DNA from: Astropecten irregularis
Lineage: Eukaryota > Echinodermata > Asteroidea > Paxillosida > Astropectinidae
Length of the DNA: 64,000 nt
Direction of reading: 5' to 3'
Assembly (NCBI GenBank): GCA_963971285.1
Contig: OZ020254.1
Span: 3,968,001-4,032,000 of the forward strand
The number at the start of each line of letters is the position of its first letter. Within the stretch, counting starts at the first letter, position 1. The translations under genes were made by a program, and so were the position numbers. Below, in pieces: positions 1 through 64,000 of this stretch. A model generated the notes under the pieces. That model saw nothing but the letters and a program-made list of their open reading frames with translations, had not been told where the DNA came from and searched no databases.

Positions 1-1308
1 TGGGCATTTGAAAGAAACGGAGAAATCCACTAAACAGCTCCAATAAGCAAAAGTCGGCCAGGTTGCTTTTTTAATCTTCAAACATAGAATTCATCTTAAA
101 CTTCCAATTAAAATAATAAATCAATGTAAAAAACAACAGAACTTCCGTCTAATAGCTGATGAGAGTGTGCTGATTTTGTCTTTGTTTGTTTTGTTGTCAT
201 TGTTGTGTTAAAGTAAGGTTGGTTTGCGATGACACCATGCAATCTCTTTTTTGAGAATGTGTGGTTCTGAGAAAAACCGGTGGTATTAACTAGACGTTCC
301 GAACAGTGTGTTCTGTTCGTCCTCAGGAGAGTGACTGGACTGGAGTTGTTGTGTTGTTGTTGTTGTTGTGTTTCGTTGTTGCGTTATGAGAGGCTTTAGA
401 GATGACATGCTGCCGTAAGATCTTAACATGAAAGACACGACTCTGCCAGTCTGCCAAGAGTGCAAAATCTATTACCTAAGCAAGGAACGGCCGGCCGGCC
501 ATATGCTATTGCAATCATCACACATGGAAAACATTCTCCGAATGTTAAGATTCCTCCCCTGACAAAATGCCAAGCATTAATGACAGAGAGGGAGGGAGGG
601 AGGGCCCTTTTGTTGGCCATCTGCCAAGAGTAGTGAATCACTGGCTAGTAGTAACTAACTAAACAAGGCAGACAGAGCCATCATACAAGCTCATGAATGT
701 GACACAGGGATCTCATGTGCAAATTGCTGCGGAAGAAAAAAAGCCCGGCTGATCAAATATAATGCCAAATGTAATTGTAAACGGCAAGTCAATCATCGGC
801 TTCCATCATTTCCACAACATATCCTCCAGTACATAAAATTACAAGGTCACAGACACTACCAGCAACAATATACCAGCTCTAGGTATTAGATAGACCTCTT
901 CCCCAGACAGGGTATGGCAGACCTTGGGCGAGAGAATATCCACTAACTGCCATTTTCCTTTCTTTTTCTGGGAATTCAAATTGCATGTACCCTTGAAGTC
1001 ATTCAGAATAATGGTTCTGGGGTTGATGTCTGATCACTTATTAGGTTTAACTGGCACAAAAGTAATTAACAGTTAATATTTTATAGGCACAGACAATTGA
1101 TCTGTTGATGACATGATCACTGTGGGCTATTATTACATGTAGGCCTATATGTAGCAATAAGATCAATTTGTGTGTATATTCATGATATCCTCTTTTGTAT
1201 CCAAGAAGATAAAACGTTCAGTACAGTTCGAAATCCAAAGTTGTAGGCCTTTGTGCATAATTTACAAACAAACAAAATATTCTACAAAAAGAAACAATGC
1301 ATTTTAAG
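1..1308. other. Non-coding stretch, no gene seen
   Basis: No coding signal is visible. It holds a GTT-rich microsatellite around 346-380 and a GAGG-rich run around 589-604. A few copies of the dispersed AGGCCT palindrome occur near 1,140 and 1,245. The short open frame at 423-641 (minus) has low-complexity composition and no family resemblance. Confidence 0.6.
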
Positions 1309-1664
1309 TTAAAGGTATAATATATGATTGATAAAGGTCACAGAACAGTATTCACACTTTGTCTGATTCAACATGTATAAAACAACTCACCTGTGAAAAT
1401 TTGAGCTAAAATTATTGGACATCTGAGTCCAACTCAATTTTTCTTATAAAATATAAAGAATGGTTTTGATCTCACCCCAAGATCAAAACTGTTTTCAGTC
1501 TTTGTTTTACTAATTTCTGGATAAATACACCATTTTGGGTGGAAATATTTCAACGGTATGTTTCTACCACCACCATCCTCATACATGTGTACCCTAAAAG
1601 TTATACATAAATCTGTGAACATTTCTATTTGGGGATGTTACCAATCCTGTATTGAACCTTTTAA
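1309..1664 (-). mobile_element. TTAA-ended MITE, copy A
   Basis: This is a non-autonomous DNA transposon read on the minus strand. It starts here with TTAAAGGTATAATA and ends near 1,664 with the complement of the same terminus. The body matches the copies at 3,771, 10,200 and 19,409: a conserved block with CAGATTTA-like and AAGATGGTG words, a middle block with GTTTTGATCTC, and a distal block with CAGACAAAGTG. No transposase frame is present. TTAA at both ends suggests piggyBac-type target use, which is inferred from the ends only. Confidence 0.75.
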
Positions 1665-3770
1665 AAAATTGAACTCTTATAACTTCAGGCCTAAACCTTG
1701 TACTTTAACCTGTTTTTCAGACAGAAACACCCACTCAATCATGGTGAAAATAAACCAGTTGAACAACGAAGTTCCAACTCCATACAACAAACATCAAGAT
1801 TGGCAAGAAGTGACTGTGTACAGCAATTAATCAATAGGCCTATGTGGAAACTCTCTATGATTGGGTCATACACAATGTGACCTCTCCTGATGAAAGCAAC
1901 TAAAGAAACAGGGCAGCTGATGATTAGAATGTAAGCCATTGTAGCCGGAATCTATGGTCCAGACCTTCCTCTATGGTATTACTGAGCATTTGACAGTCAT
2001 CATGACAGTATGTTGCCTACATGGCAAATAAAGACCTTGAAATAACAGGACAAGAATCAACAACAATTCAAGGATATCAAGAAAGACAGGCAAGTCGGCT
2101 AATTAACCCTCACTTGGCAAACGATACACAAAATACACAAATGAACTTTTAACAGGATTCACCAAGTAGCTACTCGATCTGAAAGACACGGTTTTGAGAG
2201 GCACAAGGAACGGTGGTGTTGTTACAAGGAGATTTAGGCTTACGGTTTGATGCAGTCAATAGCAGCTGGTTACTGGCAGTAGACAAACATGGCCGTCTTT
2301 GTTAGCGTAGCGCGGTGTGAAATCCCCACTGTGTATTCAACGAGAGTATGTAGACAAGCTCGCCCCGTCTTTGCTATCCAACGGTACACAAACACACAGG
2401 GCTATTACTATAGCACTACAGACATGTACAGCGTGCAATGTGGGAAGGACAACCCAGAGTTGTGCACATGATAATGCTATACACACCGCGCATAGCACGC
2501 TTGTATACCATACATGCACAAACACATGTAGAGGGGGGAGTCTCTAATACACAGTACAGTACACATGTGCTAGCATACACCCTATCTCCCCTCGCCCAGT
2601 GTTGTAGGATAACTACCTCATATTGGGACAGCCAGGGCCATTCAGAGTTGAATGCCCTAGGGCATACTGTACATTGCCACAGCTTATGCTATTCCTTCAT
2701 ATTGGCTGTAATTTATCATGCCTAGGATTTTACACACAGTCTGTCACCACATTACACATGCTCTACAGTTGATCTGGGATTAGGATCCAGCTTTTTTGTC
2801 CTGCTGCAACCATCTTTCCTTGTAAAACATGAATATATAATGATGTAATTATTTTGCAAAGCAATGACCTGCCAAAAATGGCAATTTACTTCAAACATGC
2901 TCCCTGAAATTGCTATAAAAAATAACATTAAGCCAGAGTAAAAACTTGAAAAATAATCGGTTCAGCTGAGCTTTGTACTTCTTTATAACTTGCACTTTTT
3001 TTTCGTTTTTGTATGGAATCTTAATATAACATCTAAATTGTTTCTTCCTTTATTTTTAGAGGGAAATTATTTATTTGCATAATAAGAGGTGGTCATTAAG
3101 TTTGAAGTGTTGAGTTTCCCGGTAATAACAAGAAATGACCAGTAAAATACAATTGGACCAGCGAAGAATTTACATACAAAAGTATACTAGCCTGTTAAGG
3201 GTCAGTGCACAATTTATACATACAGTACCCACATAAATGCATTGTATCTTTGTGATTATGCGGGTAAATTCATTGTGCGCTGCTAGTGATCTGTACAAAA
3301 CACATCTGGCAGTTCCTCCATTAAATCATCATATTTCCAATTATGCAAGAGTCATACACAATGCTATTAATTTGTGGTTTTTTTTTTGGTCTTGTTACGT
3401 AATTCAATACTGGTGTTACATGTACAGTATGCATTACACTATCTAGGCCTACATGTAGGCCAACATGTATTTGTTTTGGTTAATACAGCATATGGCCCAA
3501 TGTTTGGGCTAAGTTAATAGCAATTATATTTGTCTTGCGCAAACAAGTACAATAATGTATATGTACATGTAAAACAAACTGTAGCGTGTAGTGTACACCA
3601 AGACTCAAATTCAAATTTCAAGAAATATTTCTACTTGACAAGGAAAGCCATGCTAACTCAAAACAAAACTACATTGTAGCTCAACAAAAAAGGGCAGTAA
3701 ATCAAAATTGAAATTGATGCAAATTTGGTGAACTATTGAACTGAAACATTCCTATGTCCATGTTTCATCG
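1665..3770. other. Non-coding stretch, possible retroelement 3' tail near 2,030
   Basis: No gene recognised. Around 2,010-2,045 the text runs into AATAAAGACCTTGAAATAA, which could be a polyadenylation signal and tail of an old retroelement or transcript, but nothing upstream supports a frame. Segment 2,280-2,480 has several overlapping short open frames, one starting at an ATGGCC, none with a recognisable domain. Palindromic AGGCCT/ACATGT words cluster near 3,440-3,470. Confidence 0.5.
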
Positions 3771-4136
3771 TTAAAGGTACAGTACAGGATTGGTAACATA
3801 CCCAAACAGAAATCATCACAGATTTATGTATAACTTTAAGGATATGAAGATGGTGCAGGTTGAAACATACCATTATAATATTTCCACCTGAAATGGTGAA
3901 TTTATCCAGAAAGTGGTAAAACAAAGACTGAAAACAGTTTTGATCTCGGGGTAAGATCCAAAACATTCTTTATGTTTTACATGTGTATAAGAAAAATTGA
4001 GTCGGGTTTTCTTGTGACTCAGACATGTCCAATTGAGCTCCAATTTTCACAGGTGTGTTATTTTATGTACATGTTGGATCAGACAAAGTGCAAGTGCTCT
4101 TCTGTGACCATTATCAATGATGTATTATACCTTTAA
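3771..4136 (+). mobile_element. TTAA-ended MITE, copy B
   Basis: A full-length copy of the family, about 366 bp. It begins TTAAAGGTACAGTACAGG and ends TATTATACCTTTAA, so the termini are imperfect inverted repeats bounded by TTAA. It shares blocks in the same order with the 1,309 (inverted), 10,200 and 19,409 copies. No coding capacity. The open frame at 3,733-3,966 on the minus strand lies mostly inside the repeat, so it is not a gene. Confidence 0.8.
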
Positions 4137-4289
4137 ATCCTGTTCAATTACAGTCACATGTCAGATTAGCATTTATTATATATGTTTACCTGTCCTGTTT
4201 TTGGAAGTCTCTATTTTCAAGGCCAAACCCCAAGCAGGTCACGTGAATTTTGTTTGAATGTAACATGTTGAACTTATTTTTTATAAGTG

Positions 4290-4372
4290 AACAAAGAAAA
4301 ATAGACTGGAGCGGGATTCGAATCGGCGACCTCCTGAATACCGTACAGGCGCTCTACCATCGGAGCTAGAGC
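4290..4372 (-). mobile_element. tRNA-derived SINE, minus strand
   Basis: Read on the minus strand, this has a tRNA-like A box (TAGCTCCGATGGTAGAGC) followed by a B box (GATTCGAATCC) and then the tail TCTATTTTTCTTTGT. A- and B-box spacing is tRNA-like, and the body is about 69 nt. The attached tail recurs at 25,724, 25,940 and 13,399, which marks this as a SINE head with tail rather than a tRNA gene. Pol III internal promoter parts are visible; whether it is transcribed is unknown. Confidence 0.65.
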
Positions 4373-4380
4373 AAATGGTA

Positions 4381-7300
4381 ATTCAAGTATCCTGAAAAGG
4401 TTTTCATTCCCTTTTTTTTCTATTTCCCAGTCAAGATTTACAAACCCCAAATTGGTTTTTAAGTCTTAAATTGGTCAAATTCTGTACACAACAAAAAGTT
4501 TTGCAAGCAAGCCAAACTGGTTTTGATTGTAGGGGAAAAAAAGATTATAGAAGATTAGATGGGTCTAATCAGCTAAGAATTCCTCTACAAATCTCTACTC
4601 AATGAGGTAAGGACAAACAAGCTGGATTATAAATTTTGAACTCTGACACCTCAACTCAAGCGAAAAAAAAACGACTGCAAAGTGGCTTCCACAGACTGCA
4701 TTTCTTGGGAAAAAAAAATAAATCATCAAAAAAGAATCCTTATGAGTTGATTGTATTCATAAGATGAAACCACAAGACAGGTATCAGTGGTTGAGCAGTG
4801 GGGGCTTAATCGCATCCAGGGGAAAGTAATGATTGCACTAGGGTATTATAAAGAGGTATAGACCTTGAGAGGAGAATGGAGCATCCCTCTTTCCTGGACT
4901 CTTGTGGAGAATAAGCCCCAACACAATGGGACCCTGCCATCAGATCAGTCTGGGCAAGCCTAGATTATCATGACAATGGGTGTTTATCCCTTGGAAAAAC
5001 AGGCCTGGAAAGCTGTTGAGGGTCAGGGAGCAATTGTGTTGCTGAGTAGGGGGATACACATGTGAGTGGGTTGCGATTAGAGCACCCAAGTGTTGGTTGG
5101 TGGGGTAGGGATCAATATAATCCCCTGTTGGAAATTTCGTCAATGACTTGCATTCTTGGGTACATTACGCACCGCTGAGCTAGACAAATAGCAATCAATG
5201 ACATAATGACAATAAAGTGTAATAACTAAATGCAACTGATCTATAACTGGTGAATGCAACATTTGTTGTTTCTTCTGGTTCTACAATCACTCGAAGGCCA
5301 TCCACTGCTAGGAGTAGGACATGAAGACCTAGTGGGTTGGGGTAGGCCAACCAGACTGTATCTTCCATAACCTTCTTGCCCATAGACGCAGGATTATCAA
5401 TTCAAAGAAACTCCTCGCACATGCATATAACATGTGGAATATGTAGGCCTACATGTACCATACACGGTACATGCCTTTGGCTCGCCAGTTTGTGTACTTG
5501 CCGGAACTATTTTTGACCTCTTGCATTATGCAAGATGTCACTGACCCTTATTTATTAAGAGGGCAACTGGCAAAGTCACACCAGTGGGTTGTTGAGCGGC
5601 AACACTGTATAGTAGTCAGTACTGGAATCTTGGACCCTGGCCTCATGCAATTAATAAATTGCAGCTAACCAGCCACAGCCTGGGGCAAAATATCCTCACT
5701 GACAACCAGGAATGTACATAAATATGTAACCTAGACCCCAAATTTTGCTTTTAGTAACCATTTTAATCAGAGATGAATTTCTGCATATTTCAGTGATTGA
5801 TATACATTTGATGAAATTAGCGGAATACCACATCTATTTTTTTTTCTTCTGCTGATCGTTTTTGCTCCAACAGTCGTCGGCAGATTCAAAGCAACTTAAC
5901 AACCTCCAGCTAGATCTTTCAAAAAATTCCAAACTTAAGAAGAAATACCAAACAACACAGGTAATAATTTGAGTGTAAAGAAATTTTAATTCCATTTTAA
6001 ATTGACAGCCCTAATTTTCCAAAATCCTCCCAAATCAGGGCAGCTACTGAAAGCCTCACAAAGTTATTAGCTGCTAAACTCAGCGAAGTGCACATTATTT
6101 TTATCTGACAGTGACTTTCTCTAAATCAGCCATTCGTGTATGCTTTTTATCCGAGGCAAAAATAGAATTGGGACACTTGATTCTGAAAGACCATATAATT
6201 GAAGGCCGAGTTTCAAATCCTGCGAGGACTTTGACGTTGTGCGAGCATGACCATTCAAGGGAAAACCATCAAGGATCAATACCTACCGAGTGGCCTCCAT
6301 TATCAGACAGTTTTTCTTATCAAAACAACATTGCATGAGTCCCACTCCAAATAGTGACTGGTATTAGATGTTACTGAAAGCTTACGTTTCAAAATTGGAA
6401 ATCAGTTTGGCAGCTCCGCCACAAAAAAAAAAAAAATTGTCAAATTACAGCCAGTCTAACCTTTGGAAAATGAGGGAAACAGCTGCCGTCACCAAATGAA
6501 AACCTTCAAGAGGACTGGCAAGGGGGGTGGGGGGGGGGGGAAAGTATAGAGTCCCTGGATGTTGTCAGCAGTTCCTGTTGGCTGTTCCCATCCCAGGGGG
6601 GAAATGACTGTCATTCATAAACCAGAGGAAATGGGAAGATGATGGTATGGGTGCTGGAGTGTAGAGGGGTCAAAGTACTGTTGGCCACAGTTAGGATTGA
6701 AAGAAGAAAGGGGTGGACCCAATAATATACAAGTACCTACATACATGTAGGGACTGATGCACTACGGTTTGTATATACAGCCACTCTGTCTAACAAAATG
6801 GAGAGGGGGGAGGGTTCCTGTCCCATTGAGATCTCAATGTAGATCTTCACTCTAACAGCCTAAGGGCAAGTTCGACACTAAGGACATGTTGGCTGCTCAA
6901 TTCTTTTCTTTTATAATGACAAAAATCTAGACATGTAGGTCAAACTTCAGACTGCACTGCAATTCTGCTGGCAGAGTTACAATGAGGGAAAACTCAAATC
7001 TCAAATGGATTCTTAATACCATTACCAATGTACATACATCAATCATGTTATACGACAACATCTTTACATTCAGAACAGACATTCTCCTTTCAGGGATTTC
7101 AAAGAGAAACCGAGGGCAATGAAATTTGAAACCTCCGTGAGATTTGTTTTCATAACTCGCCAGACTGAAGTAAAAGCACTTGACTTGTACAAAACACATA
7201 CATTTACATACAGACAGCAAATGGTTTGCACAAAAAAAGTTGCCACATATGGAAAATATGATTCCTTTTGTACATGTATGTACATGAACCTCTTATGATG

Positions 7301-9342
7301 ATGCAATTTCTTCCATGTTCAGTGTGAAGTGGGTAGTACAAGTAGTGTGACAGTGTCGGTCCCTACTTCAGTTGATCAATCATAGCACATAACATGCGAA
7401 CAACCTGTTCAATATCCCTGGCACGCTGCAAAGGAGAAAATCCGTTCATGTCTCATTCTAATTCTCGCCCCAGCGTGGGCCGAGATTGAACGTGTATCAA
7501 ATCCACAGCAGCATTTAACTTTGTTAGTGGAGCGGGTCAAAGTACTTTCCTGTACTCCTGCCTTGCACTTCGGTGCAGCAGTTTGGGGCACAACAATTTA
7601 GTATCAGCATTCAGCGCCCCGAGCATAGTTTATGCTCTTTGTACTTTTTTTTTTTTTTTTGTGCCTTCATATTATTATTTTCATTTATCTGTCAGGGTTG
7701 AGATTAAAGTGCTGCTGTAGCCCTACCTTTATACACATCCTGTCGAGTTTAATATGCATACATTAAATCTTCAGTACTCTATTGCTATGGTCACGGTCCA
7801 CTTACGTGGCGCTCATCAAACATGAATAGACTTCAATTAATCAAAAGAAAAAAACCTACTCAAGCAATATATAGGCCTATATATATATATATATATACAT
7901 GTTCATTTGCTCAAATGAGCGAGCGAGGGAACTAGCAGTGATTGGTCCTTTGTAAACATGCCGCTGCTGGTACATGTACATAATACAAGAAGAAAGTAAA
8001 CAAACCACAAATTGGCTACTGGTCACCCCGAATAGCGCCCTCGTGGGATCATGCACAACCTAAATTGTGTATCTATAGAACAATGGATTTTTTTTTCTCA
8101 GAAATCCAAAGTTTTGCCACTTATTCAGCGAGAAAATATCACATTATGAACAACGCCAACAACAAATAAAAATAACTTCCTTTGGTATTTTTTATGGGAG
8201 GGAAAAAACAGGAGGCGGGCTAATGATTTCACATCCATTCTATTGATGCGATTTACTGCATCTTTGTAATGTAATAAATAAACCATAACAATACTGCATT
8301 TCTGTTCAAGCTCAAGTGGACATGGTATGTGCTTTATTTAACAAACACGTTGCCATCATACATGTAATAGACCTTCTTCTTCTTGACTAAACATGCGTTT
8401 CGTTTCGCTTGCTACATCCCTTGCAAAAAAAAAAGTCAATAAAAAGGGAAAAATCAATTCCGGCTATAAATGCAGACTGTCACACACCCTTGCCGATACA
8501 TAGAATCTGTCCAACAATAAATAATACAGGGCAAGGCAATATATATAAAGGCCCTAGTGGTACGTACAGTCATGAATGACTAAACTGTTTTTGTCCAGCA
8601 CATACATGTAAGTCATGAAACTCATTTCAATCCGATACTGCCAACCGCTGACAATTTTGGCAATGATGTTGAGGGTAGGCCAAAGTGCAAAGCACTGAAG
8701 GGGGGGGGGGGGGGGGGAGCAAAAGCGAGCGAGGGGAGAAGGATTGCTTCCCCCGGACGGACGGACAGAGCCACATGTCAGCGCGCACCGTAAGAATCGC
8801 TGCGCTAGCGGGGGAGGGGAGGGGGGGTGTAGGGGATGGGAGAGACAAAAATCGATGTTAAATCAAGTTCCGCATGCTGTCAAGCAGGCTCTCTGCAACC
8901 TCAGCATTGCAGAATGACATTCCCTCAGCAGACAACGTGTCTACTTGCACACAAAAGCAGTATAAATTCACAAACTAGATTCATTTGCGTGGTGGCACCA
9001 ATGAATATTTTTTCTCGGCTGTTAAGTCGGCTAGAGGTAGGTTTGAAGGAAACAAAAGTGCAGAATGTCAAAAAAAGGGCGGTTTACTTTAGGAGGGAAG
9101 AAATTCACTACAAATTTTAACGCAAGATATATCTGACTGCGTTTCTCAGGGAATAGCTAGCTGACATTTTGTGGGTGGCTTGGGGGATTGGAACAGGTGG
9201 GAAGGATATTAATTAGGCTCAGAATCGGGAAAGTACTTTTGAGTCGCTAAGATGATCAATGATGATCTAAACCTCACTTCCACTAATCATATAACAACCT
9301 GCTATTAGTAGCATTGCAAGCAACTTAACATGCTTACTAACA
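4381..9342. other. Non-coding stretch with simple repeats
   Basis: No gene recognised. Contents: A-run near 6,421-6,436; G-rich run near 6,520-6,541; T-run near 7,644-7,661; an AT microsatellite at about 7,867-7,898 that begins in an AGGCCT palindrome; and G-rich runs at 8,700-8,719 and 8,810-8,830 flanking a CpG-containing, GGACGGACGG-bearing segment. Short frames at 6,927-7,306 and 8,836-9,120 have no family resemblance. Confidence 0.5.
8696..8845. repeat. G-rich low-complexity block (G-quadruplex-prone)
   Basis: A run of about 19 G is followed by GAGCGAGCGAGGGGAG, a GGAC tandem (GGACGGACGGAC) and then GGGGGAGGGGAGGGGGGG. Several closely spaced G-tracts on the plus strand meet the usual pattern for intramolecular G-quadruplexes. 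No gene is associated with it. Confidence 0.6.
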
Positions 9343-9480
9343 ATAGGCCTTTTCACACTATCTCCTTTTCGATCCCTGTTAAAACCACTAACACGGATCC
9401 GCCACGGTTTTTAAACCGGATCGAGGAGACGCAACGTTCACACTATGCTTAAGAGAACCGGCTCATATGACGCAGATCAC
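9343..9480 (+). mobile_element. End of a DNA transposon related to the 29,179 element
   Basis: Begins AGGCCTTTTCACACTAT, the same terminus as both ends of the 1.32-kb element at 29,179-30,502, and continues with ACACGG/GGATCC-type words (CTAACACGGATCCGCC) reminiscent of its subterminal arrays. A second CACACTATG occurs at about 9,439. I see no matching opposite end nearby, so this is treated as a fragment or a diverged relative. Confidence 0.55.
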
Positions 9481-9617
9481 GGCGCAGTGCAGTTTGGAAC
9501 TGGGTTGAGATTTTTCCCATTTTTGTGCCATGAGTCGTAATATGACCAAATGCCAATAGTCAAATAGAGCCATACGTGTAGGCCTACAAGTACAATAGCA
9601 GAGACCATGTGGATTGG

Positions 9618-9732
9618 TTTGCAGACACACCATGTAAGAATCATTTGTACTTTCGCACTTCTCATTTCGTTGCACTTCTTGTAAGGTCTCAACATTTCAA
9701 CAAGCCTGCTCTAGTCATATCATCAGGAGACA
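9618..9732 (-). mobile_element. Retroelement-like segment with hammerhead-like core, copy 1
   Basis: The reverse complement of this interval matches the window end at 63,887-64,000 over about 115 bp with scattered differences. On the minus strand it reads TCTCCTGATGA, then a GACTAGAGCAGGCTTGTT hairpin-like piece, then GAAATGTTGAGACC. A conserved CTGATGA, a short stem-loop and GAAA resemble the catalytic core of hammerhead ribozymes, which are known in Penelope-like retroelements. Element identity is inference; no reverse transcriptase frame is visible beside it. Confidence 0.4.
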
Positions 9733-9740
9733 GACCGTCT

Positions 9741-10199
9741 TGTTTATTAAAAAGTGGAGACAATCATTGTGAATTCTAACTCTAACATTTCAGACTCAGA
9801 CATTTTGCCCCTAGAGAAGATTGAACTGTTCTGCTATTCTAAAGCAACAGACAAGTCTCAACGTGTTTTAACTGCATACAAAAACACGACTCAGCTGCTC
9901 AAGTGATGTTAAATTCTTACCAGTTGCACTTCCAATATGCTTCCCTAAGCAAGGAAGTGTATTATCCTAAGCCCACGCATGGAAACCGGCCTTGCTTTTT
10001 GATGATCAGGGCAAAACTAAAAATCTTGAGGCGTGAATATCCCTGGAAGCCAGTCATATGAAAAAAACAAATGCAATCGTCCAGAATCTTTTATTTGGTG
10101 TCTCTAAAGGCTTTCCCCCAAAAAAACAAAAAACGTGAAGTATTCCTTCAACACTTGATGCATGTACACAACAAATATAAAGTGGCTGTGATTTTACCT
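9741..10199. other. Non-coding stretch
   Basis: No gene or clear repeat family. The first part may be the upstream portion of the retroelement-like segment ending at 9,732, since on the minus strand it leads directly into it, but I cannot find a second copy in the window to confirm that. Confidence 0.4.
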
Positions 10200-10582
10200 T
10201 TAAAGGTACTGTACAGTACAGGATTGGTAACATACCCAAACAGAAATGTTCACAGATTTACGTACATAACTTTCAGGGTATGAAGATGGTGCTGGTAGAA
10301 ACATACCATTAAAATATTTCCGCCTGAAATGCTGTATTATCCAGAAATTAGTCAAACAAAGACCGAAAACAGTTTTGATATCGGGGTAAGATCAAAATCA
10401 TTCTTTATGTTTTATAAGAAAAATAGAGTCAGGTTTTGGCAATTTTCTCTTGACTCAGATGTATGTTTAAGTTCAAATTTTCACAGGTTTATTATTTCAT
10501 GTACATGTACATGTACATGTTTGATCAGACAAAGTGTGAGTGCTGTTCTGTGACCTTTACCAATCATGTATTATACCTCTAA
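10200..10582 (+). mobile_element. TTAA-ended MITE, copy C
   Basis: A full-length copy, about 383 bp, slightly longer than its relatives. It starts TTAAAGGTACTGTACAGTAC, a start in which GTAC is duplicated, and ends TTATACCTCTAA. Internal ATGTACATGTACATGTACATG near 10,500 is a local expansion of the ACATGT repeat. The same block order is seen as in copies B and D. No transposase. Confidence 0.8.
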
Positions 10583-13554
10583 ACAAGAAAAGTTCAGTTA
10601 AATGCTTTCATTACAAAGGGTCAATTCAGAACACTAAAACAAATCCTTGAACAAGATAAATTTAAGAGGTTCTGCAGCAATCCTTGCCTGTTCATTTTCA
10701 GGCTCTCAAGTATGACTGTGAAAAGATGAAATTGAGCAACCATTTGAGCAATGGGCCCTAATAATCTTACTATTCAGGATACAAGAAATTCTAACCTACA
10801 AGTTTCTAAACCTGAGTGGATAAGATCTGACAAGAAGCTTTCTCATTTTGACGCTAATCCTGCAGCATCAGGGGAAGTTGTTTACTGCAAGAGTAAAACT
10901 AAGTCTACCTCCAAGGGACAGATGACCTCTAGGTGTATGCATGAGGAATGTATGACCTTGTGGAGCAGGCATCTGGGCAGGTGCGACTGCTCTGAACAGA
11001 CCTAGGGGTTGATTGAAGGTGCCACAAGGTGCTTGGTAGGAAGACACCTGACAAACTGATTGCATTTGGCCCTGTGAACCCATGGCTTGTGGAGGCTACT
11101 ACCCAACCACTACAGGTACAAGCTTAGCCTCTCATGCCACTGATAGGGTTAATAATGAATTACATGGACAGCATCAATTGGGGACTGTATTATTCCATCC
11201 TGTTCATGATAATCTGATCTAAATGCAATATTTTTTGGTATTACATTTTGATGAAAACCTAGACAACCATATAAACATCTGGTTTATGCACAATGATTGA
11301 ATAAAGTGCACATGACATAGGACACCATGATTGCCATGAAACAATGATAATTTATTTCACATTAAACAATTTTTTGGGGGGTATACTAAACATAGAGCTC
11401 TTTTCTTGCGGAATTCTAATGAATCAGTTGAATTTGTTAGGTCAGCTTCGCAAATTTGGCCAAAGGAAAACAAAAGCGCAGGGATGGTTGCATCTTTAAG
11501 TGCACTACTACTTTACACTGTCCCTTTCAGATGTTAGCAATTTACAGCTCACTCACAGTGGCAGGTTTGCTAAATGTGATGGATTACCCAAGCAGTGAAC
11601 TGCGGATAGACTGTGTGGAGCATAAACAGGCTCAGGCTAGGTTGCCTAAGTCGCTAGTTCCTATCTACATGTAGCTGCAAGGATGACTGATGTACATAAT
11701 GTATCTTCCTACTGTACATGAGATATTTTGGGCTAGGGCTTAAAATAGCATGCTGGTGGATAGGATGGAGGGGATGATTTATAACTTGTGCTTTATTGAA
11801 AAGCCGTCATGATTTACGTGATTTTTGTGTGTAAAATATACTGAAATTTCAAGATGACTCAAATTTTCTCAAGCCTTTCTGATTTTGTTTTTGCAGTCCA
11901 CTAAATACAAGAAACCTGAACAAAAGCACTTGACCCTTTTCATTCAAGCATCAGAAAACTACACATTCAGCAACTTCATCTGTTCATCATAGTAATTTCA
12001 TTCAGGTATAAATCCTGTATGTACATGTAAAAGGCAAAACCTTAGCGATTTCAAAGTGATTGGCATTGTGCAGTCACCATTAAAACTCTTGTAATCCAAC
12101 ATCAGATAATTTGGCTTCTTACAAGCGACCTACATATTTTACCTGGTTGGGTTAGAATTCAACTGGTACCCTTATCCTTATCATAACAGCGGATCAGTTT
12201 ATATATTACATGCATAATACATTCAGGGTACATTTCAATGTTATTTGCATATGTACTTATTCATGCATACAGGTTGTAACCTTAGATCTTCAGACAATCT
12301 CAGATATCCCTAAATGACCCTTCAAGCACAGGTGTGTTGCAGTACAGTACATGCAATGTATGACACACCTTCATAAAGGGCCCTTTGTTCTCCTATCAGG
12401 GTAATAATAAGGCAGGATGTTGCAAATTTCTGAGCGGGAGTTTGTTCAGGTTGAACCGTGGGCTGGTTGTACTGGGTTGAACTAAGGTCAAGACAACATT
12501 AAGTACTGATGAAGCATGCCAGTTACATGGTTACGTATTGTACATATGCCTAAGAGTGAACAAATACATGTAGGCCTACACGTACAGTATGTATGTAGGC
12601 CTACAGCCTAAATAGCCAAACACTTAATGTACATGTAAGCATCAAAGTTAATGTAGGGCCTATAAGATTTCGAAAGAAAAAAACGATACAATTTTCATTT
12701 CGGGAAACCAAGAATTGTAATCATTCTCGGCTACTGAAGCATTCATTCCCTGTGAATACAGACATTTCAACACATACCTTGATCTGGAATTCATCTACGC
12801 CCAACGCTAACTTTACAGAAAAACCAACCCACGATCTGATCGGGCAGTCAGTATTCAGACAGTCCCACACCAAACTTAAAGCTCCGGCTGGTAATTCCTA
12901 AAATTTATCCAACATCCTGCTAATCTGACAACATGTAATGAGACAAATCATCAGCACATTTCAAGCTTAGACACCGACACTCACTACCCGGGCCAACTCC
13001 TTCACTTCAGTTATCAGGAACTACAGGAAGGTTGTGTGTTATTATTACTTCAGTGTACATCAACACTGGATGATAAGCCCAATGGTTTGGCTGGATGGAT
13101 GGAAAGAGAGGGGGCTGGGGTTGAGTGTGTTTTTTTCTCTCTCTAAAGTCTGATCATGTTTCCAGTTAGGAGTTGGTTTGACCTTGACCTTAAGGTGAGG
13201 AATGACAAGTCTGTGAGTAAACACCTCTACTATGCAAAGGCTGCTCTTCAAGCAGCATTAAAGGGCAAACCCAGGGCTGCCTGTATTTTTTACAAATACA
13301 TAAATGAAATATTTTCTGTCTTTTTTTCAAATAAATCAACAAAAAACCAAAAGGAAAACTGACTGGATTAATTTTGAAGCCATTGTAAGGGTGTTCAAAC
13401 AAAGAAAAATTGACTGGATTTTTAAAATTGGTTGTTGATAATGTAAAAACATGCTTAATATCCATGTGTATTAATTCACTTCAAGAGACCATGCCATTGT
13501 TTTAAAGAAATATGAACCGTTACTGCTAATTAAACTCATCAATATGTTATTTCT
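10583..13554. other. Non-coding stretch, one repeat-poor block
   Basis: No gene recognised. AGGCCT/ACATGT palindromes cluster at 12,540-12,650. The segment 12,780-13,030 lacks these words and is compositionally complex, which would fit a regulatory block, but nothing more can be said from sequence alone. The frames at 10,751-11,005 and 11,456-11,674 show no recognisable domain. Confidence 0.5.
13399..13418 (-). repeat. Isolated SINE tail
   Basis: The word ACAAAGAAAAATTGACTGGA is the complement of the 3' tail found on the tRNA-derived SINE copies at 25,724 and 25,858, but no tRNA-like head follows here. A weaker version (CAAAAGGAAAACTGACTGGA) lies about 50 bases upstream. This fits a 5'-truncated SINE, or a partner LINE sharing the same tail. 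Confidence 0.4.
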
Positions 13555-13694
13555 GGGGTTGATTTCACAAAGCCCTACGATCGAATTTAACTCGAGTTGC
13601 GAAGGATAACCCATCATATCCTACATAGGGCTGCAATGCATCATAAGTCCAACGATTGATAGTAAGTTACGACGAGTTTGGTGAAATCGACCCA
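13555..13694 (-). mobile_element. ~140-bp MITE (GGGTCGATTTCAC family), copy 1
   Basis: Ends GGGGTTGATTTCACAAAGCC and GTGAAATCGACCCA are inverted repeats. The internal words CCCTACGATCG, AACTCGAGTTGCGAAGGATA and ATGCATCATAAGTCC match, in inverted order, the copies at 24,906 and 30,523. No coding capacity. Confidence 0.75.
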
Positions 13695-16600
13695 TTGTCG
13701 AGTTGTTAGTTTATTTCACTATATTTTGTAGCTTGACTTAAACATCTTGATGACACTCAGTAATTTAGTCAAGTCTTAAAATCATGGCTCGACATGTAAC
13801 GTGATATTTCTTTTTCTTCCAAAAACAGCATATCAAAGAAGTCTTTCCATCAAATGTATTTCAATTACCCCTCTGGAATTTTTTTTTCTCTCAGATATCG
13901 AAAGTAGAAACACAAGTTCAACCATCCTCTAGAATTTCAAGACACAGTATCCGCTGGGGTATTGCTGGCACTCCTAAGATAAGCACCACCAAGTGTTTCC
14001 TCCCACCAAGCCAGGGAGACAAATTCCCACTAGCAATGGGAAAGGACCCCCCCCAACCAACACGCTCCCACCCTAAAAAGAAAACAACTTAAGTGGCACA
14101 AAAAACCTTGATAACACTCTTAGGCCAATTCGATGGACCACTCAAGCACACTGATAACCTTGCCTAATGCAGGATGCACTGTGTGCATGTATAGTGTAAC
14201 AAGCACACTGTGCATGTTTTGCATCATGTCTGGCTGCTGTGGAGTTGTTTACCACAAATTTTTCATCCCTCACAGTTCATCACGAATCTCCTCATGCTAA
14301 ATTTGGCCTTGGTTTGATGTCTGTCACTTCTCTCAACTCAAGGTACTAGTCCTGAGGTAATGGGTCTGCTTCTTCAGCCCTGTGCTGCTCTCTTGTTTGG
14401 GTACATAGTGGGGAAGCTTTTTTTTAAGTCTACCAGGCGAATCAATCCCAGGAACCCTGGGTGTGACCCTGACTTGACCTCAGCATAAGCCTGGGATGTT
14501 TAGACAGCCTGCCACATGATACGCATGGTGTGTTTTTTAGTCATTCCTTTATTTCCTTTACAATTGGCTTATTTTTTTTCCCCTTTCCTCTTTTCCCATA
14601 GCAACTAGTGTTACAATCTCACATGTAGTAAAATGAAGGTCTTTGTCCTGCCATGATCAATTTGTAAACTGACAAATTGTACAATTTGAAACAGATTCTG
14701 AACAAAAAAAGCAAATTTGGTTTTCAAGGACAATGTCTAGGGGCACCTCAGATATAATATGCGACAAATAAAACTGTAATCCTAACAGACATTTCAGAAC
14801 AGAAATGCTAGCAAGTTGAAATTCAAATGAAATTAAAGTTCATTTTTTATCACATCGTTTCAATGCTTATAAAAACAATCAAGAATGTAGGCCTACATTT
14901 TCACATAAAAATAGAAATATTAAAACACTTTCTCAAAGAATGAAAGAAACCACAGCAAGCTTGTTTTTCTCACTTTACTCCACTTGATCTTTGGTGAATT
15001 TTAAAACCCAGTCCCAGACCCAAATCCCAGCTTTGACCCCAGTGCTGGTTTCAACTTCATTTTGATAGTTGCCTTGGTATCAAAACAAAGGCCTTTGGTT
15101 GTTGTTTTGATGTAGATACTTCACTGTTTTACTCATAATACTTTTCCAAAAAGAGCCCAACAAATTGCAGATGTTCAATGAAAAGCCAAAAAATCTGCAT
15201 TCTCAGTTTTCAAGCTGATGGACACGAAAGCTGGAAACTGAGATTTCAAACAAGACTAACACTCAACAGGCAAATGGAATACATGTAGCAGGAAAAACTG
15301 GCCCTCTAGAGGACAAAATGGTCCAGTCTATGCTGATACAACACAAATACAGCCATCCTAAACAAACAAACAAACTCCAATAATAAATCTGAATTTCTTT
15401 CCAGTAGCAGCAGAATACACATTAAAAAAAAAACACCCGAAATAGTTCCCACTGGTAAATGTGTGTGAAATCTGCTCCCATACAAGCCCCATATCTTGAT
15501 ATATGCTATCCTTTCAATCTTGCCATTGCATTGTTCGGAATGCATGCAAATTGCTTAGCCCAGCCAGGACTGCCACAAACCACAACGCTAGCCTTCTGAT
15601 CAATAGCCTGTACATATAGGCCCCTACCCAGTGCATATTTCTAAACAAGACCGAGTGCCTTCCATACTGGGTATGACTATGATGAATGCACTAGGCCAGG
15701 AGATGCAAGCTACAACCACATTCAAAATCCAGATCTAGCACTGTGTGTACAAAGCTTTCAACTCCTGGCCCTGTACTTTTTTTTAAACCTCTGTCATCCC
15801 AGCCGGGTCGGGCAACAGAGAACTGACTCAACAGAGGCGAATATCGGAGAGACACACGCATGCAAGCACACACCCATAACAGCTTCAGAGCCTTCAGAAT
15901 GGTACTATTATGCTTCATGAAATATCCCCCAGGGCATTCTGTGAATTCAAAGTTGTTGTGTGTTTTTTTTTTATTCTGTAGAATCAAATCAATTGGATCT
16001 CATTCACAGCAAGCAGAGACACCGAAGCAGGAGTCTATTCCTAGCTACATGTTCTACTATGCATTGAAACTTCATTTAGATATTTTATTCAAAAGCAAGA
16101 GTGTGGAGCTCAAACCCAGGGGGAGTTGGGCTGACCCAGACAGGGTCAGTTAGCTTGCTTAAATCATCATCCCCCTGCTTGTCAACAACTTATGATCTGG
16201 CTCTTATTCATGCACATATCATCCAAGGCTCTACCCAGCATTAATGGGTTGGGGTCCTCAGTAGGCCTACCAAGGGATTCATTTTCCCATTTCATTGCAC
16301 AAATATACTACAAAATACAAAGGGTATCAGTAAGGCATGGTGGCAGAGTTATAAAAGACAGACAGTGCTCTATCATAACGTTATTCTCACTGTACAATGT
16401 AACTTAATACACATGAAATCCTTCAACTGAAGAATCAAAGAAACATGACCAGATTACAATGCACATTATAAGTAACTGGAAATAATAACAAAAAAGGAAA
16501 TTGCAAAAGTAAAACGAGAAAGAAAGAGAGAAAAGGGACAGGAAATTGACCTACATTAAAAAGAAGCAATACAAGCTGACATACTCCCAACGTATCCTTA

Positions 16601-19408
16601 GAATTATACATGTTTTCCCCATAGGAAGACACTGACCTATAGTAACCTTGCTATTTAAATGTGCTGAAGCCCATTCTCATGTCTGGCATTATTCAGCCAT
16701 AGGCCATGTACTGCAGACACTCATAATGGCACAACCATACTAGGACCCACAGTACAAACATCATTAGTTGCCATGTTGCCCACAATCTGTTGCCCTGCAA
16801 AATCTGTGAACCCATGCATTAGTTTATAGGTCATTTCCTGACCGAGAGCCGCCTTGTGATGGCGCCCTAACCACAACACAGCTCACACGCAAACTTGATC
16901 TGTATACATAAATACACAGTCAGTCAGTCACACAAATACACCACACACACTGTACCCAGACAGTGCAGGCGCACAGTGGATAAATACTGTACAGTACATT
17001 CAGGGATCAGCTCCAAATCGCCCTCACATGAAAATGTTTGTCTGCCAAATATTATGGTGGCTTACACATACATTGTACATAAATTGAATATGTTCATGAA
17101 TGTATAATAGTATAAATTCACTATCAAACAAAGGGGGCACTGCTTCAAATATGATTTTCATATAAAATATCTCATATAGGCCTACACTGTATAACATCCC
17201 CAACACAAATTAAGATGGCAAAAAATGTACAAGCTCAAAATGGTAAACCTAACCCTACAATATTTGTTCAAGATGTGCAGGCTCCTATTTAACGAAGATC
17301 TTCAATTAACAAATGAAAACGAAGTGTTCCTAGAAGAAGAATTCCTTGAGAATACATGAAGTTGTTTTTTTTGTTTTTATTTTTGGATCACTGATTTCCT
17401 TAATTTTTAACCACCTTTCAAGATCAAGCATGCTAAACAACACAATATGAACTTTTTTACTTATGCCACTTGTTAACAATTTTAAACATCAAAATTCACC
17501 AACTGACCCAAGACTTGACTTCCAAATACAAATTCATGTATAATGTGATCAGCATCTCTTAAATTAATAAATTATCTTGAACCTTAACCCTTCTACAGCT
17601 TGTGGCAATAGGAGGATTAGTCCATTAAAACCTCTACCTGGGCCGTTCAGTGCTCTAGGTCCATGTAGCCTGCATGTTTACATGTACATTTGTATACATA
17701 AATGTTTATATTTGTGTATGTCAAAATCCAACCAAAACATGGAACAAATTTCTGAACAGGTTGGAGTTGTTTAGGTTACAGTACCTCACCCCAAAAAAAT
17801 AATAATCATTCATAATAATTCATTTCAAATTAATTCAGAAAAATTTGAGAATAAACCTTCAGTTGAGAATGTAGTACATGTAAATGAGACGAAGTTAAAT
17901 AAGATATAGATTTTCAAGAATGAAAATCCCATTGTCACACAATGTTTATACTGTGATTTATATCATTTCACAAGTGGATTTGTTTTCCTTTCTGTCTGTT
18001 TTTTTTTTTTTTCAAGGATAAACGTACCGAAAATCTCCAGCACTGCCTTTGATTAACACTAATAGCTGCAAGGCACGTTCTGTTCCTTGAACCATATTCC
18101 ATTCGATTTTACAGCAGGTCCTTTCTGAGTAATGCATCAAGTTTGAATAGGGGAAAAGGGCAGTGTACTTTCCCCCCAACTGTATGTAATGTAGGGCCTA
18201 CTCAATGATCAACCCAGCCGGCCTGTCTATGGCAGTGTGTGTGTAGGTGTGGAACTGCGTGACAGGGGTTTTTATATCTCTTCTCTTTTACCCTGGTACC
18301 CCCCTTCAGTAATGCATTGCATATTCACCATTATGCCTAGTGGATAAAAAAAAAGCGGTACCACCAGTCACAGTGTGCGAGTGTGTGAAAAGCAGATAAA
18401 AAGGAACGATAAGGCCAATTGAGTCAGCTGCTTCCTATTTAAAGGGATATGCACTGTCCTTTAATAATGGACTATCGATTTTACAACTAGGGAAGGGAGA
18501 TTGGAATTCAATCATTGAGCGATCAGGAATCATCTTGATACAGTTGTAGAAAAATACCATTATAATAATACAATAAATGCATATTTAAAATACTTTCCTA
18601 CCCCAAATAAATAAATAAGCGAAATACAAAATGTTAGCCAACTGTTGTGAATTCATGACCTATGTACATGTCGCATGTGTGGAGATTCTGGGCCTTTCGG
18701 AATATTTGTTTTATAATTTTACTCTGCTAATCTGACATTATTTCATTGTAAAATTATGTTAAATAGGATGAGAGGTACCAGGACCTGTTGCAAAAATACC
18801 AAAAAGGCAGTAGGGCCTACATGTAAGCCTATATGATGAATGTTGTTGTAGACATAAATTTCTTGACAATTCCCGTTTTATTCTGGGTCAGGGCCGGCAA
18901 CTTTTGTTTAACATTGGGAGCACTTCAATGCCTTAAGAATAACTATAGGGTCTATATACATGTAGGTCTATAGGGGCCTACCAGCCTACAGTGTAAGAAT
19001 ATTTCAAGGGCCAATACCAGGGCACCGAGGCCATGGCCTATGCAGCCTTTGTGAAATTCAACGCCCAATGTAATCTTTGTCTTTCACTGTAACTGAGGAA
19101 GACAGATTGCCAAAAATCCACTCTGTCCATGTAAAGCACACTGCGCACACGGTATGCTGAGGAGAGTGCCACTTACTGTAATGGCATGAAATCCTCTCCA
19201 ACCAATTGCAGCTTATGTTTATAGTGCTCAAAAGGACTGGCCTGGCCTCAGATACGCTGGAGAGTTCAGGCAACAAAACCACCCAAGCCTGGTGGTGAAT
19301 TGTCTCCCACGAGGTCAAATCCAGGTTCGGAATTCATAATCAAAACTGCAGTACAGCAGGGAGAACAAATCTCAATTCCATAAAACGCACACCCCCGCTG
19401 CACGATGA
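13695..19408. other. Non-coding stretch
   Basis: No gene recognised. It holds a T-run at about 18,000-18,014 and CA/CAGT-rich simple sequence near 16,915-16,955. Palindromic AGGCCT words are scattered near 14,886, 16,260, 17,175 and 18,960. Open frames (for example 15,691-15,987 and 15,860-16,153, which overlap on opposite strands) are short and featureless. Confidence 0.5.
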
Positions 19409-19774
19409 TTAAAGGTACAGTACATGATTGGTAACATATCCAAAACAGAAGTGTTCACAGATTTACGTATAACTTTCAGGGTATGAAGATGGTGCTTGTA
19501 CAAACATACCATTAAAATATTTCCGCCTGAAATGGTGTAGGCCTATTTATCCAGAAATGAGTAAAACAAAGACCGAAAACAGCTTTGATCTCAGGGTAAG
19601 ATACAAAAAAAAAAATTATAAGAAAAACTGAGTCGGGTTTTCGCTGTTTTCCCGTAGCTCAGATGTCCGATTGAGCTCAAGTTTTCACAGGTTTATTATT
19701 TCATGTACATGCTGGATCAGACAAAATGTGAGTGCTGTTCTGTGACATTTACCAATCATGTATTATACCTTTAA
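19409..19774 (+). mobile_element. TTAA-ended MITE, copy D
   Basis: A full-length copy of about 366 bp, from TTAAAGGTACAGTACATGAT to TATTATACCTTTAA. Block order is as in copies B and C. An A-run at about 19,602-19,616 replaces part of the block that reads AAAACATTCTTTATG in copy B. Confidence 0.8.
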
Positions 19775-21597
19775 AGCAAACTCCATTTGTTCCTGCATTT
19801 ATAAATAACCCATGGTGCCGTGTACACACAGTCTGCCACAATACAGGCAGAGAGCCGTGAAAACCCATCAAACAGCAGGCGGCATGCCTTTGTAGTCATT
19901 TTCCTTTTCTATAATTCAAGGTTGTCAGTTGGGGAGAATTTTTTTTTGTTGCTGCTCCCCACAGTATTACTACAACTCAACATTTGTCTTCCTGAAATCA
20001 CTTAGTGACATTGGTGGTGAGGTAGGATGGGATGGCATGGGGGGGAGGGAAGGACCGAGCTAGCAAGGGAGGTTGCTTGGTATTACATTATTAATCAATG
20101 GCTTGAACAAGTGACTAGGAATCAGCATATTCATTCAAGAATGAAATTGATAATTCAGTTAAGAATTTACAATCACGGCATGGGAGCTTTAAGCTTTGTA
20201 AATGCACCACACTATAAAGCATTCACTGCGGTTTTTAGTGGTGGTACTCATCTACATAATTATCAAGAAAAAGCATCCAAAAAGCGGCCAATCTGTCAAC
20301 TAATCCCTTCCACCAACAGAATGAATCCTACAGCAAGTCAAAAAGCAGAAGACGCTGGAAATCTATTCAAGGCTCGTACCAATAAATACCACAAATCATT
20401 CATCCCCCATTCCATTCATGTCCTTATTTCAATTGATACATCCAACTTGAGGTTTTTTAATACTACATTTCTAATATTCTGTTCTTCTTAGTTATTTGCA
20501 ATAAATTTGGTCATAAAAATTTTCTCAATCCATGGAGAGCAATGGTAATTGTGTAATGTAACAGCACAAGGCGGCTTTGCAAAAAAGACAAAATATGTTG
20601 TGCATATATATGGAGATGTGAGTGGCCATACAAAAAATCTGAAAATACCACCCAAAAAAATTAAATTTAAAAGTTCCTATTTATACATTTTTTACAGAGC
20701 TGGTGTACAAAAAGCTGAAATTTGGAGTTAAAATCTTAACAAAAAAATCTGAAATCCAATGTACATCTGGAGTCTGACTTGTATAAAATATCACAGAATT
20801 TAACAATCATTATATGAAATAATTCAAATCAAATGTACATAGGGATATGCATGTGTTTAAGAAGTGATGCACAGGTATTTGTTTATTACAACAATGCCAT
20901 GCATACATTAAGCCTACTTGTGTAGCGTAAACAAACATGACCTACTAAAGGGATAGGCCTATATTATAATGATTGATTTCCCCTCGGCAACGTTGTATTT
21001 TTTCAAAACGAAACACCTCCAGCTGACATTGACAAACAGGTGTGCCAGAGTGGTTACATGCCAATGTGTACTACACGTAGGCCTACAGAGTACATGTATC
21101 TAAAGCCTGAGATTTGTGCCTTGTGCCTTCACTAACCTCACTATAAACAGGGCCTGCCTGGCCTGACTCTCATTGGTGATATGCAATTTCCTGAAGACTT
21201 GTGACTTACAGGAAAGGCGCACCACCTGTTTCTCTGGGTCTGTGCATGGGCCTTGTTCCTGCCAAATACATGTAGGACTGACCTCATCTTAGGACTCTCA
21301 ATTCCTGTAAAGCTCAGGACCCCCCCCCCCCCCCCCCCCCCAACACATACACACAGGCATGATCACTTTTATAGTACAAGTTACACTTTCCCAATTCATA
21401 TGAACAAATGAGTGTACTGAACAGATTGGTACAGACTACAAGCGTGTATGAATAAAGCATTGGTGTTACGAACAAACAATGAGACGTGAATCCTTTAAAA
21501 AGTTAAGATTTGTTTTTAAATTACATCTACCGTAATCAAACAAGAAACATCAAGCAAATATATTGTACAAACTCGAAGGATTCCGAGACAGAAGCTC
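19775..21597. other. Non-coding stretch; longest chance frame
   Basis: The frame at 20,027-20,491 (plus, 154 residues) is the second-longest open frame in the window. It has no signal peptide, domain or repeat pattern I recognise and an unremarkable composition, so I do not call it a gene. A C-run of about 22-24 bases lies at 21,319-21,342. Confidence 0.5.
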
Positions 21598-21934
21598 CAG
21601 GCGCGGTTCTACGGGGGGGCTAGGGGGGGCTGTAGCCCCCCCAAAAGTTTGTCTAGCCCCCCCAAAAAAATGCAAGTGAAAAAAAAACATTCTTGAAAAT
21701 ACTGGATTTTTTCAGTTATTAAGCGCCAATTACATAAAAACGCGTTGTGTGGGCTATAATGTGCATGTTTTTCGACCCCTAATAAGACATAGCAGAAGCG
21801 AGTGTTAGAAGAACCCAAAATATTGGGTCTTCTAGCCCCCCCCCCCCCAAAAAAAATGATGGCTCTTCTAGCCCCCCAAAAAATCTAATGGCTCTTCTAG
21901 CCCCCCAAAAATTTTGGCTCTAGAACCGCGCCTG
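21598..21934. mobile_element. hAT-type non-autonomous DNA transposon with 8-bp target duplication
   Basis: The element starts CAGGCGCGGTTCTA and ends with its exact reverse complement TAGAACCGCGCCTG. The 8 bases on either side are both AGAAGCTC, a perfect target-site duplication of the length typical of the hAT superfamily. The interior is built from repeats of a TCTAGCCCCCCCAAAA-type unit at both ends, facing each other, with an AT-rich centre. At 337 bp it has no transposase. The intact duplication and termini suggest a fairly young insertion. Confidence 0.88.
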
Positions 21935-21996
21935 AGAAGCTCGTTGTCACAAATCAGTCAAAACTGACATTCTTTATGCATTTGTCTTAGAAAGGA

Positions 21997-22024
21997 GTTA
22001 GGGTTGGGGTTAGAGTTAGGGTTA
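21997..22024 (+). repeat. Short degenerate telomere-like tract
   Basis: Four hexamers in register: TTAGGG, TTGGGG, TTAGAG, TTAGGG, followed by TTA. TTAGGG is the telomere unit of deuterostomes and many other animals. The tract is short and could arise by chance or at a repaired break. Confidence 0.5.
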
Positions 22025-23403
22025 AAAAGTACTCTTTTACTTTACCAGTAAGACAAAACAGAATGGGTTGGAGTACATGTACATCATGTAACTTACACAA
22101 TCAAGAAGTTGAAGACGAGCAGCAAGTCTGGCAATGGACTCATCAAGTCATCAAGGACACAGACATCTGAAAGAAGGGCACTTCAATTTGGAGACAGTCC
22201 CCTACACAAGTCTGAGCAACAATAATGCTCCCCACAGACTCAGACTAGACAAGCTGTGCTCCAGCCAAAATACAAACCAGGGGAGTAGGAGGAGGGAGGG
22301 GGGGGGGGGTCGCTGGGGTCGCTGGTGGATGGATAGGATATATGAGCACTTGATCAATCCTTGGGTCTAGACCTCTTGTTGCAGACTGTTGGACTGGACG
22401 CTGGGAGTTAATCAAGAACCACTAGGCAGCACTTCAGGGGTTTTATGGAAATCCCCGACATACTCTCGAAAGATTCTGGCACCTTTGGTCGGGGCAGGAT
22501 TTCGTGCACTTCTGACGCAATCAGTTCTTACATGTATAGGCCTACATTACATGCACCTGACGGATTTCACATTTTTGCAGGATTTGTGTTACAACAACTT
22601 GGCCTGATGTGTGGCGCTGCCTTCAGACGAACATGCCCAGACAACAGAAGATTCTCCCAAATGCTATAAAACATCACATAAGGGGGTTGACTTGCCATCT
22701 AGTGCCTTGATGCTTACAACACCACAAACTCTCTGCCTATTCTTGTACTACCATCTGCCAGGCCGCCCGGGCAGGCACCCCATTCATTCCAGTAGTAATC
22801 CCACTGTCATTTCCTTCTCATGTTGACTTTGGCAGGGATTCCTGCCTCAATACCTCACCAAAATAACTCGGCCTTCCTCCCCTAGATCCCAGCATTCAGG
22901 AATTTGACCCTGGATACCAACATGAAGCTGCCTTAATAGACCTCTCTTTCACTTTCTGTCAGATCAAGTAGGCCTATACTGTACATTGTCCTTGCATTCA
23001 CTGTACTGCAATTTTAACACTGTTTTGACATGATTGGTAAAAAGTCCGCCCATACACTATTTTTTGCAATAAGATGTTTTTTTCAGACATTGATTATCTT
23101 GGTGTATGGGCCCTAAATGAAAAATGACCAACAGGTTTCAAAATACTACATGGTCTGCATTCATGTAGCTACCCTAAATAGGCTAGGCCCCTAATTAGTC
23201 AAATAATGATGCTGTTTGGATAATGTACCGGTAATCTACACCCACATACATGATCAATTTGGCACGCATTAATTAATGAATTAACAAGGCTAAGGCATAA
23301 AATATTCAACAAATATTTGTATTCTTAAATTCATGAATAATAACAAAGCATGTACAGTAATCACTCCAAGCTGTACATGTACAGGTACAGTAGGACGGTA
23401 CAA
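22025..23403. other. Non-coding stretch
   Basis: No gene recognised. A G-run of about 11 lies near 22,298-22,308. Overlapping short frames at 22,134-22,826 have no domain resemblance. The last part is AT-rich with ACATGT/AGGCCT words. Confidence 0.5.
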
Positions 23404-23509
23404 GGGACTAGCCAACATTTCAGTGGCTGCATTTCATGTAATTATCAGGGAATGAAGGGACTAGCCCACATTTCAGTGGCTGCATTTCATGTAATTATCA
23501 GGGAAATGA
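23404..23509 (+). repeat. 53-bp tandem duplication
   Basis: Two adjacent, nearly identical copies of a 53-bp unit beginning GGGACTAGCC and containing CATTTCAGTGGCTGCATTTC. The second begins at 23,457. The differences I see are one base inside the unit (CCAAC versus CCCAC) and the end junction. It lies inside the chance frame 23,350-23,799, which it lengthens. Confidence 0.85.
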
Positions 23510-23933
23510 TTAGCACACGTATTGTAGCCTACATTACTACACTTCCAACATGTGCCCATCCAAATATGAACATGTGCCCCTTCGGTCCATTCACCCTCTG
23601 TTCCGACTCTGGCGTCAAGACAAAAACTGGAGTGCAATTACTTAATGCTTCCTGGCCAATATTTGCTCATACAATCCGTCATGCTTCAGATGATTCCCTC
23701 GGCGATGTATTCCGTTCATTTCCGAGGGAGATCCTGGCAAATCACGAGCCCTTTTTTTGCCCATTCTCCCGTCTCCCTGGTGTGACAAATCCATCATGAG
23801 GAGTTGTCCTCCTACTTTCTCTCTCTCTATCTGCCTCTTTGCATCCCTGCTAAGCGAACTTGTTAGGCTCGGCTTGCATTGTCCAATCCACAGATGAGAC
23901 AATATGGACGGGGCCCGAGGACGAAGGCACCCT
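23510..23933. promoter_or_regulatory. Repeat-poor complex block, candidate conserved non-coding element
   Basis: This block lacks the AGGCCT/ACATGT palindromes and mobile-element ends that fill the rest of the window. It has balanced, complex composition, for example around CCGTCATGCTTCAGATGATT and CCCTCGGCGATG. Constrained host DNA would look like this, but so would unique neutral sequence. No promoter elements are identifiable. Confidence 0.25.
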
Positions 23934-24050
23934 TTAAAGGTAGTATCATACTTTGGTAAGAAACCAAAACAGAAATGTTCACAGATTTACCTACTGTATA
24001 ACTTACAGGGTATGAAGATGGTGGTGATAGAAACATACCGTTAAAATAAA
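23934..24050 (+). mobile_element. TTAA-ended MITE, partial copy E
   Basis: Starts TTAAAGGTAGTATCATACTT, then shares ACAGAAATGTTCACAGATTT and TATGAAGATGGTG with the full-length copies, and stops near the ACCGTTAAAATA word. Only the first third of the family is present. Its first 20 bases resemble the short element at 45,882 more than copies B-D. Confidence 0.65.
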
Positions 24051-24905
24051 TATGCTTACACATTTAAAACCTCATTTGACAATGCAGAATTATTCAGCAA
24101 TTGACGTCTTCCTACGGCATTTTGAGAAAAAAAAAAGGAATTCACTCAACAAATTTTCAAATTTCAACTCTTTATGCAAATTGGGTCAAAAACACTCCCT
24201 TTAATACGTTTTTTTTGCACCACAATTCCTACAAGTCAGCAACTTTTACTGTATACATCACAGGGTACCCTCACTTTCCTTGGCTAGAAATGAAAATGTG
24301 TATTAAAACCCCCAGGGCCATCTGGCTGACCTCGAATGACCTCCACTTGTGGTGTGAGTAATCTTGCTAGACTGGCAACAACCAGCCACTCAATGGTATA
24401 ATAAACCATGGAGGCCTCCATGAATAAACACACAAGTGCACTTCTAATGGCATGCATGGTGGCTCATTATGAATTACAGTTAGCATTTGTGTGTCCTTTT
24501 TTTTTTTTAACTGGCCTTGTTACTGTTAGTTGTGCAGTAAGGCTAAGACACTGCAGGCCAGTGCAATTGAAGAACTAACAGTTTACAGGAGGTCAAAAGG
24601 AAAATCAACACAAGGTCAGGCCAAATTAACACACAAACACTTTTATTTAAAGGCCTGTATTTTAGGTATAAAAAAATTGGCACTCTGCCAAACAGCAATT
24701 TATATAGACTCAATTTTTTTAAAATCGGAATACTGTGTGACCATGATACCACTGCCATCTCCCATGTGGTTGCTGTATCCCACAAAACCCCAAAATGGAG
24801 TTATTATTGGCACTGCATTGAGCTGAGTGCAGTCCGTACACTTTAAACTACATGTACATGAAGTAAATTACACTACGTCTCTTCCTATGGCTATGTGGAA
24901 AGCCA
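24051..24905. other. Non-coding stretch
   Basis: No gene recognised. A T-run lies near 24,498-24,509. The overlapping opposite-strand frames at 24,530-24,826 and 24,543-24,785 are featureless. Confidence 0.5.
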
Positions 24906-25054
24906 GGGTAAATTTCACCAAACTCATCGTAACTTATTATCAATCGTAGGACTTGTGATGCATTGCAGTCCTACGTAGGAAAGGGCCCCCTACGATGGGT
25001 TATCCTTCGTAACTCGAGTTATGATCTATCGTAGGGCTTCGTGAAATTGACCCA
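24906..25054 (+). mobile_element. ~140-bp MITE (GGGTCGATTTCAC family), copy 2
   Basis: Begins GGGTAAATTTCACCAAACTC and ends GGCTTCGTGAAATTGACCCA. It contains ATCGTAACTTATTATCAATC, GATGCATTGCAGTCC and CGTAACTCGAGTTATGATC, matching the 30,523 copy in the same orientation and the 13,555 copy inverted. Terminal inverted repeats are about 15 bp. No coding capacity. Confidence 0.78.
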
Positions 25055-25723
25055 AAGTGACTTCAACTCATTCCGTGTACATCAAGTCGCACACATTACA
25101 AATTAACAATTTGGTCTGATCCATTATAACATATGGATATAAATAGGACAAACGGGTTTTCAATAATACATTAGCCTCTTCCCCCATAACTGCACCGGCG
25201 TGGCCGAATACTTGTTCCATACTCGTATTAAGGGCAACGTGCCTTCATTTAAGAATATTTACAAGAAAAAAAGCACTGGGGACTTGGGGATTTCCATGGA
25301 ATTGCTTCGGTTGGACATAAAAGAAGATGTAGGATGACAGAGCACAAAGCACAAATCAGCTGTATACATACAGATGCTGACCAGCTTTATACATGTAGCT
25401 CTTATCTTAGTATTAGTCTATGCTAATAGAGCAGATGCTCTGACTGATATTATTATTGACTGGAGATAATATGCGAGAGGAATCGTGCACTGCACTCTGG
25501 AACAAACTGCAAAGATCAATTGCTTATGTCATCCAGCTTTATGCAAAGCTCGGGTACATGTGTACTAGTACTTCAAACTACTAGCCACACAGGTTCCAGC
25601 CAGTACCAGTTAATAGTCTAGTGGTGTCACATACTAGTCCAAATGGTCTGGTCAATTTGTTACTCTCCCCATACGATACATCGATTCGGAAAACAAATCT
25701 TAAATAATTTCATTGAAAGGTGA
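25055..25723. other. Non-coding stretch
   Basis: No gene recognised. AT-rich unique-looking sequence with one ACATGTGTACTAGTACTT palindrome-rich patch near 25,556. Confidence 0.45.
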
Positions 25724-25784
25724 ACACAAAGAAAAATTGACTGGAGCGGGATTCGAACCGGCGACCTCCTGAATACCGTACAGG
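25724..25784 (-). mobile_element. tRNA-derived SINE, minus strand, 5'-truncated
   Basis: On the minus strand this shows ACCTGTACGGTATTCAGGAG, then the B box GGTTCGAATCC, CCGCTCCAGTC and the family tail AATTTTTCTTTG. It is nearly identical to the same part of the copy at 4,290, but the A-box half is missing. Confidence 0.65.
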
Positions 25785-25857
25785 TTACATCAATAATTTC
25801 CCTCATTTTCCCTCAAACAAACCAAGATAACCGATTAATAGGGACACCACCAACATA

Positions 25858-25948
25858 GGGCTGATAGCTCAGTTGGTACTAGCATCGGTATGGTACATGT
25901 ATTCCGGATGTTGATGGTTCAAATCCAGCTCCAGTCAATTTTTCTTTA
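25858..25948 (+). mobile_element. tRNA-derived SINE, plus strand
   Basis: A box GATAGCTCAGTTGGTACTAG and B box GATGGTTCAAATCC, followed by CAGCTCCAGTC and the tail AATTTTTCTTT, then an AATAAT-rich run. The head is closer to an unmodified tRNA than the 4,290 copy and differs from it in the anticodon-arm region, so it may be a separate subfamily sharing the tail. It faces away from the minus-strand copy 74 bp upstream. Confidence 0.65.
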
Positions 25949-25954
25949 AATAAT

Positions 25955-25980
25955 AATGATAATAATAATAATAACATTTC
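25955..25980 (+). repeat. AAT microsatellite after SINE tail
   Basis: A run of AAT/AATG units directly follows the SINE tail at 25,948. This is the usual position for a SINE 3' simple repeat. Confidence 0.6.
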
Positions 25981-28900
25981 AAATAGGCAGTAATTCCAGA
26001 TTTGTTGAAGAAGACTTCTGTATGGGTTGGCAAAATAACAAATGAACTTTCGAAAATGTATTAACCTACATGTACATGTATATACAGTAGGTGTATATTT
26101 TGTGCAAAACTAGGTTTAGAAGTGAAATAACAGGCATTAATTTAACCTCTTTTTTCCCTGAGCACCTAGGCTAGGAATGGATTGCTACCGCACATTCTAG
26201 CTCGGAGCTTGTCCCTCTAATTACTTCATCAACTAAACTAGGCCAATTGAATTATTTCACAGCAGCAAATGAGATTATTGCAGCTCCTGCTCCACTCTAT
26301 GAAGGCACTACTCTATCGTGTAGGCCTATATTTAGGCTATCCCAATGGCTCCAACCATAGGGTTTGCATAAATGGGGATGGCTACAGCCAAAGGTTAATG
26401 TGGATGCACCACTTAGTGCAGTGCCATAGCATTATTGCTGCCTAATGTTTGAGTTACGACCGTTCTATTTCTAATTCTCAATATGCAACTAGCTTAGTGC
26501 AAACAAACCATTAGGCTTAATAAACCTGATGGCCGGCTGTCATCTAACCATGCAAATCCATACATCAATGTTAGCAGCTCTAGTCCTTACTGTGCCTACA
26601 TTACCAACTAGTACCATTCTTTATTTGGCTACACTTACAGTTTAATAGGAAGGCATGGCCATCAATAACCAGATCCAGAAATAAACAGGTTGGCAACAAG
26701 ACAAGGCAATATCTGGAGTCCAAGTCAAGTTACTCTAGCTACATGTCACCACTAGGCCTAGTCAACACAGTTATTGTGAAACAAAGGTAGTTTTTTCTGC
26801 AGGCTAACATCATGAATACATGTTGCCTTGTTCTGTACAAATTTTGTGAGGTTGTCAAAGTCCATGCATTCATAAGCAAACTCCACATTTTGCACTAATA
26901 ATGTCTTCAAATTCATTGAATCACAATCCTTTGCCATCTACATGTACATGTACAGTACATGTAGGCTAAAATAAATGTTTGTGTTAATTAATAAAATACG
27001 TGTTTTCCACAATTTCCGGTATACAGCCTTACAGGTATATGCATGTTTGTACAGGTATGCATTTAGCATGCTATTAAGACTGGTAGCACTTGGCTTTTTA
27101 TGGCATAAAATTTAATAATGCTGGGTAATTTGTAAAGGTATCAGTATATTTCTATCAATACATGTATCCTGTAGGCCTACACTTATTCAGGTTAAGTGGA
27201 TTTAAATGCATTTACTGAAGCACAGACATAAGGTATGGTAACAGTCAGCCCAAAGACTGAAAGGCTACAACCATGCAACACACAGACTGCATGTCTACTA
27301 AAAAACGACAAAAACCCACAGATTATGCATGCATATGCCTGAAACAATGATGTTTTTACTAGACATTTAATGTGCATACACACATGTTTTACACACACCC
27401 AGCATTCTGAGCAATGCACACTGTACAGAGGTCACTGAACTTCAATTTGAACACAGAGGGCGCCACACAGGCCTGTGACTTGCAAGAAAAACCACAACAC
27501 ACAAAGAATAGTGAGGTATCATTATAGAGCCCCAATGCAGCTGGACCTCCATACAAGAAGCTGGATGTGGTTTTGAGAGAGCATGACAAGCAGAAACAAT
27601 TCTTGGAAGTAGACACAATCCCTTCCTCTAATCAATCATGGACAATCGAATCAGGACAGAGTTAGGAAAGAAAGAAAAAATCATGAGAGAAAAAGAGGGG
27701 CAAGAAAAGTTTGGAACAGTAGAGACCCAGACAAAAAAAATGGACTGGCACCCAACCGCACTACACCCCAAAGGCATGTATACTGCAGGCCCCTGGAGGT
27801 CGGTCGGTCCTCTTGCAATGCACCGCAATATATTGAAATATTTATAGCTCAGGCAACATAAGACTTTTGAGATTTCCGCGCGGCAAAGAGTGCAGGCGGA
27901 CGGGTGGCGAGAACCCTCCAAGCCCCCAGCCATTTGTGTCGCCTTCCTGTCGCAGGCTTCCCTTCCGCCTCTCTGAGTCCAAACAAACTCCACCGGCTTG
28001 GATGGAGAGAGAGAGAGAGAGAGAGAGAGCTAGCTAGCTGCAAGCTCAGCCGAGGGAGGCCGGGGCACGGCACATGGCATGAGATTAACAAACTCCACGC
28101 AGACTGATGGATTTCCTATTCTTAGTATTTAGGTCAAGCCTGAAGAGTCTGGTGCTTCTGCTGTGTGGCCACCGTCCTCCTCCTTGTTGACGGATTCTGA
28201 AGCTGCCTGAAGTCCACTCGGGCGTTATGATTATTACCAAAAAAAAAGGATCAAGGTTAGGGTGAATGCTACACATTTTATAACAACACTCACCCACAAT
28301 GACACAGGCTTTATTTAGGTAAATGCAAAGGCATGCGTATGAAGGCCAAGTGTTTATATAGTAACATGTATGGAAACCAGTTAATTCAAGGCTAGGCACA
28401 ATTTTTGCCATACAATATAAATATGCGTGAATCTGACCTCACCAGCTCAATATCAACAACTGATGCAAGATATAATATGCTGAAATATCCTGTTTTTACA
28501 TGTAGCCTACATGCTGTTCGACGAGCATACTGTGTTATATATCCCTGTACTCTGTATAAAGAAACATACCTTATGAACTTGTGAAATAACGGCCAATCTT
28601 AATAGACGGATTTACACACAAAAACCCTGATAAACATACACTGTACATTTAGGTGAATGAATTTGGAGTATGAATTTCAACATCAGTACTATTACCCTGT
28701 AGGCCTACATGTGCAACAAGGTGAACAGTGTACATGTACATCCACCATGCAAAAAGTTATAACATAATGTAGGCAAAAACATAGGCCCCTTCTAGGTTGG
28801 GACACAATTTGTTACTCAGCACACGCTAACACCTGGTATTTCTTACTCGTTATTTTCTGGGAGCCAGTGACCCGGATCACTGACAAACACCTTGTTTCTA

Positions 28901-29178
28901 TACTGAGTACAAAAAGGCGAGTGTCACCCACAATCGAGCTTCGTCGATGGTAGACCATGTTCTGAATGAATGTGCCCCGAAACCCAACGGGCAAGAACAA
29001 CCTCAATCAGTGGTTGTTGCCGAGCTTTCGGTTGCCGGGTGATGATCGGAAAATCCGTCACCCGTTTTGTTTGTTTCTACTGGACACTGCACTCGCAAAC
29101 ACCAATAGATGCTCGGGAACACACTGCAACCTTTCATCAGTAGAATTTATGTATGTCCCTTGTTAGGGGTCAATATAT
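25981..29178. other. Non-coding stretch with GA microsatellite
   Basis: No gene recognised. A GA run lies at about 28,006-28,029, followed by GCTAGCTAGCTGC. The segment 27,850-28,110 is richer in G+C than its surroundings and free of the palindromic words, so it could be regulatory. The overlapping frames at 27,628-28,411 are featureless. Palindromic words are dense at 26,930-27,000. Confidence 0.45.
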
Positions 29179-30502
29179 AGGCCTTTTCACACTACGAAAA
29201 ATCTCCGGGTTGTACACGGGTCCGACACGTGTTGAAGTGACTGACCGTTTCACACTGCAAGATTTCAACACGGCGTCGACCCGTGTAGAGCGCTCGACAC
29301 GTGTTGAAACCAACCCTGCTCGGGAGGTGGGTTGAGAGCTCTCGACCCGTGTTGAGAAGTCCGACACGTGTTGAAACCTGTAGTGTGAACGTCTGTGGGT
29401 TGAGTTCGATCCGTGTATTCGTAGCGGCCGAGTGGAGCTTCGCGGCGCTCATATTTGGTAATGGTTTGCATCCTTGTCAAAAAATTCCTCGCGATTTTTT
29501 GTTTGTATATTTCAATATTATATCTCAGGCTTGCTACAACTTGGAGGCCTATAAACTCCCACGCCGAACGTGTAAACAGAGTGAAAACTTCACGTGAACT
29601 CAATGGACCTGCAGAAATAGAGACCACGTGGGTTTCAATCTGTCACATGTATTGAGAATTTCGTAAAAAATCCCATTGCATATGTGGCGTACCGCGTGTG
29701 CCGAGTGCTTTTCATGGTCAAATTCTCCCTACGTGTAATTCTTGATACTGCTGTTGTTTACAGTTGTAAGGCCGCGTCTAAAATACTTGGCTGTGGCTTG
29801 ATATTACACACATCTCTATGGCGGTAGCGGCTACAGCCACTTCTCATGAGTTGCATGCGACTTCGATCGGAGCTGAATGACCGAAGTTTCGTGCGCAAAG
29901 AACTATGATGGGGCGATTTCATGTACATGTACTAGGATAGTACATGTACCACATGGGAGTCGATCGAGTCGTACGCGTAACCGTAGTGCTTCATTGGCAA
30001 GTGCGTAATTAACGTAATTCTAACACGAAACAAATAATAAATTGGAAGTCATAATCATATTGTTTTTTAATTTAAAGGGCTGATTATTCATTATTATGTT
30101 GTTCGGGCAATTTGTCCGTGCATATTTGATTTTGTTCGGACAAACACAAAAAGTGCTCGGAAAATGTCCGATATCCGGCCGTAATTTCAGGCCTACTATG
30201 AACAACACGAACATCGTCTGAAAATTACTGGGCGCCGCCATATTGGAGAGTGAAGGCCTAAGGTGCAGCAATGCCGCTGTATGGGGAATTTTCTTTTTGT
30301 ATCCGTGTTGAAAAAGTGTAGTGTGAAACGATCGCGCAATACACGGGTCGAAACATTACACGTGTCGAGCAAATGCCGGTGTTGCGCTGAGTAATGTGAA
30401 AACGGAGCGAAAGTGACCCGTGTTGAAATTTTTAAGATTTCAACACGGATCGGACCCGTGTAGATTTCAACACGGGTCGGACGTTATAGTGTGAAAAGGC
30501 CT
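29179..30502. mobile_element. 1.32-kb foldback-like DNA transposon with subterminal motif arrays
   Basis: The ends are AGGCCTTTTCACACTA and its reverse complement. Just inside each end are arrays of a 12-14-base motif of the type CGACACGTGTTGAAA / CGACCCGTGTTGA. There are about six in the left 220 bp and about six in the right 210 bp, in mixed orientation. The flanking bases are TAT on both sides, consistent with a 3-bp duplication. The AT-rich interior has no recognisable transposase. Short TIR, 3-bp duplication and subterminal arrays could fit a PIF/Harbinger-type element, but that assignment is weak. Confidence 0.75.
29770..29850 (+). mobile_element. Partial hairpin MITE nested in the 1.32-kb element
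   Basis: Starts GGCCGCGTCTAAAATACTTG and continues GGCTGTGGCTTGATATTACA, then CTATGGCGGTAGCGGCTACAG. This aligns with the right-hand half (read inverted) of the hairpin element at 51,942-52,079. It lies inside the 29,179 transposon, so it inserted later or was captured by it. Confidence 0.45.
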
Positions 30503-30522
30503 TATGTGTACAATGTGTATAC

Positions 30523-30664
30523 TGGGGTCGATTTCACCGAACTCATCGTAACTTATATCAATCGCAGGAGGGCTGATGCATTTGCAGACCTAGGTGGGAT
30601 ACGACGGGTCATCCTTTGTAACTCGAGTTACGATCGGTCGTAGGGCTTCATGAAATCGACCCCA
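30523..30664 (+). mobile_element. ~140-bp MITE (GGGTCGATTTCAC family), copy 3
   Basis: Ends TGGGGTCGATTTCACCGAAC and TTCATGAAATCGACCCCA are inverted repeats. The interior has CTCATCGTAACTTATATCAA, GATGCATTTGCAG and GTAACTCGAGTTACGATCGG. This is the best-preserved terminus of the three copies. It lies only 20 bp from the end of the 1.32-kb element. Confidence 0.8.
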
Positions 30665-31810
30665 TGCCAGTTTGCTTTTTATTCAGATTTCTAATAAAGT
30701 TTCTGTATAAAACATGCAAACTGTCAAATTGTGCAGGGACTAATTGCACTTCACACACGTTAACATAACCTATAGTAAGATCTGCCAATATACTCCACTA
30801 ATAACATATTAAAATGGCACATGTATTAACCTACATGTACTGTACAACTAATTAGAAACAATGCAACCAATAATACCCCAACTCCTTTTCATTAAGACCC
30901 ACGGTGAATAGGTACTGTGAAAAACAATGCACACAGCCTCATACATCTCCGGACAATACGGATGCATTTGTTAAGAAAGTTGGGCATGGGTTATTCACTA
31001 ATCTGCTATAGTGGTTTCAAAGGAAGATGCTCATCAATCAATTTGTGCGCTACACTGCTGTAATGGTGTTCAGGGGATCCCTGGCAAGTACATTATTAAT
31101 GGCCCTAGTATAGGGGTCATAACACTGTTGGGAAGCCCATACCCCAACCCTAGATGTACTGTAGGAGAGACACTGAGTAATTGCCTATATCACAGCTTGA
31201 TCACTCATGCAGTTCACGCTCTATGCAGCTTGCAATCCAGGTGCATATTCTCATTAAAAAACAACAGTTTGTCAACAAAATTAATTCCAAACCAAAATAA
31301 AATTGTGCAGATTTGACTCAGAAGGGCTTGGCAGTGTATTTTGGCTGCAAATATAACATGTTTACTGTGTAGACCCTAGAACTTAACATCTTTTATGTAG
31401 GCCTATCCCATGCACTTTTAAATTATGCGTTTGACTCTGTGACAAGTTAATTTGCATTATCTTATGCTTGAACGTTCTGCAACACACCTTTTTAAAAGTT
31501 ACCTGCACTGCAAATGTATTCCCTCTACCAGAAATTTAATCTACAATTTGTATTAAATTCTTCCCTACAGAACTGAACATTTTCAAGTAGGATGTTTTAG
31601 AACTTATCGTTGTTAATGTCAATGCTAAAAAAGTTTGATGAAATGTTCCCCAAACCTTTGTTACCCATTGAACATTGCAAAACGAGAATAAGTCTGTCGA
31701 ACCTCCAAAGTTTACATGTTTTGCCCCACCCACTTCAGAAATGGTTAACCAACTCTTCCTCTTGCCATAACTCACGTGGTACTAAAATTGCCATTACCGA
31801 TTCCGCTCTG
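30665..31810. other. Non-coding stretch
   Basis: No gene recognised. AT-rich, with occasional ACATGT/AGGCCT words. The frame at 31,011-31,316 is featureless. Confidence 0.45.
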
Positions 31811-31917
31811 AAACGGCTTGGAGTTAGAAGGGCCTGAAACATTTCAAATCCTTGCAGGATCTTTCTCAAAAATGCATCAGGCCCTCCTACTGTATCTCAA
31901 AGCATTTGATAAATTTT
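31811..31917 (+). mobile_element. Hairpin MITE, diverged copy (GGAGTTAG...GGCCCTCCT)
   Basis: CTTGGAGTTAGAAGGGCCTG and TTGCAGGATCTTT on the left match the element at 50,612. The right half carries GGCCCTCCTACTGTATC and AAAGCATTTGATAAAT, the approximate inverted complement of the left. It appears to be an old, diverged relative. Confidence 0.45.
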
Positions 31918-33045
31918 AGGTCATTATATTTGATTTTTGGCCGAATGAACAGTTTAATTTGCAATCAGTAGGCATAACGACTTGTACCGCTGTGAAACTG
32001 TTGACAAGTCCCCTACATCCAGTGCAACATGAAGTAAGGTCACCCATTTGTTGTACTGACCTTTGCTAGTGAGTCATGACAACCATGTAACACCCCCCTC
32101 CACTTCAAAGTGTACTGTCTGGGTTGGGATCTGTGGATTGTGTCAACTTCAATCACCAATGTTCAAAGTGTAGAGATTCAAGTGTTTTAAATAACTCCTT
32201 CCTTTTAGGAGTTTGGGAAGGATTCCTACGGCCTGGGCTGGCTCATTGCGTGACTCAACAGCCATTGGCCCAGCTACACTTTAACAATACATAAAGTGCA
32301 CACGTATGTACCACAGTTACTAAACCCAGACCTGCACTATTGTATACAAGCATTGAAATTGTCTAGTGGCAGTCAGCTTCACACAGTGTAAATATGAAAC
32401 GCTCTTGGGTTACAAATGCTGGTATTAGGTAATATATTAAATGTACATGAAGCACATTGCCCTTACAGTGTACACTTTATAGTACACAAATAGCAGTGCA
32501 TTACTACAACGGTACTAATACAATGAACGGTTGTGAAACTTAACTGAAAAAAAATGTACACATGAATATAGGCCTACAGTACATTAGGCCTATAGATATG
32601 AATAGGCCCTACAAAGTATAAACTTCAAAGGAATAAAAGGTAGCAAACTGATTCGACAACATTCATGCATATTTCTTTTCAGAAGAGAAGGAATCATGGA
32701 TCACACAAACAGTGCACAATGCACTATACACTGTGATATCTATCATATATGCACAGTACATGCATGTATTCCAGACAGTTAAATACAGAGAAGGTCCCCA
32801 ACACCTTATGTGTCCTTCAAATATGTATGTTTACTGGCTGAAACTGTTATGTAACTGCAAGGACTGTATGGCTTTGTGATAATACTACAATAGAAGGCAA
32901 GGATACAGTGCATGGGTATCTCCAGCCAATGCAAGCAGCTATTGTCCACATTCATTCACTCATTGATTGATTGACACCAAACATGCTCATTTGATTAACC
33001 CAAGGACATTATGTGATCCTTACACTCAGTACTATCATACATGTA
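31918..33045. other. Non-coding stretch
   Basis: No gene recognised. AGGCCT palindromes lie near 32,570-32,610. Confidence 0.45.
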
Positions 33046-33172
33046 CATGTACTTTGGTGGGAAACCAAAAAACAGAAATGTTCACAGATTTACACATATA
33101 ACGTGCAGAGTACAAGATGGTGATGGTAGAAATATACTTGTAGGCCTACATGCGTACCATTAAAATATTATG
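33046..33172 (+). mobile_element. TTAA-ended MITE, partial copy F
   Basis: Shares ACTTTGGTGGGAAACC, ACAGAAATGTTCACAGATTT, CAAGATGGTGATGGTAGAAA and CCATTAAAATATT with copy E and the full-length family, with a TTGTAGGCCTACATGCG insertion in between. The outer terminus is not preserved; it merges into an ACATGTACATGTAC palindrome. Confidence 0.55.
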
Positions 33173-35642
33173 ATGTGCTTTTGGAAAACTACAGTGTAAA
33201 TGATTGGATTACAGCCCTTCCAGGAAAACAAACACCACCAATGATGTAATTGTAATATTCCATTAAAGGGGCAACGTTATGACTTCCTTCCCTATGCTTT
33301 AAAGGGACATGTGTAGGCCTACATGTAGGCCTATATTAATAATGATACAAAGCAATTTACATCTGTTGAAACAGGATTCAATTTTCAATCTGACACAATT
33401 TTAAACAAAAATCAGTCAGGGGTGTCAAAATGTGACTATGAACAGTCAGTGACTGAATGGAAAAAATGCTCCACATGGACTGCTACATTTTCAACTCAGC
33501 AACTGTACATGTAGGCCTACAATATGTACACTCAGAACCATGTGTCTTTTCAAGATGCTGTATGTGTATGTGTCATCAGGTAGGCCAAATAGTGCATACA
33601 GTATTATATTCATTCCCTCTAGACAGTGTTGGCATTACATCAAACATGTAAGATGCCATATAACAACTGTCCATGCTCCCTGCTCTAAAGTATTTATACC
33701 ATTTTGAATAGCCAAACGTACACATTTCAAGCAGTAATATAATGTAAAATGTGAACAATTTGCACAAATCATTCACAATATATTTCCACATAAGAACATC
33801 TTTGCACACATGTAGGTACCTACATGCACAAATACAAGTAAAAAAGTGTAATAAACCCTTAAAAAAAATAATAATAATAAAATGGTTTAGGCTTTGTTTA
33901 ATTCAAAAAAGCTGATGTTTTAATGAGTCACAATGCCATAAACTGCACAAAAATTTGTACAGCAGCTCAAAACAGGAGATCCCTGGATGTGTTTACAATT
34001 TACATATATTAATATACCGGTACTTCCAGGGACAAAATTATAATTGCAGTCTCGGTCACATTGTTCAAATTCATCTCTTTTCGGCTGTGTGACAATCTAA
34101 CAGCTTGAAGCTGGGAGGAAATCTGGCCTCCCATCCACCCCGTCCAGCTGTGACCCACTTATACACACAACGCCATGTGGAGGCTAATAATGAATCTACC
34201 ATGGGGATGAAAAAAAAATAATGAAAAGAGAACAAGAAAAGAATCTAAAACCTAGTTTCCCAGTGAGGAGTGAGGAGAAAAAAAAACTCCTGTACTTGGC
34301 CCATCAGCAAATGACGCTGATCTAGATCGGCGTTCACAAATAATAAACTGGGACAAGAGACAGGAGTCGAGTAATAATAAGTTGTAGGGAGGAGAAAAAG
34401 GGGACGGCCAGAGAGCTAGACGGAATAGGAAGCAGCACATGAATGAAGGACGGCCGCTCGGGTTTCAAATGCAATATCTTCACATTCACTCACCTACATG
34501 GCTTCTGTTTCTTTTTATTCTACACTCTACGGAATTTTTTTTCTTGGTAAAAGTGTCAGGTTTATATTATACCCTCAAAATGTACGTGTACAATTTTCTT
34601 TGCAGGTGTAATTCATGAAAGGACAGCTAGGAAATTGCTTGGGTTTTTGGTCCAAATGAAATTGAAGTGACTTTGGATTACAGAAATCTAGTTCACGACA
34701 ATTAGGCCTACACTCTGAATACCGGTACATACAATAGTCACTACTAAAAGTAAATATGTAGTAAGTAAAGAAGCTACATGTACTACTAGTAGTAGTACAC
34801 ACTACTACAAGTAGGCCCTATACACAATAACTGTGTTGCTATCTATACGGTAATTGCACAAATAAGCATATTCAAGCAGTAAATTTAGGAATGAAACAAC
34901 AAACATGTGCAAAACAAGCAGACCGCACAATGTAGGCCTACATGTATGACGGTGACTGTGAATCTCTGATATTACAGGTATTGACTGCATGAGCTCAAAC
35001 ATTCCCCAATTTGTTTCAATTATCTAATCACCAGGAGGTTCCAAGCTCAAATCTCTCTCTCTCTCTCTTTGCTTTCTGCATCTGATGATCTTGCCAAGTT
35101 AATTACGGCTGGACTGCAGGGCCAATGTCAGCTGAACTTCCTTCAGATTCACAGGCAGCCTCCCCCCCCCCCCCCTTCTGCCCCCTCCCCTCATCCTGCC
35201 TTCAGATACTCGTCCAAACCATCTTGGAATGTCCCCGAGTCATCCAAAGGTCAATCAATGCAAGACAGTTCCCACTTGCACTCTTATCAGATGCACGCTC
35301 TTCCTCCGATTTGTTTTCTTCTTCAATATTCCTCTCCTGCCCTTCTCTATCACCCTTCCGTCGTCGGCCTTTACCATGGCCGACACATAGCATCTCATCC
35401 CCCCCCCCCAGCGAAAAACTAAATAACAGCAGTGCTTACAATGTACCTTGAGTACTTGTAATGCCTAATGCATTATGCAATGGTGGGATGGTTGTGGTTT
35501 CCTCCCCATGTATTAAAATATAAAATTAAGGCCAGGTCCTTGGGGCAACATAAGGCCTTGCATAATTCCACCTGGCACCTGCATGCGTGATTAATTAATT
35601 AAGCAATTGGTGCATGTACAGTACATGCATTTCTGAGAGATT
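33173..35642. other. Non-coding stretch; repeat-poor block at 34,040-34,460
   Basis: No gene recognised. The block 34,040-34,460 lacks the dispersed palindromes and contains GGAGGCTAATAATGAATC and GATCTAGATCGGCG words. A C-run lies at 35,162-35,174 and a CT run at 35,053-35,068. At 34,770-34,805 there is a small ACTACTAGTAGTAGT inverted repeat. The two overlapping proline-rich frames at 35,069-35,451 come from the C-rich, pyrimidine-biased stretch. Confidence 0.45.
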
Positions 35643-35820
35643 CCCCCCCACAGAAGTGTGGTAGGGGTCTACGAACGAGTACTTACCTGTAGAGCCACTA
35701 CTTATGCATATTTCCCTAGACCGTCAGGTATTCACGCTAAGAATTGATACAACAGCGCCCCCTATTGACCTACCCACAGTGCCCCGCGGCATGTATGCCA
35801 CGTAAGCATCCTCTTTTCTC
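35643..35820. repeat. DIRS inverted terminal repeat, 3' side
   Basis: The outer 39 bases (35,643-35,681) are specific to this end. The following 139 bases (35,682-35,820, from CTTACCTGTAGAGCC to CCTCTTTTCTC) are the reverse complement of 41,625-41,763 with no difference I could find by eye. Beyond that, a short TCAGGGCGG match continues after a small gap. Confidence 0.9.
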
Positions 35821-35877
35821 GGTTGAACTCAGGGCGGAATGCCCAAACATCGAGAATAGTGGGGAGGAGGGGGGGAC

Positions 35878-35975
35878 GCTCTACAGGTAAGTACTCGTTC
35901 GTAGACCCCTACCACACTTCTGTGGGGGGGAGTCTACTTCACTCGTCTTACCTGTAGAGCCACTACTTATGCATA
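35878..35975. repeat. DIRS internal complementary region
   Basis: Bases 35,878-35,930 are the reverse complement of the element's low-coordinate tip (35,643-35,695). Bases 35,932-35,975 are the reverse complement of its high-coordinate tip (41,735-41,778). The two tips are thus joined head to tail here, as in the internal complementary region of DIRS-1. In the accepted model this region templates the ends and completes a circular intermediate for recombinase-mediated integration. Confidence 0.9.
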
Positions 35976-36289
35976 GACTGGCACCGGCAAAAGGCGGTGG
36001 GTATGCGAGATGCTATTGTATACAGAGAGGGGCACTGTAACTAAGGCAAACCCTGGCATAACTTGTGTGCCCAACTGAGGGCAGGGCAAGGAGGCCAGGC
36101 AAGACATCAAAGTTTCAAAAAACTTATGAAGCAACAGCCTTAGCAAGGAGCAACCAAACACAAGCCCGCCAGGGGCATTTATATGAGGTTGCAACAGCAC
36201 CCATTGCGCTAACACGAGCGGAAGGGGATAATACGGATAGTAAAAAGCCCGAGGGACGACATATTGAATGATATGAGTACATCGGGGTT

Positions 36290-37451
36290 CAAAGAAAATG
36301 TTTGAACAATTGGGGAACTCGCCTATTTCTGCGAGGCCCCAGGAAAAAAAAAAAAACGGGTCTCGGGATGCAGCTCTGGAGGCCATCTCCAGCACTGCTC
36401 TCCCGATCCTGACCTCTGTCCAGAGAGCATCCTTCAGGTAGCACTCCGTAGAGGTGTTTGGGGTTCTCCAGCATGCTGTCTGGATGATACCACCTACAGA
36501 AGCACCCCTAAAGAAGGCCCACCCATGGAGGTAGGGAATGGTCCACCAAACGTGGAAGCCGTTCTGACCTCATGCATCTGGGTTGAACTGGCGGCTCATG
36601 CCAACAGTACAAGCGCAGATGGGGGTATGGCTGAGACTAGCCAGTGAGCAAACATGTTGCGAGAAGCGAGTCCATACAGCGGGGTTGATGAGATAAATAG
36701 CGAGGAATAGGCAGCTCCGAGCGACCTGGTTCAATCGATACACCACTTAAGAGCCATGACCGGGCACCACAAACCGTAGTCCGGCACAGGCGAGAAGGAA
36801 TAGATGACCGGGACAAAGATATCCGGGGGTCAAATATCCTTGGTCAAGGAACCCCAACCTCGGGGTAAGGCAGGCACCACCTGGTTCCCATGGGATGTGG
36901 CATGCCTCCGATGTAAGGGGGTGGTAAAAAGGGCTCGAACAGGGGCCTTAAAAGCGTGGCCAGCACGCTGAAAAGGGTCCCATGCATCAAAAAGCCTGAG
37001 CGACAGGGGAACGAGACAGACGTCCCCCTGAACAACAAGTGGAGAGCCCGATTATCCAACACGAAATGAGGGCCTGAGGGCCTCTGTGAACACCTGCTAT
37101 GGTCGAAAGATGACTCATCGTGTAGGCCGCATGGTCGCTTTCGACTAGGTAGGCTATACCAGAAAATCTGCAACCTCCCCTACAGAAGCATTTAGGGGAT
37201 GCAGAGATCAGATTCAGCACCATTTGGGAAGGGTGATGGAAACCGCTATCATAGACTTTTCTGGTAGATGCCCTGCGGCTGCAGGCTGCAAGAACCGCAG
37301 CTCGCTGTGGAAGGTTAACCGTGTGAAGGGGATGCTTGACACCACCCAGCACGTTAGGTGGAGATCCTGCCGAGCCAGGTGAGGGGAAAAAACCCAAGCT
37401 CGTCAGGAGCAGAATGTCTGTTCTATGCAGAACAAAGACCAGCCGATGCAT
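36290..37451 (-). pseudogene. DIRS tyrosine recombinase remnant
   Basis: The translation near 37,080-37,270 carries STRKVYDSGF followed some 45 residues later by TMSHLSTIAGVHRG. This resembles the N-terminal core-binding region of DIRS-type tyrosine recombinases (S-R-x-Y, a hydrophobic stretch, then a T-x-x-x-HLS-x-I helix). It is placed downstream of the reverse transcriptase/RNase H remnant, as in the family. Catalytic residues of the C-terminal domain are not identifiable to me. It is broken, and no intact product is expected. Confidence 0.65.
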
Positions 37452-37539
37452 TAGGGGGCTGGGCAGTCTGGAAAAACCAGGACTGGCAGAACCAGAATGG
37501 GAGCTATGAGGAGGACTTTACAATCCTGTTCTAGCTTGG

Positions 37540-38780
37540 TCACCACGCGAGGAATGAGGGAAAGGACAAAAAGGCATAAGCCAGCAGCCCGTCCCTCCGC
37601 ATCACCAGCGCATGCATCTGACATGCCTGGGGAATGGGGACCCTCGAGATAGACCAGCAGCTGCTGGTAGCCCTGAGCGTAAATAGATCGACATGGGGTC
37701 GATCTAATAGCCGGAGGAAAGGCAAGGCAATCTGCGTGCGCAGAGACCACTCTGTCGGCCGGATACACCTGCCTGAGAGAGCAGAGCATCGGCAAAGGCG
37801 TTCTCCTCTCCCAAGCGGTGTGCCGCTAAAGGCGTATGCACCGATGGAAGGTGGTTCAAGTGAGTGCACATGGCCGGGCAGACCATGTCTCCCCTCCATG
37901 GCACCACGTAAGAAAACACGGATGTGACGTCGCGACGGACGGGACAGATCAATCCGTAAGATAGGACAGAACAGCCGGAGAGCATTGAATGACTCGAACG
38001 ATGCTCGGGGCTGCACTGGCGTGGGTGGATGGAAGCCCCCAAGCCAGAAAGTGACATGACTGTCGCAACAGATAGAGATAGTTGAGGCCTACAAAAAGGC
38101 GCGGCCCGACACAGTGTTGGGGACGTCCGACAAAAATCGAAGGTGCGGGAACGGCCAAGGCGTGACTAGCACGCGATGGCTCAAGGGTTGAGGCCTCGAC
38201 TGGTAAAGGGAGAGCAGGTGCAGCTGGATGACACTCATCCTTAGCCTGCAGAACATGCCTAACAGACCGGCCATAAGGCCCAGCAGCTTGAGCTAAGCTC
38301 GTGCTGGGGGCATCGTCGCCCGGAGACAGGAATATGCATCGGCAAAGGATTTGGCTGCAATCCTACTCGGGCCGGGAAAGCCTTCTCCGCACTCGCATGG
38401 AGGTTGGAGACTGGGAGAACCACTGGGATAAAAACAAGGTCCCAAGTAAGGTTGAGAGCTGGCACTGCGGCCACGCAAGACTGTCTTACTATGAGCCACA
38501 AGTCGAAGTACATGAGAAACATCATGCTCTGGCGACGCAGTGTGGTCAAAAGGCCAGACACCTACAATGTGGAGGTGGAGCGTCATAAAGTGTTGAAAAC
38601 AGCAGTTGAAAACTGATCCGGTCTGATAAAGCGAGAAGGTACGCTTCCTTCAGAACTAGGCTTGCTCCCCATGCTGGTGATCGGGTAAGCTCGAGGGTAG
38701 ATCCGAGTGTACCTATATGAAAGCGACAAGGCAGAATGAATCTGCTGGGAGATAACAGTTTAGAATCGGGCGCCATGTCC
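37540..38780 (-). pseudogene. DIRS reverse transcriptase / RNase H remnant
   Basis: Recognisable pieces in order along the minus strand: GASLVLKEAY at about 38,668-38,639, matching the palm motif around the first catalytic Asp region of DIRS/Gypsy-type reverse transcriptases; a stretch near 38,160-38,270 typical of the connection before RNase H; RHIRVF near 37,929; and TEWSL (about 37,755) followed by RPHVDLF (about 37,700), the conserved motif downstream of RNase H in DIRS elements. The enzyme would copy element RNA into DNA. It is broken in several places. Confidence 0.75.
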
Positions 38781-38849
38781 CAACCAATAAGGTTGACATG
38801 AACCCCGACTGTGGCCCCTCTTGGGGGTAATACATGTACATGAATTGCC

Positions 38850-41500
38850 CCTTACTCGAGGAGGGACACTTTAAAAGTCTCGAGAGAGAGAGAGGGGCGC
38901 CCTGCTATATCGGACAGCACTGGAGTGGGCTGAACGAGCATTTTCAATGGGGTTGGCCAAAAAACCCGCATGCGTAGCCTCGGGAGATCGGGACCAACAC
39001 GCAACGGTCCGGCCAGCCCTGCAAGTCCTTGGAGGCAGCCTCCTACGGGTCCCACGGCGGGGCCCACAGGAGGCGGGAGAGTAAATGTAATTAACGTCCC
39101 GGCCGGGAAAATGGGCGGGGGAGAAACACAGCCTGGCCTCAGCTGACGTTGCCCTGCGGCAGGCTGGGGCTGTCAAGACGAGGTGATTATAGGGCCACCG
39201 AAAATAACGCGAGTAGAACCGAGTGGGCTACATCGGGGATTCATGACTGATGGCCTGAATCTGCCCCATGCCGAAAATGGGTGTCGGGGCAGGAAGACTT
39301 TTGAGGCTTACCCCATCGGCAGTCCTCAAACTCTTGGCTTTAACCAGCCTGAAGTCTCCAAGCTTCCCTGCAAATGGGAAAAAGACCTCAGCAGGGGAAG
39401 GGCTTTGATACTATCGCGGTCGCCCTGACCGAGATGGAGAATCTAGCACATTGTCCAGACGGGGCAAGGTGCAAGTTTGGGAACACGAGTAATAAAAGAC
39501 TCAGTGAAAATAGGGCAATCAGCGTGTTCAAGGAATCGCTGACTCCTCTTCACAATCAGGAACCCAATATTCCGTGAGGAGCAAGGAGGTGACGCCCAAA
39601 CAACGGCAGGAGGGGACTGCCTTATCCAGCGCACTGTGGACCTTGACCATGAGGGGCTGCTTGGACACCGAGTGCCTCTCATTCAGCTGTCTACTAATCT
39701 TTGTTGTCATCGAGAAAGAAAACTAAAGATAACCGCCGTTGACAATAATAATCGCGCTCCAGAAACGGGTAGGCATGCCATTAAGCAGTGGACATGGACC
39801 CAGAAATTCAATTGACAAACCTGGACCAATGGGATGGCCGGGAAAAAGTTGTCACCGGTCATCGCTGGGCCTGTCGATCCTGCGCGTAAATGACCTGTAG
39901 TCCCACTGTGAAGGTCCCTCCTCAGTGGGGACTGTAATTGAACGAGTCATTTTTGATTTTTTATGCACGAGACAAAGCTCGGACTCTGTAAAGGAAAAAC
40001 CACTGCACTGGAGTCACACTCTCGTCTTCAGATAAATACTCTGACGAGACGATTGTGGCGAACAGGGGTATTCCTGGACGGCAGTATGGACAGGCTGAGT
40101 ACACATACTGTACACCCTGTACATGTGGTGTGGGTTTATGGCTGAATGGCTTAACCAGAGACAATGACTGGTGTAGGCTCAAAACTCAAGGGGACGCCGA
40201 CGCATAGCTTGCGTGCGGCAAACTCCTTTGTCCCCGAGTCACCCAACCGCGACCAACGATCGTGAGTGACTGAGCGTGGAACACGGGAACACCCTGCCGA
40301 TCCACGGTGCCTATCCGATTGAAAAGGGCTTAGCAAAAAATTCACTCCGTGAAAACAAGTCGTCGCCAATGCAGCGTTTGCCGCGGTGGGACCACCTAGA
40401 TCAAAACACGTAGTTGACCGAACCCGGCGAAAATTCGCGCGATCTTCGGTCTGATTTTTTTTTTTTTTTTTTAATACTTATTATTCTTACTTTCGACGGA
40501 CAGCCCCGCGGGGAGACCGAGGAAAGGATCCAGTGCGGCCCGAGTCATCGGGACGCCGGAGCAACAATAAAATCCGAAGAACCCGATCGAAACGAGCGAG
40601 AACGACGGTCCGGGGTAGGCCCAGGCTGGGCCACACGCACCGTCCACAGCCCGTCCGGCCAACGGCGCCCCGAGCCCCGAGGGCTGAGCGTGCGTTGCGC
40701 GGTCGGGGAGATCGGACAAAAAGCCAATCCCGACATCGCGTGGCGCTTGTCACCGTGCCGAGAAGGCCAGTGTGCACCGTGTTCACGGAGCCTCGGCGGT
40801 CAGTCGGTTGTGACTACCCCGGGTCCGAAGGTGCAGAGGGCGTAGGGCACACGGCCGAGCCGCGTTTGCCCTGGCGACCGCCCTTCTTGGGTTTGGCTCT
40901 GGCAGAGCAGGTTAGTTTTACTAGAACCTTGCCAGAGCGCCCCTTCACTTTCTTCGTGCCTTCCGAATTGGCCGCGGACGGGGCCCGGTAGTGGCCCCCG
41001 ACCAACGGAACTGCCAGCATCCCCGGCCGGTTGTGGCTGGGGTTGCCGACTAGGGGACTGCCGCCCGAGTAACGGGTTGTTGTACCCGGCGGAGTCCGTG
41101 CACGACCAAGAGCACCGCGGTCCGCCCCGGGGAATGGTTGTTTTCCCCAGGATTGCGGGACCAGCTCTTTTCCAGACACTTCTGTCCTTCTTGGGTTTGG
41201 CTCTGGCACAGGAGGTTAGTTTTATGGGAACCTTGCCAGAGCCACCTTTCACGTGTACCTTCCTTGTTCCGTCCGAGCTGACCGCGGACGGGGACCGGCT
41301 GAGGTCCCCGACCGGGCCGACGGAACTGCCCGTGCCTCCGACCGACCGGCTGACGGGCAGGGGACTGCCGCCCGGGTAACGGGGTGTACCCGGCGGAGTC
41401 CGTACACGAGAGCACGGACCGCACTGGGGAGTGGTTGTTCACCCCAGGATTTGCGGAACCGGCTCTGTCTGATCGCTCGCACCACAACAACAATACAAAC
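38850..41500 (-). pseudogene. DIRS 5' region, presumed Gag-like part
   Basis: This interval is where the first (Gag-like) frame of a DIRS element lies, upstream of reverse transcriptase on the minus strand. Only short open pieces remain and I recognise no zinc knuckle or other Gag motif, so the assignment is positional. Composition is strongly G+C- and CpG-rich. A T-run lies at about 40,457-40,472. Confidence 0.4.
40882..41470. repeat. Tandem duplication, ~304-bp unit, in the DIRS 5' region
   Basis: Two adjacent copies start at 40,882 and 41,186 with CCTTCTTGGGTTTGGCTCTG. They share AGGTTAGTTTTA, GAACCTTGCCAGAGC, CCGCGGACGGGG, GGGGACTGCCGCCCG and CCCGGCGGAGTCCGT in the same order. The copies have diverged by substitutions and small length differences, so the duplication is older than the insertion or arose in the source element. 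Confidence 0.8.
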
Positions 41501-41624
41501 ATACACAGAAGAAATACTTACTAAAACTCTACAAACGTTGGTACAAAATACCTTTAATACTGAAAGCTCTTTTGCGTGAAATCACGGATGGAACGTAAAC
41601 ACGTCCTACCCGCCCTGACGCTAA

Positions 41625-41778
41625 GAGAAAAGAGGATGCTTACGTGGCATACATGCCGCGGGGCACTGTGGGTAGGTCAATAGGGGGCGCTGTTGTATCA
41701 ATTCTTAGCGTGAATACCTGACGGTCTAGGGAAATATGCATAAGTAGTGGCTCTACAGGTAAGACGAGTGAAGTAGAC
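41625..41778. repeat. DIRS inverted terminal repeat, 5' side
   Basis: Bases 41,625-41,763 are the exact reverse complement (by eye) of 35,682-35,820. The last 15 bases, ACGAGTGAAGTAGAC, are specific to this end and reappear inverted in the internal complementary region. Confidence 0.9.
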
Positions 41779-43456
41779 ACATGTGTATCAACTAACCTAC
41801 ATTTCTTTTGCTTTTAAAAAATGAACTTAATTCATTCGACAAAACAACGTTTGAAATGAACCATGACAGATAAAATGTTTTTTTTTTTTAGTAATTATTT
41901 TCTAATTGGTTTGAATGGTATAAACATTAGGCCTCTTAGCCTACATGTTAATATTGGTGACATTGTAGCTGAAATTATATAACATTACATACAAAACACT
42001 GCAAAGTGAATAGGGCCTTATGTAGGCCTACTGTTTAATGTACATGTGTGTACAGGCAAATATGATGACAACGTTTATATTTTCCAAGGCAACCTTTTGC
42101 AATGAACATACATGTAGACCCCATTGTTCGTATGCATGAAAATATGTTTTGAATTTCTGAATTTTTCGTTTTGATAATCAGTATGTTTTTACTACCGGTA
42201 CTACATGTACCAATAAAATAACAGTAAAAATTTGAAACCTTGTAAAATGTGCCTAAATCCAAAACTGGTGGTTCCATTTTTCTTTTCATGATTTTTGCTT
42301 GATAAATTTATGGTTATTGTACTTTGGCCTTGAGAATTACCAGACAGAGTATAAACCAGAAATGAACACTGCCGGGTAGTGTACACAGATTTGTATCCAT
42401 AGCCATAGTCACATTGTCAGTCTGTACTGCGTTCAGTATTAAGGCTTCTTATTAGTAGTATACTATATCATGTGGCCTTCATCACTTCAACTGAATTGTC
42501 AACTTCCAGCCAGCCCACAGAATTCCACCATTGTGCTCAGTAAGCATGTGTGAATCCTGTTAGTCAAAGAGACTGGTTTTGAACAACAGTGGGCACATGC
42601 TATTATATTTACAACTTACAAACACCCTGCTCATGCAGTGATCAGCGTTCTCATGGACGCAGGGATCGTGTTGAAAAATCCCTAACTGCAATACAAACAT
42701 TGAGTTAACCTGTGCACGCACAAACTTTAATTGAAACATACATACGTCAACCTTATAGTGTACCAATGGAAACAAATCTATGCATGCATCACATGCAAAT
42801 CAGTTTTAACTGTAAATGCAATCATATTTACATTTTATCTGAGACAATTAGACCTACCAAACAACGAATAATTGGTCTAATGGTCCTCCATATACATGTA
42901 TGTAATGTAACTCATTGCCAGAGGTGTGTACTAATTCTCAATAGACAATACACATGCTGGCATATAATTAAAAGCAACAGATTTGGACAATATTTATGCC
43001 ATGCAAATTTAACGCCAATAAAATGACTAACTTAGTAACTTAGTAATGACATAGCCCTACATGTAGGCCTATTTATTATTTTCAGTTTTTCACGCATACG
43101 AAAATTTTCAAAAAATTAAACAGCTGCATTATACATGTTAACAAGAAGGCCTAGGCCTCAACAGTTTGGGCACATCAGTACTTGTAGGCCTACATGTAGT
43201 TGTACCATGTGGGGTCTGTGTTTTGCTGCTGGCTGTAGTAACTATAACAGTACTAACACTGCACAAAAGCTGATTCTTCCTATGAAAGAAGAAACCTACC
43301 AGTACCTTTATAATGGACCTTACATTTGTTGTCATTTCCACCATAAAATCAATCAAGCTTTACACAAGTCAAAGGACATTCACCAGCCAACTAGCAAAAG
43401 TGAAACCAGACACTTGTTTTTCTCTCTCTCTAATTACGGTTACTTAGCTTCGATCT
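41779..43456. other. Non-coding stretch
   Basis: No gene recognised. A T-run lies near 41,878-41,890. AGGCCT/ACATGT palindromes are near 41,930, 42,024, 43,060 and 43,185. Confidence 0.5.
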
Positions 43457-43706
43457 GGGTCCTATTTCACGGCCCTGCTTAGCACAAAAATTTGCTAACC
43501 AGAAAATGTCTGTCTTAATAAAAACAGGATTAACAATCAAATTTCCATAATATGTTATGTATCACTTGTGATTGTTCTTTGGCTGTAGTGCGTTGACCAT
43601 GAATATCAAAAATGGAATTTTTACGGGAGGTTTGTTTTATTGAGCAAGACAGTTCTGTGCTAAGCAATTTTTGTGTGCTTAATAACAACTCCATGAAATT
43701 GACCCC
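43457..43706 (+). mobile_element. ~245-bp MITE (CTGCTTAGCACAAA family), copy 1
   Basis: Left end GGGTCCTATTTCACGGCCCT then GCTTAGCACAAAAATTTGCT. The right end is GCTAAGCAATTTTTGTGTGC then CTCCATGAAATTGACCCC, an imperfect inverted complement. The interior has TATCACTTGTGATTGTTCTT and GACCATGAATATCAAA in common with the 54,334 copy. No coding capacity. Confidence 0.78.
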
Positions 43707-44695
43707 TGATGGTTTGTGGTTGTGAGTCGCCTTGACCGGGCGTTCTCCTTCACAAAAACAGGCACTGTACAACTGATTGATGAATATGCTAGATTAATAT
43801 GTGGATTACAATAGACATACATGCAGGTGATGCATGGTACTCCATATGTACAGTTTACAGTACTAATAGCCTGCGCTATCGGGTCAAGGTTAACTTGACT
43901 TGTGTACTACTGAAAGGTATAGGCCTATACTATAAATGGAATAACAATATTCGTGCCAATATGATGATAAAAACTGATTAGATGGCTCATGAACACTGAG
44001 TGTCCTATCAAAATGAAGCCACCAGATGCCATGTTGACTGACAACATTCTACAACTAGGGTAACCTACAGAACTTCTCTAATTCTACCGCCATGCTGAGG
44101 CGCAGGCTGATCAGATTTTCATGCATGTAGGCCTATGCATGTACTACATGTACATCTACATGAAGCCTACACAGCAGATTCAATACACAACATATTAAGC
44201 ATGTGTAATTGGTAGTGGCTGCAGCTATTTCCCAATAGACTCATGTGTATAAATTGTAAGCCATAGACACAGCCATTAACTTGCAAATCTGGTTTTAATT
44301 TTAATGCAATTTTACATACACGTACATGTACATGTACGTAATTTGAATACATTTAACATACATACGACACCCGTACATGTACAGTATGTTGAAGTCCTTT
44401 TACAAATTTGTCTGTAAACAAATAGGCCCTATTTTCATCCACAATTTACACATAGGCCCTTGCACTAGGCAATGCATCTTTAACGTGTCGTTGATTACAA
44501 ATCCCCATCTCCCCCTAGTGAATTACTATCATCAGACTGCAGGCTGCCTTTCACCTGCTATTACAAGCCGCCTGTACCCTGACCCTTGCAAGAATTTTAA
44601 TCAGTGGGTCCAGCAAATTACACGGGAGGCCAAGTGTGGTCAAGTCAACTCAAGAGTACAAGGTAGTCCTGCTTATAATACACGTACACGTACCA
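43707..44695. other. Non-coding stretch
   Basis: No gene recognised. Segment 44,206-44,275 has TAGTGGCTGCAGCTATT and ATAGACACAGCC words that may be a diverged relative of the hairpin MITE at 51,942. ACATGTACATGTACGT palindromes are near 44,140 and 44,325. Confidence 0.45.
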
Positions 44696-44943
44696 GGGGT
44701 AAATTTCATAGAGCTGCTTAATAAGCACCAACATTTGCTTAAGCACCAAAATCCTTGGTAAATAAAATCAGTATGTGAGCCAAAATTCCTTGTGAATGTT
44801 ACGCTCAGCAAACAGTGGCCGAATAAAAGTCGAAAACAGTAAATGTCACATGGTTGGCAATCCTGTTTGATCACGGAAGACTTTTCATGCTTAAGCAAAT
44901 TCTTTGCTTTACTTAAGCAGCTCAGATATGAAATTGGACCCTG
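44696..44943. mobile_element. ~245-bp MITE (CTGCTTAGCACAAA family), diverged copy 2
   Basis: Begins GGGGTAAATTTCATAGAGCT and GCTTAATAAGCACC, and ends CTTAAGCAGCTCAGATATGA then AATTGGACCC. Terminus and length agree with the 43,457 and 54,334 copies, but the interior does not, so it is either an old copy or a different core between related ends. Confidence 0.6.
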
Positions 44944-45881
44944 GTCCAGATACATTATCCAAAGTGTCCAAAATCTTAGTTTCACTGGAATCAACTGAAG
45001 ACCTACAATTTTTCGTTATAAACAAATGATTTTTCTCATCAAGGGATCTGTCAATTCTGACAGCTGGATATTCAACATGTAACCTTCAGGTTGAACACTG
45101 CATCAAAAGGACAGCATCTTCATTTAAGTTTTAGTCTTTACAAAAAATACAACATTTTCATTTTTTCCCGACACCGTATTAAAAAAAAAAAGCATTGTAC
45201 ATTATGTACCTGTACATAAATTTACATTTGTAATGTAGGCCTACATGTACAGGTGTGATGTACTATGTATGTAACCTTTTACATGCAAACATATATACAG
45301 CCTCTACATGTACACTGCATACATTGCATGCAACCTTGGGCTTCAATACCGTGTTTTTAAGGTTCAATGTACTCGAACCAGACACATGGCAAATCTGCAT
45401 TTTGTTTCACAAAAAAAGAAAAAACAAACTAACAAAACAGAGTATCCTGCAATTTATATCCATGCATTATTGCATATAAAAGTACAACGTCAAAAACACA
45501 TATGGTGTCGGCTGATGCGTTACCAACAAATGTCCACTCTGTCTGGGGAATTAGAAAATACATGTACGTATACATTGTACCTGTACATGCTTCATGGACA
45601 ACTTGTTTTCTGTATTTAATTATTTTCAAAGTGCATTGTACTGTTATGCACAGTGTACGTGTGAGCTCGGCAAACAAAGAATACCATTGTAAAAATATCA
45701 GGTCACCAACCAAACTATCATACAATGCATTGCATTATCAACTTGTTCTCAGTCAGTATTTGCTATATTATATTGCAAAGGAGGAGGTTTTAAAGGTTTA
45801 TCAAGATTGAAATCTTTTGTTTGGGTCCTAGTTTGGGTATTTCCATAGAAAAATGTAAAATACATGTTAGCATATCTATCT
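44944..45881. other. Non-coding stretch
   Basis: No gene recognised. Several overlapping open frames on both strands (45,255-45,810) run through ACATGTACA-rich repeats and have no family resemblance. An A-run lies near 45,180-45,190. Confidence 0.45.
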
Positions 45882-46057
45882 TTAAAGGTACTACTGTATC
45901 ATACTTTTTTCACGTTTTTCACTATCTTCTCAAAAAGCGGGCACTGTATGGAAATGGGAATTTCACAGATGACTGTTAATGTATCTTTCTTGATATTTTT
46001 GCCCATGAATCTGTGATTCTTTAACAAACAAAAAAAGTATGATATGTGTACCTTTAA
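45882..46057. mobile_element. Short MITE with long inverted ends, TTAAAGGTA type (copy G)
   Basis: Starts TTAAAGGTACTACTGTATCA then TACTTTTTT, and ends AAAAAAGTATGATATGTGTA then CCTTTAA. The inverted repeats are about 28-30 bp, and TTAA occurs at both ends. Only the outer few bases, plus the ATCATACTTT word shared with copy E, are common with the 366-bp family. The core is unrelated, so it is a second element type using the same terminus. Confidence 0.75.
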
Positions 46058-47802
46058 GTATTTATTCAAGGGGTACCAGAACAAAGTCCCGGGCAAAGGA
46101 GCCCATGGACTTTATACTAGACAGCCCCTTGACCTGGTGACACGTACTGTCCAACTGTACCAGAATGTGTAACTCCTACTTTGCAGCTCTGAAACCTGAC
46201 CCCAAGAAAAGTTAATAATAACTGGCCTGGGTTTTATGGCTTGACAGGGAGACTGGATTGAAACTGAGCTCCAGTCATTAAAGGGTATCTCTGTCATTTA
46301 TCAAGGCTTATCACTTTGCTAGATTCATCAAACTAGTGTCAACATCTGATCAATTAAGCCAGGGCTTTTATCACACAGTCACTTCAAATTTTTTCAATTT
46401 ACGTTTATTTGTGAAGGTTTTCCATAATTAAGTTCTTTTTTGGCACTTTTCCCATGATTCATTCAATGTTCGTCAGTACACAATTCTCACTATTGGATAC
46501 ATTTCCAAAAATCAAAACATCTTTGCCACAATGTGTTCTGTATAATTTATTCCTTGTTGAAAAAGTAAATCTGAATTTTGATTATTTTCCGCCTGTTGGT
46601 ACACATCGTTCTTTTTTAATCAGCAGCAAAGTCTGAAGTCCGATTTCGACATTTTTTTTTTGGGGGGGGGGCAACAAGATTCCGACTAGGGTGCCGGGAG
46701 CTTGAATCCACATCTGGACAGTTTGTCTGTTCGGTAATCAGACCAGTTCTAACCGGTCGGTTTTAGTTCAGCATATGCACAGAAAACACGTAGAGTTTCA
46801 TATCCACGATTGTATTGATGAAACTAAGCTCTGCAGCGTCCTTCTTCTTTCTGTTTTTTAATTTACCCCCAAGGACCTGTAGGCATTTCTGTTAGAGTGG
46901 TGAGTACAACTGTACTTTATCCAAGTGCCTGAATAGTCAGTTTTCCCTGAGCTGTATTTATTGGAAGGGGACCGGGATAGCGGCCCCAGCTTGACCTATC
47001 TCCAGAGCTTGTCTGGGGCAAACCTGAACTTAACTAGGCCAACAAAAAAGATCCAGATACATATTGCATACATATGTGGCCGTTGATGATAAGTGGACAC
47101 CAAAAAAAAAAAAAAAAAAAAATACCGAGGGGTAGAGAGAGAGACTAGTCTACAGTTGAGATGTTATTCTTGGTGGCGCCTGGGACATTCAGAGGGGATA
47201 TAACATCAGAAGCTGGCCAGTATTGAAACATGAATTGATCAATATTTACAGCTGCTCGCAGGCATATATAGGGAAAAGGGAAAGGGGGGGGGGTGGGGTT
47301 GGTAGAAACAAGCTGTCTGGGTAGAAGGAGGGAGGGGAGTGTCAGACAAAAACAAAAATTGCAAGACCCGTCACATATTTCGGGTGTAAATAATATCGAG
47401 CCCGTTCCGTCTCCGACTTGACAAGAGGGCAAAAAAGTTCAACATTGGGTGTGCATCATCAAGTTCCCTTAATGGGAGAGTACTGACTGGGGTCAACTAT
47501 CCTATAATTCAATTTGCCTGTGATTAGAAACATGTGCATGGAGGGGGTGTTTGTGTATCTCAGGCGTGTCAGTGTCATGGTCATGGGCTGCTCTAGTAAG
47601 GTCAGATGGAGGGAATGGATAAGCTTGACAAATCAAACAGAATATTATTCTGGCATTTGATATAATTTATCATTTGGGCAATGGCTTACGCATCCAATTT
47701 ATTGAGAAAGAGAGAAAAAAATCATTTCCAAAAGGAGTTAGTACATGTACGTGCACATGTAGTTGTGTTTCTATAATTTTAGGCTGAATAAAACAGTGAC
47801 AA
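46058..47802. other. Non-coding stretch
   Basis: No gene recognised. T/G runs lie near 46,649-46,670, an A-run of about 19-20 near 47,103-47,122 and a G-run near 47,285-47,294. Segment 47,130-47,520 is repeat-poor apart from the G-run. Confidence 0.45.
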
Positions 47803-47989
47803 CAATGGAACGCCACTATAACAAACAACGCTATACCGAACATTTGGCTATAACAAACATCATCCTTGGCTCCCAATGTAGCATTATATAGGCCTGCTGA
47901 TACATGTAGTTCATTATAACAAACGAACGACCACTATAACAAACAATTTTTGTGCATCCCGTTGTGTTCAATATAGTGGCATTCCACTG
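47803..47989. mobile_element. pogo/Tigger-like MITE
   Basis: Left end CAATGGAACGCCACTATAAC, right end (inverted) CAGTGGAATGCCACTATATT. The terminal inverted repeats are about 18 bp with a few differences. The CAGTGGAA start resembles pogo/Tigger-type elements, which duplicate TA; a TA follows the right end, but the left flank is AA. Inside, ACTATAACAAAC is repeated three to four times. At 187 bp there is no transposase. Confidence 0.6.
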
Positions 47990-50611
47990 TACATAACTGT
48001 GAAGCTCTCTCCAATGACATACAATCTGAAGAAAACAATCTAAATATCCTTCAATTTTTTCTTTTAGCCTAGCGACACATTAACAATCTAACAAGTGACA
48101 CTGAATTTTCCGAGAACTTTGTCTACTGTGGCACTCAGAAACCTTTTTTGTTTTGGAAGTTGAATTTATTATTTTGATGAAACAGCTTTCTACTGGGAAG
48201 GAAGTCTAGGCCTACATAATGCACCTTTGCAATGAACTGCTCTTGCTATGCCTTCCTTAAACATCCACGTCTTGAGTCCCTTACGACTTGATCATGTGAC
48301 ATGATGTTAGGCTCAGACTCAGTCAAACGGTCTCCACTTTGCCAGGGTTGCAATCTTGTTGCAAGGATGTATGATTGAATTACACCATCCATCACACTTA
48401 GAGGCTAACTGAAACCACTCTGTAAGAAGGAGTGGATGGGAAGGGATAGGTCCAGGCATAATATGCCCTTGACCCTGTTACTACTACACACTGCTTGTTA
48501 CTCCATACTTTTCCTTTAGCCAATTTCCATTCCCTGCTCACACCACCACCTTCATTTGAGAATCGGACTTGAAACTTAGGCTCGGTTACACAAGGCATCA
48601 GTCTGCACAGGAACATGCTCCAACTGATGACCTTTTGATGCAGTACGGACTATTTTTAAAAAGGGATTTGTCCAATTAGAATATATGCAAAAATACTTCC
48701 AACACACTGAACTTTCCCTGATCACATTACATGGTACATACAGTGAGTACATGTTGACCGTACAAGACTAGTATGTATCACATTTCCAGGCTAAGCACAA
48801 AAATATGCACAAAGGTTTAATGCTACTAAACTGATTTTGACTAGTGCAACTGGCTTCACCTAATCTTCATCCCAGCTCAGTAAACTTGCATGTAATTTAA
48901 AAATAGTTCATGAACGTATTTTATTTCTATGTCTGAATATCAGATCTGATATTGAATTCCTAAGACATGCCAAGATCAGGCAACGTAAACACGGAATGAT
49001 TGTAGAGAGTAGATTCAAGGTCATTGAAATTCAAGATAGATAAGAGCCCAACATCCGATCCATGATATTCAATGGTTTATGACATACTGGCACAATTTCA
49101 ATGACACATAAAAAAGTATATCAAATATCACAAGTTCCCATGGATTGGCACGACCATTCTGTCACAGAAGTACATACCGGTAACTACGGTATTGAGGAAG
49201 ACTCCATTGTGAGAGAAAACAATCCTTAGGAGCTTAACAAGAATCATATTTGCGGAAGCACATTCCTCATCCTGCATGCATCTCTTACAAGTTACACACA
49301 AGCATAAGATCATATCTTGTGACATGGCTGGCCATTTCAAAGTACATTCCTGGCCCTGGGGTAGGGTGTAACTTACAGGAAGTTATTTGCAAGGAGGGAT
49401 CAGACTGAATATGAATAACATAATTGGCAAAGCACTGACAGACCAGACCAGACTTGAAGACAATCTAGATAGCTAGCCCCACTGATGCAAAGCATTCTTC
49501 AAAGACCACAAAATTAAAAAAGTGAAGTACATGTTTATGACTTCGCTTCGATTTCTATTCAACCGTAACCAAATAGTGCACTGAATTTTGAAAGCCTTCC
49601 AACATTTTTTTACAAGGATACAAAGTGTCACGCAAGAAAATATGGACACTAAACTGTTTTACAGAAAAATATTTTTTCAATAATTTCCTCTGAACAAAGA
49701 AATTCATTCCACTCTTGTTTTCTTTGGTGCAAATGAAAGTCATGGAAATGTGAAGAGAGATTTGAGTATTGTTATGCAGTTTATAACAACTTTGAAAAGA
49801 ACCTGAAATACATATCAATTATTTAGCGTCACATCTTTCTGTAGGCCTACTGTGTACAGTTTCTTTGTGTTCAAAGTGCAATTGGTTAATGTTACTTGGA
49901 AGTTGTAGTAGGGTTGGGTGATGGCAAACAATGTGTTATGTAACATCCTGCTCGTATTTAAATGTAAAGCAGTGTGTCTACAATGATCTCATTGCGTCAA
50001 CAGATTCAGCCATCATGTACTAATCAACACAGTAAACATCATGGGATTATTGTAACTGTAAAGATACTAAGCATTCCTGCATGTCCTGTGTGCTGTTGCA
50101 CAGTCTAAGGGATCACCTCAACAAGCATGTACTGTGACCTATATAAGTAAGATAAGCTAGCCGTCCCTGTTTTCCTCCAGACAGCACTCACATGTAACAT
50201 GTAGGCCTATGCCTACAATCCATGTTTTATGACTTGCACCCTTCATTAATTGTTTTTAGTAAGCTGTATTTCCATTATTAAACATCCATTCAAATTCATC
50301 ATGTGTGTTTGACACAAACGATCGTACAAGGCTTTCAACAACTACATGTACATCTGTAGTCTACACATCATAGACACAATGTGTGGAACTTAATGACCAT
50401 GATGAATTGTTTGTCCGACAGATGGTCCATCATTAATGTGATTGTAAAGTTTTTATAGGATGGAGCGGCATTAAATCAATACATAATGTAGCCAGGTTAA
50501 CAACATACTGCACATGGGAGGAACTTAGTTCCATGTAAATGCAAATCACTACAAGCAATAAACTGCTGTAAACTGCTGTAAACTGCTCATCAGCCCAAAT
50601 AATGACATGAA
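47990..50611. other. Non-coding stretch
   Basis: No gene recognised. A small 11-bp tandem (three units of TAAACTGCTG-type sequence) lies at 50,559-50,586. Confidence 0.45.
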
Positions 50612-50738
50612 ATTTATAAAATGCTTGGAGTTAGGAGAGCTTGACGCATTTCAATCCTAGCAGGTTCTTTATCTTTATCTTTATTATCCTCCGATAAAGA
50701 TCCTGTTAAGGCCCTCCTAACTTCAACATTTTATAAAT
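50612..50738. mobile_element. Hairpin MITE, ~127 bp
   Basis: ATTTATAAAATGCTTGGAGT then TAGGAG on the left are matched in inverse by CTCCTAACTTCAACATTTTA then TAAAT on the right. Inside, TCCTAGCAGG-TTCTTTAT pairs with GATAAAGATCCTGTTA. The whole element can fold back on itself around a short TCTTTATCTTTATTATCC centre. A diverged relative lies at 31,811. Confidence 0.65.
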
Positions 50739-51941
50739 GAAATTACAAGTAGGCCTACATGTACAATGTAAATAGCAGGCCTACATCATAATTACGTAGG
50801 CCTACAATGTACACATATTTATGTACAAACTACAAGTACAGTGTAGTAATAGTATACAGTATTGTAAATGTTCACAAAAGAACTTGTTCTACTGTAAATA
50901 TCAGAATCCATGAACCACCGTACATGTAGACCTACGTAGAACAGACACCATGGTAAAAAGCTGTGCTAGGAATGCGATCAACACAAATGAACCCGGAATC
51001 AATATTTTCCCAATGCATTCTAAATACCAGTATAGGGCTATAGCTCTATAATAGCGTGAAATTTGGAATGGATTGCTTTCAATCATGCGTGATGCATGCA
51101 TGCCACGGGACATTCGGGTTTGTGGGTTAATCCCATTGTACTTCATTCTGAGCTGCTGAAATCATGGAATGTCACGCTAATTGTCGATAAGAATCTATAC
51201 TTTAAGACTAACTACTGTACACAATCCCGGTCATATATTCCATAGCTGGCCTAGTACTAGTAGTAGTAGGCCTAGTACTAGTACGCATCATAGGCACGCA
51301 TGGCATTGTTCATACAAGGACTCGGTATTCCCATCAAAATGAATGACTAAATTCACTTCCCATGTGGAGGTTGCAGCCTGAGACAACTTGGCACGCAAGG
51401 TCACGGCTTCTGAATTTAATTAAAAGGGGGAGATCAGGAATAGGGGGAAAAAATGTATTAAGCGAAGCGAAAACTGATTGGGATAAAAGCAAGCGCGGGG
51501 TACATGTAAGCTACATGGTACCCGCATGTGGATATTGTTTTTTTACATTGTCAAAACACGATCAGCTTGTAGAGCATGTAGGCTATGCAATCACAACATG
51601 TGCAGAGTCAATCATATATGGTTTTGAAACCTTCAAGGTCAAAACGTCCTATTTTTATTTAATCTTCGCCACAGTCTAGAATTAGTCATGTCATGCTCTA
51701 CATGGTAAAAATCTGTAATATTACAATTGGGGATGGGAAGAAAATTAAGCATCAATTCCAACCCCAGCCCCCCCCCCCCCAAAAAAAAAAAAACCGATTA
51801 TGAAAACATGGGCATGGAAAAAGAAGCTACATGGTTTGCGTGGATTAATGTGACCTCATAATTTGACAGGAGTTCTAACAGGTTGAGTGTGAAAATGGTT
51901 ACACATTATAAACATTATACATGTAGGCCTACACATAAAGA
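50739..51941. other. Non-coding stretch, palindrome-dense
   Basis: No gene recognised. AGGCCT/ACATGT words are dense at 50,745-50,830. A TAGTACTAGTAGTAG / CTAGTACTAGTA inverted repeat is near 51,251-51,283. A C-run followed by an A-run lies at about 51,769-51,794. Confidence 0.45.
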
Positions 51942-52079
51942 GGTTGAGTCCCAAATCTCTGGCTGCGGCTGCAAATTACACACGCACCTATGGCATCCGC
52001 TAGCCAGTGGCTAAAGCCATCTCCATCTATAGACTTGTGTGTTATTTGCAGGTCGCAGCCAGAGAATTGGAACACGGCC
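51942..52079. mobile_element. Hairpin MITE, ~138 bp (GGCTGCGGCTGCAAATTACA)
   Basis: The left arm CCAAATCTCTGGCTGCGGCT then GCAAATTACACACG is matched in inverse by TGTGTGTTATTTGCAGGTCG then CAGCCAGAGAATTGG. The right edge ends AACACGGCC. Related half-copies are at 29,770 and perhaps 44,206. No coding capacity. Confidence 0.65.
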
Positions 52080-54333
52080 AGAGATCTTTAAATAAATGTT
52101 ACGACTCTCCTACAAATGTTTGACAAAGGTTTTAGACTACAAGAACAAAGAAAAACATTTTCAATTTCAACATTAAATTTTACTGTTGAAATTGAAAAAT
52201 TAAATACTGTTGTGGTATATGCTCTGTCAATGAATGGTGACACTTGAGTGGCAAATAAGTGACGAATAAGTGGCAAATATATGGGACATTGACATGAAAC
52301 ACCTGGTGCACATGCTCACAATGAAGTGCAAAACGCACAGCATTTACTATTCAAGTACAGAGATGGTGGGCACTGGGCACACCAACAGACAAATACTCCC
52401 CTTTCTGTTTACGTTGGATATTTTCCTTTCCAGGACAACCTTCATCAGTCCAAACATTCCCCCACTTTTTTCGCTCCCCTTAAATTTTCTTCAGGCAATG
52501 TCACACCACAAGCTCACTGTACAAAAAAAAAAAACGGGTCTTACCCCAGGGGTGATTCTCACCACCCCCTGCCTGCATGTGCTAATAAATAAATCCACTT
52601 CCATTAGCTGTGAATGTGCCAAAACATGGCCTACTTACAATGGTCCTGATGTTCGACAGACCTGTGTGATGTACTAAACAGTCCTGGAGGTATATCATTA
52701 ATTTAAACTAATCCTTCCTACATGTACATGTAATGTAGCTTCAACTTCAAGTAACAAATTTAATACACACACTGAAATAACAAATATGCCTTTACCATTT
52801 TATGTACATTTGTACATAGGCCTATACATATACACTGCATAATTTGTCAATGAAAAAAATATCATAGGCAATACAGTACCTGTGCATTTCAGTACATTAT
52901 TTTATTAGTACTGATATGCACAAAATTATATATAGGGCCAATGCAAACTGGCTCAGAAGATTAAAATGCAATTTCTGCTGTTGAAAGCTCAGCTGGCTCA
53001 GAGTTCACACATGGCATAGCACAACAACAAGCTATGCCCTGTGGCCCTTGCTAGTATATAGCAATATATGCATGCCATCACTCACCACCTGTCAGTGTGG
53101 TTGCCATAACGATGCCCAGTTTGCTGTGGGCTAAAGGTCAACCCGTACATGTACATGTGTACAGTGAATAATACAATGTGTACAATGTGTAGCCTACATG
53201 GACAAAATGAATTTACCCTCCCATGTACATTACAATGTATGGCTAGACAAGGGCCTGGGTCCATTAGTGTCAACTCTCTCATTAAAAAAAATCAATTAAG
53301 CTGGGAGCATAATATGTGTGTTCTCGCTGACTGGTCGAAATGCTGTGACCTTCAATATGCATCAATGCATATGTTGTAACATGTACAGTGTAGGTCAGCC
53401 TACCACTAGTACCATGCATATTACATGTACCTAGTCCTACAATATATTGATACCATTCAAACTGAGGACCTTTTCCTGAAATAATGTAAATATTTCATCA
53501 AACTAAAACCTACTCACACATTCAACTACGGGTGTATTTTTTAACACAGACAATACAAAAATACTGATGTATTTTACATGTATTTTATTTTTTTTAAATA
53601 CAGGCATTACTGTGAACATTTCTTGCTTGACTGATTTTTTCATCAAGAAAATAATTTGAATGGATTACCATGGATATGTAGGCTTATTTATTAAATTTTT
53701 TAAATAGAACAATGATAATTAAGTATTTTCCGTTTTACAGAATGCTGGTACAGTATATGTACATGTACACATGTATATATCATAACACTGGTTACTTAAT
53801 CAAATGATGTAGGCCTTCATTTTTTGATTTTGTAAAGGGAGTTGAGATGATTTGAGGAATGTAAATTATGGCCCGACGACCAGGGATAATGATTAATTTG
53901 CGCCATGAGTGTCATGCTTGGCGGATACCGGTGCATTTTAAGTGTCCATTATTATATTATATTTATTATTATATCTTACAGTTATTTTGTATTAATACAA
54001 AATACATGTATACTGAGAGAATGTGTATTGTTTACACTGCACAGCAAACCGGCCCGGTATTTGAATCAGACTTCCAGTTGCAAGACTTCCAACAACTCTG
54101 GCTTCTGACATTTCTAAGGGGACATGATCTCCTCAACATCTTGGTTTCTTGCAGGCCTTCTTTCTAGACAACATGACATGTATGTACGTACATGTAAGGT
54201 ACAAGGCATTATGTAGCTTTAGCAGATGCCATGATGTTTACAAGTAGACCATAACACATGTGTAATAATACTGTACTCTCATAAATCGTACATGGATGTC
54301 CTACATGTAGTCCTGTACAGTTCTCCCTTCAAT
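52080..54333. other. Non-coding stretch
   Basis: No gene recognised. An A-run lies at 52,523-52,534. A small TTTCAATTTCAAC / GTTGAAATTGAAA inverted repeat lies at about 52,157-52,199. The frames at 52,270-52,677 and 53,868-54,167 are featureless. Confidence 0.45.
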
Positions 54334-54574
54334 GGGGCCAATTTCACGGCGCTGCTTAGCACACAAATTTGCTAAGCATGACATTTCTGTCTAAATAAAA
54401 ACAGGGTTAACAACCAAATTCCCACGTGTTGTGTATCACTTGTGATTATTCTTTGGCTGTTGTTCACTGACCATGAATATCAAATGAATTGTTTTTAACG
54501 GTGTATGGTTTTATTGGGCAAGACAGTTTTGTGCTAAGCAAATTTTTGTGCTTAGCAGCTCCATGAAATTAGCC
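54334..54574 (+). mobile_element. ~245-bp MITE (CTGCTTAGCACAAA family), copy 3
   Basis: Starts GGGGCCAATTTCACGGCGCT and GCTTAGCACACAAATTTGCT; ends TGTGCTTAGCAGCTCCATGA then AATTAGCC. It shares the interior TATCACTTGTGATTATTCTT, GACCATGAATATCAAA and GTTTTATTGGGCAAGACAGT with the 43,457 copy in the same orientation. Confidence 0.8.
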
Positions 54575-55479
54575 TTGCATCAATCCTACATGATCTGCAT
54601 CTATCGTATGTTGTTGTACTATTCCCAACTACCCCCCCAGTTCCTTGTGGCTTTACCATACATACATTCATTCATTCATTCATTCAAGATGTGCATCATG
54701 TAAGTCAATCACGCCACCTGGCTTCTCTATTTACCAGATACAATTTCCAGTTCACTTCATCACCGGGGCACAGGGGACTCAATTTATTCCAAATTGTCAA
54801 CCAGCAACTATAATAAAGATTCGACCAAGAATGCCTTCCACCAGGCAGGGGTGAGACCAAACCAAAGAAAAAGAAGAAAATGAAAAAATTTGCACTATTT
54901 ACTGACCTAAAAATCAATGTGGCAGTCTTGGCTACGAAATCAATGCACGGGCTTGGAATGAAACAAGTAAGAGGGAAGAAAAATCATTATTTCCAAGCAA
55001 AGTGAAATCCCAAATTCAATTTTGTTTTTCCTTTTTCTGTTTTTCTCTTCCCCAAGTATGGAAAAAAAATAAATAAATGCTGTGACTGATGTTCCGAGAT
55101 ACTTCATTTTTCCCATGGGTAAATGGCTCAAATCCTTACATTGCTCGTGGGAAATCAACAAGATAGCAATGCATACGTTGAATAGGTTCAGGTAATTAAT
55201 TTACTTTAAAGAAAAATACCATAAATTTGACGATAAATAGAGATGGATCAAATGTCTGATGTAGAAGAAGAATACGTTGATTGCTGAAGGACTATGTGAT
55301 GGTCACTTTTAAGAATTTATTCAAAAAGATAGCACTTAATAAATTAAATATTACGTCTTCTTGCTGTAGAAAACAAGACAATGGCTGGTCACTCACTCAC
55401 TGTCCAATGTCCATGTAAAATGACTGATATTCAAAGCAACATCCTTAGGAAGTTAGGTAGTGAATTCTGCTCTTTATTT

Positions 55480-56060
55480 TCTCAAGCCTTGGTCTTTGGT
55501 TAACAATACAACATCAGCTACACAAATATCAACTCTAGCATCAAGGCAGAGATGTTCGATCAATTCTAACAGAGACCACAACAGCAAATCAATTCAAGCG
55601 ATGGTTTGGCAATGCAAAAGAGACAGGTAGAAAAATTGGGGTTGAGTTGACCACATCCCTCGGCTTTTGATGAATTTTGGGAATAATCAGCACTGAAATC
55701 TCCGCCACCTGATCTGAGTGGGACTGGGACAAACCTATTGCCTGGAATGGAGGGAGCACACTGGGACCATCATGGGACTTAATCTAGCCCGAAGCCAAAT
55801 GCCATTAAGCATCAATTTCTAGACACATAAAGGGAATAACGTTGCTTGGCACGTTGTTTCTGTGGTTTTTTTTCCTCAATGGTCATTCCTCTGTATTTCA
55901 TATTAGTAGTCTGACTATGCTGGACGTCGATGATGGATGGTGCCAGCACTGAAGTTGTCTTGACCATCAGTTCTTAGTACTGTGTGTCAAGAATAGCTTT
56001 AATACAGAAAGAGAAATCCCATCAATAATATTAACATTAGATAGCCTGATTAGGTGTCAT
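55480..56060. promoter_or_regulatory. Repeat-poor complex block, candidate conserved non-coding DNA
   Basis: Complex, unbiased sequence without dispersed repeats, for example around CCGCCACCTGATCTGAGTGG and ATGCCATTAAGCATCAATTT. It contains ATTAAGC/ATTA-type homeodomain-like words, which are common by chance. The candidate status is inference from the contrast with the flanking repeat-rich DNA. Confidence 0.25.
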
Positions 56061-59000
56061 TCGGGGAAATAAGACCGTCCTATTTCAGTGAATAAGATAA
56101 ATGGGAGTTCCAACATAAACTTTACACAGTACAAATGAACATGTACAGTACGTGCATTAAATTTCATTTGGACAAGCAAGTTCGAGCTGAGGAGTGACAA
56201 CTCAGAACGACATCGGGCAAGGGTAGGTATCAGGGCTTAACTACGCTCAATTTTATCTTCAGTTCCAGCTACAGTCAATGATTGTCAATAATAAAATAAA
56301 AATTGTTGAACATTGAATTTCTAAGTTAAATAACAAACAGTAAGATTTGGTATCAAAAAGCTTTTCAAAATGACACCCTGAAAATGCATTCAATTAAGAC
56401 ATTTGTGACATTGAAACAGCTACCAGTATCATTTAAATACAGTGTAGGCCTAAGCGGTTACTGTTTAGTTATTATTTTAAATAATCAGCAAATAACCACA
56501 AGGGAAACTGACAGATTTTTCGGTGTTCACCTTTCAATAGTTATCATTTTGCCCCTTTTTTCCTATTTATCAATTTGCTCACAAGTAATACAAAAAAATA
56601 TGACAATAAAAAATAATATATTCATAGTTTGTCATATCATGCTTTCCATCTATACATGTTCAAAGAAACATGATACGTGTATCATTACTGTACATATACA
56701 CTGTACATCACAAATGAAAGCATATTTGAGAAACACAATGATGGGATTTATTATGTGCAGTCACTGGAATGAAAATACCAGTAGTGGCCTTGTATACAGG
56801 CCCTACATGTAGGCCTACATGCAGCAAATGGCCAGCCATGTTACTATGGGGATACAATGGCAGCCTAGATACAATAACCACCTCTATATGCATACTGTAT
56901 GCTATGTGTGGTGGCAGGTTTAATTTCGTCCCTCCATTAAACCACCATGCAACAATCTGTCTAGAAACATCCTAGCGGCGGACCGGTGCAATGCAATGAA
57001 TGCAGCAGAGACCCTGAGCCCCAGACCTAATAATGAAATCAAAAAAAAAGGCCACAGTCTGCAGGAATCCTGGCCTGGTAATTGAGAACCTAACTAATTT
57101 GCTGCAATCCAAAAGCGAGAGGAGGGGGAGGGCGGGTAAAAAAAAAGGGGGGGGAAAACGGACACTGAATAAATAATTGCATACAATGGGAACCTGTGTA
57201 TTGACATGTAGGCCTACATATACAGCGTAGCGCTGGTTGACAGACAACAGGAGGGCAAGTACATACGTACATGTACATGTAGTAGGCCTATCTCATTGTC
57301 AATGCAAGAGATGAACTCATATTAAAATATGACAAATTCAGACCATCAAAAATTATTGACAACAGTTGTGCTTTTACTGTTTCCCTTTGAAAAGCATTAA
57401 CATATAATTTGCTTACAATGTACGCCCTACATTGTGCATATGTACATACTGTACATGTGTGCACACAATTGCTGGGTGCTATAGACAATGGACCCAACGA
57501 TAAACATGGGTGTAGCAAAAGTGAAACATTTATTAAAATCCTATGTCATTTACATGTACATATACAATGTAGGTTCAGCAAGAGAAATAGAAACACCAAT
57601 GTAGCCCTACATCTACATGTGTACATTTGTACACCATGTAGGCCTATATTATGCAGCTGTTTAAATGTGCATTATAAATACATTGGATCATATCCAAAGA
57701 ACTTAAACAGTTGACATAATAAGACTGGAAATTCACAGCGCTTCACTCAAGAGTAATCTTGACATTATGACAAATGTATACAAACTGTACGTATACATCA
57801 TATGAAACGGTTTATTAACATTAACTAAAGGTGTAGACCCTATAATACATCAATGGCCTTGCTGTTTTTACATTACCGATTCAATAGGCCTACCATATCT
57901 TTAAACAGATAATATCATTCCTTTATCATTCATGACCTTGGTGCAGATGCATTTAACTGTCAATCATCTGCTCAAAATCTCCAATTCGTAATAAAATATG
58001 TTCGTAATTAATTTTCACGGATGCACGCCTCTCGCCCCCATTATCTATGGACTGTACATGCACATCACCATGGCAATGCATACTTGTCCCTCATAATATT
58101 ATCATCCCAGGGTTGCACTAGCCTCCCTGGCTGCCAGAATGCCAGAATTATGGGTCAACAGCGGAAGAAGATGGTTGGAAATAGAGTGCTGTAGGGCATG
58201 TCACTCAGGTAGATGGGTAGTAGTGTGCATCAACATATTACATTTACTGCAGTGCAATGCTGTGTCCCTCAGCCTTGAAATACTGTGCTATATTATACAC
58301 TGTACATACTGTACGTGTACAAAAGGCATGACCTGACCATGCAGGAGTCCTTCACACACACTGCATTATACAGGCTACATCATACATGTAGGCTATAGGC
58401 CTACATACATGTACATGTGTACGTGTGTAACAAGCACTTTTTATCATTTAGCCTACTGTACACAATAATATACAATTCAACATGTCTTCATACACATCAT
58501 ATGCCCTACATATGTACATGTATATTTTTTAGCAAAATGAACAATAAAGTGTGTATAAAATTCATTGGATAATTTTGTTTTTACCTTGAGAGTGAATACC
58601 TACTGTAGAATTGAATATGGCCATGTACTATATACTTTTTAGGCCTACTGTACCTTTTAAGTTGTATACGTACATGTGTACATGGCCTACATGTACAATG
58701 TATGTTTATTGAAAATGTGAAAACTTGTAGGCCTATTTACATTAATTAAATGGCCTCACATTTGTACTCTACGTGGGCAATCTTACAGTATCGTTTATAT
58801 ACAACCTGTGCCCTAGCTCCTCAATGCATTTTGAATGACAAACATAGATCTTTATGCATAATATTCACTTTCTGTTCTCAAACAAAATTTCTGCTACTTC
58901 AGACTTTTGTGTAGGCTAGGCCTATGTGGTATGTGTCTGAAAAACTTCTAAGACTTGCAGAACTGTGCACAAATCAAAATGTCAATTGCTATTCGCTAAG

Positions 59001-59139
59001 TGCACCTTGTGTTTAAAAAGTTGTTTCATTCAAACATGTTACTCTACATATGTTAAGAAGTCAATCAATTAAAAAACATCATCTTCTTTTTTTCAAGCAC
59101 ACAATTACAGTACTACATGCAGTCAGATTGTCCATGGAT

Positions 59140-59420
59140 ACAAATCAAGTCACACTCCCAAGGCCTTCAATTACTTTCTTGCAAGGACGTGGCATTTTTT
59201 GTTCTCTCCCCGGCTTTGATAAAGAGCACTTCCATTAGAGAATAACAAATGTCCATGGAAATATTGCAAAGGCCACAGAGGCGAAAGGATACGTAGCAGG
59301 GCAGGGAATGGAGGTAATTTGCCTGCAAAGAGTTGAATCTGAAGGCCAGACTCAATGTTTGTCTAAATACCATTTATATCCAGTGGCAAAAAACAACACC
59401 GTCCCACGTTGTGGCAATTT
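59140..59420. promoter_or_regulatory. Repeat-poor complex block, candidate enhancer
   Basis: Free of dispersed palindromes. It contains TCAATTA, GCTTTGATAAAG (a TCF/LEF-like CTTTGAT overlapping a GATAA word) and a pair of TGTCCATGGA words (59,129 and 59,250). Such clusters are typical of animal enhancers but are not diagnostic. Confidence 0.25.
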
Positions 59421-60024
59421 TTTTTTTCTAGACACACTTTCAATATTAAAATTCTCGGAAGCTAATTTTTGTTTTCTATAATATCATCAGAACTGTGCAG
59501 ACTTTGACTATAAACCAATCTCTACATGAGAACTGAGAATGTTTTTCCTGTCTGAATGTAGACGGGTGACCTTGGTCGTACACTGATGTGTTTTGTACCA
59601 GATTGAAAACCTGTACAAACAGGGCAGCCTTGGAATTTACATGCTGACTATACTACAGGGGCTTGTATAATGCATAGTGTGTGTGCGCATCAAGGTTACT
59701 GGTAAACACTCGAGTTGGTTGTGAAATTGAACAACACAACTGGCATGCTATTGTCTGACACAGTTACATTTATGCATGAGGTTACATGTAAATCTACAAA
59801 GCTATCCCCATGTGTAGGCCATAGATAGTAGCAGACTAGCAGTTCATGATCTCTTAAGGCATAGGAAACCCAATCTCCTCTGTCTCTTAAAAGTTGAAAG
59901 GAGAAAGAATTCTTCAGTAATAAAACAGTGCAAGTCAATCCATCTAACTGCAGAATTTATGTCTTTGTGGATAGTTAATTTTAGTTATCGCACAGCACTA
60001 CTGGTATACCAACAACAATAGATA

Positions 60025-60140
60025 CATGTAGATAGATAAAAACTTTATTTTTTTAATTCCAACATTGGAAAAATACATGATTAAAGAAAGACGACAAAAA
60101 CCTGTGTCGCCACAGTGAGCAGTGCCACCTTCTAATGTAC
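60025..60140 (-). mobile_element. Possible 3' end of a retroelement, minus strand
   Basis: On the minus strand this reads TTCCAATGTTGGAATTAAAA, then AATAAAGTTTTTATCTATCT. A polyadenylation-like AATAAA is followed by a TCTA-type tail, a pattern seen at the 3' ends of some invertebrate LINEs. No reverse transcriptase frame lies upstream, so it would be a heavily 5'-truncated copy. Confidence 0.35.
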
Positions 60141-63100
60141 AATTTGTATACATGTATCAACACTAACCAAATTGAAAAAAAAAACAAGAAGTAGGCTTAA
60201 ATGATGACAAAAACAGACTTGAATGCAAGTCTTACTCGTTCTAGTCTCTCCAACATGCCCAACTTCAAACCCTACATAAAAACAGACTTGAAATATGATT
60301 ATGAAAAGTGAAATTTTTTTTCGCAAGCCAGCGCAGGTTCAGGGTACTGGATTTGAAGAGAACCCTGCATGATCATGTACCCTGACCCCTGTCTCCTAAA
60401 CTGAACATTGTAACGAGACAACCTTTCACATCAGGGAAGTGAGTCACCAGGATCCCGACCTCCCAGTCCCAATCAGCTCAGCCAGTCATGCCATGGCCTC
60501 CCCTGGGCACCTCACAGTCCCTCCTGCAGCCTTGGGTTTATAGGGATGGCCTCTGACAATTTTTGTTTTTTTCAATAAACCATGAAATGAAATTCTAGGG
60601 TTGCATTGAAATTAAAGGTTTGTCTGAGCACGGTACAGTATCATGTGGTCACATCAATTGCAAAGCATGTTGTCCAGTTTTCTGATATGATAAAAGGTCA
60701 TATTTTAACCAATGCAATTAGTCCAGTGCAAATGGTGTATCCATTTCATAGAGGAAGGCTGTTATACTGCAGCTACAGTGTGGTCGTAACATGAAGTCAT
60801 ACAGGAAAGCCCTACTGTAGCAAATTATGTATACAATGCACTTGTAATTTCACCATTGCTTGATGCATTGGAACATCCGACTGAAATGCTTCACAACATA
60901 ACATGCTGATCAATGATCATTCACTGGCAAGCGCTAGAAAACAAGTGATTCATTCAATTATTGAAAGGCCATATAAGTTACATTGAACAGTATTCCTGCA
61001 TATACATGTAGGCTGATCACAACAGTGGAAGGATACATTACAATGTAAATCCTATGAAAAGCACCATTTTGAGCCTACAACATTTCGAATGCCAGCTAGG
61101 TACCTTTATCATCACCTCAGTCAAATTTCTCAACTCGAATTCGAAAACAAACCAAAGTGCAAACACTGGTAGATTTGACCACTCAAAATGCATCCATTGT
61201 CTCTGTAAAAAAAAAATATCCCAATTTGTTCAGTTCACAGCAAACATGGCATTATTTTGTCACATGGGTTGATTTACTTTATCTAAAGCTGTTGTTACCT
61301 TGGGCATTTAATCTACCCACTGCCCTAAAGTCAATATAAAATATGAGGACAGCCTTAACTCCTGCCAACAGGCACAGATAGCCTGTGTTAATCTTGGGGA
61401 GGGGAATGATAAGATTAGCATTTTACTGATTTATACCTGAAGGCTGAAGTACATACATGTAGGCCTCCATGTACTTATGTAGGCCTACTGTATCTATCAG
61501 AAGTATAGGCCTACATTTTACTCTAACTGCAACCATCACACAAAACTTGCCAAGGAGGTTAAGAATTTCAAATTCACTGCCCAATTCTGCGGCAAAATCA
61601 ATTTCTGCTGAGTTCCTTAAAATGAATCGAGGCAGCAAAAAACAAGTACGAGTCCAACATTGAAGCTGTTTAATACATCGATGTCCGACACATAGTCAAC
61701 TTCTGAATAGGCCCACATACAACTTTATTTTCTTTTTTCAGTCAATTATGTGCCGATTGGTGTGCCCATTGTAGGCCTACATAGTAAATCCACTGGAAAT
61801 ACAACTTAAAGAATCCTGTCATTACTTGTTAAGCGGCGGATAAAACTGATTGGTTTTTAGATTTAAAACTGTTTTAGAGCATCCAGATACATATTTTATT
61901 GCTAAAACCGATCGGGTTAAAACAGTTGTTTTAGTGAATTTAACACAATGTCTGAACGTACCCATAGTCCTAAACTCCTACAGTGCTCTGCCATTCAAAT
62001 AACAGGTCAGAAGAAATATCCAGAACAGAATGTACATGTATGTCTTGTTGACAATGTTAACATACGTGTTCATGCAGGACTACAATGACTACATGTGCAT
62101 ACACATGATATGTATGTACAGTGTATGCCTTGTTTACTACTAGTAGCCTACTACCCTTAGCAGGACACAAAAATGCAGAATCAATGATGACTTCAACATG
62201 TGTGTCTGTGAACTGTAAGTCTGTATGGTGGACATTAACACCTAGAATTCTGCATGCAAATTACTGTATATTCATAGCTGGTGAAAGGTAGGCCTACACC
62301 ATAGGTCTACATGTGCACATGTAAAAACGTGAACAAGGTTGAGGCTCATAGATACACTTTTGCACTGCCTAGTTAAAATTATTTTGAATAATGCAGCCAT
62401 ACACGCCAATACGTGTAAAGGTTATTGTAAAACTTAAACACAGTGAAAAATACTATGAATATTTATCATGCTTTTATTAAACACATGTCAGGAAGGAATT
62501 ATAAATTCTGCATACATACAGTCCATGTGCATGTGCATGTTGCAGTCAAATTTATAATGCAAACATATAACTATTAAGAAACCATTCACTGATGCCGCAC
62601 ATGTGCACTTGAATAGCACTAGTTATGATATTATATTTTTTGGGGAGCGACACACTTATTAAAATGCAGGGTCGTTCATCGCTGCCAGCTTGGTATGATT
62701 AAAACATACAGGGACACAGGAAGATCTGTCATCCCGGGAAAGCTTTCCACACCACGGGTTCACATATGGGACAAACTCCCGGACTGCTTGTGCTTGCTAT
62801 ACCGCATCAATCACCAGTACAGGTTTAAAATGCACTGTGTAGGCGCACACAATCATTACAGGCATTCAAATGTCATGCAGTGTGTGCTGTATACAACCAC
62901 AACTGTGTGAGTTGCTGGCGAACAGATCCTGAATCGACCTAGTAAAGCTTCATTTGCATTGAACATTTTCAACTTTTGTTGGGGGGAGGGGGAAACAGTG
63001 CTGGGGAAATGTCAACATTCATTGTCAATAATCCAACACGAAAGCATGTTCAGTTCTGTCAAAAGGCATGCTGCATATAAACATAACATGTCTGAAATAT

Positions 63101-63886
63101 TATTTGCTGACCCAGTGACCTTACATACGAGGTCTGTGCTGAAAGAGCACTATTCTGTAAGACGAAAGGGTCGCAGAAAAAGTCTGCAACATAAAAATAT
63201 CCATATTATATTTACTATGTGTAAATAATCGAATATCAATAATTTCCTAAGCACTCCAGTGACTACACAGCACAATGTCTTATATGCTAACAAATGGATC
63301 AAATTTGAGAATAGGCCTATCACAACAATGCAGAAGAAAATCAACAACAACATTCAATGGGGCTTAATTATTGTACATTATCCCCGCACTGCCACCACAA
63401 TAGCATAATACTTTGCCAGCATAATACTTTCCCAGCATATTTCTAATGGCCCAGATCAAATAGCAATGTTCCTATACAGCATATTATGTTGACACAAATC
63501 TGCTATGTTAGGTCTAGACCTACTTAGACTGGTGTGGAATGCGTGGCATGTCTTGTCCTGTGGGCTATTTTAGGAATCTTGGCAAAGTACACAACAAATG
63601 TTGTTGCTGCCAGTAATTCTAGGGCATTCACAGGGAGAGAGGCCAGTTTCCAGCGATCTAATAAGGGGAACGAGTTCAACTACGGATTCATTTCAAACTG
63701 GAAGGTGTAAATTAAGTTTGCGATTTTTACTTCTAACAAAATTTTTCCAGATAAGGAAAATAGGTGATGAAAGTCGTGTCATGTTGATGCTGGTAGCGAC
63801 ATTTCAGCTGCTGTAATTTTTCCATTTCACAAAAAAGGGAAGTTTTTTTTTCAACAATCCTGAATTGCAGATTAACACAAATCATG
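60141..63886. other. Non-coding stretch
   Basis: No gene recognised. AGGCCT palindromes lie near 61,460-61,515 and 62,290. An imperfect inverted pair of AAAACTG/ACAGTTTT-type words lies at 61,845-61,945. A 19-bp unit GCATAATACTTTGCCA occurs twice near 63,402-63,438. The frames are short and featureless. Confidence 0.45.
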
Positions 63887-64000
63887 TGTCTCCTGATGAG
63901 GACTAGAGCAGGCTAGTCAAAACATTGAGACCTTACGAGAAGTGTGATCGAAATAGAAGTGCGAAAGTACGAACAATTCTTACATGGTGTTTCTGCAAAA
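63887..64000 (+). mobile_element. Retroelement-like segment with hammerhead-like core, copy 2 (cut by window end)
   Basis: Matches the inverted copy at 9,618-9,732 over its whole visible length. It reads TGTCTCCTGATGAG, then the stem-loop GACTAG-AGCAGG-CTAGTC (perfect 6-bp stem), then AAAACATTGAGACC. CTGATGA, a stem and a GAAA-like box in this order recall the hammerhead core. Differences between the two copies fall at CG/CA/TG positions, consistent with an ancestral CGAAACG. The element continues past the window. Confidence 0.45.

Follow-up and report, generated by a model that had tools for sequence, protein, structure and literature searches.

A coding-dead DIRS-type retrotransposon of Astropecten irregularis and its intact genomic relatives with matching ends

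Retrotransposons of the DIRS family characteristically insert without duplication of the target site. A large non-autonomous retroelement with a putative autonomous partner is known from the pair Dasheng and RIRE2; these are LTR elements with an integrase, whereas the element described here belongs to the tyrosine recombinase type and carries an internal complementary region (ICR). The DIRS-1-like design and replication model are set out in two papers (PMC5633606, PMC3266345), the former of which, a review, terms the replication scheme experimentally not fully proven. As portrayed in these papers, DIRS-1 of Dictyostelium and the DIRS1-like families share with the present element inverted terminal repeats (ITRs) with end extensions, a 3' ICR holding the circular junction, and gag, reverse transcriptase (RT)/RNase H and recombinase on one strand (PMC3266345, PMC5633606). 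The present element differs in that it codes for nothing, and its 3' and 5' extensions measure 40 and 15 nt, respectively. The closest published case found is SIRE of Trypanosoma cruzi, described as a truncated and non-autonomous version of VIPER, approximately 435 nt in length with split direct repeats, the mobility of which that account leaves open (PMC6681497). Both SIRE and the present element are gene-less derivatives of a tyrosine-recombinase retroelement found beside an autonomous relative; compared with SIRE as so described, the present element is 6 kb long, has an ITR/ICR structure and spread after gene death (PMC6681497). No coding-dead DIRS family paired with an intact partner was found in the titles and abstract openings listed from the open-access literature, a scope outside which lie most subscription papers and Repbase and in which absence is unproven, and the terms 'non-autonomous DIRS', 'nonautonomous DIRS' and 'defective DIRS' did not occur in the open-access papers matched.

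The element lies in a window of 64,000 nt (contig OZ020254.1, positions 3,968,001 to 4,032,000), to which all coordinates refer. It occupies 6137 nt on the minus strand (35642..41778), its ends being set where the match to copies at other sites stops; a sequence-only reading had given the same right end and placed the left end at 35643, while the true end is one base further out. On the minus strand, the element begins with a 15-nt 5' tip (41764..41778) that has no repeat at the opposite end, followed by a 139-nt 5' ITR (41625..41763), and it closes with a 139-nt 3' ITR (35682..35820) and a 40-nt 3' tip (35642..35681), again without a repeat at the opposite end. The two ITRs match at 139/139 positions. 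The ICR, a 98-nt stretch to which no strand is assigned (35878..35975), is the exact reverse complement (98/98) of the 54-nt left end of the element joined to its own 44-nt right end; the earlier reading had correctly identified this junction as the joined outer ends, although it divided them as 53 + 44. The inverted matches held on realignment, with 98% identity over 58 nt between 35638-35695 and 35878-35935 and 100% over 44 nt between 35932-35975 and 41735-41778, and on these alignments chance is excluded as a source of exact ITR and ICR matches of such lengths. The presence of the ITRs, and the location at the 3' end of an ICR made up of the joined tips, place the element in the DIRS-1-like class and confirm the full architecture first proposed for it, while the junction sequence is the one hint of a putative replication via circular DNA. 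The 5' region contains two GC-rich tandem copies of an approximately 304-nt unit (40882..41451, minus strand; repeat families D2-D5, D7 and D9). Outside the element, the 40 longest open reading frames (ORFs) in the window range from 95 to 160 aa, and a scan of the entire window against Rfam gave no matches at the gathering score.

Related copies, for which a search of the host genome had been suggested, were found in abundance in the 475.7 Mb (168 contigs) searched. A 358-nt query from the left end of the element matched at least 40 places, including that in the window, at 98-100% over its whole length (40 of 317 candidates scored). With a 1101-nt RT/RNase H query (40 of 150 candidates scored), at least 13 places matched at 94-100%, comprising group A with the window copy included, and at least 27 at 86-89%, comprising group B; one further short piece at 75% adjoins a group B place. 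Twenty-six loci were fetched, namely twelve of group A, ten of group B and four of a third group, C, which matches at the ends, while most of its inside is only approximately 65-76% and its 5' region 73-86% identical. Among all 27 loci, counting that of the window, the flanks (25 nt per side compared) are unlike from locus to locus and the break-points fall at the tips, with three exceptions: two tips within L036, 3656 nt apart, have one flank in common, the 3' flank of L028 is itself DIRS DNA, and the start of the 3' flank of L031 resembles the 5' tip. The L036 pair would be accounted for by multiplication through duplication at the DNA level rather than by retrotransposition, yet the otherwise differing flanks and the break-points at the tips make this a most improbable origin for the copies at large. 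Both tips could be located at 21 of the 27 loci, L018, L019, L020, L024, L029 and L036 being left out of two-ended counts. None of these 21 copies is flanked by direct repeats of at least 4 nt, such as a target-site duplication would leave; the longest repeat, of 3 nt, is found in L026, where the end is shifted and lies inside a lengthened run of G. The second position of the 3' flank is preferentially T (18/21). The two ITRs of a copy are identical to each other in 10 of the 21, and the ICR equals the joined ends of its own copy in 14. In both L038 and L032 the two ITRs differ from those of the window element, at five and four sites, respectively, and yet equal each other; the ends have changed alike and were therefore made together. 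The copies of groups A and B are independent insertions.

In Pfam, none of ten pieces of ORF taken from the element had a match at E<=1, and the identity of its domains therefore rests on an intact relative. This relative is provided by group C, of which four loci were fetched. Long open frames for a gag-like protein (788 and 733 aa), an RT (749 aa) and a recombinase (993 aa) occur in two of them, L037 and L038, while the frames of L035 and L036 are broken. The intact ORFs of L037 and L038 overlap and show selection at the codon level. The RT protein of L038 matches the Pfam family RVT_1 (E 5.5e-19), together with two RNase H models at scores above cut-off, and has no match at E<=1 to a methyltransferase, the domain that follows RNase H in DIRS-1-like elements. 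For the 993-aa recombinase frame, the matches are confined to SAM-like domains of the integrase N terminus (best 9.7e-5), a match to the catalytic domain being absent, and the gag-like protein has no Pfam match. When the L038 proteins were used in tblastn, remnants were recovered from the minus strand of the window element for the gag-like protein (best E 1.9e-38), RT/RNase H (4.8e-33) and the recombinase (8.0e-46). The remnants, all of them broken, follow one another in this order, which is that of DIRS elements. The motif order given by the sequence-only reading is correct, although the motifs are recognisable only against L038, and its protein-profile check gives a match for the RT of the intact relative and none for the ORF pieces of the window element. 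In comparison with L038, the gag-derived DNA (39131..41525) bears 34 frameshifting indels and 11 in-register stops, the RT/RNase H-derived DNA (37183..39193) 25 and nine, and the tyrosine-recombinase-derived DNA (36357..37388; counted over 4537-5447 of L038) 11 and three, all on the minus strand and all dependent on the alignment.

Heavily broken coding DNA is also what would be expected of an ordinary fossil, that is, an autonomous copy that was intact at insertion and decayed in place. The frame breaks were compared with L038 in 15 of the 18 two-ended group A and B copies, leaving out L023, L028 and L030, and many are common to all 15, amounting in these alignment-dependent counts to 15 frameshifting indels and two stops in RT/RNase H, eight and two in the recombinase and seven and two in gag. 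None of these common breaks occurs in the control, L037. The same breaks in copies independently inserted at other sites speak against decay in place, as do the undecayed ITRs and junction of the window copy, since such decay would have struck the ends too, and this explanation is accordingly very unlikely. Among eight group A copies, the variable sites are distributed evenly over codon positions 1/2/3 (RT 23/26/29, recombinase 9/12/12), whereas those between the intact L037 and L038 fall mostly on the third (RT 29/21/103, recombinase 21/7/70). The differences between groups A and B in the RT (window against L033, 62/43/36) lack an excess at the third position and show one at the first (P 0.021), while those between A and C (window against L038, 126/112/184) show a moderate third-position excess, which is expected if group C is under selection. 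Continued selection on the N-terminal region of gag, which remains open over approximately 150-335 codons in several dead copies, was considered and dropped, its variable sites being flat over the codon positions (A 11/8/13, B 18/14/15). Coding death preceded the expansion of the family. The window copy has no differences between its ITRs (0/139) or at its junction (0/98). Measured against seven group A copies, it carries 19 private substitutions in 5734 sites, and its divergence from L015 is 0.56%; judged by sequence divergence, the insertion is young and the spread recent. The element belongs to a known class that was rightly recognised at the outset, and it is no plain fossil; that term is misleading, the genes being dead in a young insertion of a family that spread after their death.

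The most probable explanation by a wide margin is that this is a near-full-length, non-autonomous and coding-dead DIRS element of 6 kb, which has spread recently and was mobilised in trans by the enzymes of group C. As in a trans-mobilised element, working genes were absent at the time of spread, and an intact family with matching ends is present in the same genome, a finding beyond what the sequence-only reading could see. Groups A and B differ from group C by approximately 27-30% overall, whereas the identity of the tips and internal region is 97-100%, and the tip, ICR, ITR and whole 3' block of L035, L037, L038 and L039 are 96-100% identical to those of the window element, in contrast to inner DNA that differs by approximately 30%. 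The element retains the 5' region, tips, ITRs and ICR, with dead gag, RT and recombinase DNA between them. Its RNA would be copied by the group C reverse transcriptase, the missing ends would be rebuilt on the ICR, the resulting circle would bear the tip-to-tip junction, and the group C recombinase would insert this circle without target duplication. Group C is the putative and very probable helper. The group may be silent now, and it need not be the direct parent of A and B, because the inner distance between them is approximately 30%.

The machinery could instead have been supplied by a different intact DIRS lineage, or by an intact A/B relative outside the fetched loci. With the L038 RT protein as query (60 of 2009 candidates scored), at least ten places hold stop-free frames of 749-755 aa that match nearly all of it at 90-100%, and other DIRS-like lineages with stop-free RT frames of 777 and 818 aa, 54-57% identical to the L038 RT, occur in the same genome. 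The frames of these other lineages favour this alternative, as does the scoring or fetching of only a part of the candidates. In two of these lineages with open RT frames, L040 and L041, the DNA behind the RT contains self-inverted pairs, 55 and 62 nt long, which are laid out like a tip and an internal region, and probably represent the ends of those elements. Neither stretch contains a close match to the tips of the window element; as a control, however, L040 is not entirely blank, showing brief and weak similarity close to the junction (best 26 nt at 88%, E 0.003). In contrast, the tips of L037, L038 and L039 are identical to those of the window element, and an origin of the machinery outside group C is therefore considered unlikely. 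The tips look lineage-specific, groups A and B bearing those of C.

The shared ends pose a narrower question. The 3' block (35642..36027, minus strand) is 97-98% identical to that of L035, L037, L038 and L039, while the DNA just inside is only 58-68% identical, with 32-42% differences (278 sites only in L039). Relative to L038, the block differs at 9/385 sites and the adjoining 36028-36641 at 187/575. The ICR has no substitutions in 98 nt relative to L037, L038 and L039 and one relative to L035, the 40-nt tip has none in 40 relative to the same three and one difference relative to L035, and the 52 nt inside the ICR are 92-94% identical to all four. Purifying selection alone, preserving the ends of dead and intact families without exchange, is compatible with mobilisation in trans and is the somewhat more probable answer. 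Group C copies that are 17-25% apart just inside the block differ by only 1.6-3.4% within it (263-280 inner sites for L039), a low divergence that fits constraint because few sites would be free. Against selection alone, A+B and C have in common three variable sites at which an identical pair of alleles occurs, where 0.37 would be expected. These three sites notwithstanding, terminal identity was rejected as proof of end exchange between the families, since the overlap of variable sites between A+B and C is weak (4 columns, P 0.018). A more tentative proposal, and the less probable of the two, is that dead copies repeatedly re-acquire their ends from the intact family, the 386-nt 3' block being swapped in whole when the rebuilding of the ends switches to a partner RNA at or near the ICR during reverse transcription. 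Such re-acquisition would account for the abrupt fall in identity at approximately 36027/36028, the levelling of the block distance at approximately 2-3% while the inner distance reaches 30% and more, and the alleles common to both families. If it takes place, the ICR step is able to work between RNAs.

Gene-based annotation can label a mobile element such as this, the ORF pieces of which lack any Pfam match, as a fossil. A coding-dead family that expanded with its RT and recombinase DNA free to drift indicates what is required in cis. This would comprise the tips, ITRs and ICR, together with the 57-nt spacer, approximately 52 nt on the inner side of the ICR and perhaps the 5' region. The window element and group C form a natural pair of a parasite and its likely helper, and together with the different tips of the other lineages, which serve as controls, they offer a means of testing the DIRS replication cycle.

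The 5' region of the coding-dead DIRS-type element, whose coding strand is the minus strand, contains two GC-rich tandem copies of a unit of approximately 304 nt (window positions 40882-41451). Over portions of these copies, the dead and the intact DIRS families agree at 85-92%. Further within the element, adenine greatly exceeds thymine on the plus strand between positions 36001 and 38000 (AT skew of 0.24). A shorter tandem repeat, comprising two nearly identical copies of a 53-nt unit, is located at window positions 23402-23505.

In L037 and L038, two intact copies of group C, the DIRS family with near-identical ends, the frame of the recombinase ORF is open for 993 amino acids and covers most of the reverse transcriptase (RT) frame. 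At least two more DIRS-like lineages, represented by the loci L040 and L041, are present in the same genome, with stop-free RT frames of 777 and 818 amino acids and self-inverted end sequences of their own. The seven strongest phage-integrase matches are all located on contigs C66, C72, C76 and C161 of the searched genome (G000), which may be bacterial contigs or may carry other recombinase elements.

In the dead copy L028, half an internal complementary region (ICR), together with 7 nt of its inner flank, directly abuts the 3' tip, the end outside the ITR, at approximately position 8001 in coding orientation, and a rearranged DIRS piece follows this half-ICR and its 7 nt. This structure looks like the product of recombination between a tip and an ICR junction. 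The locus L036 (G000:C14:10402287-10410442) contains two broken group C copies with a spacing of 3656 nt and a shared 3' flank, a local tandem duplication.
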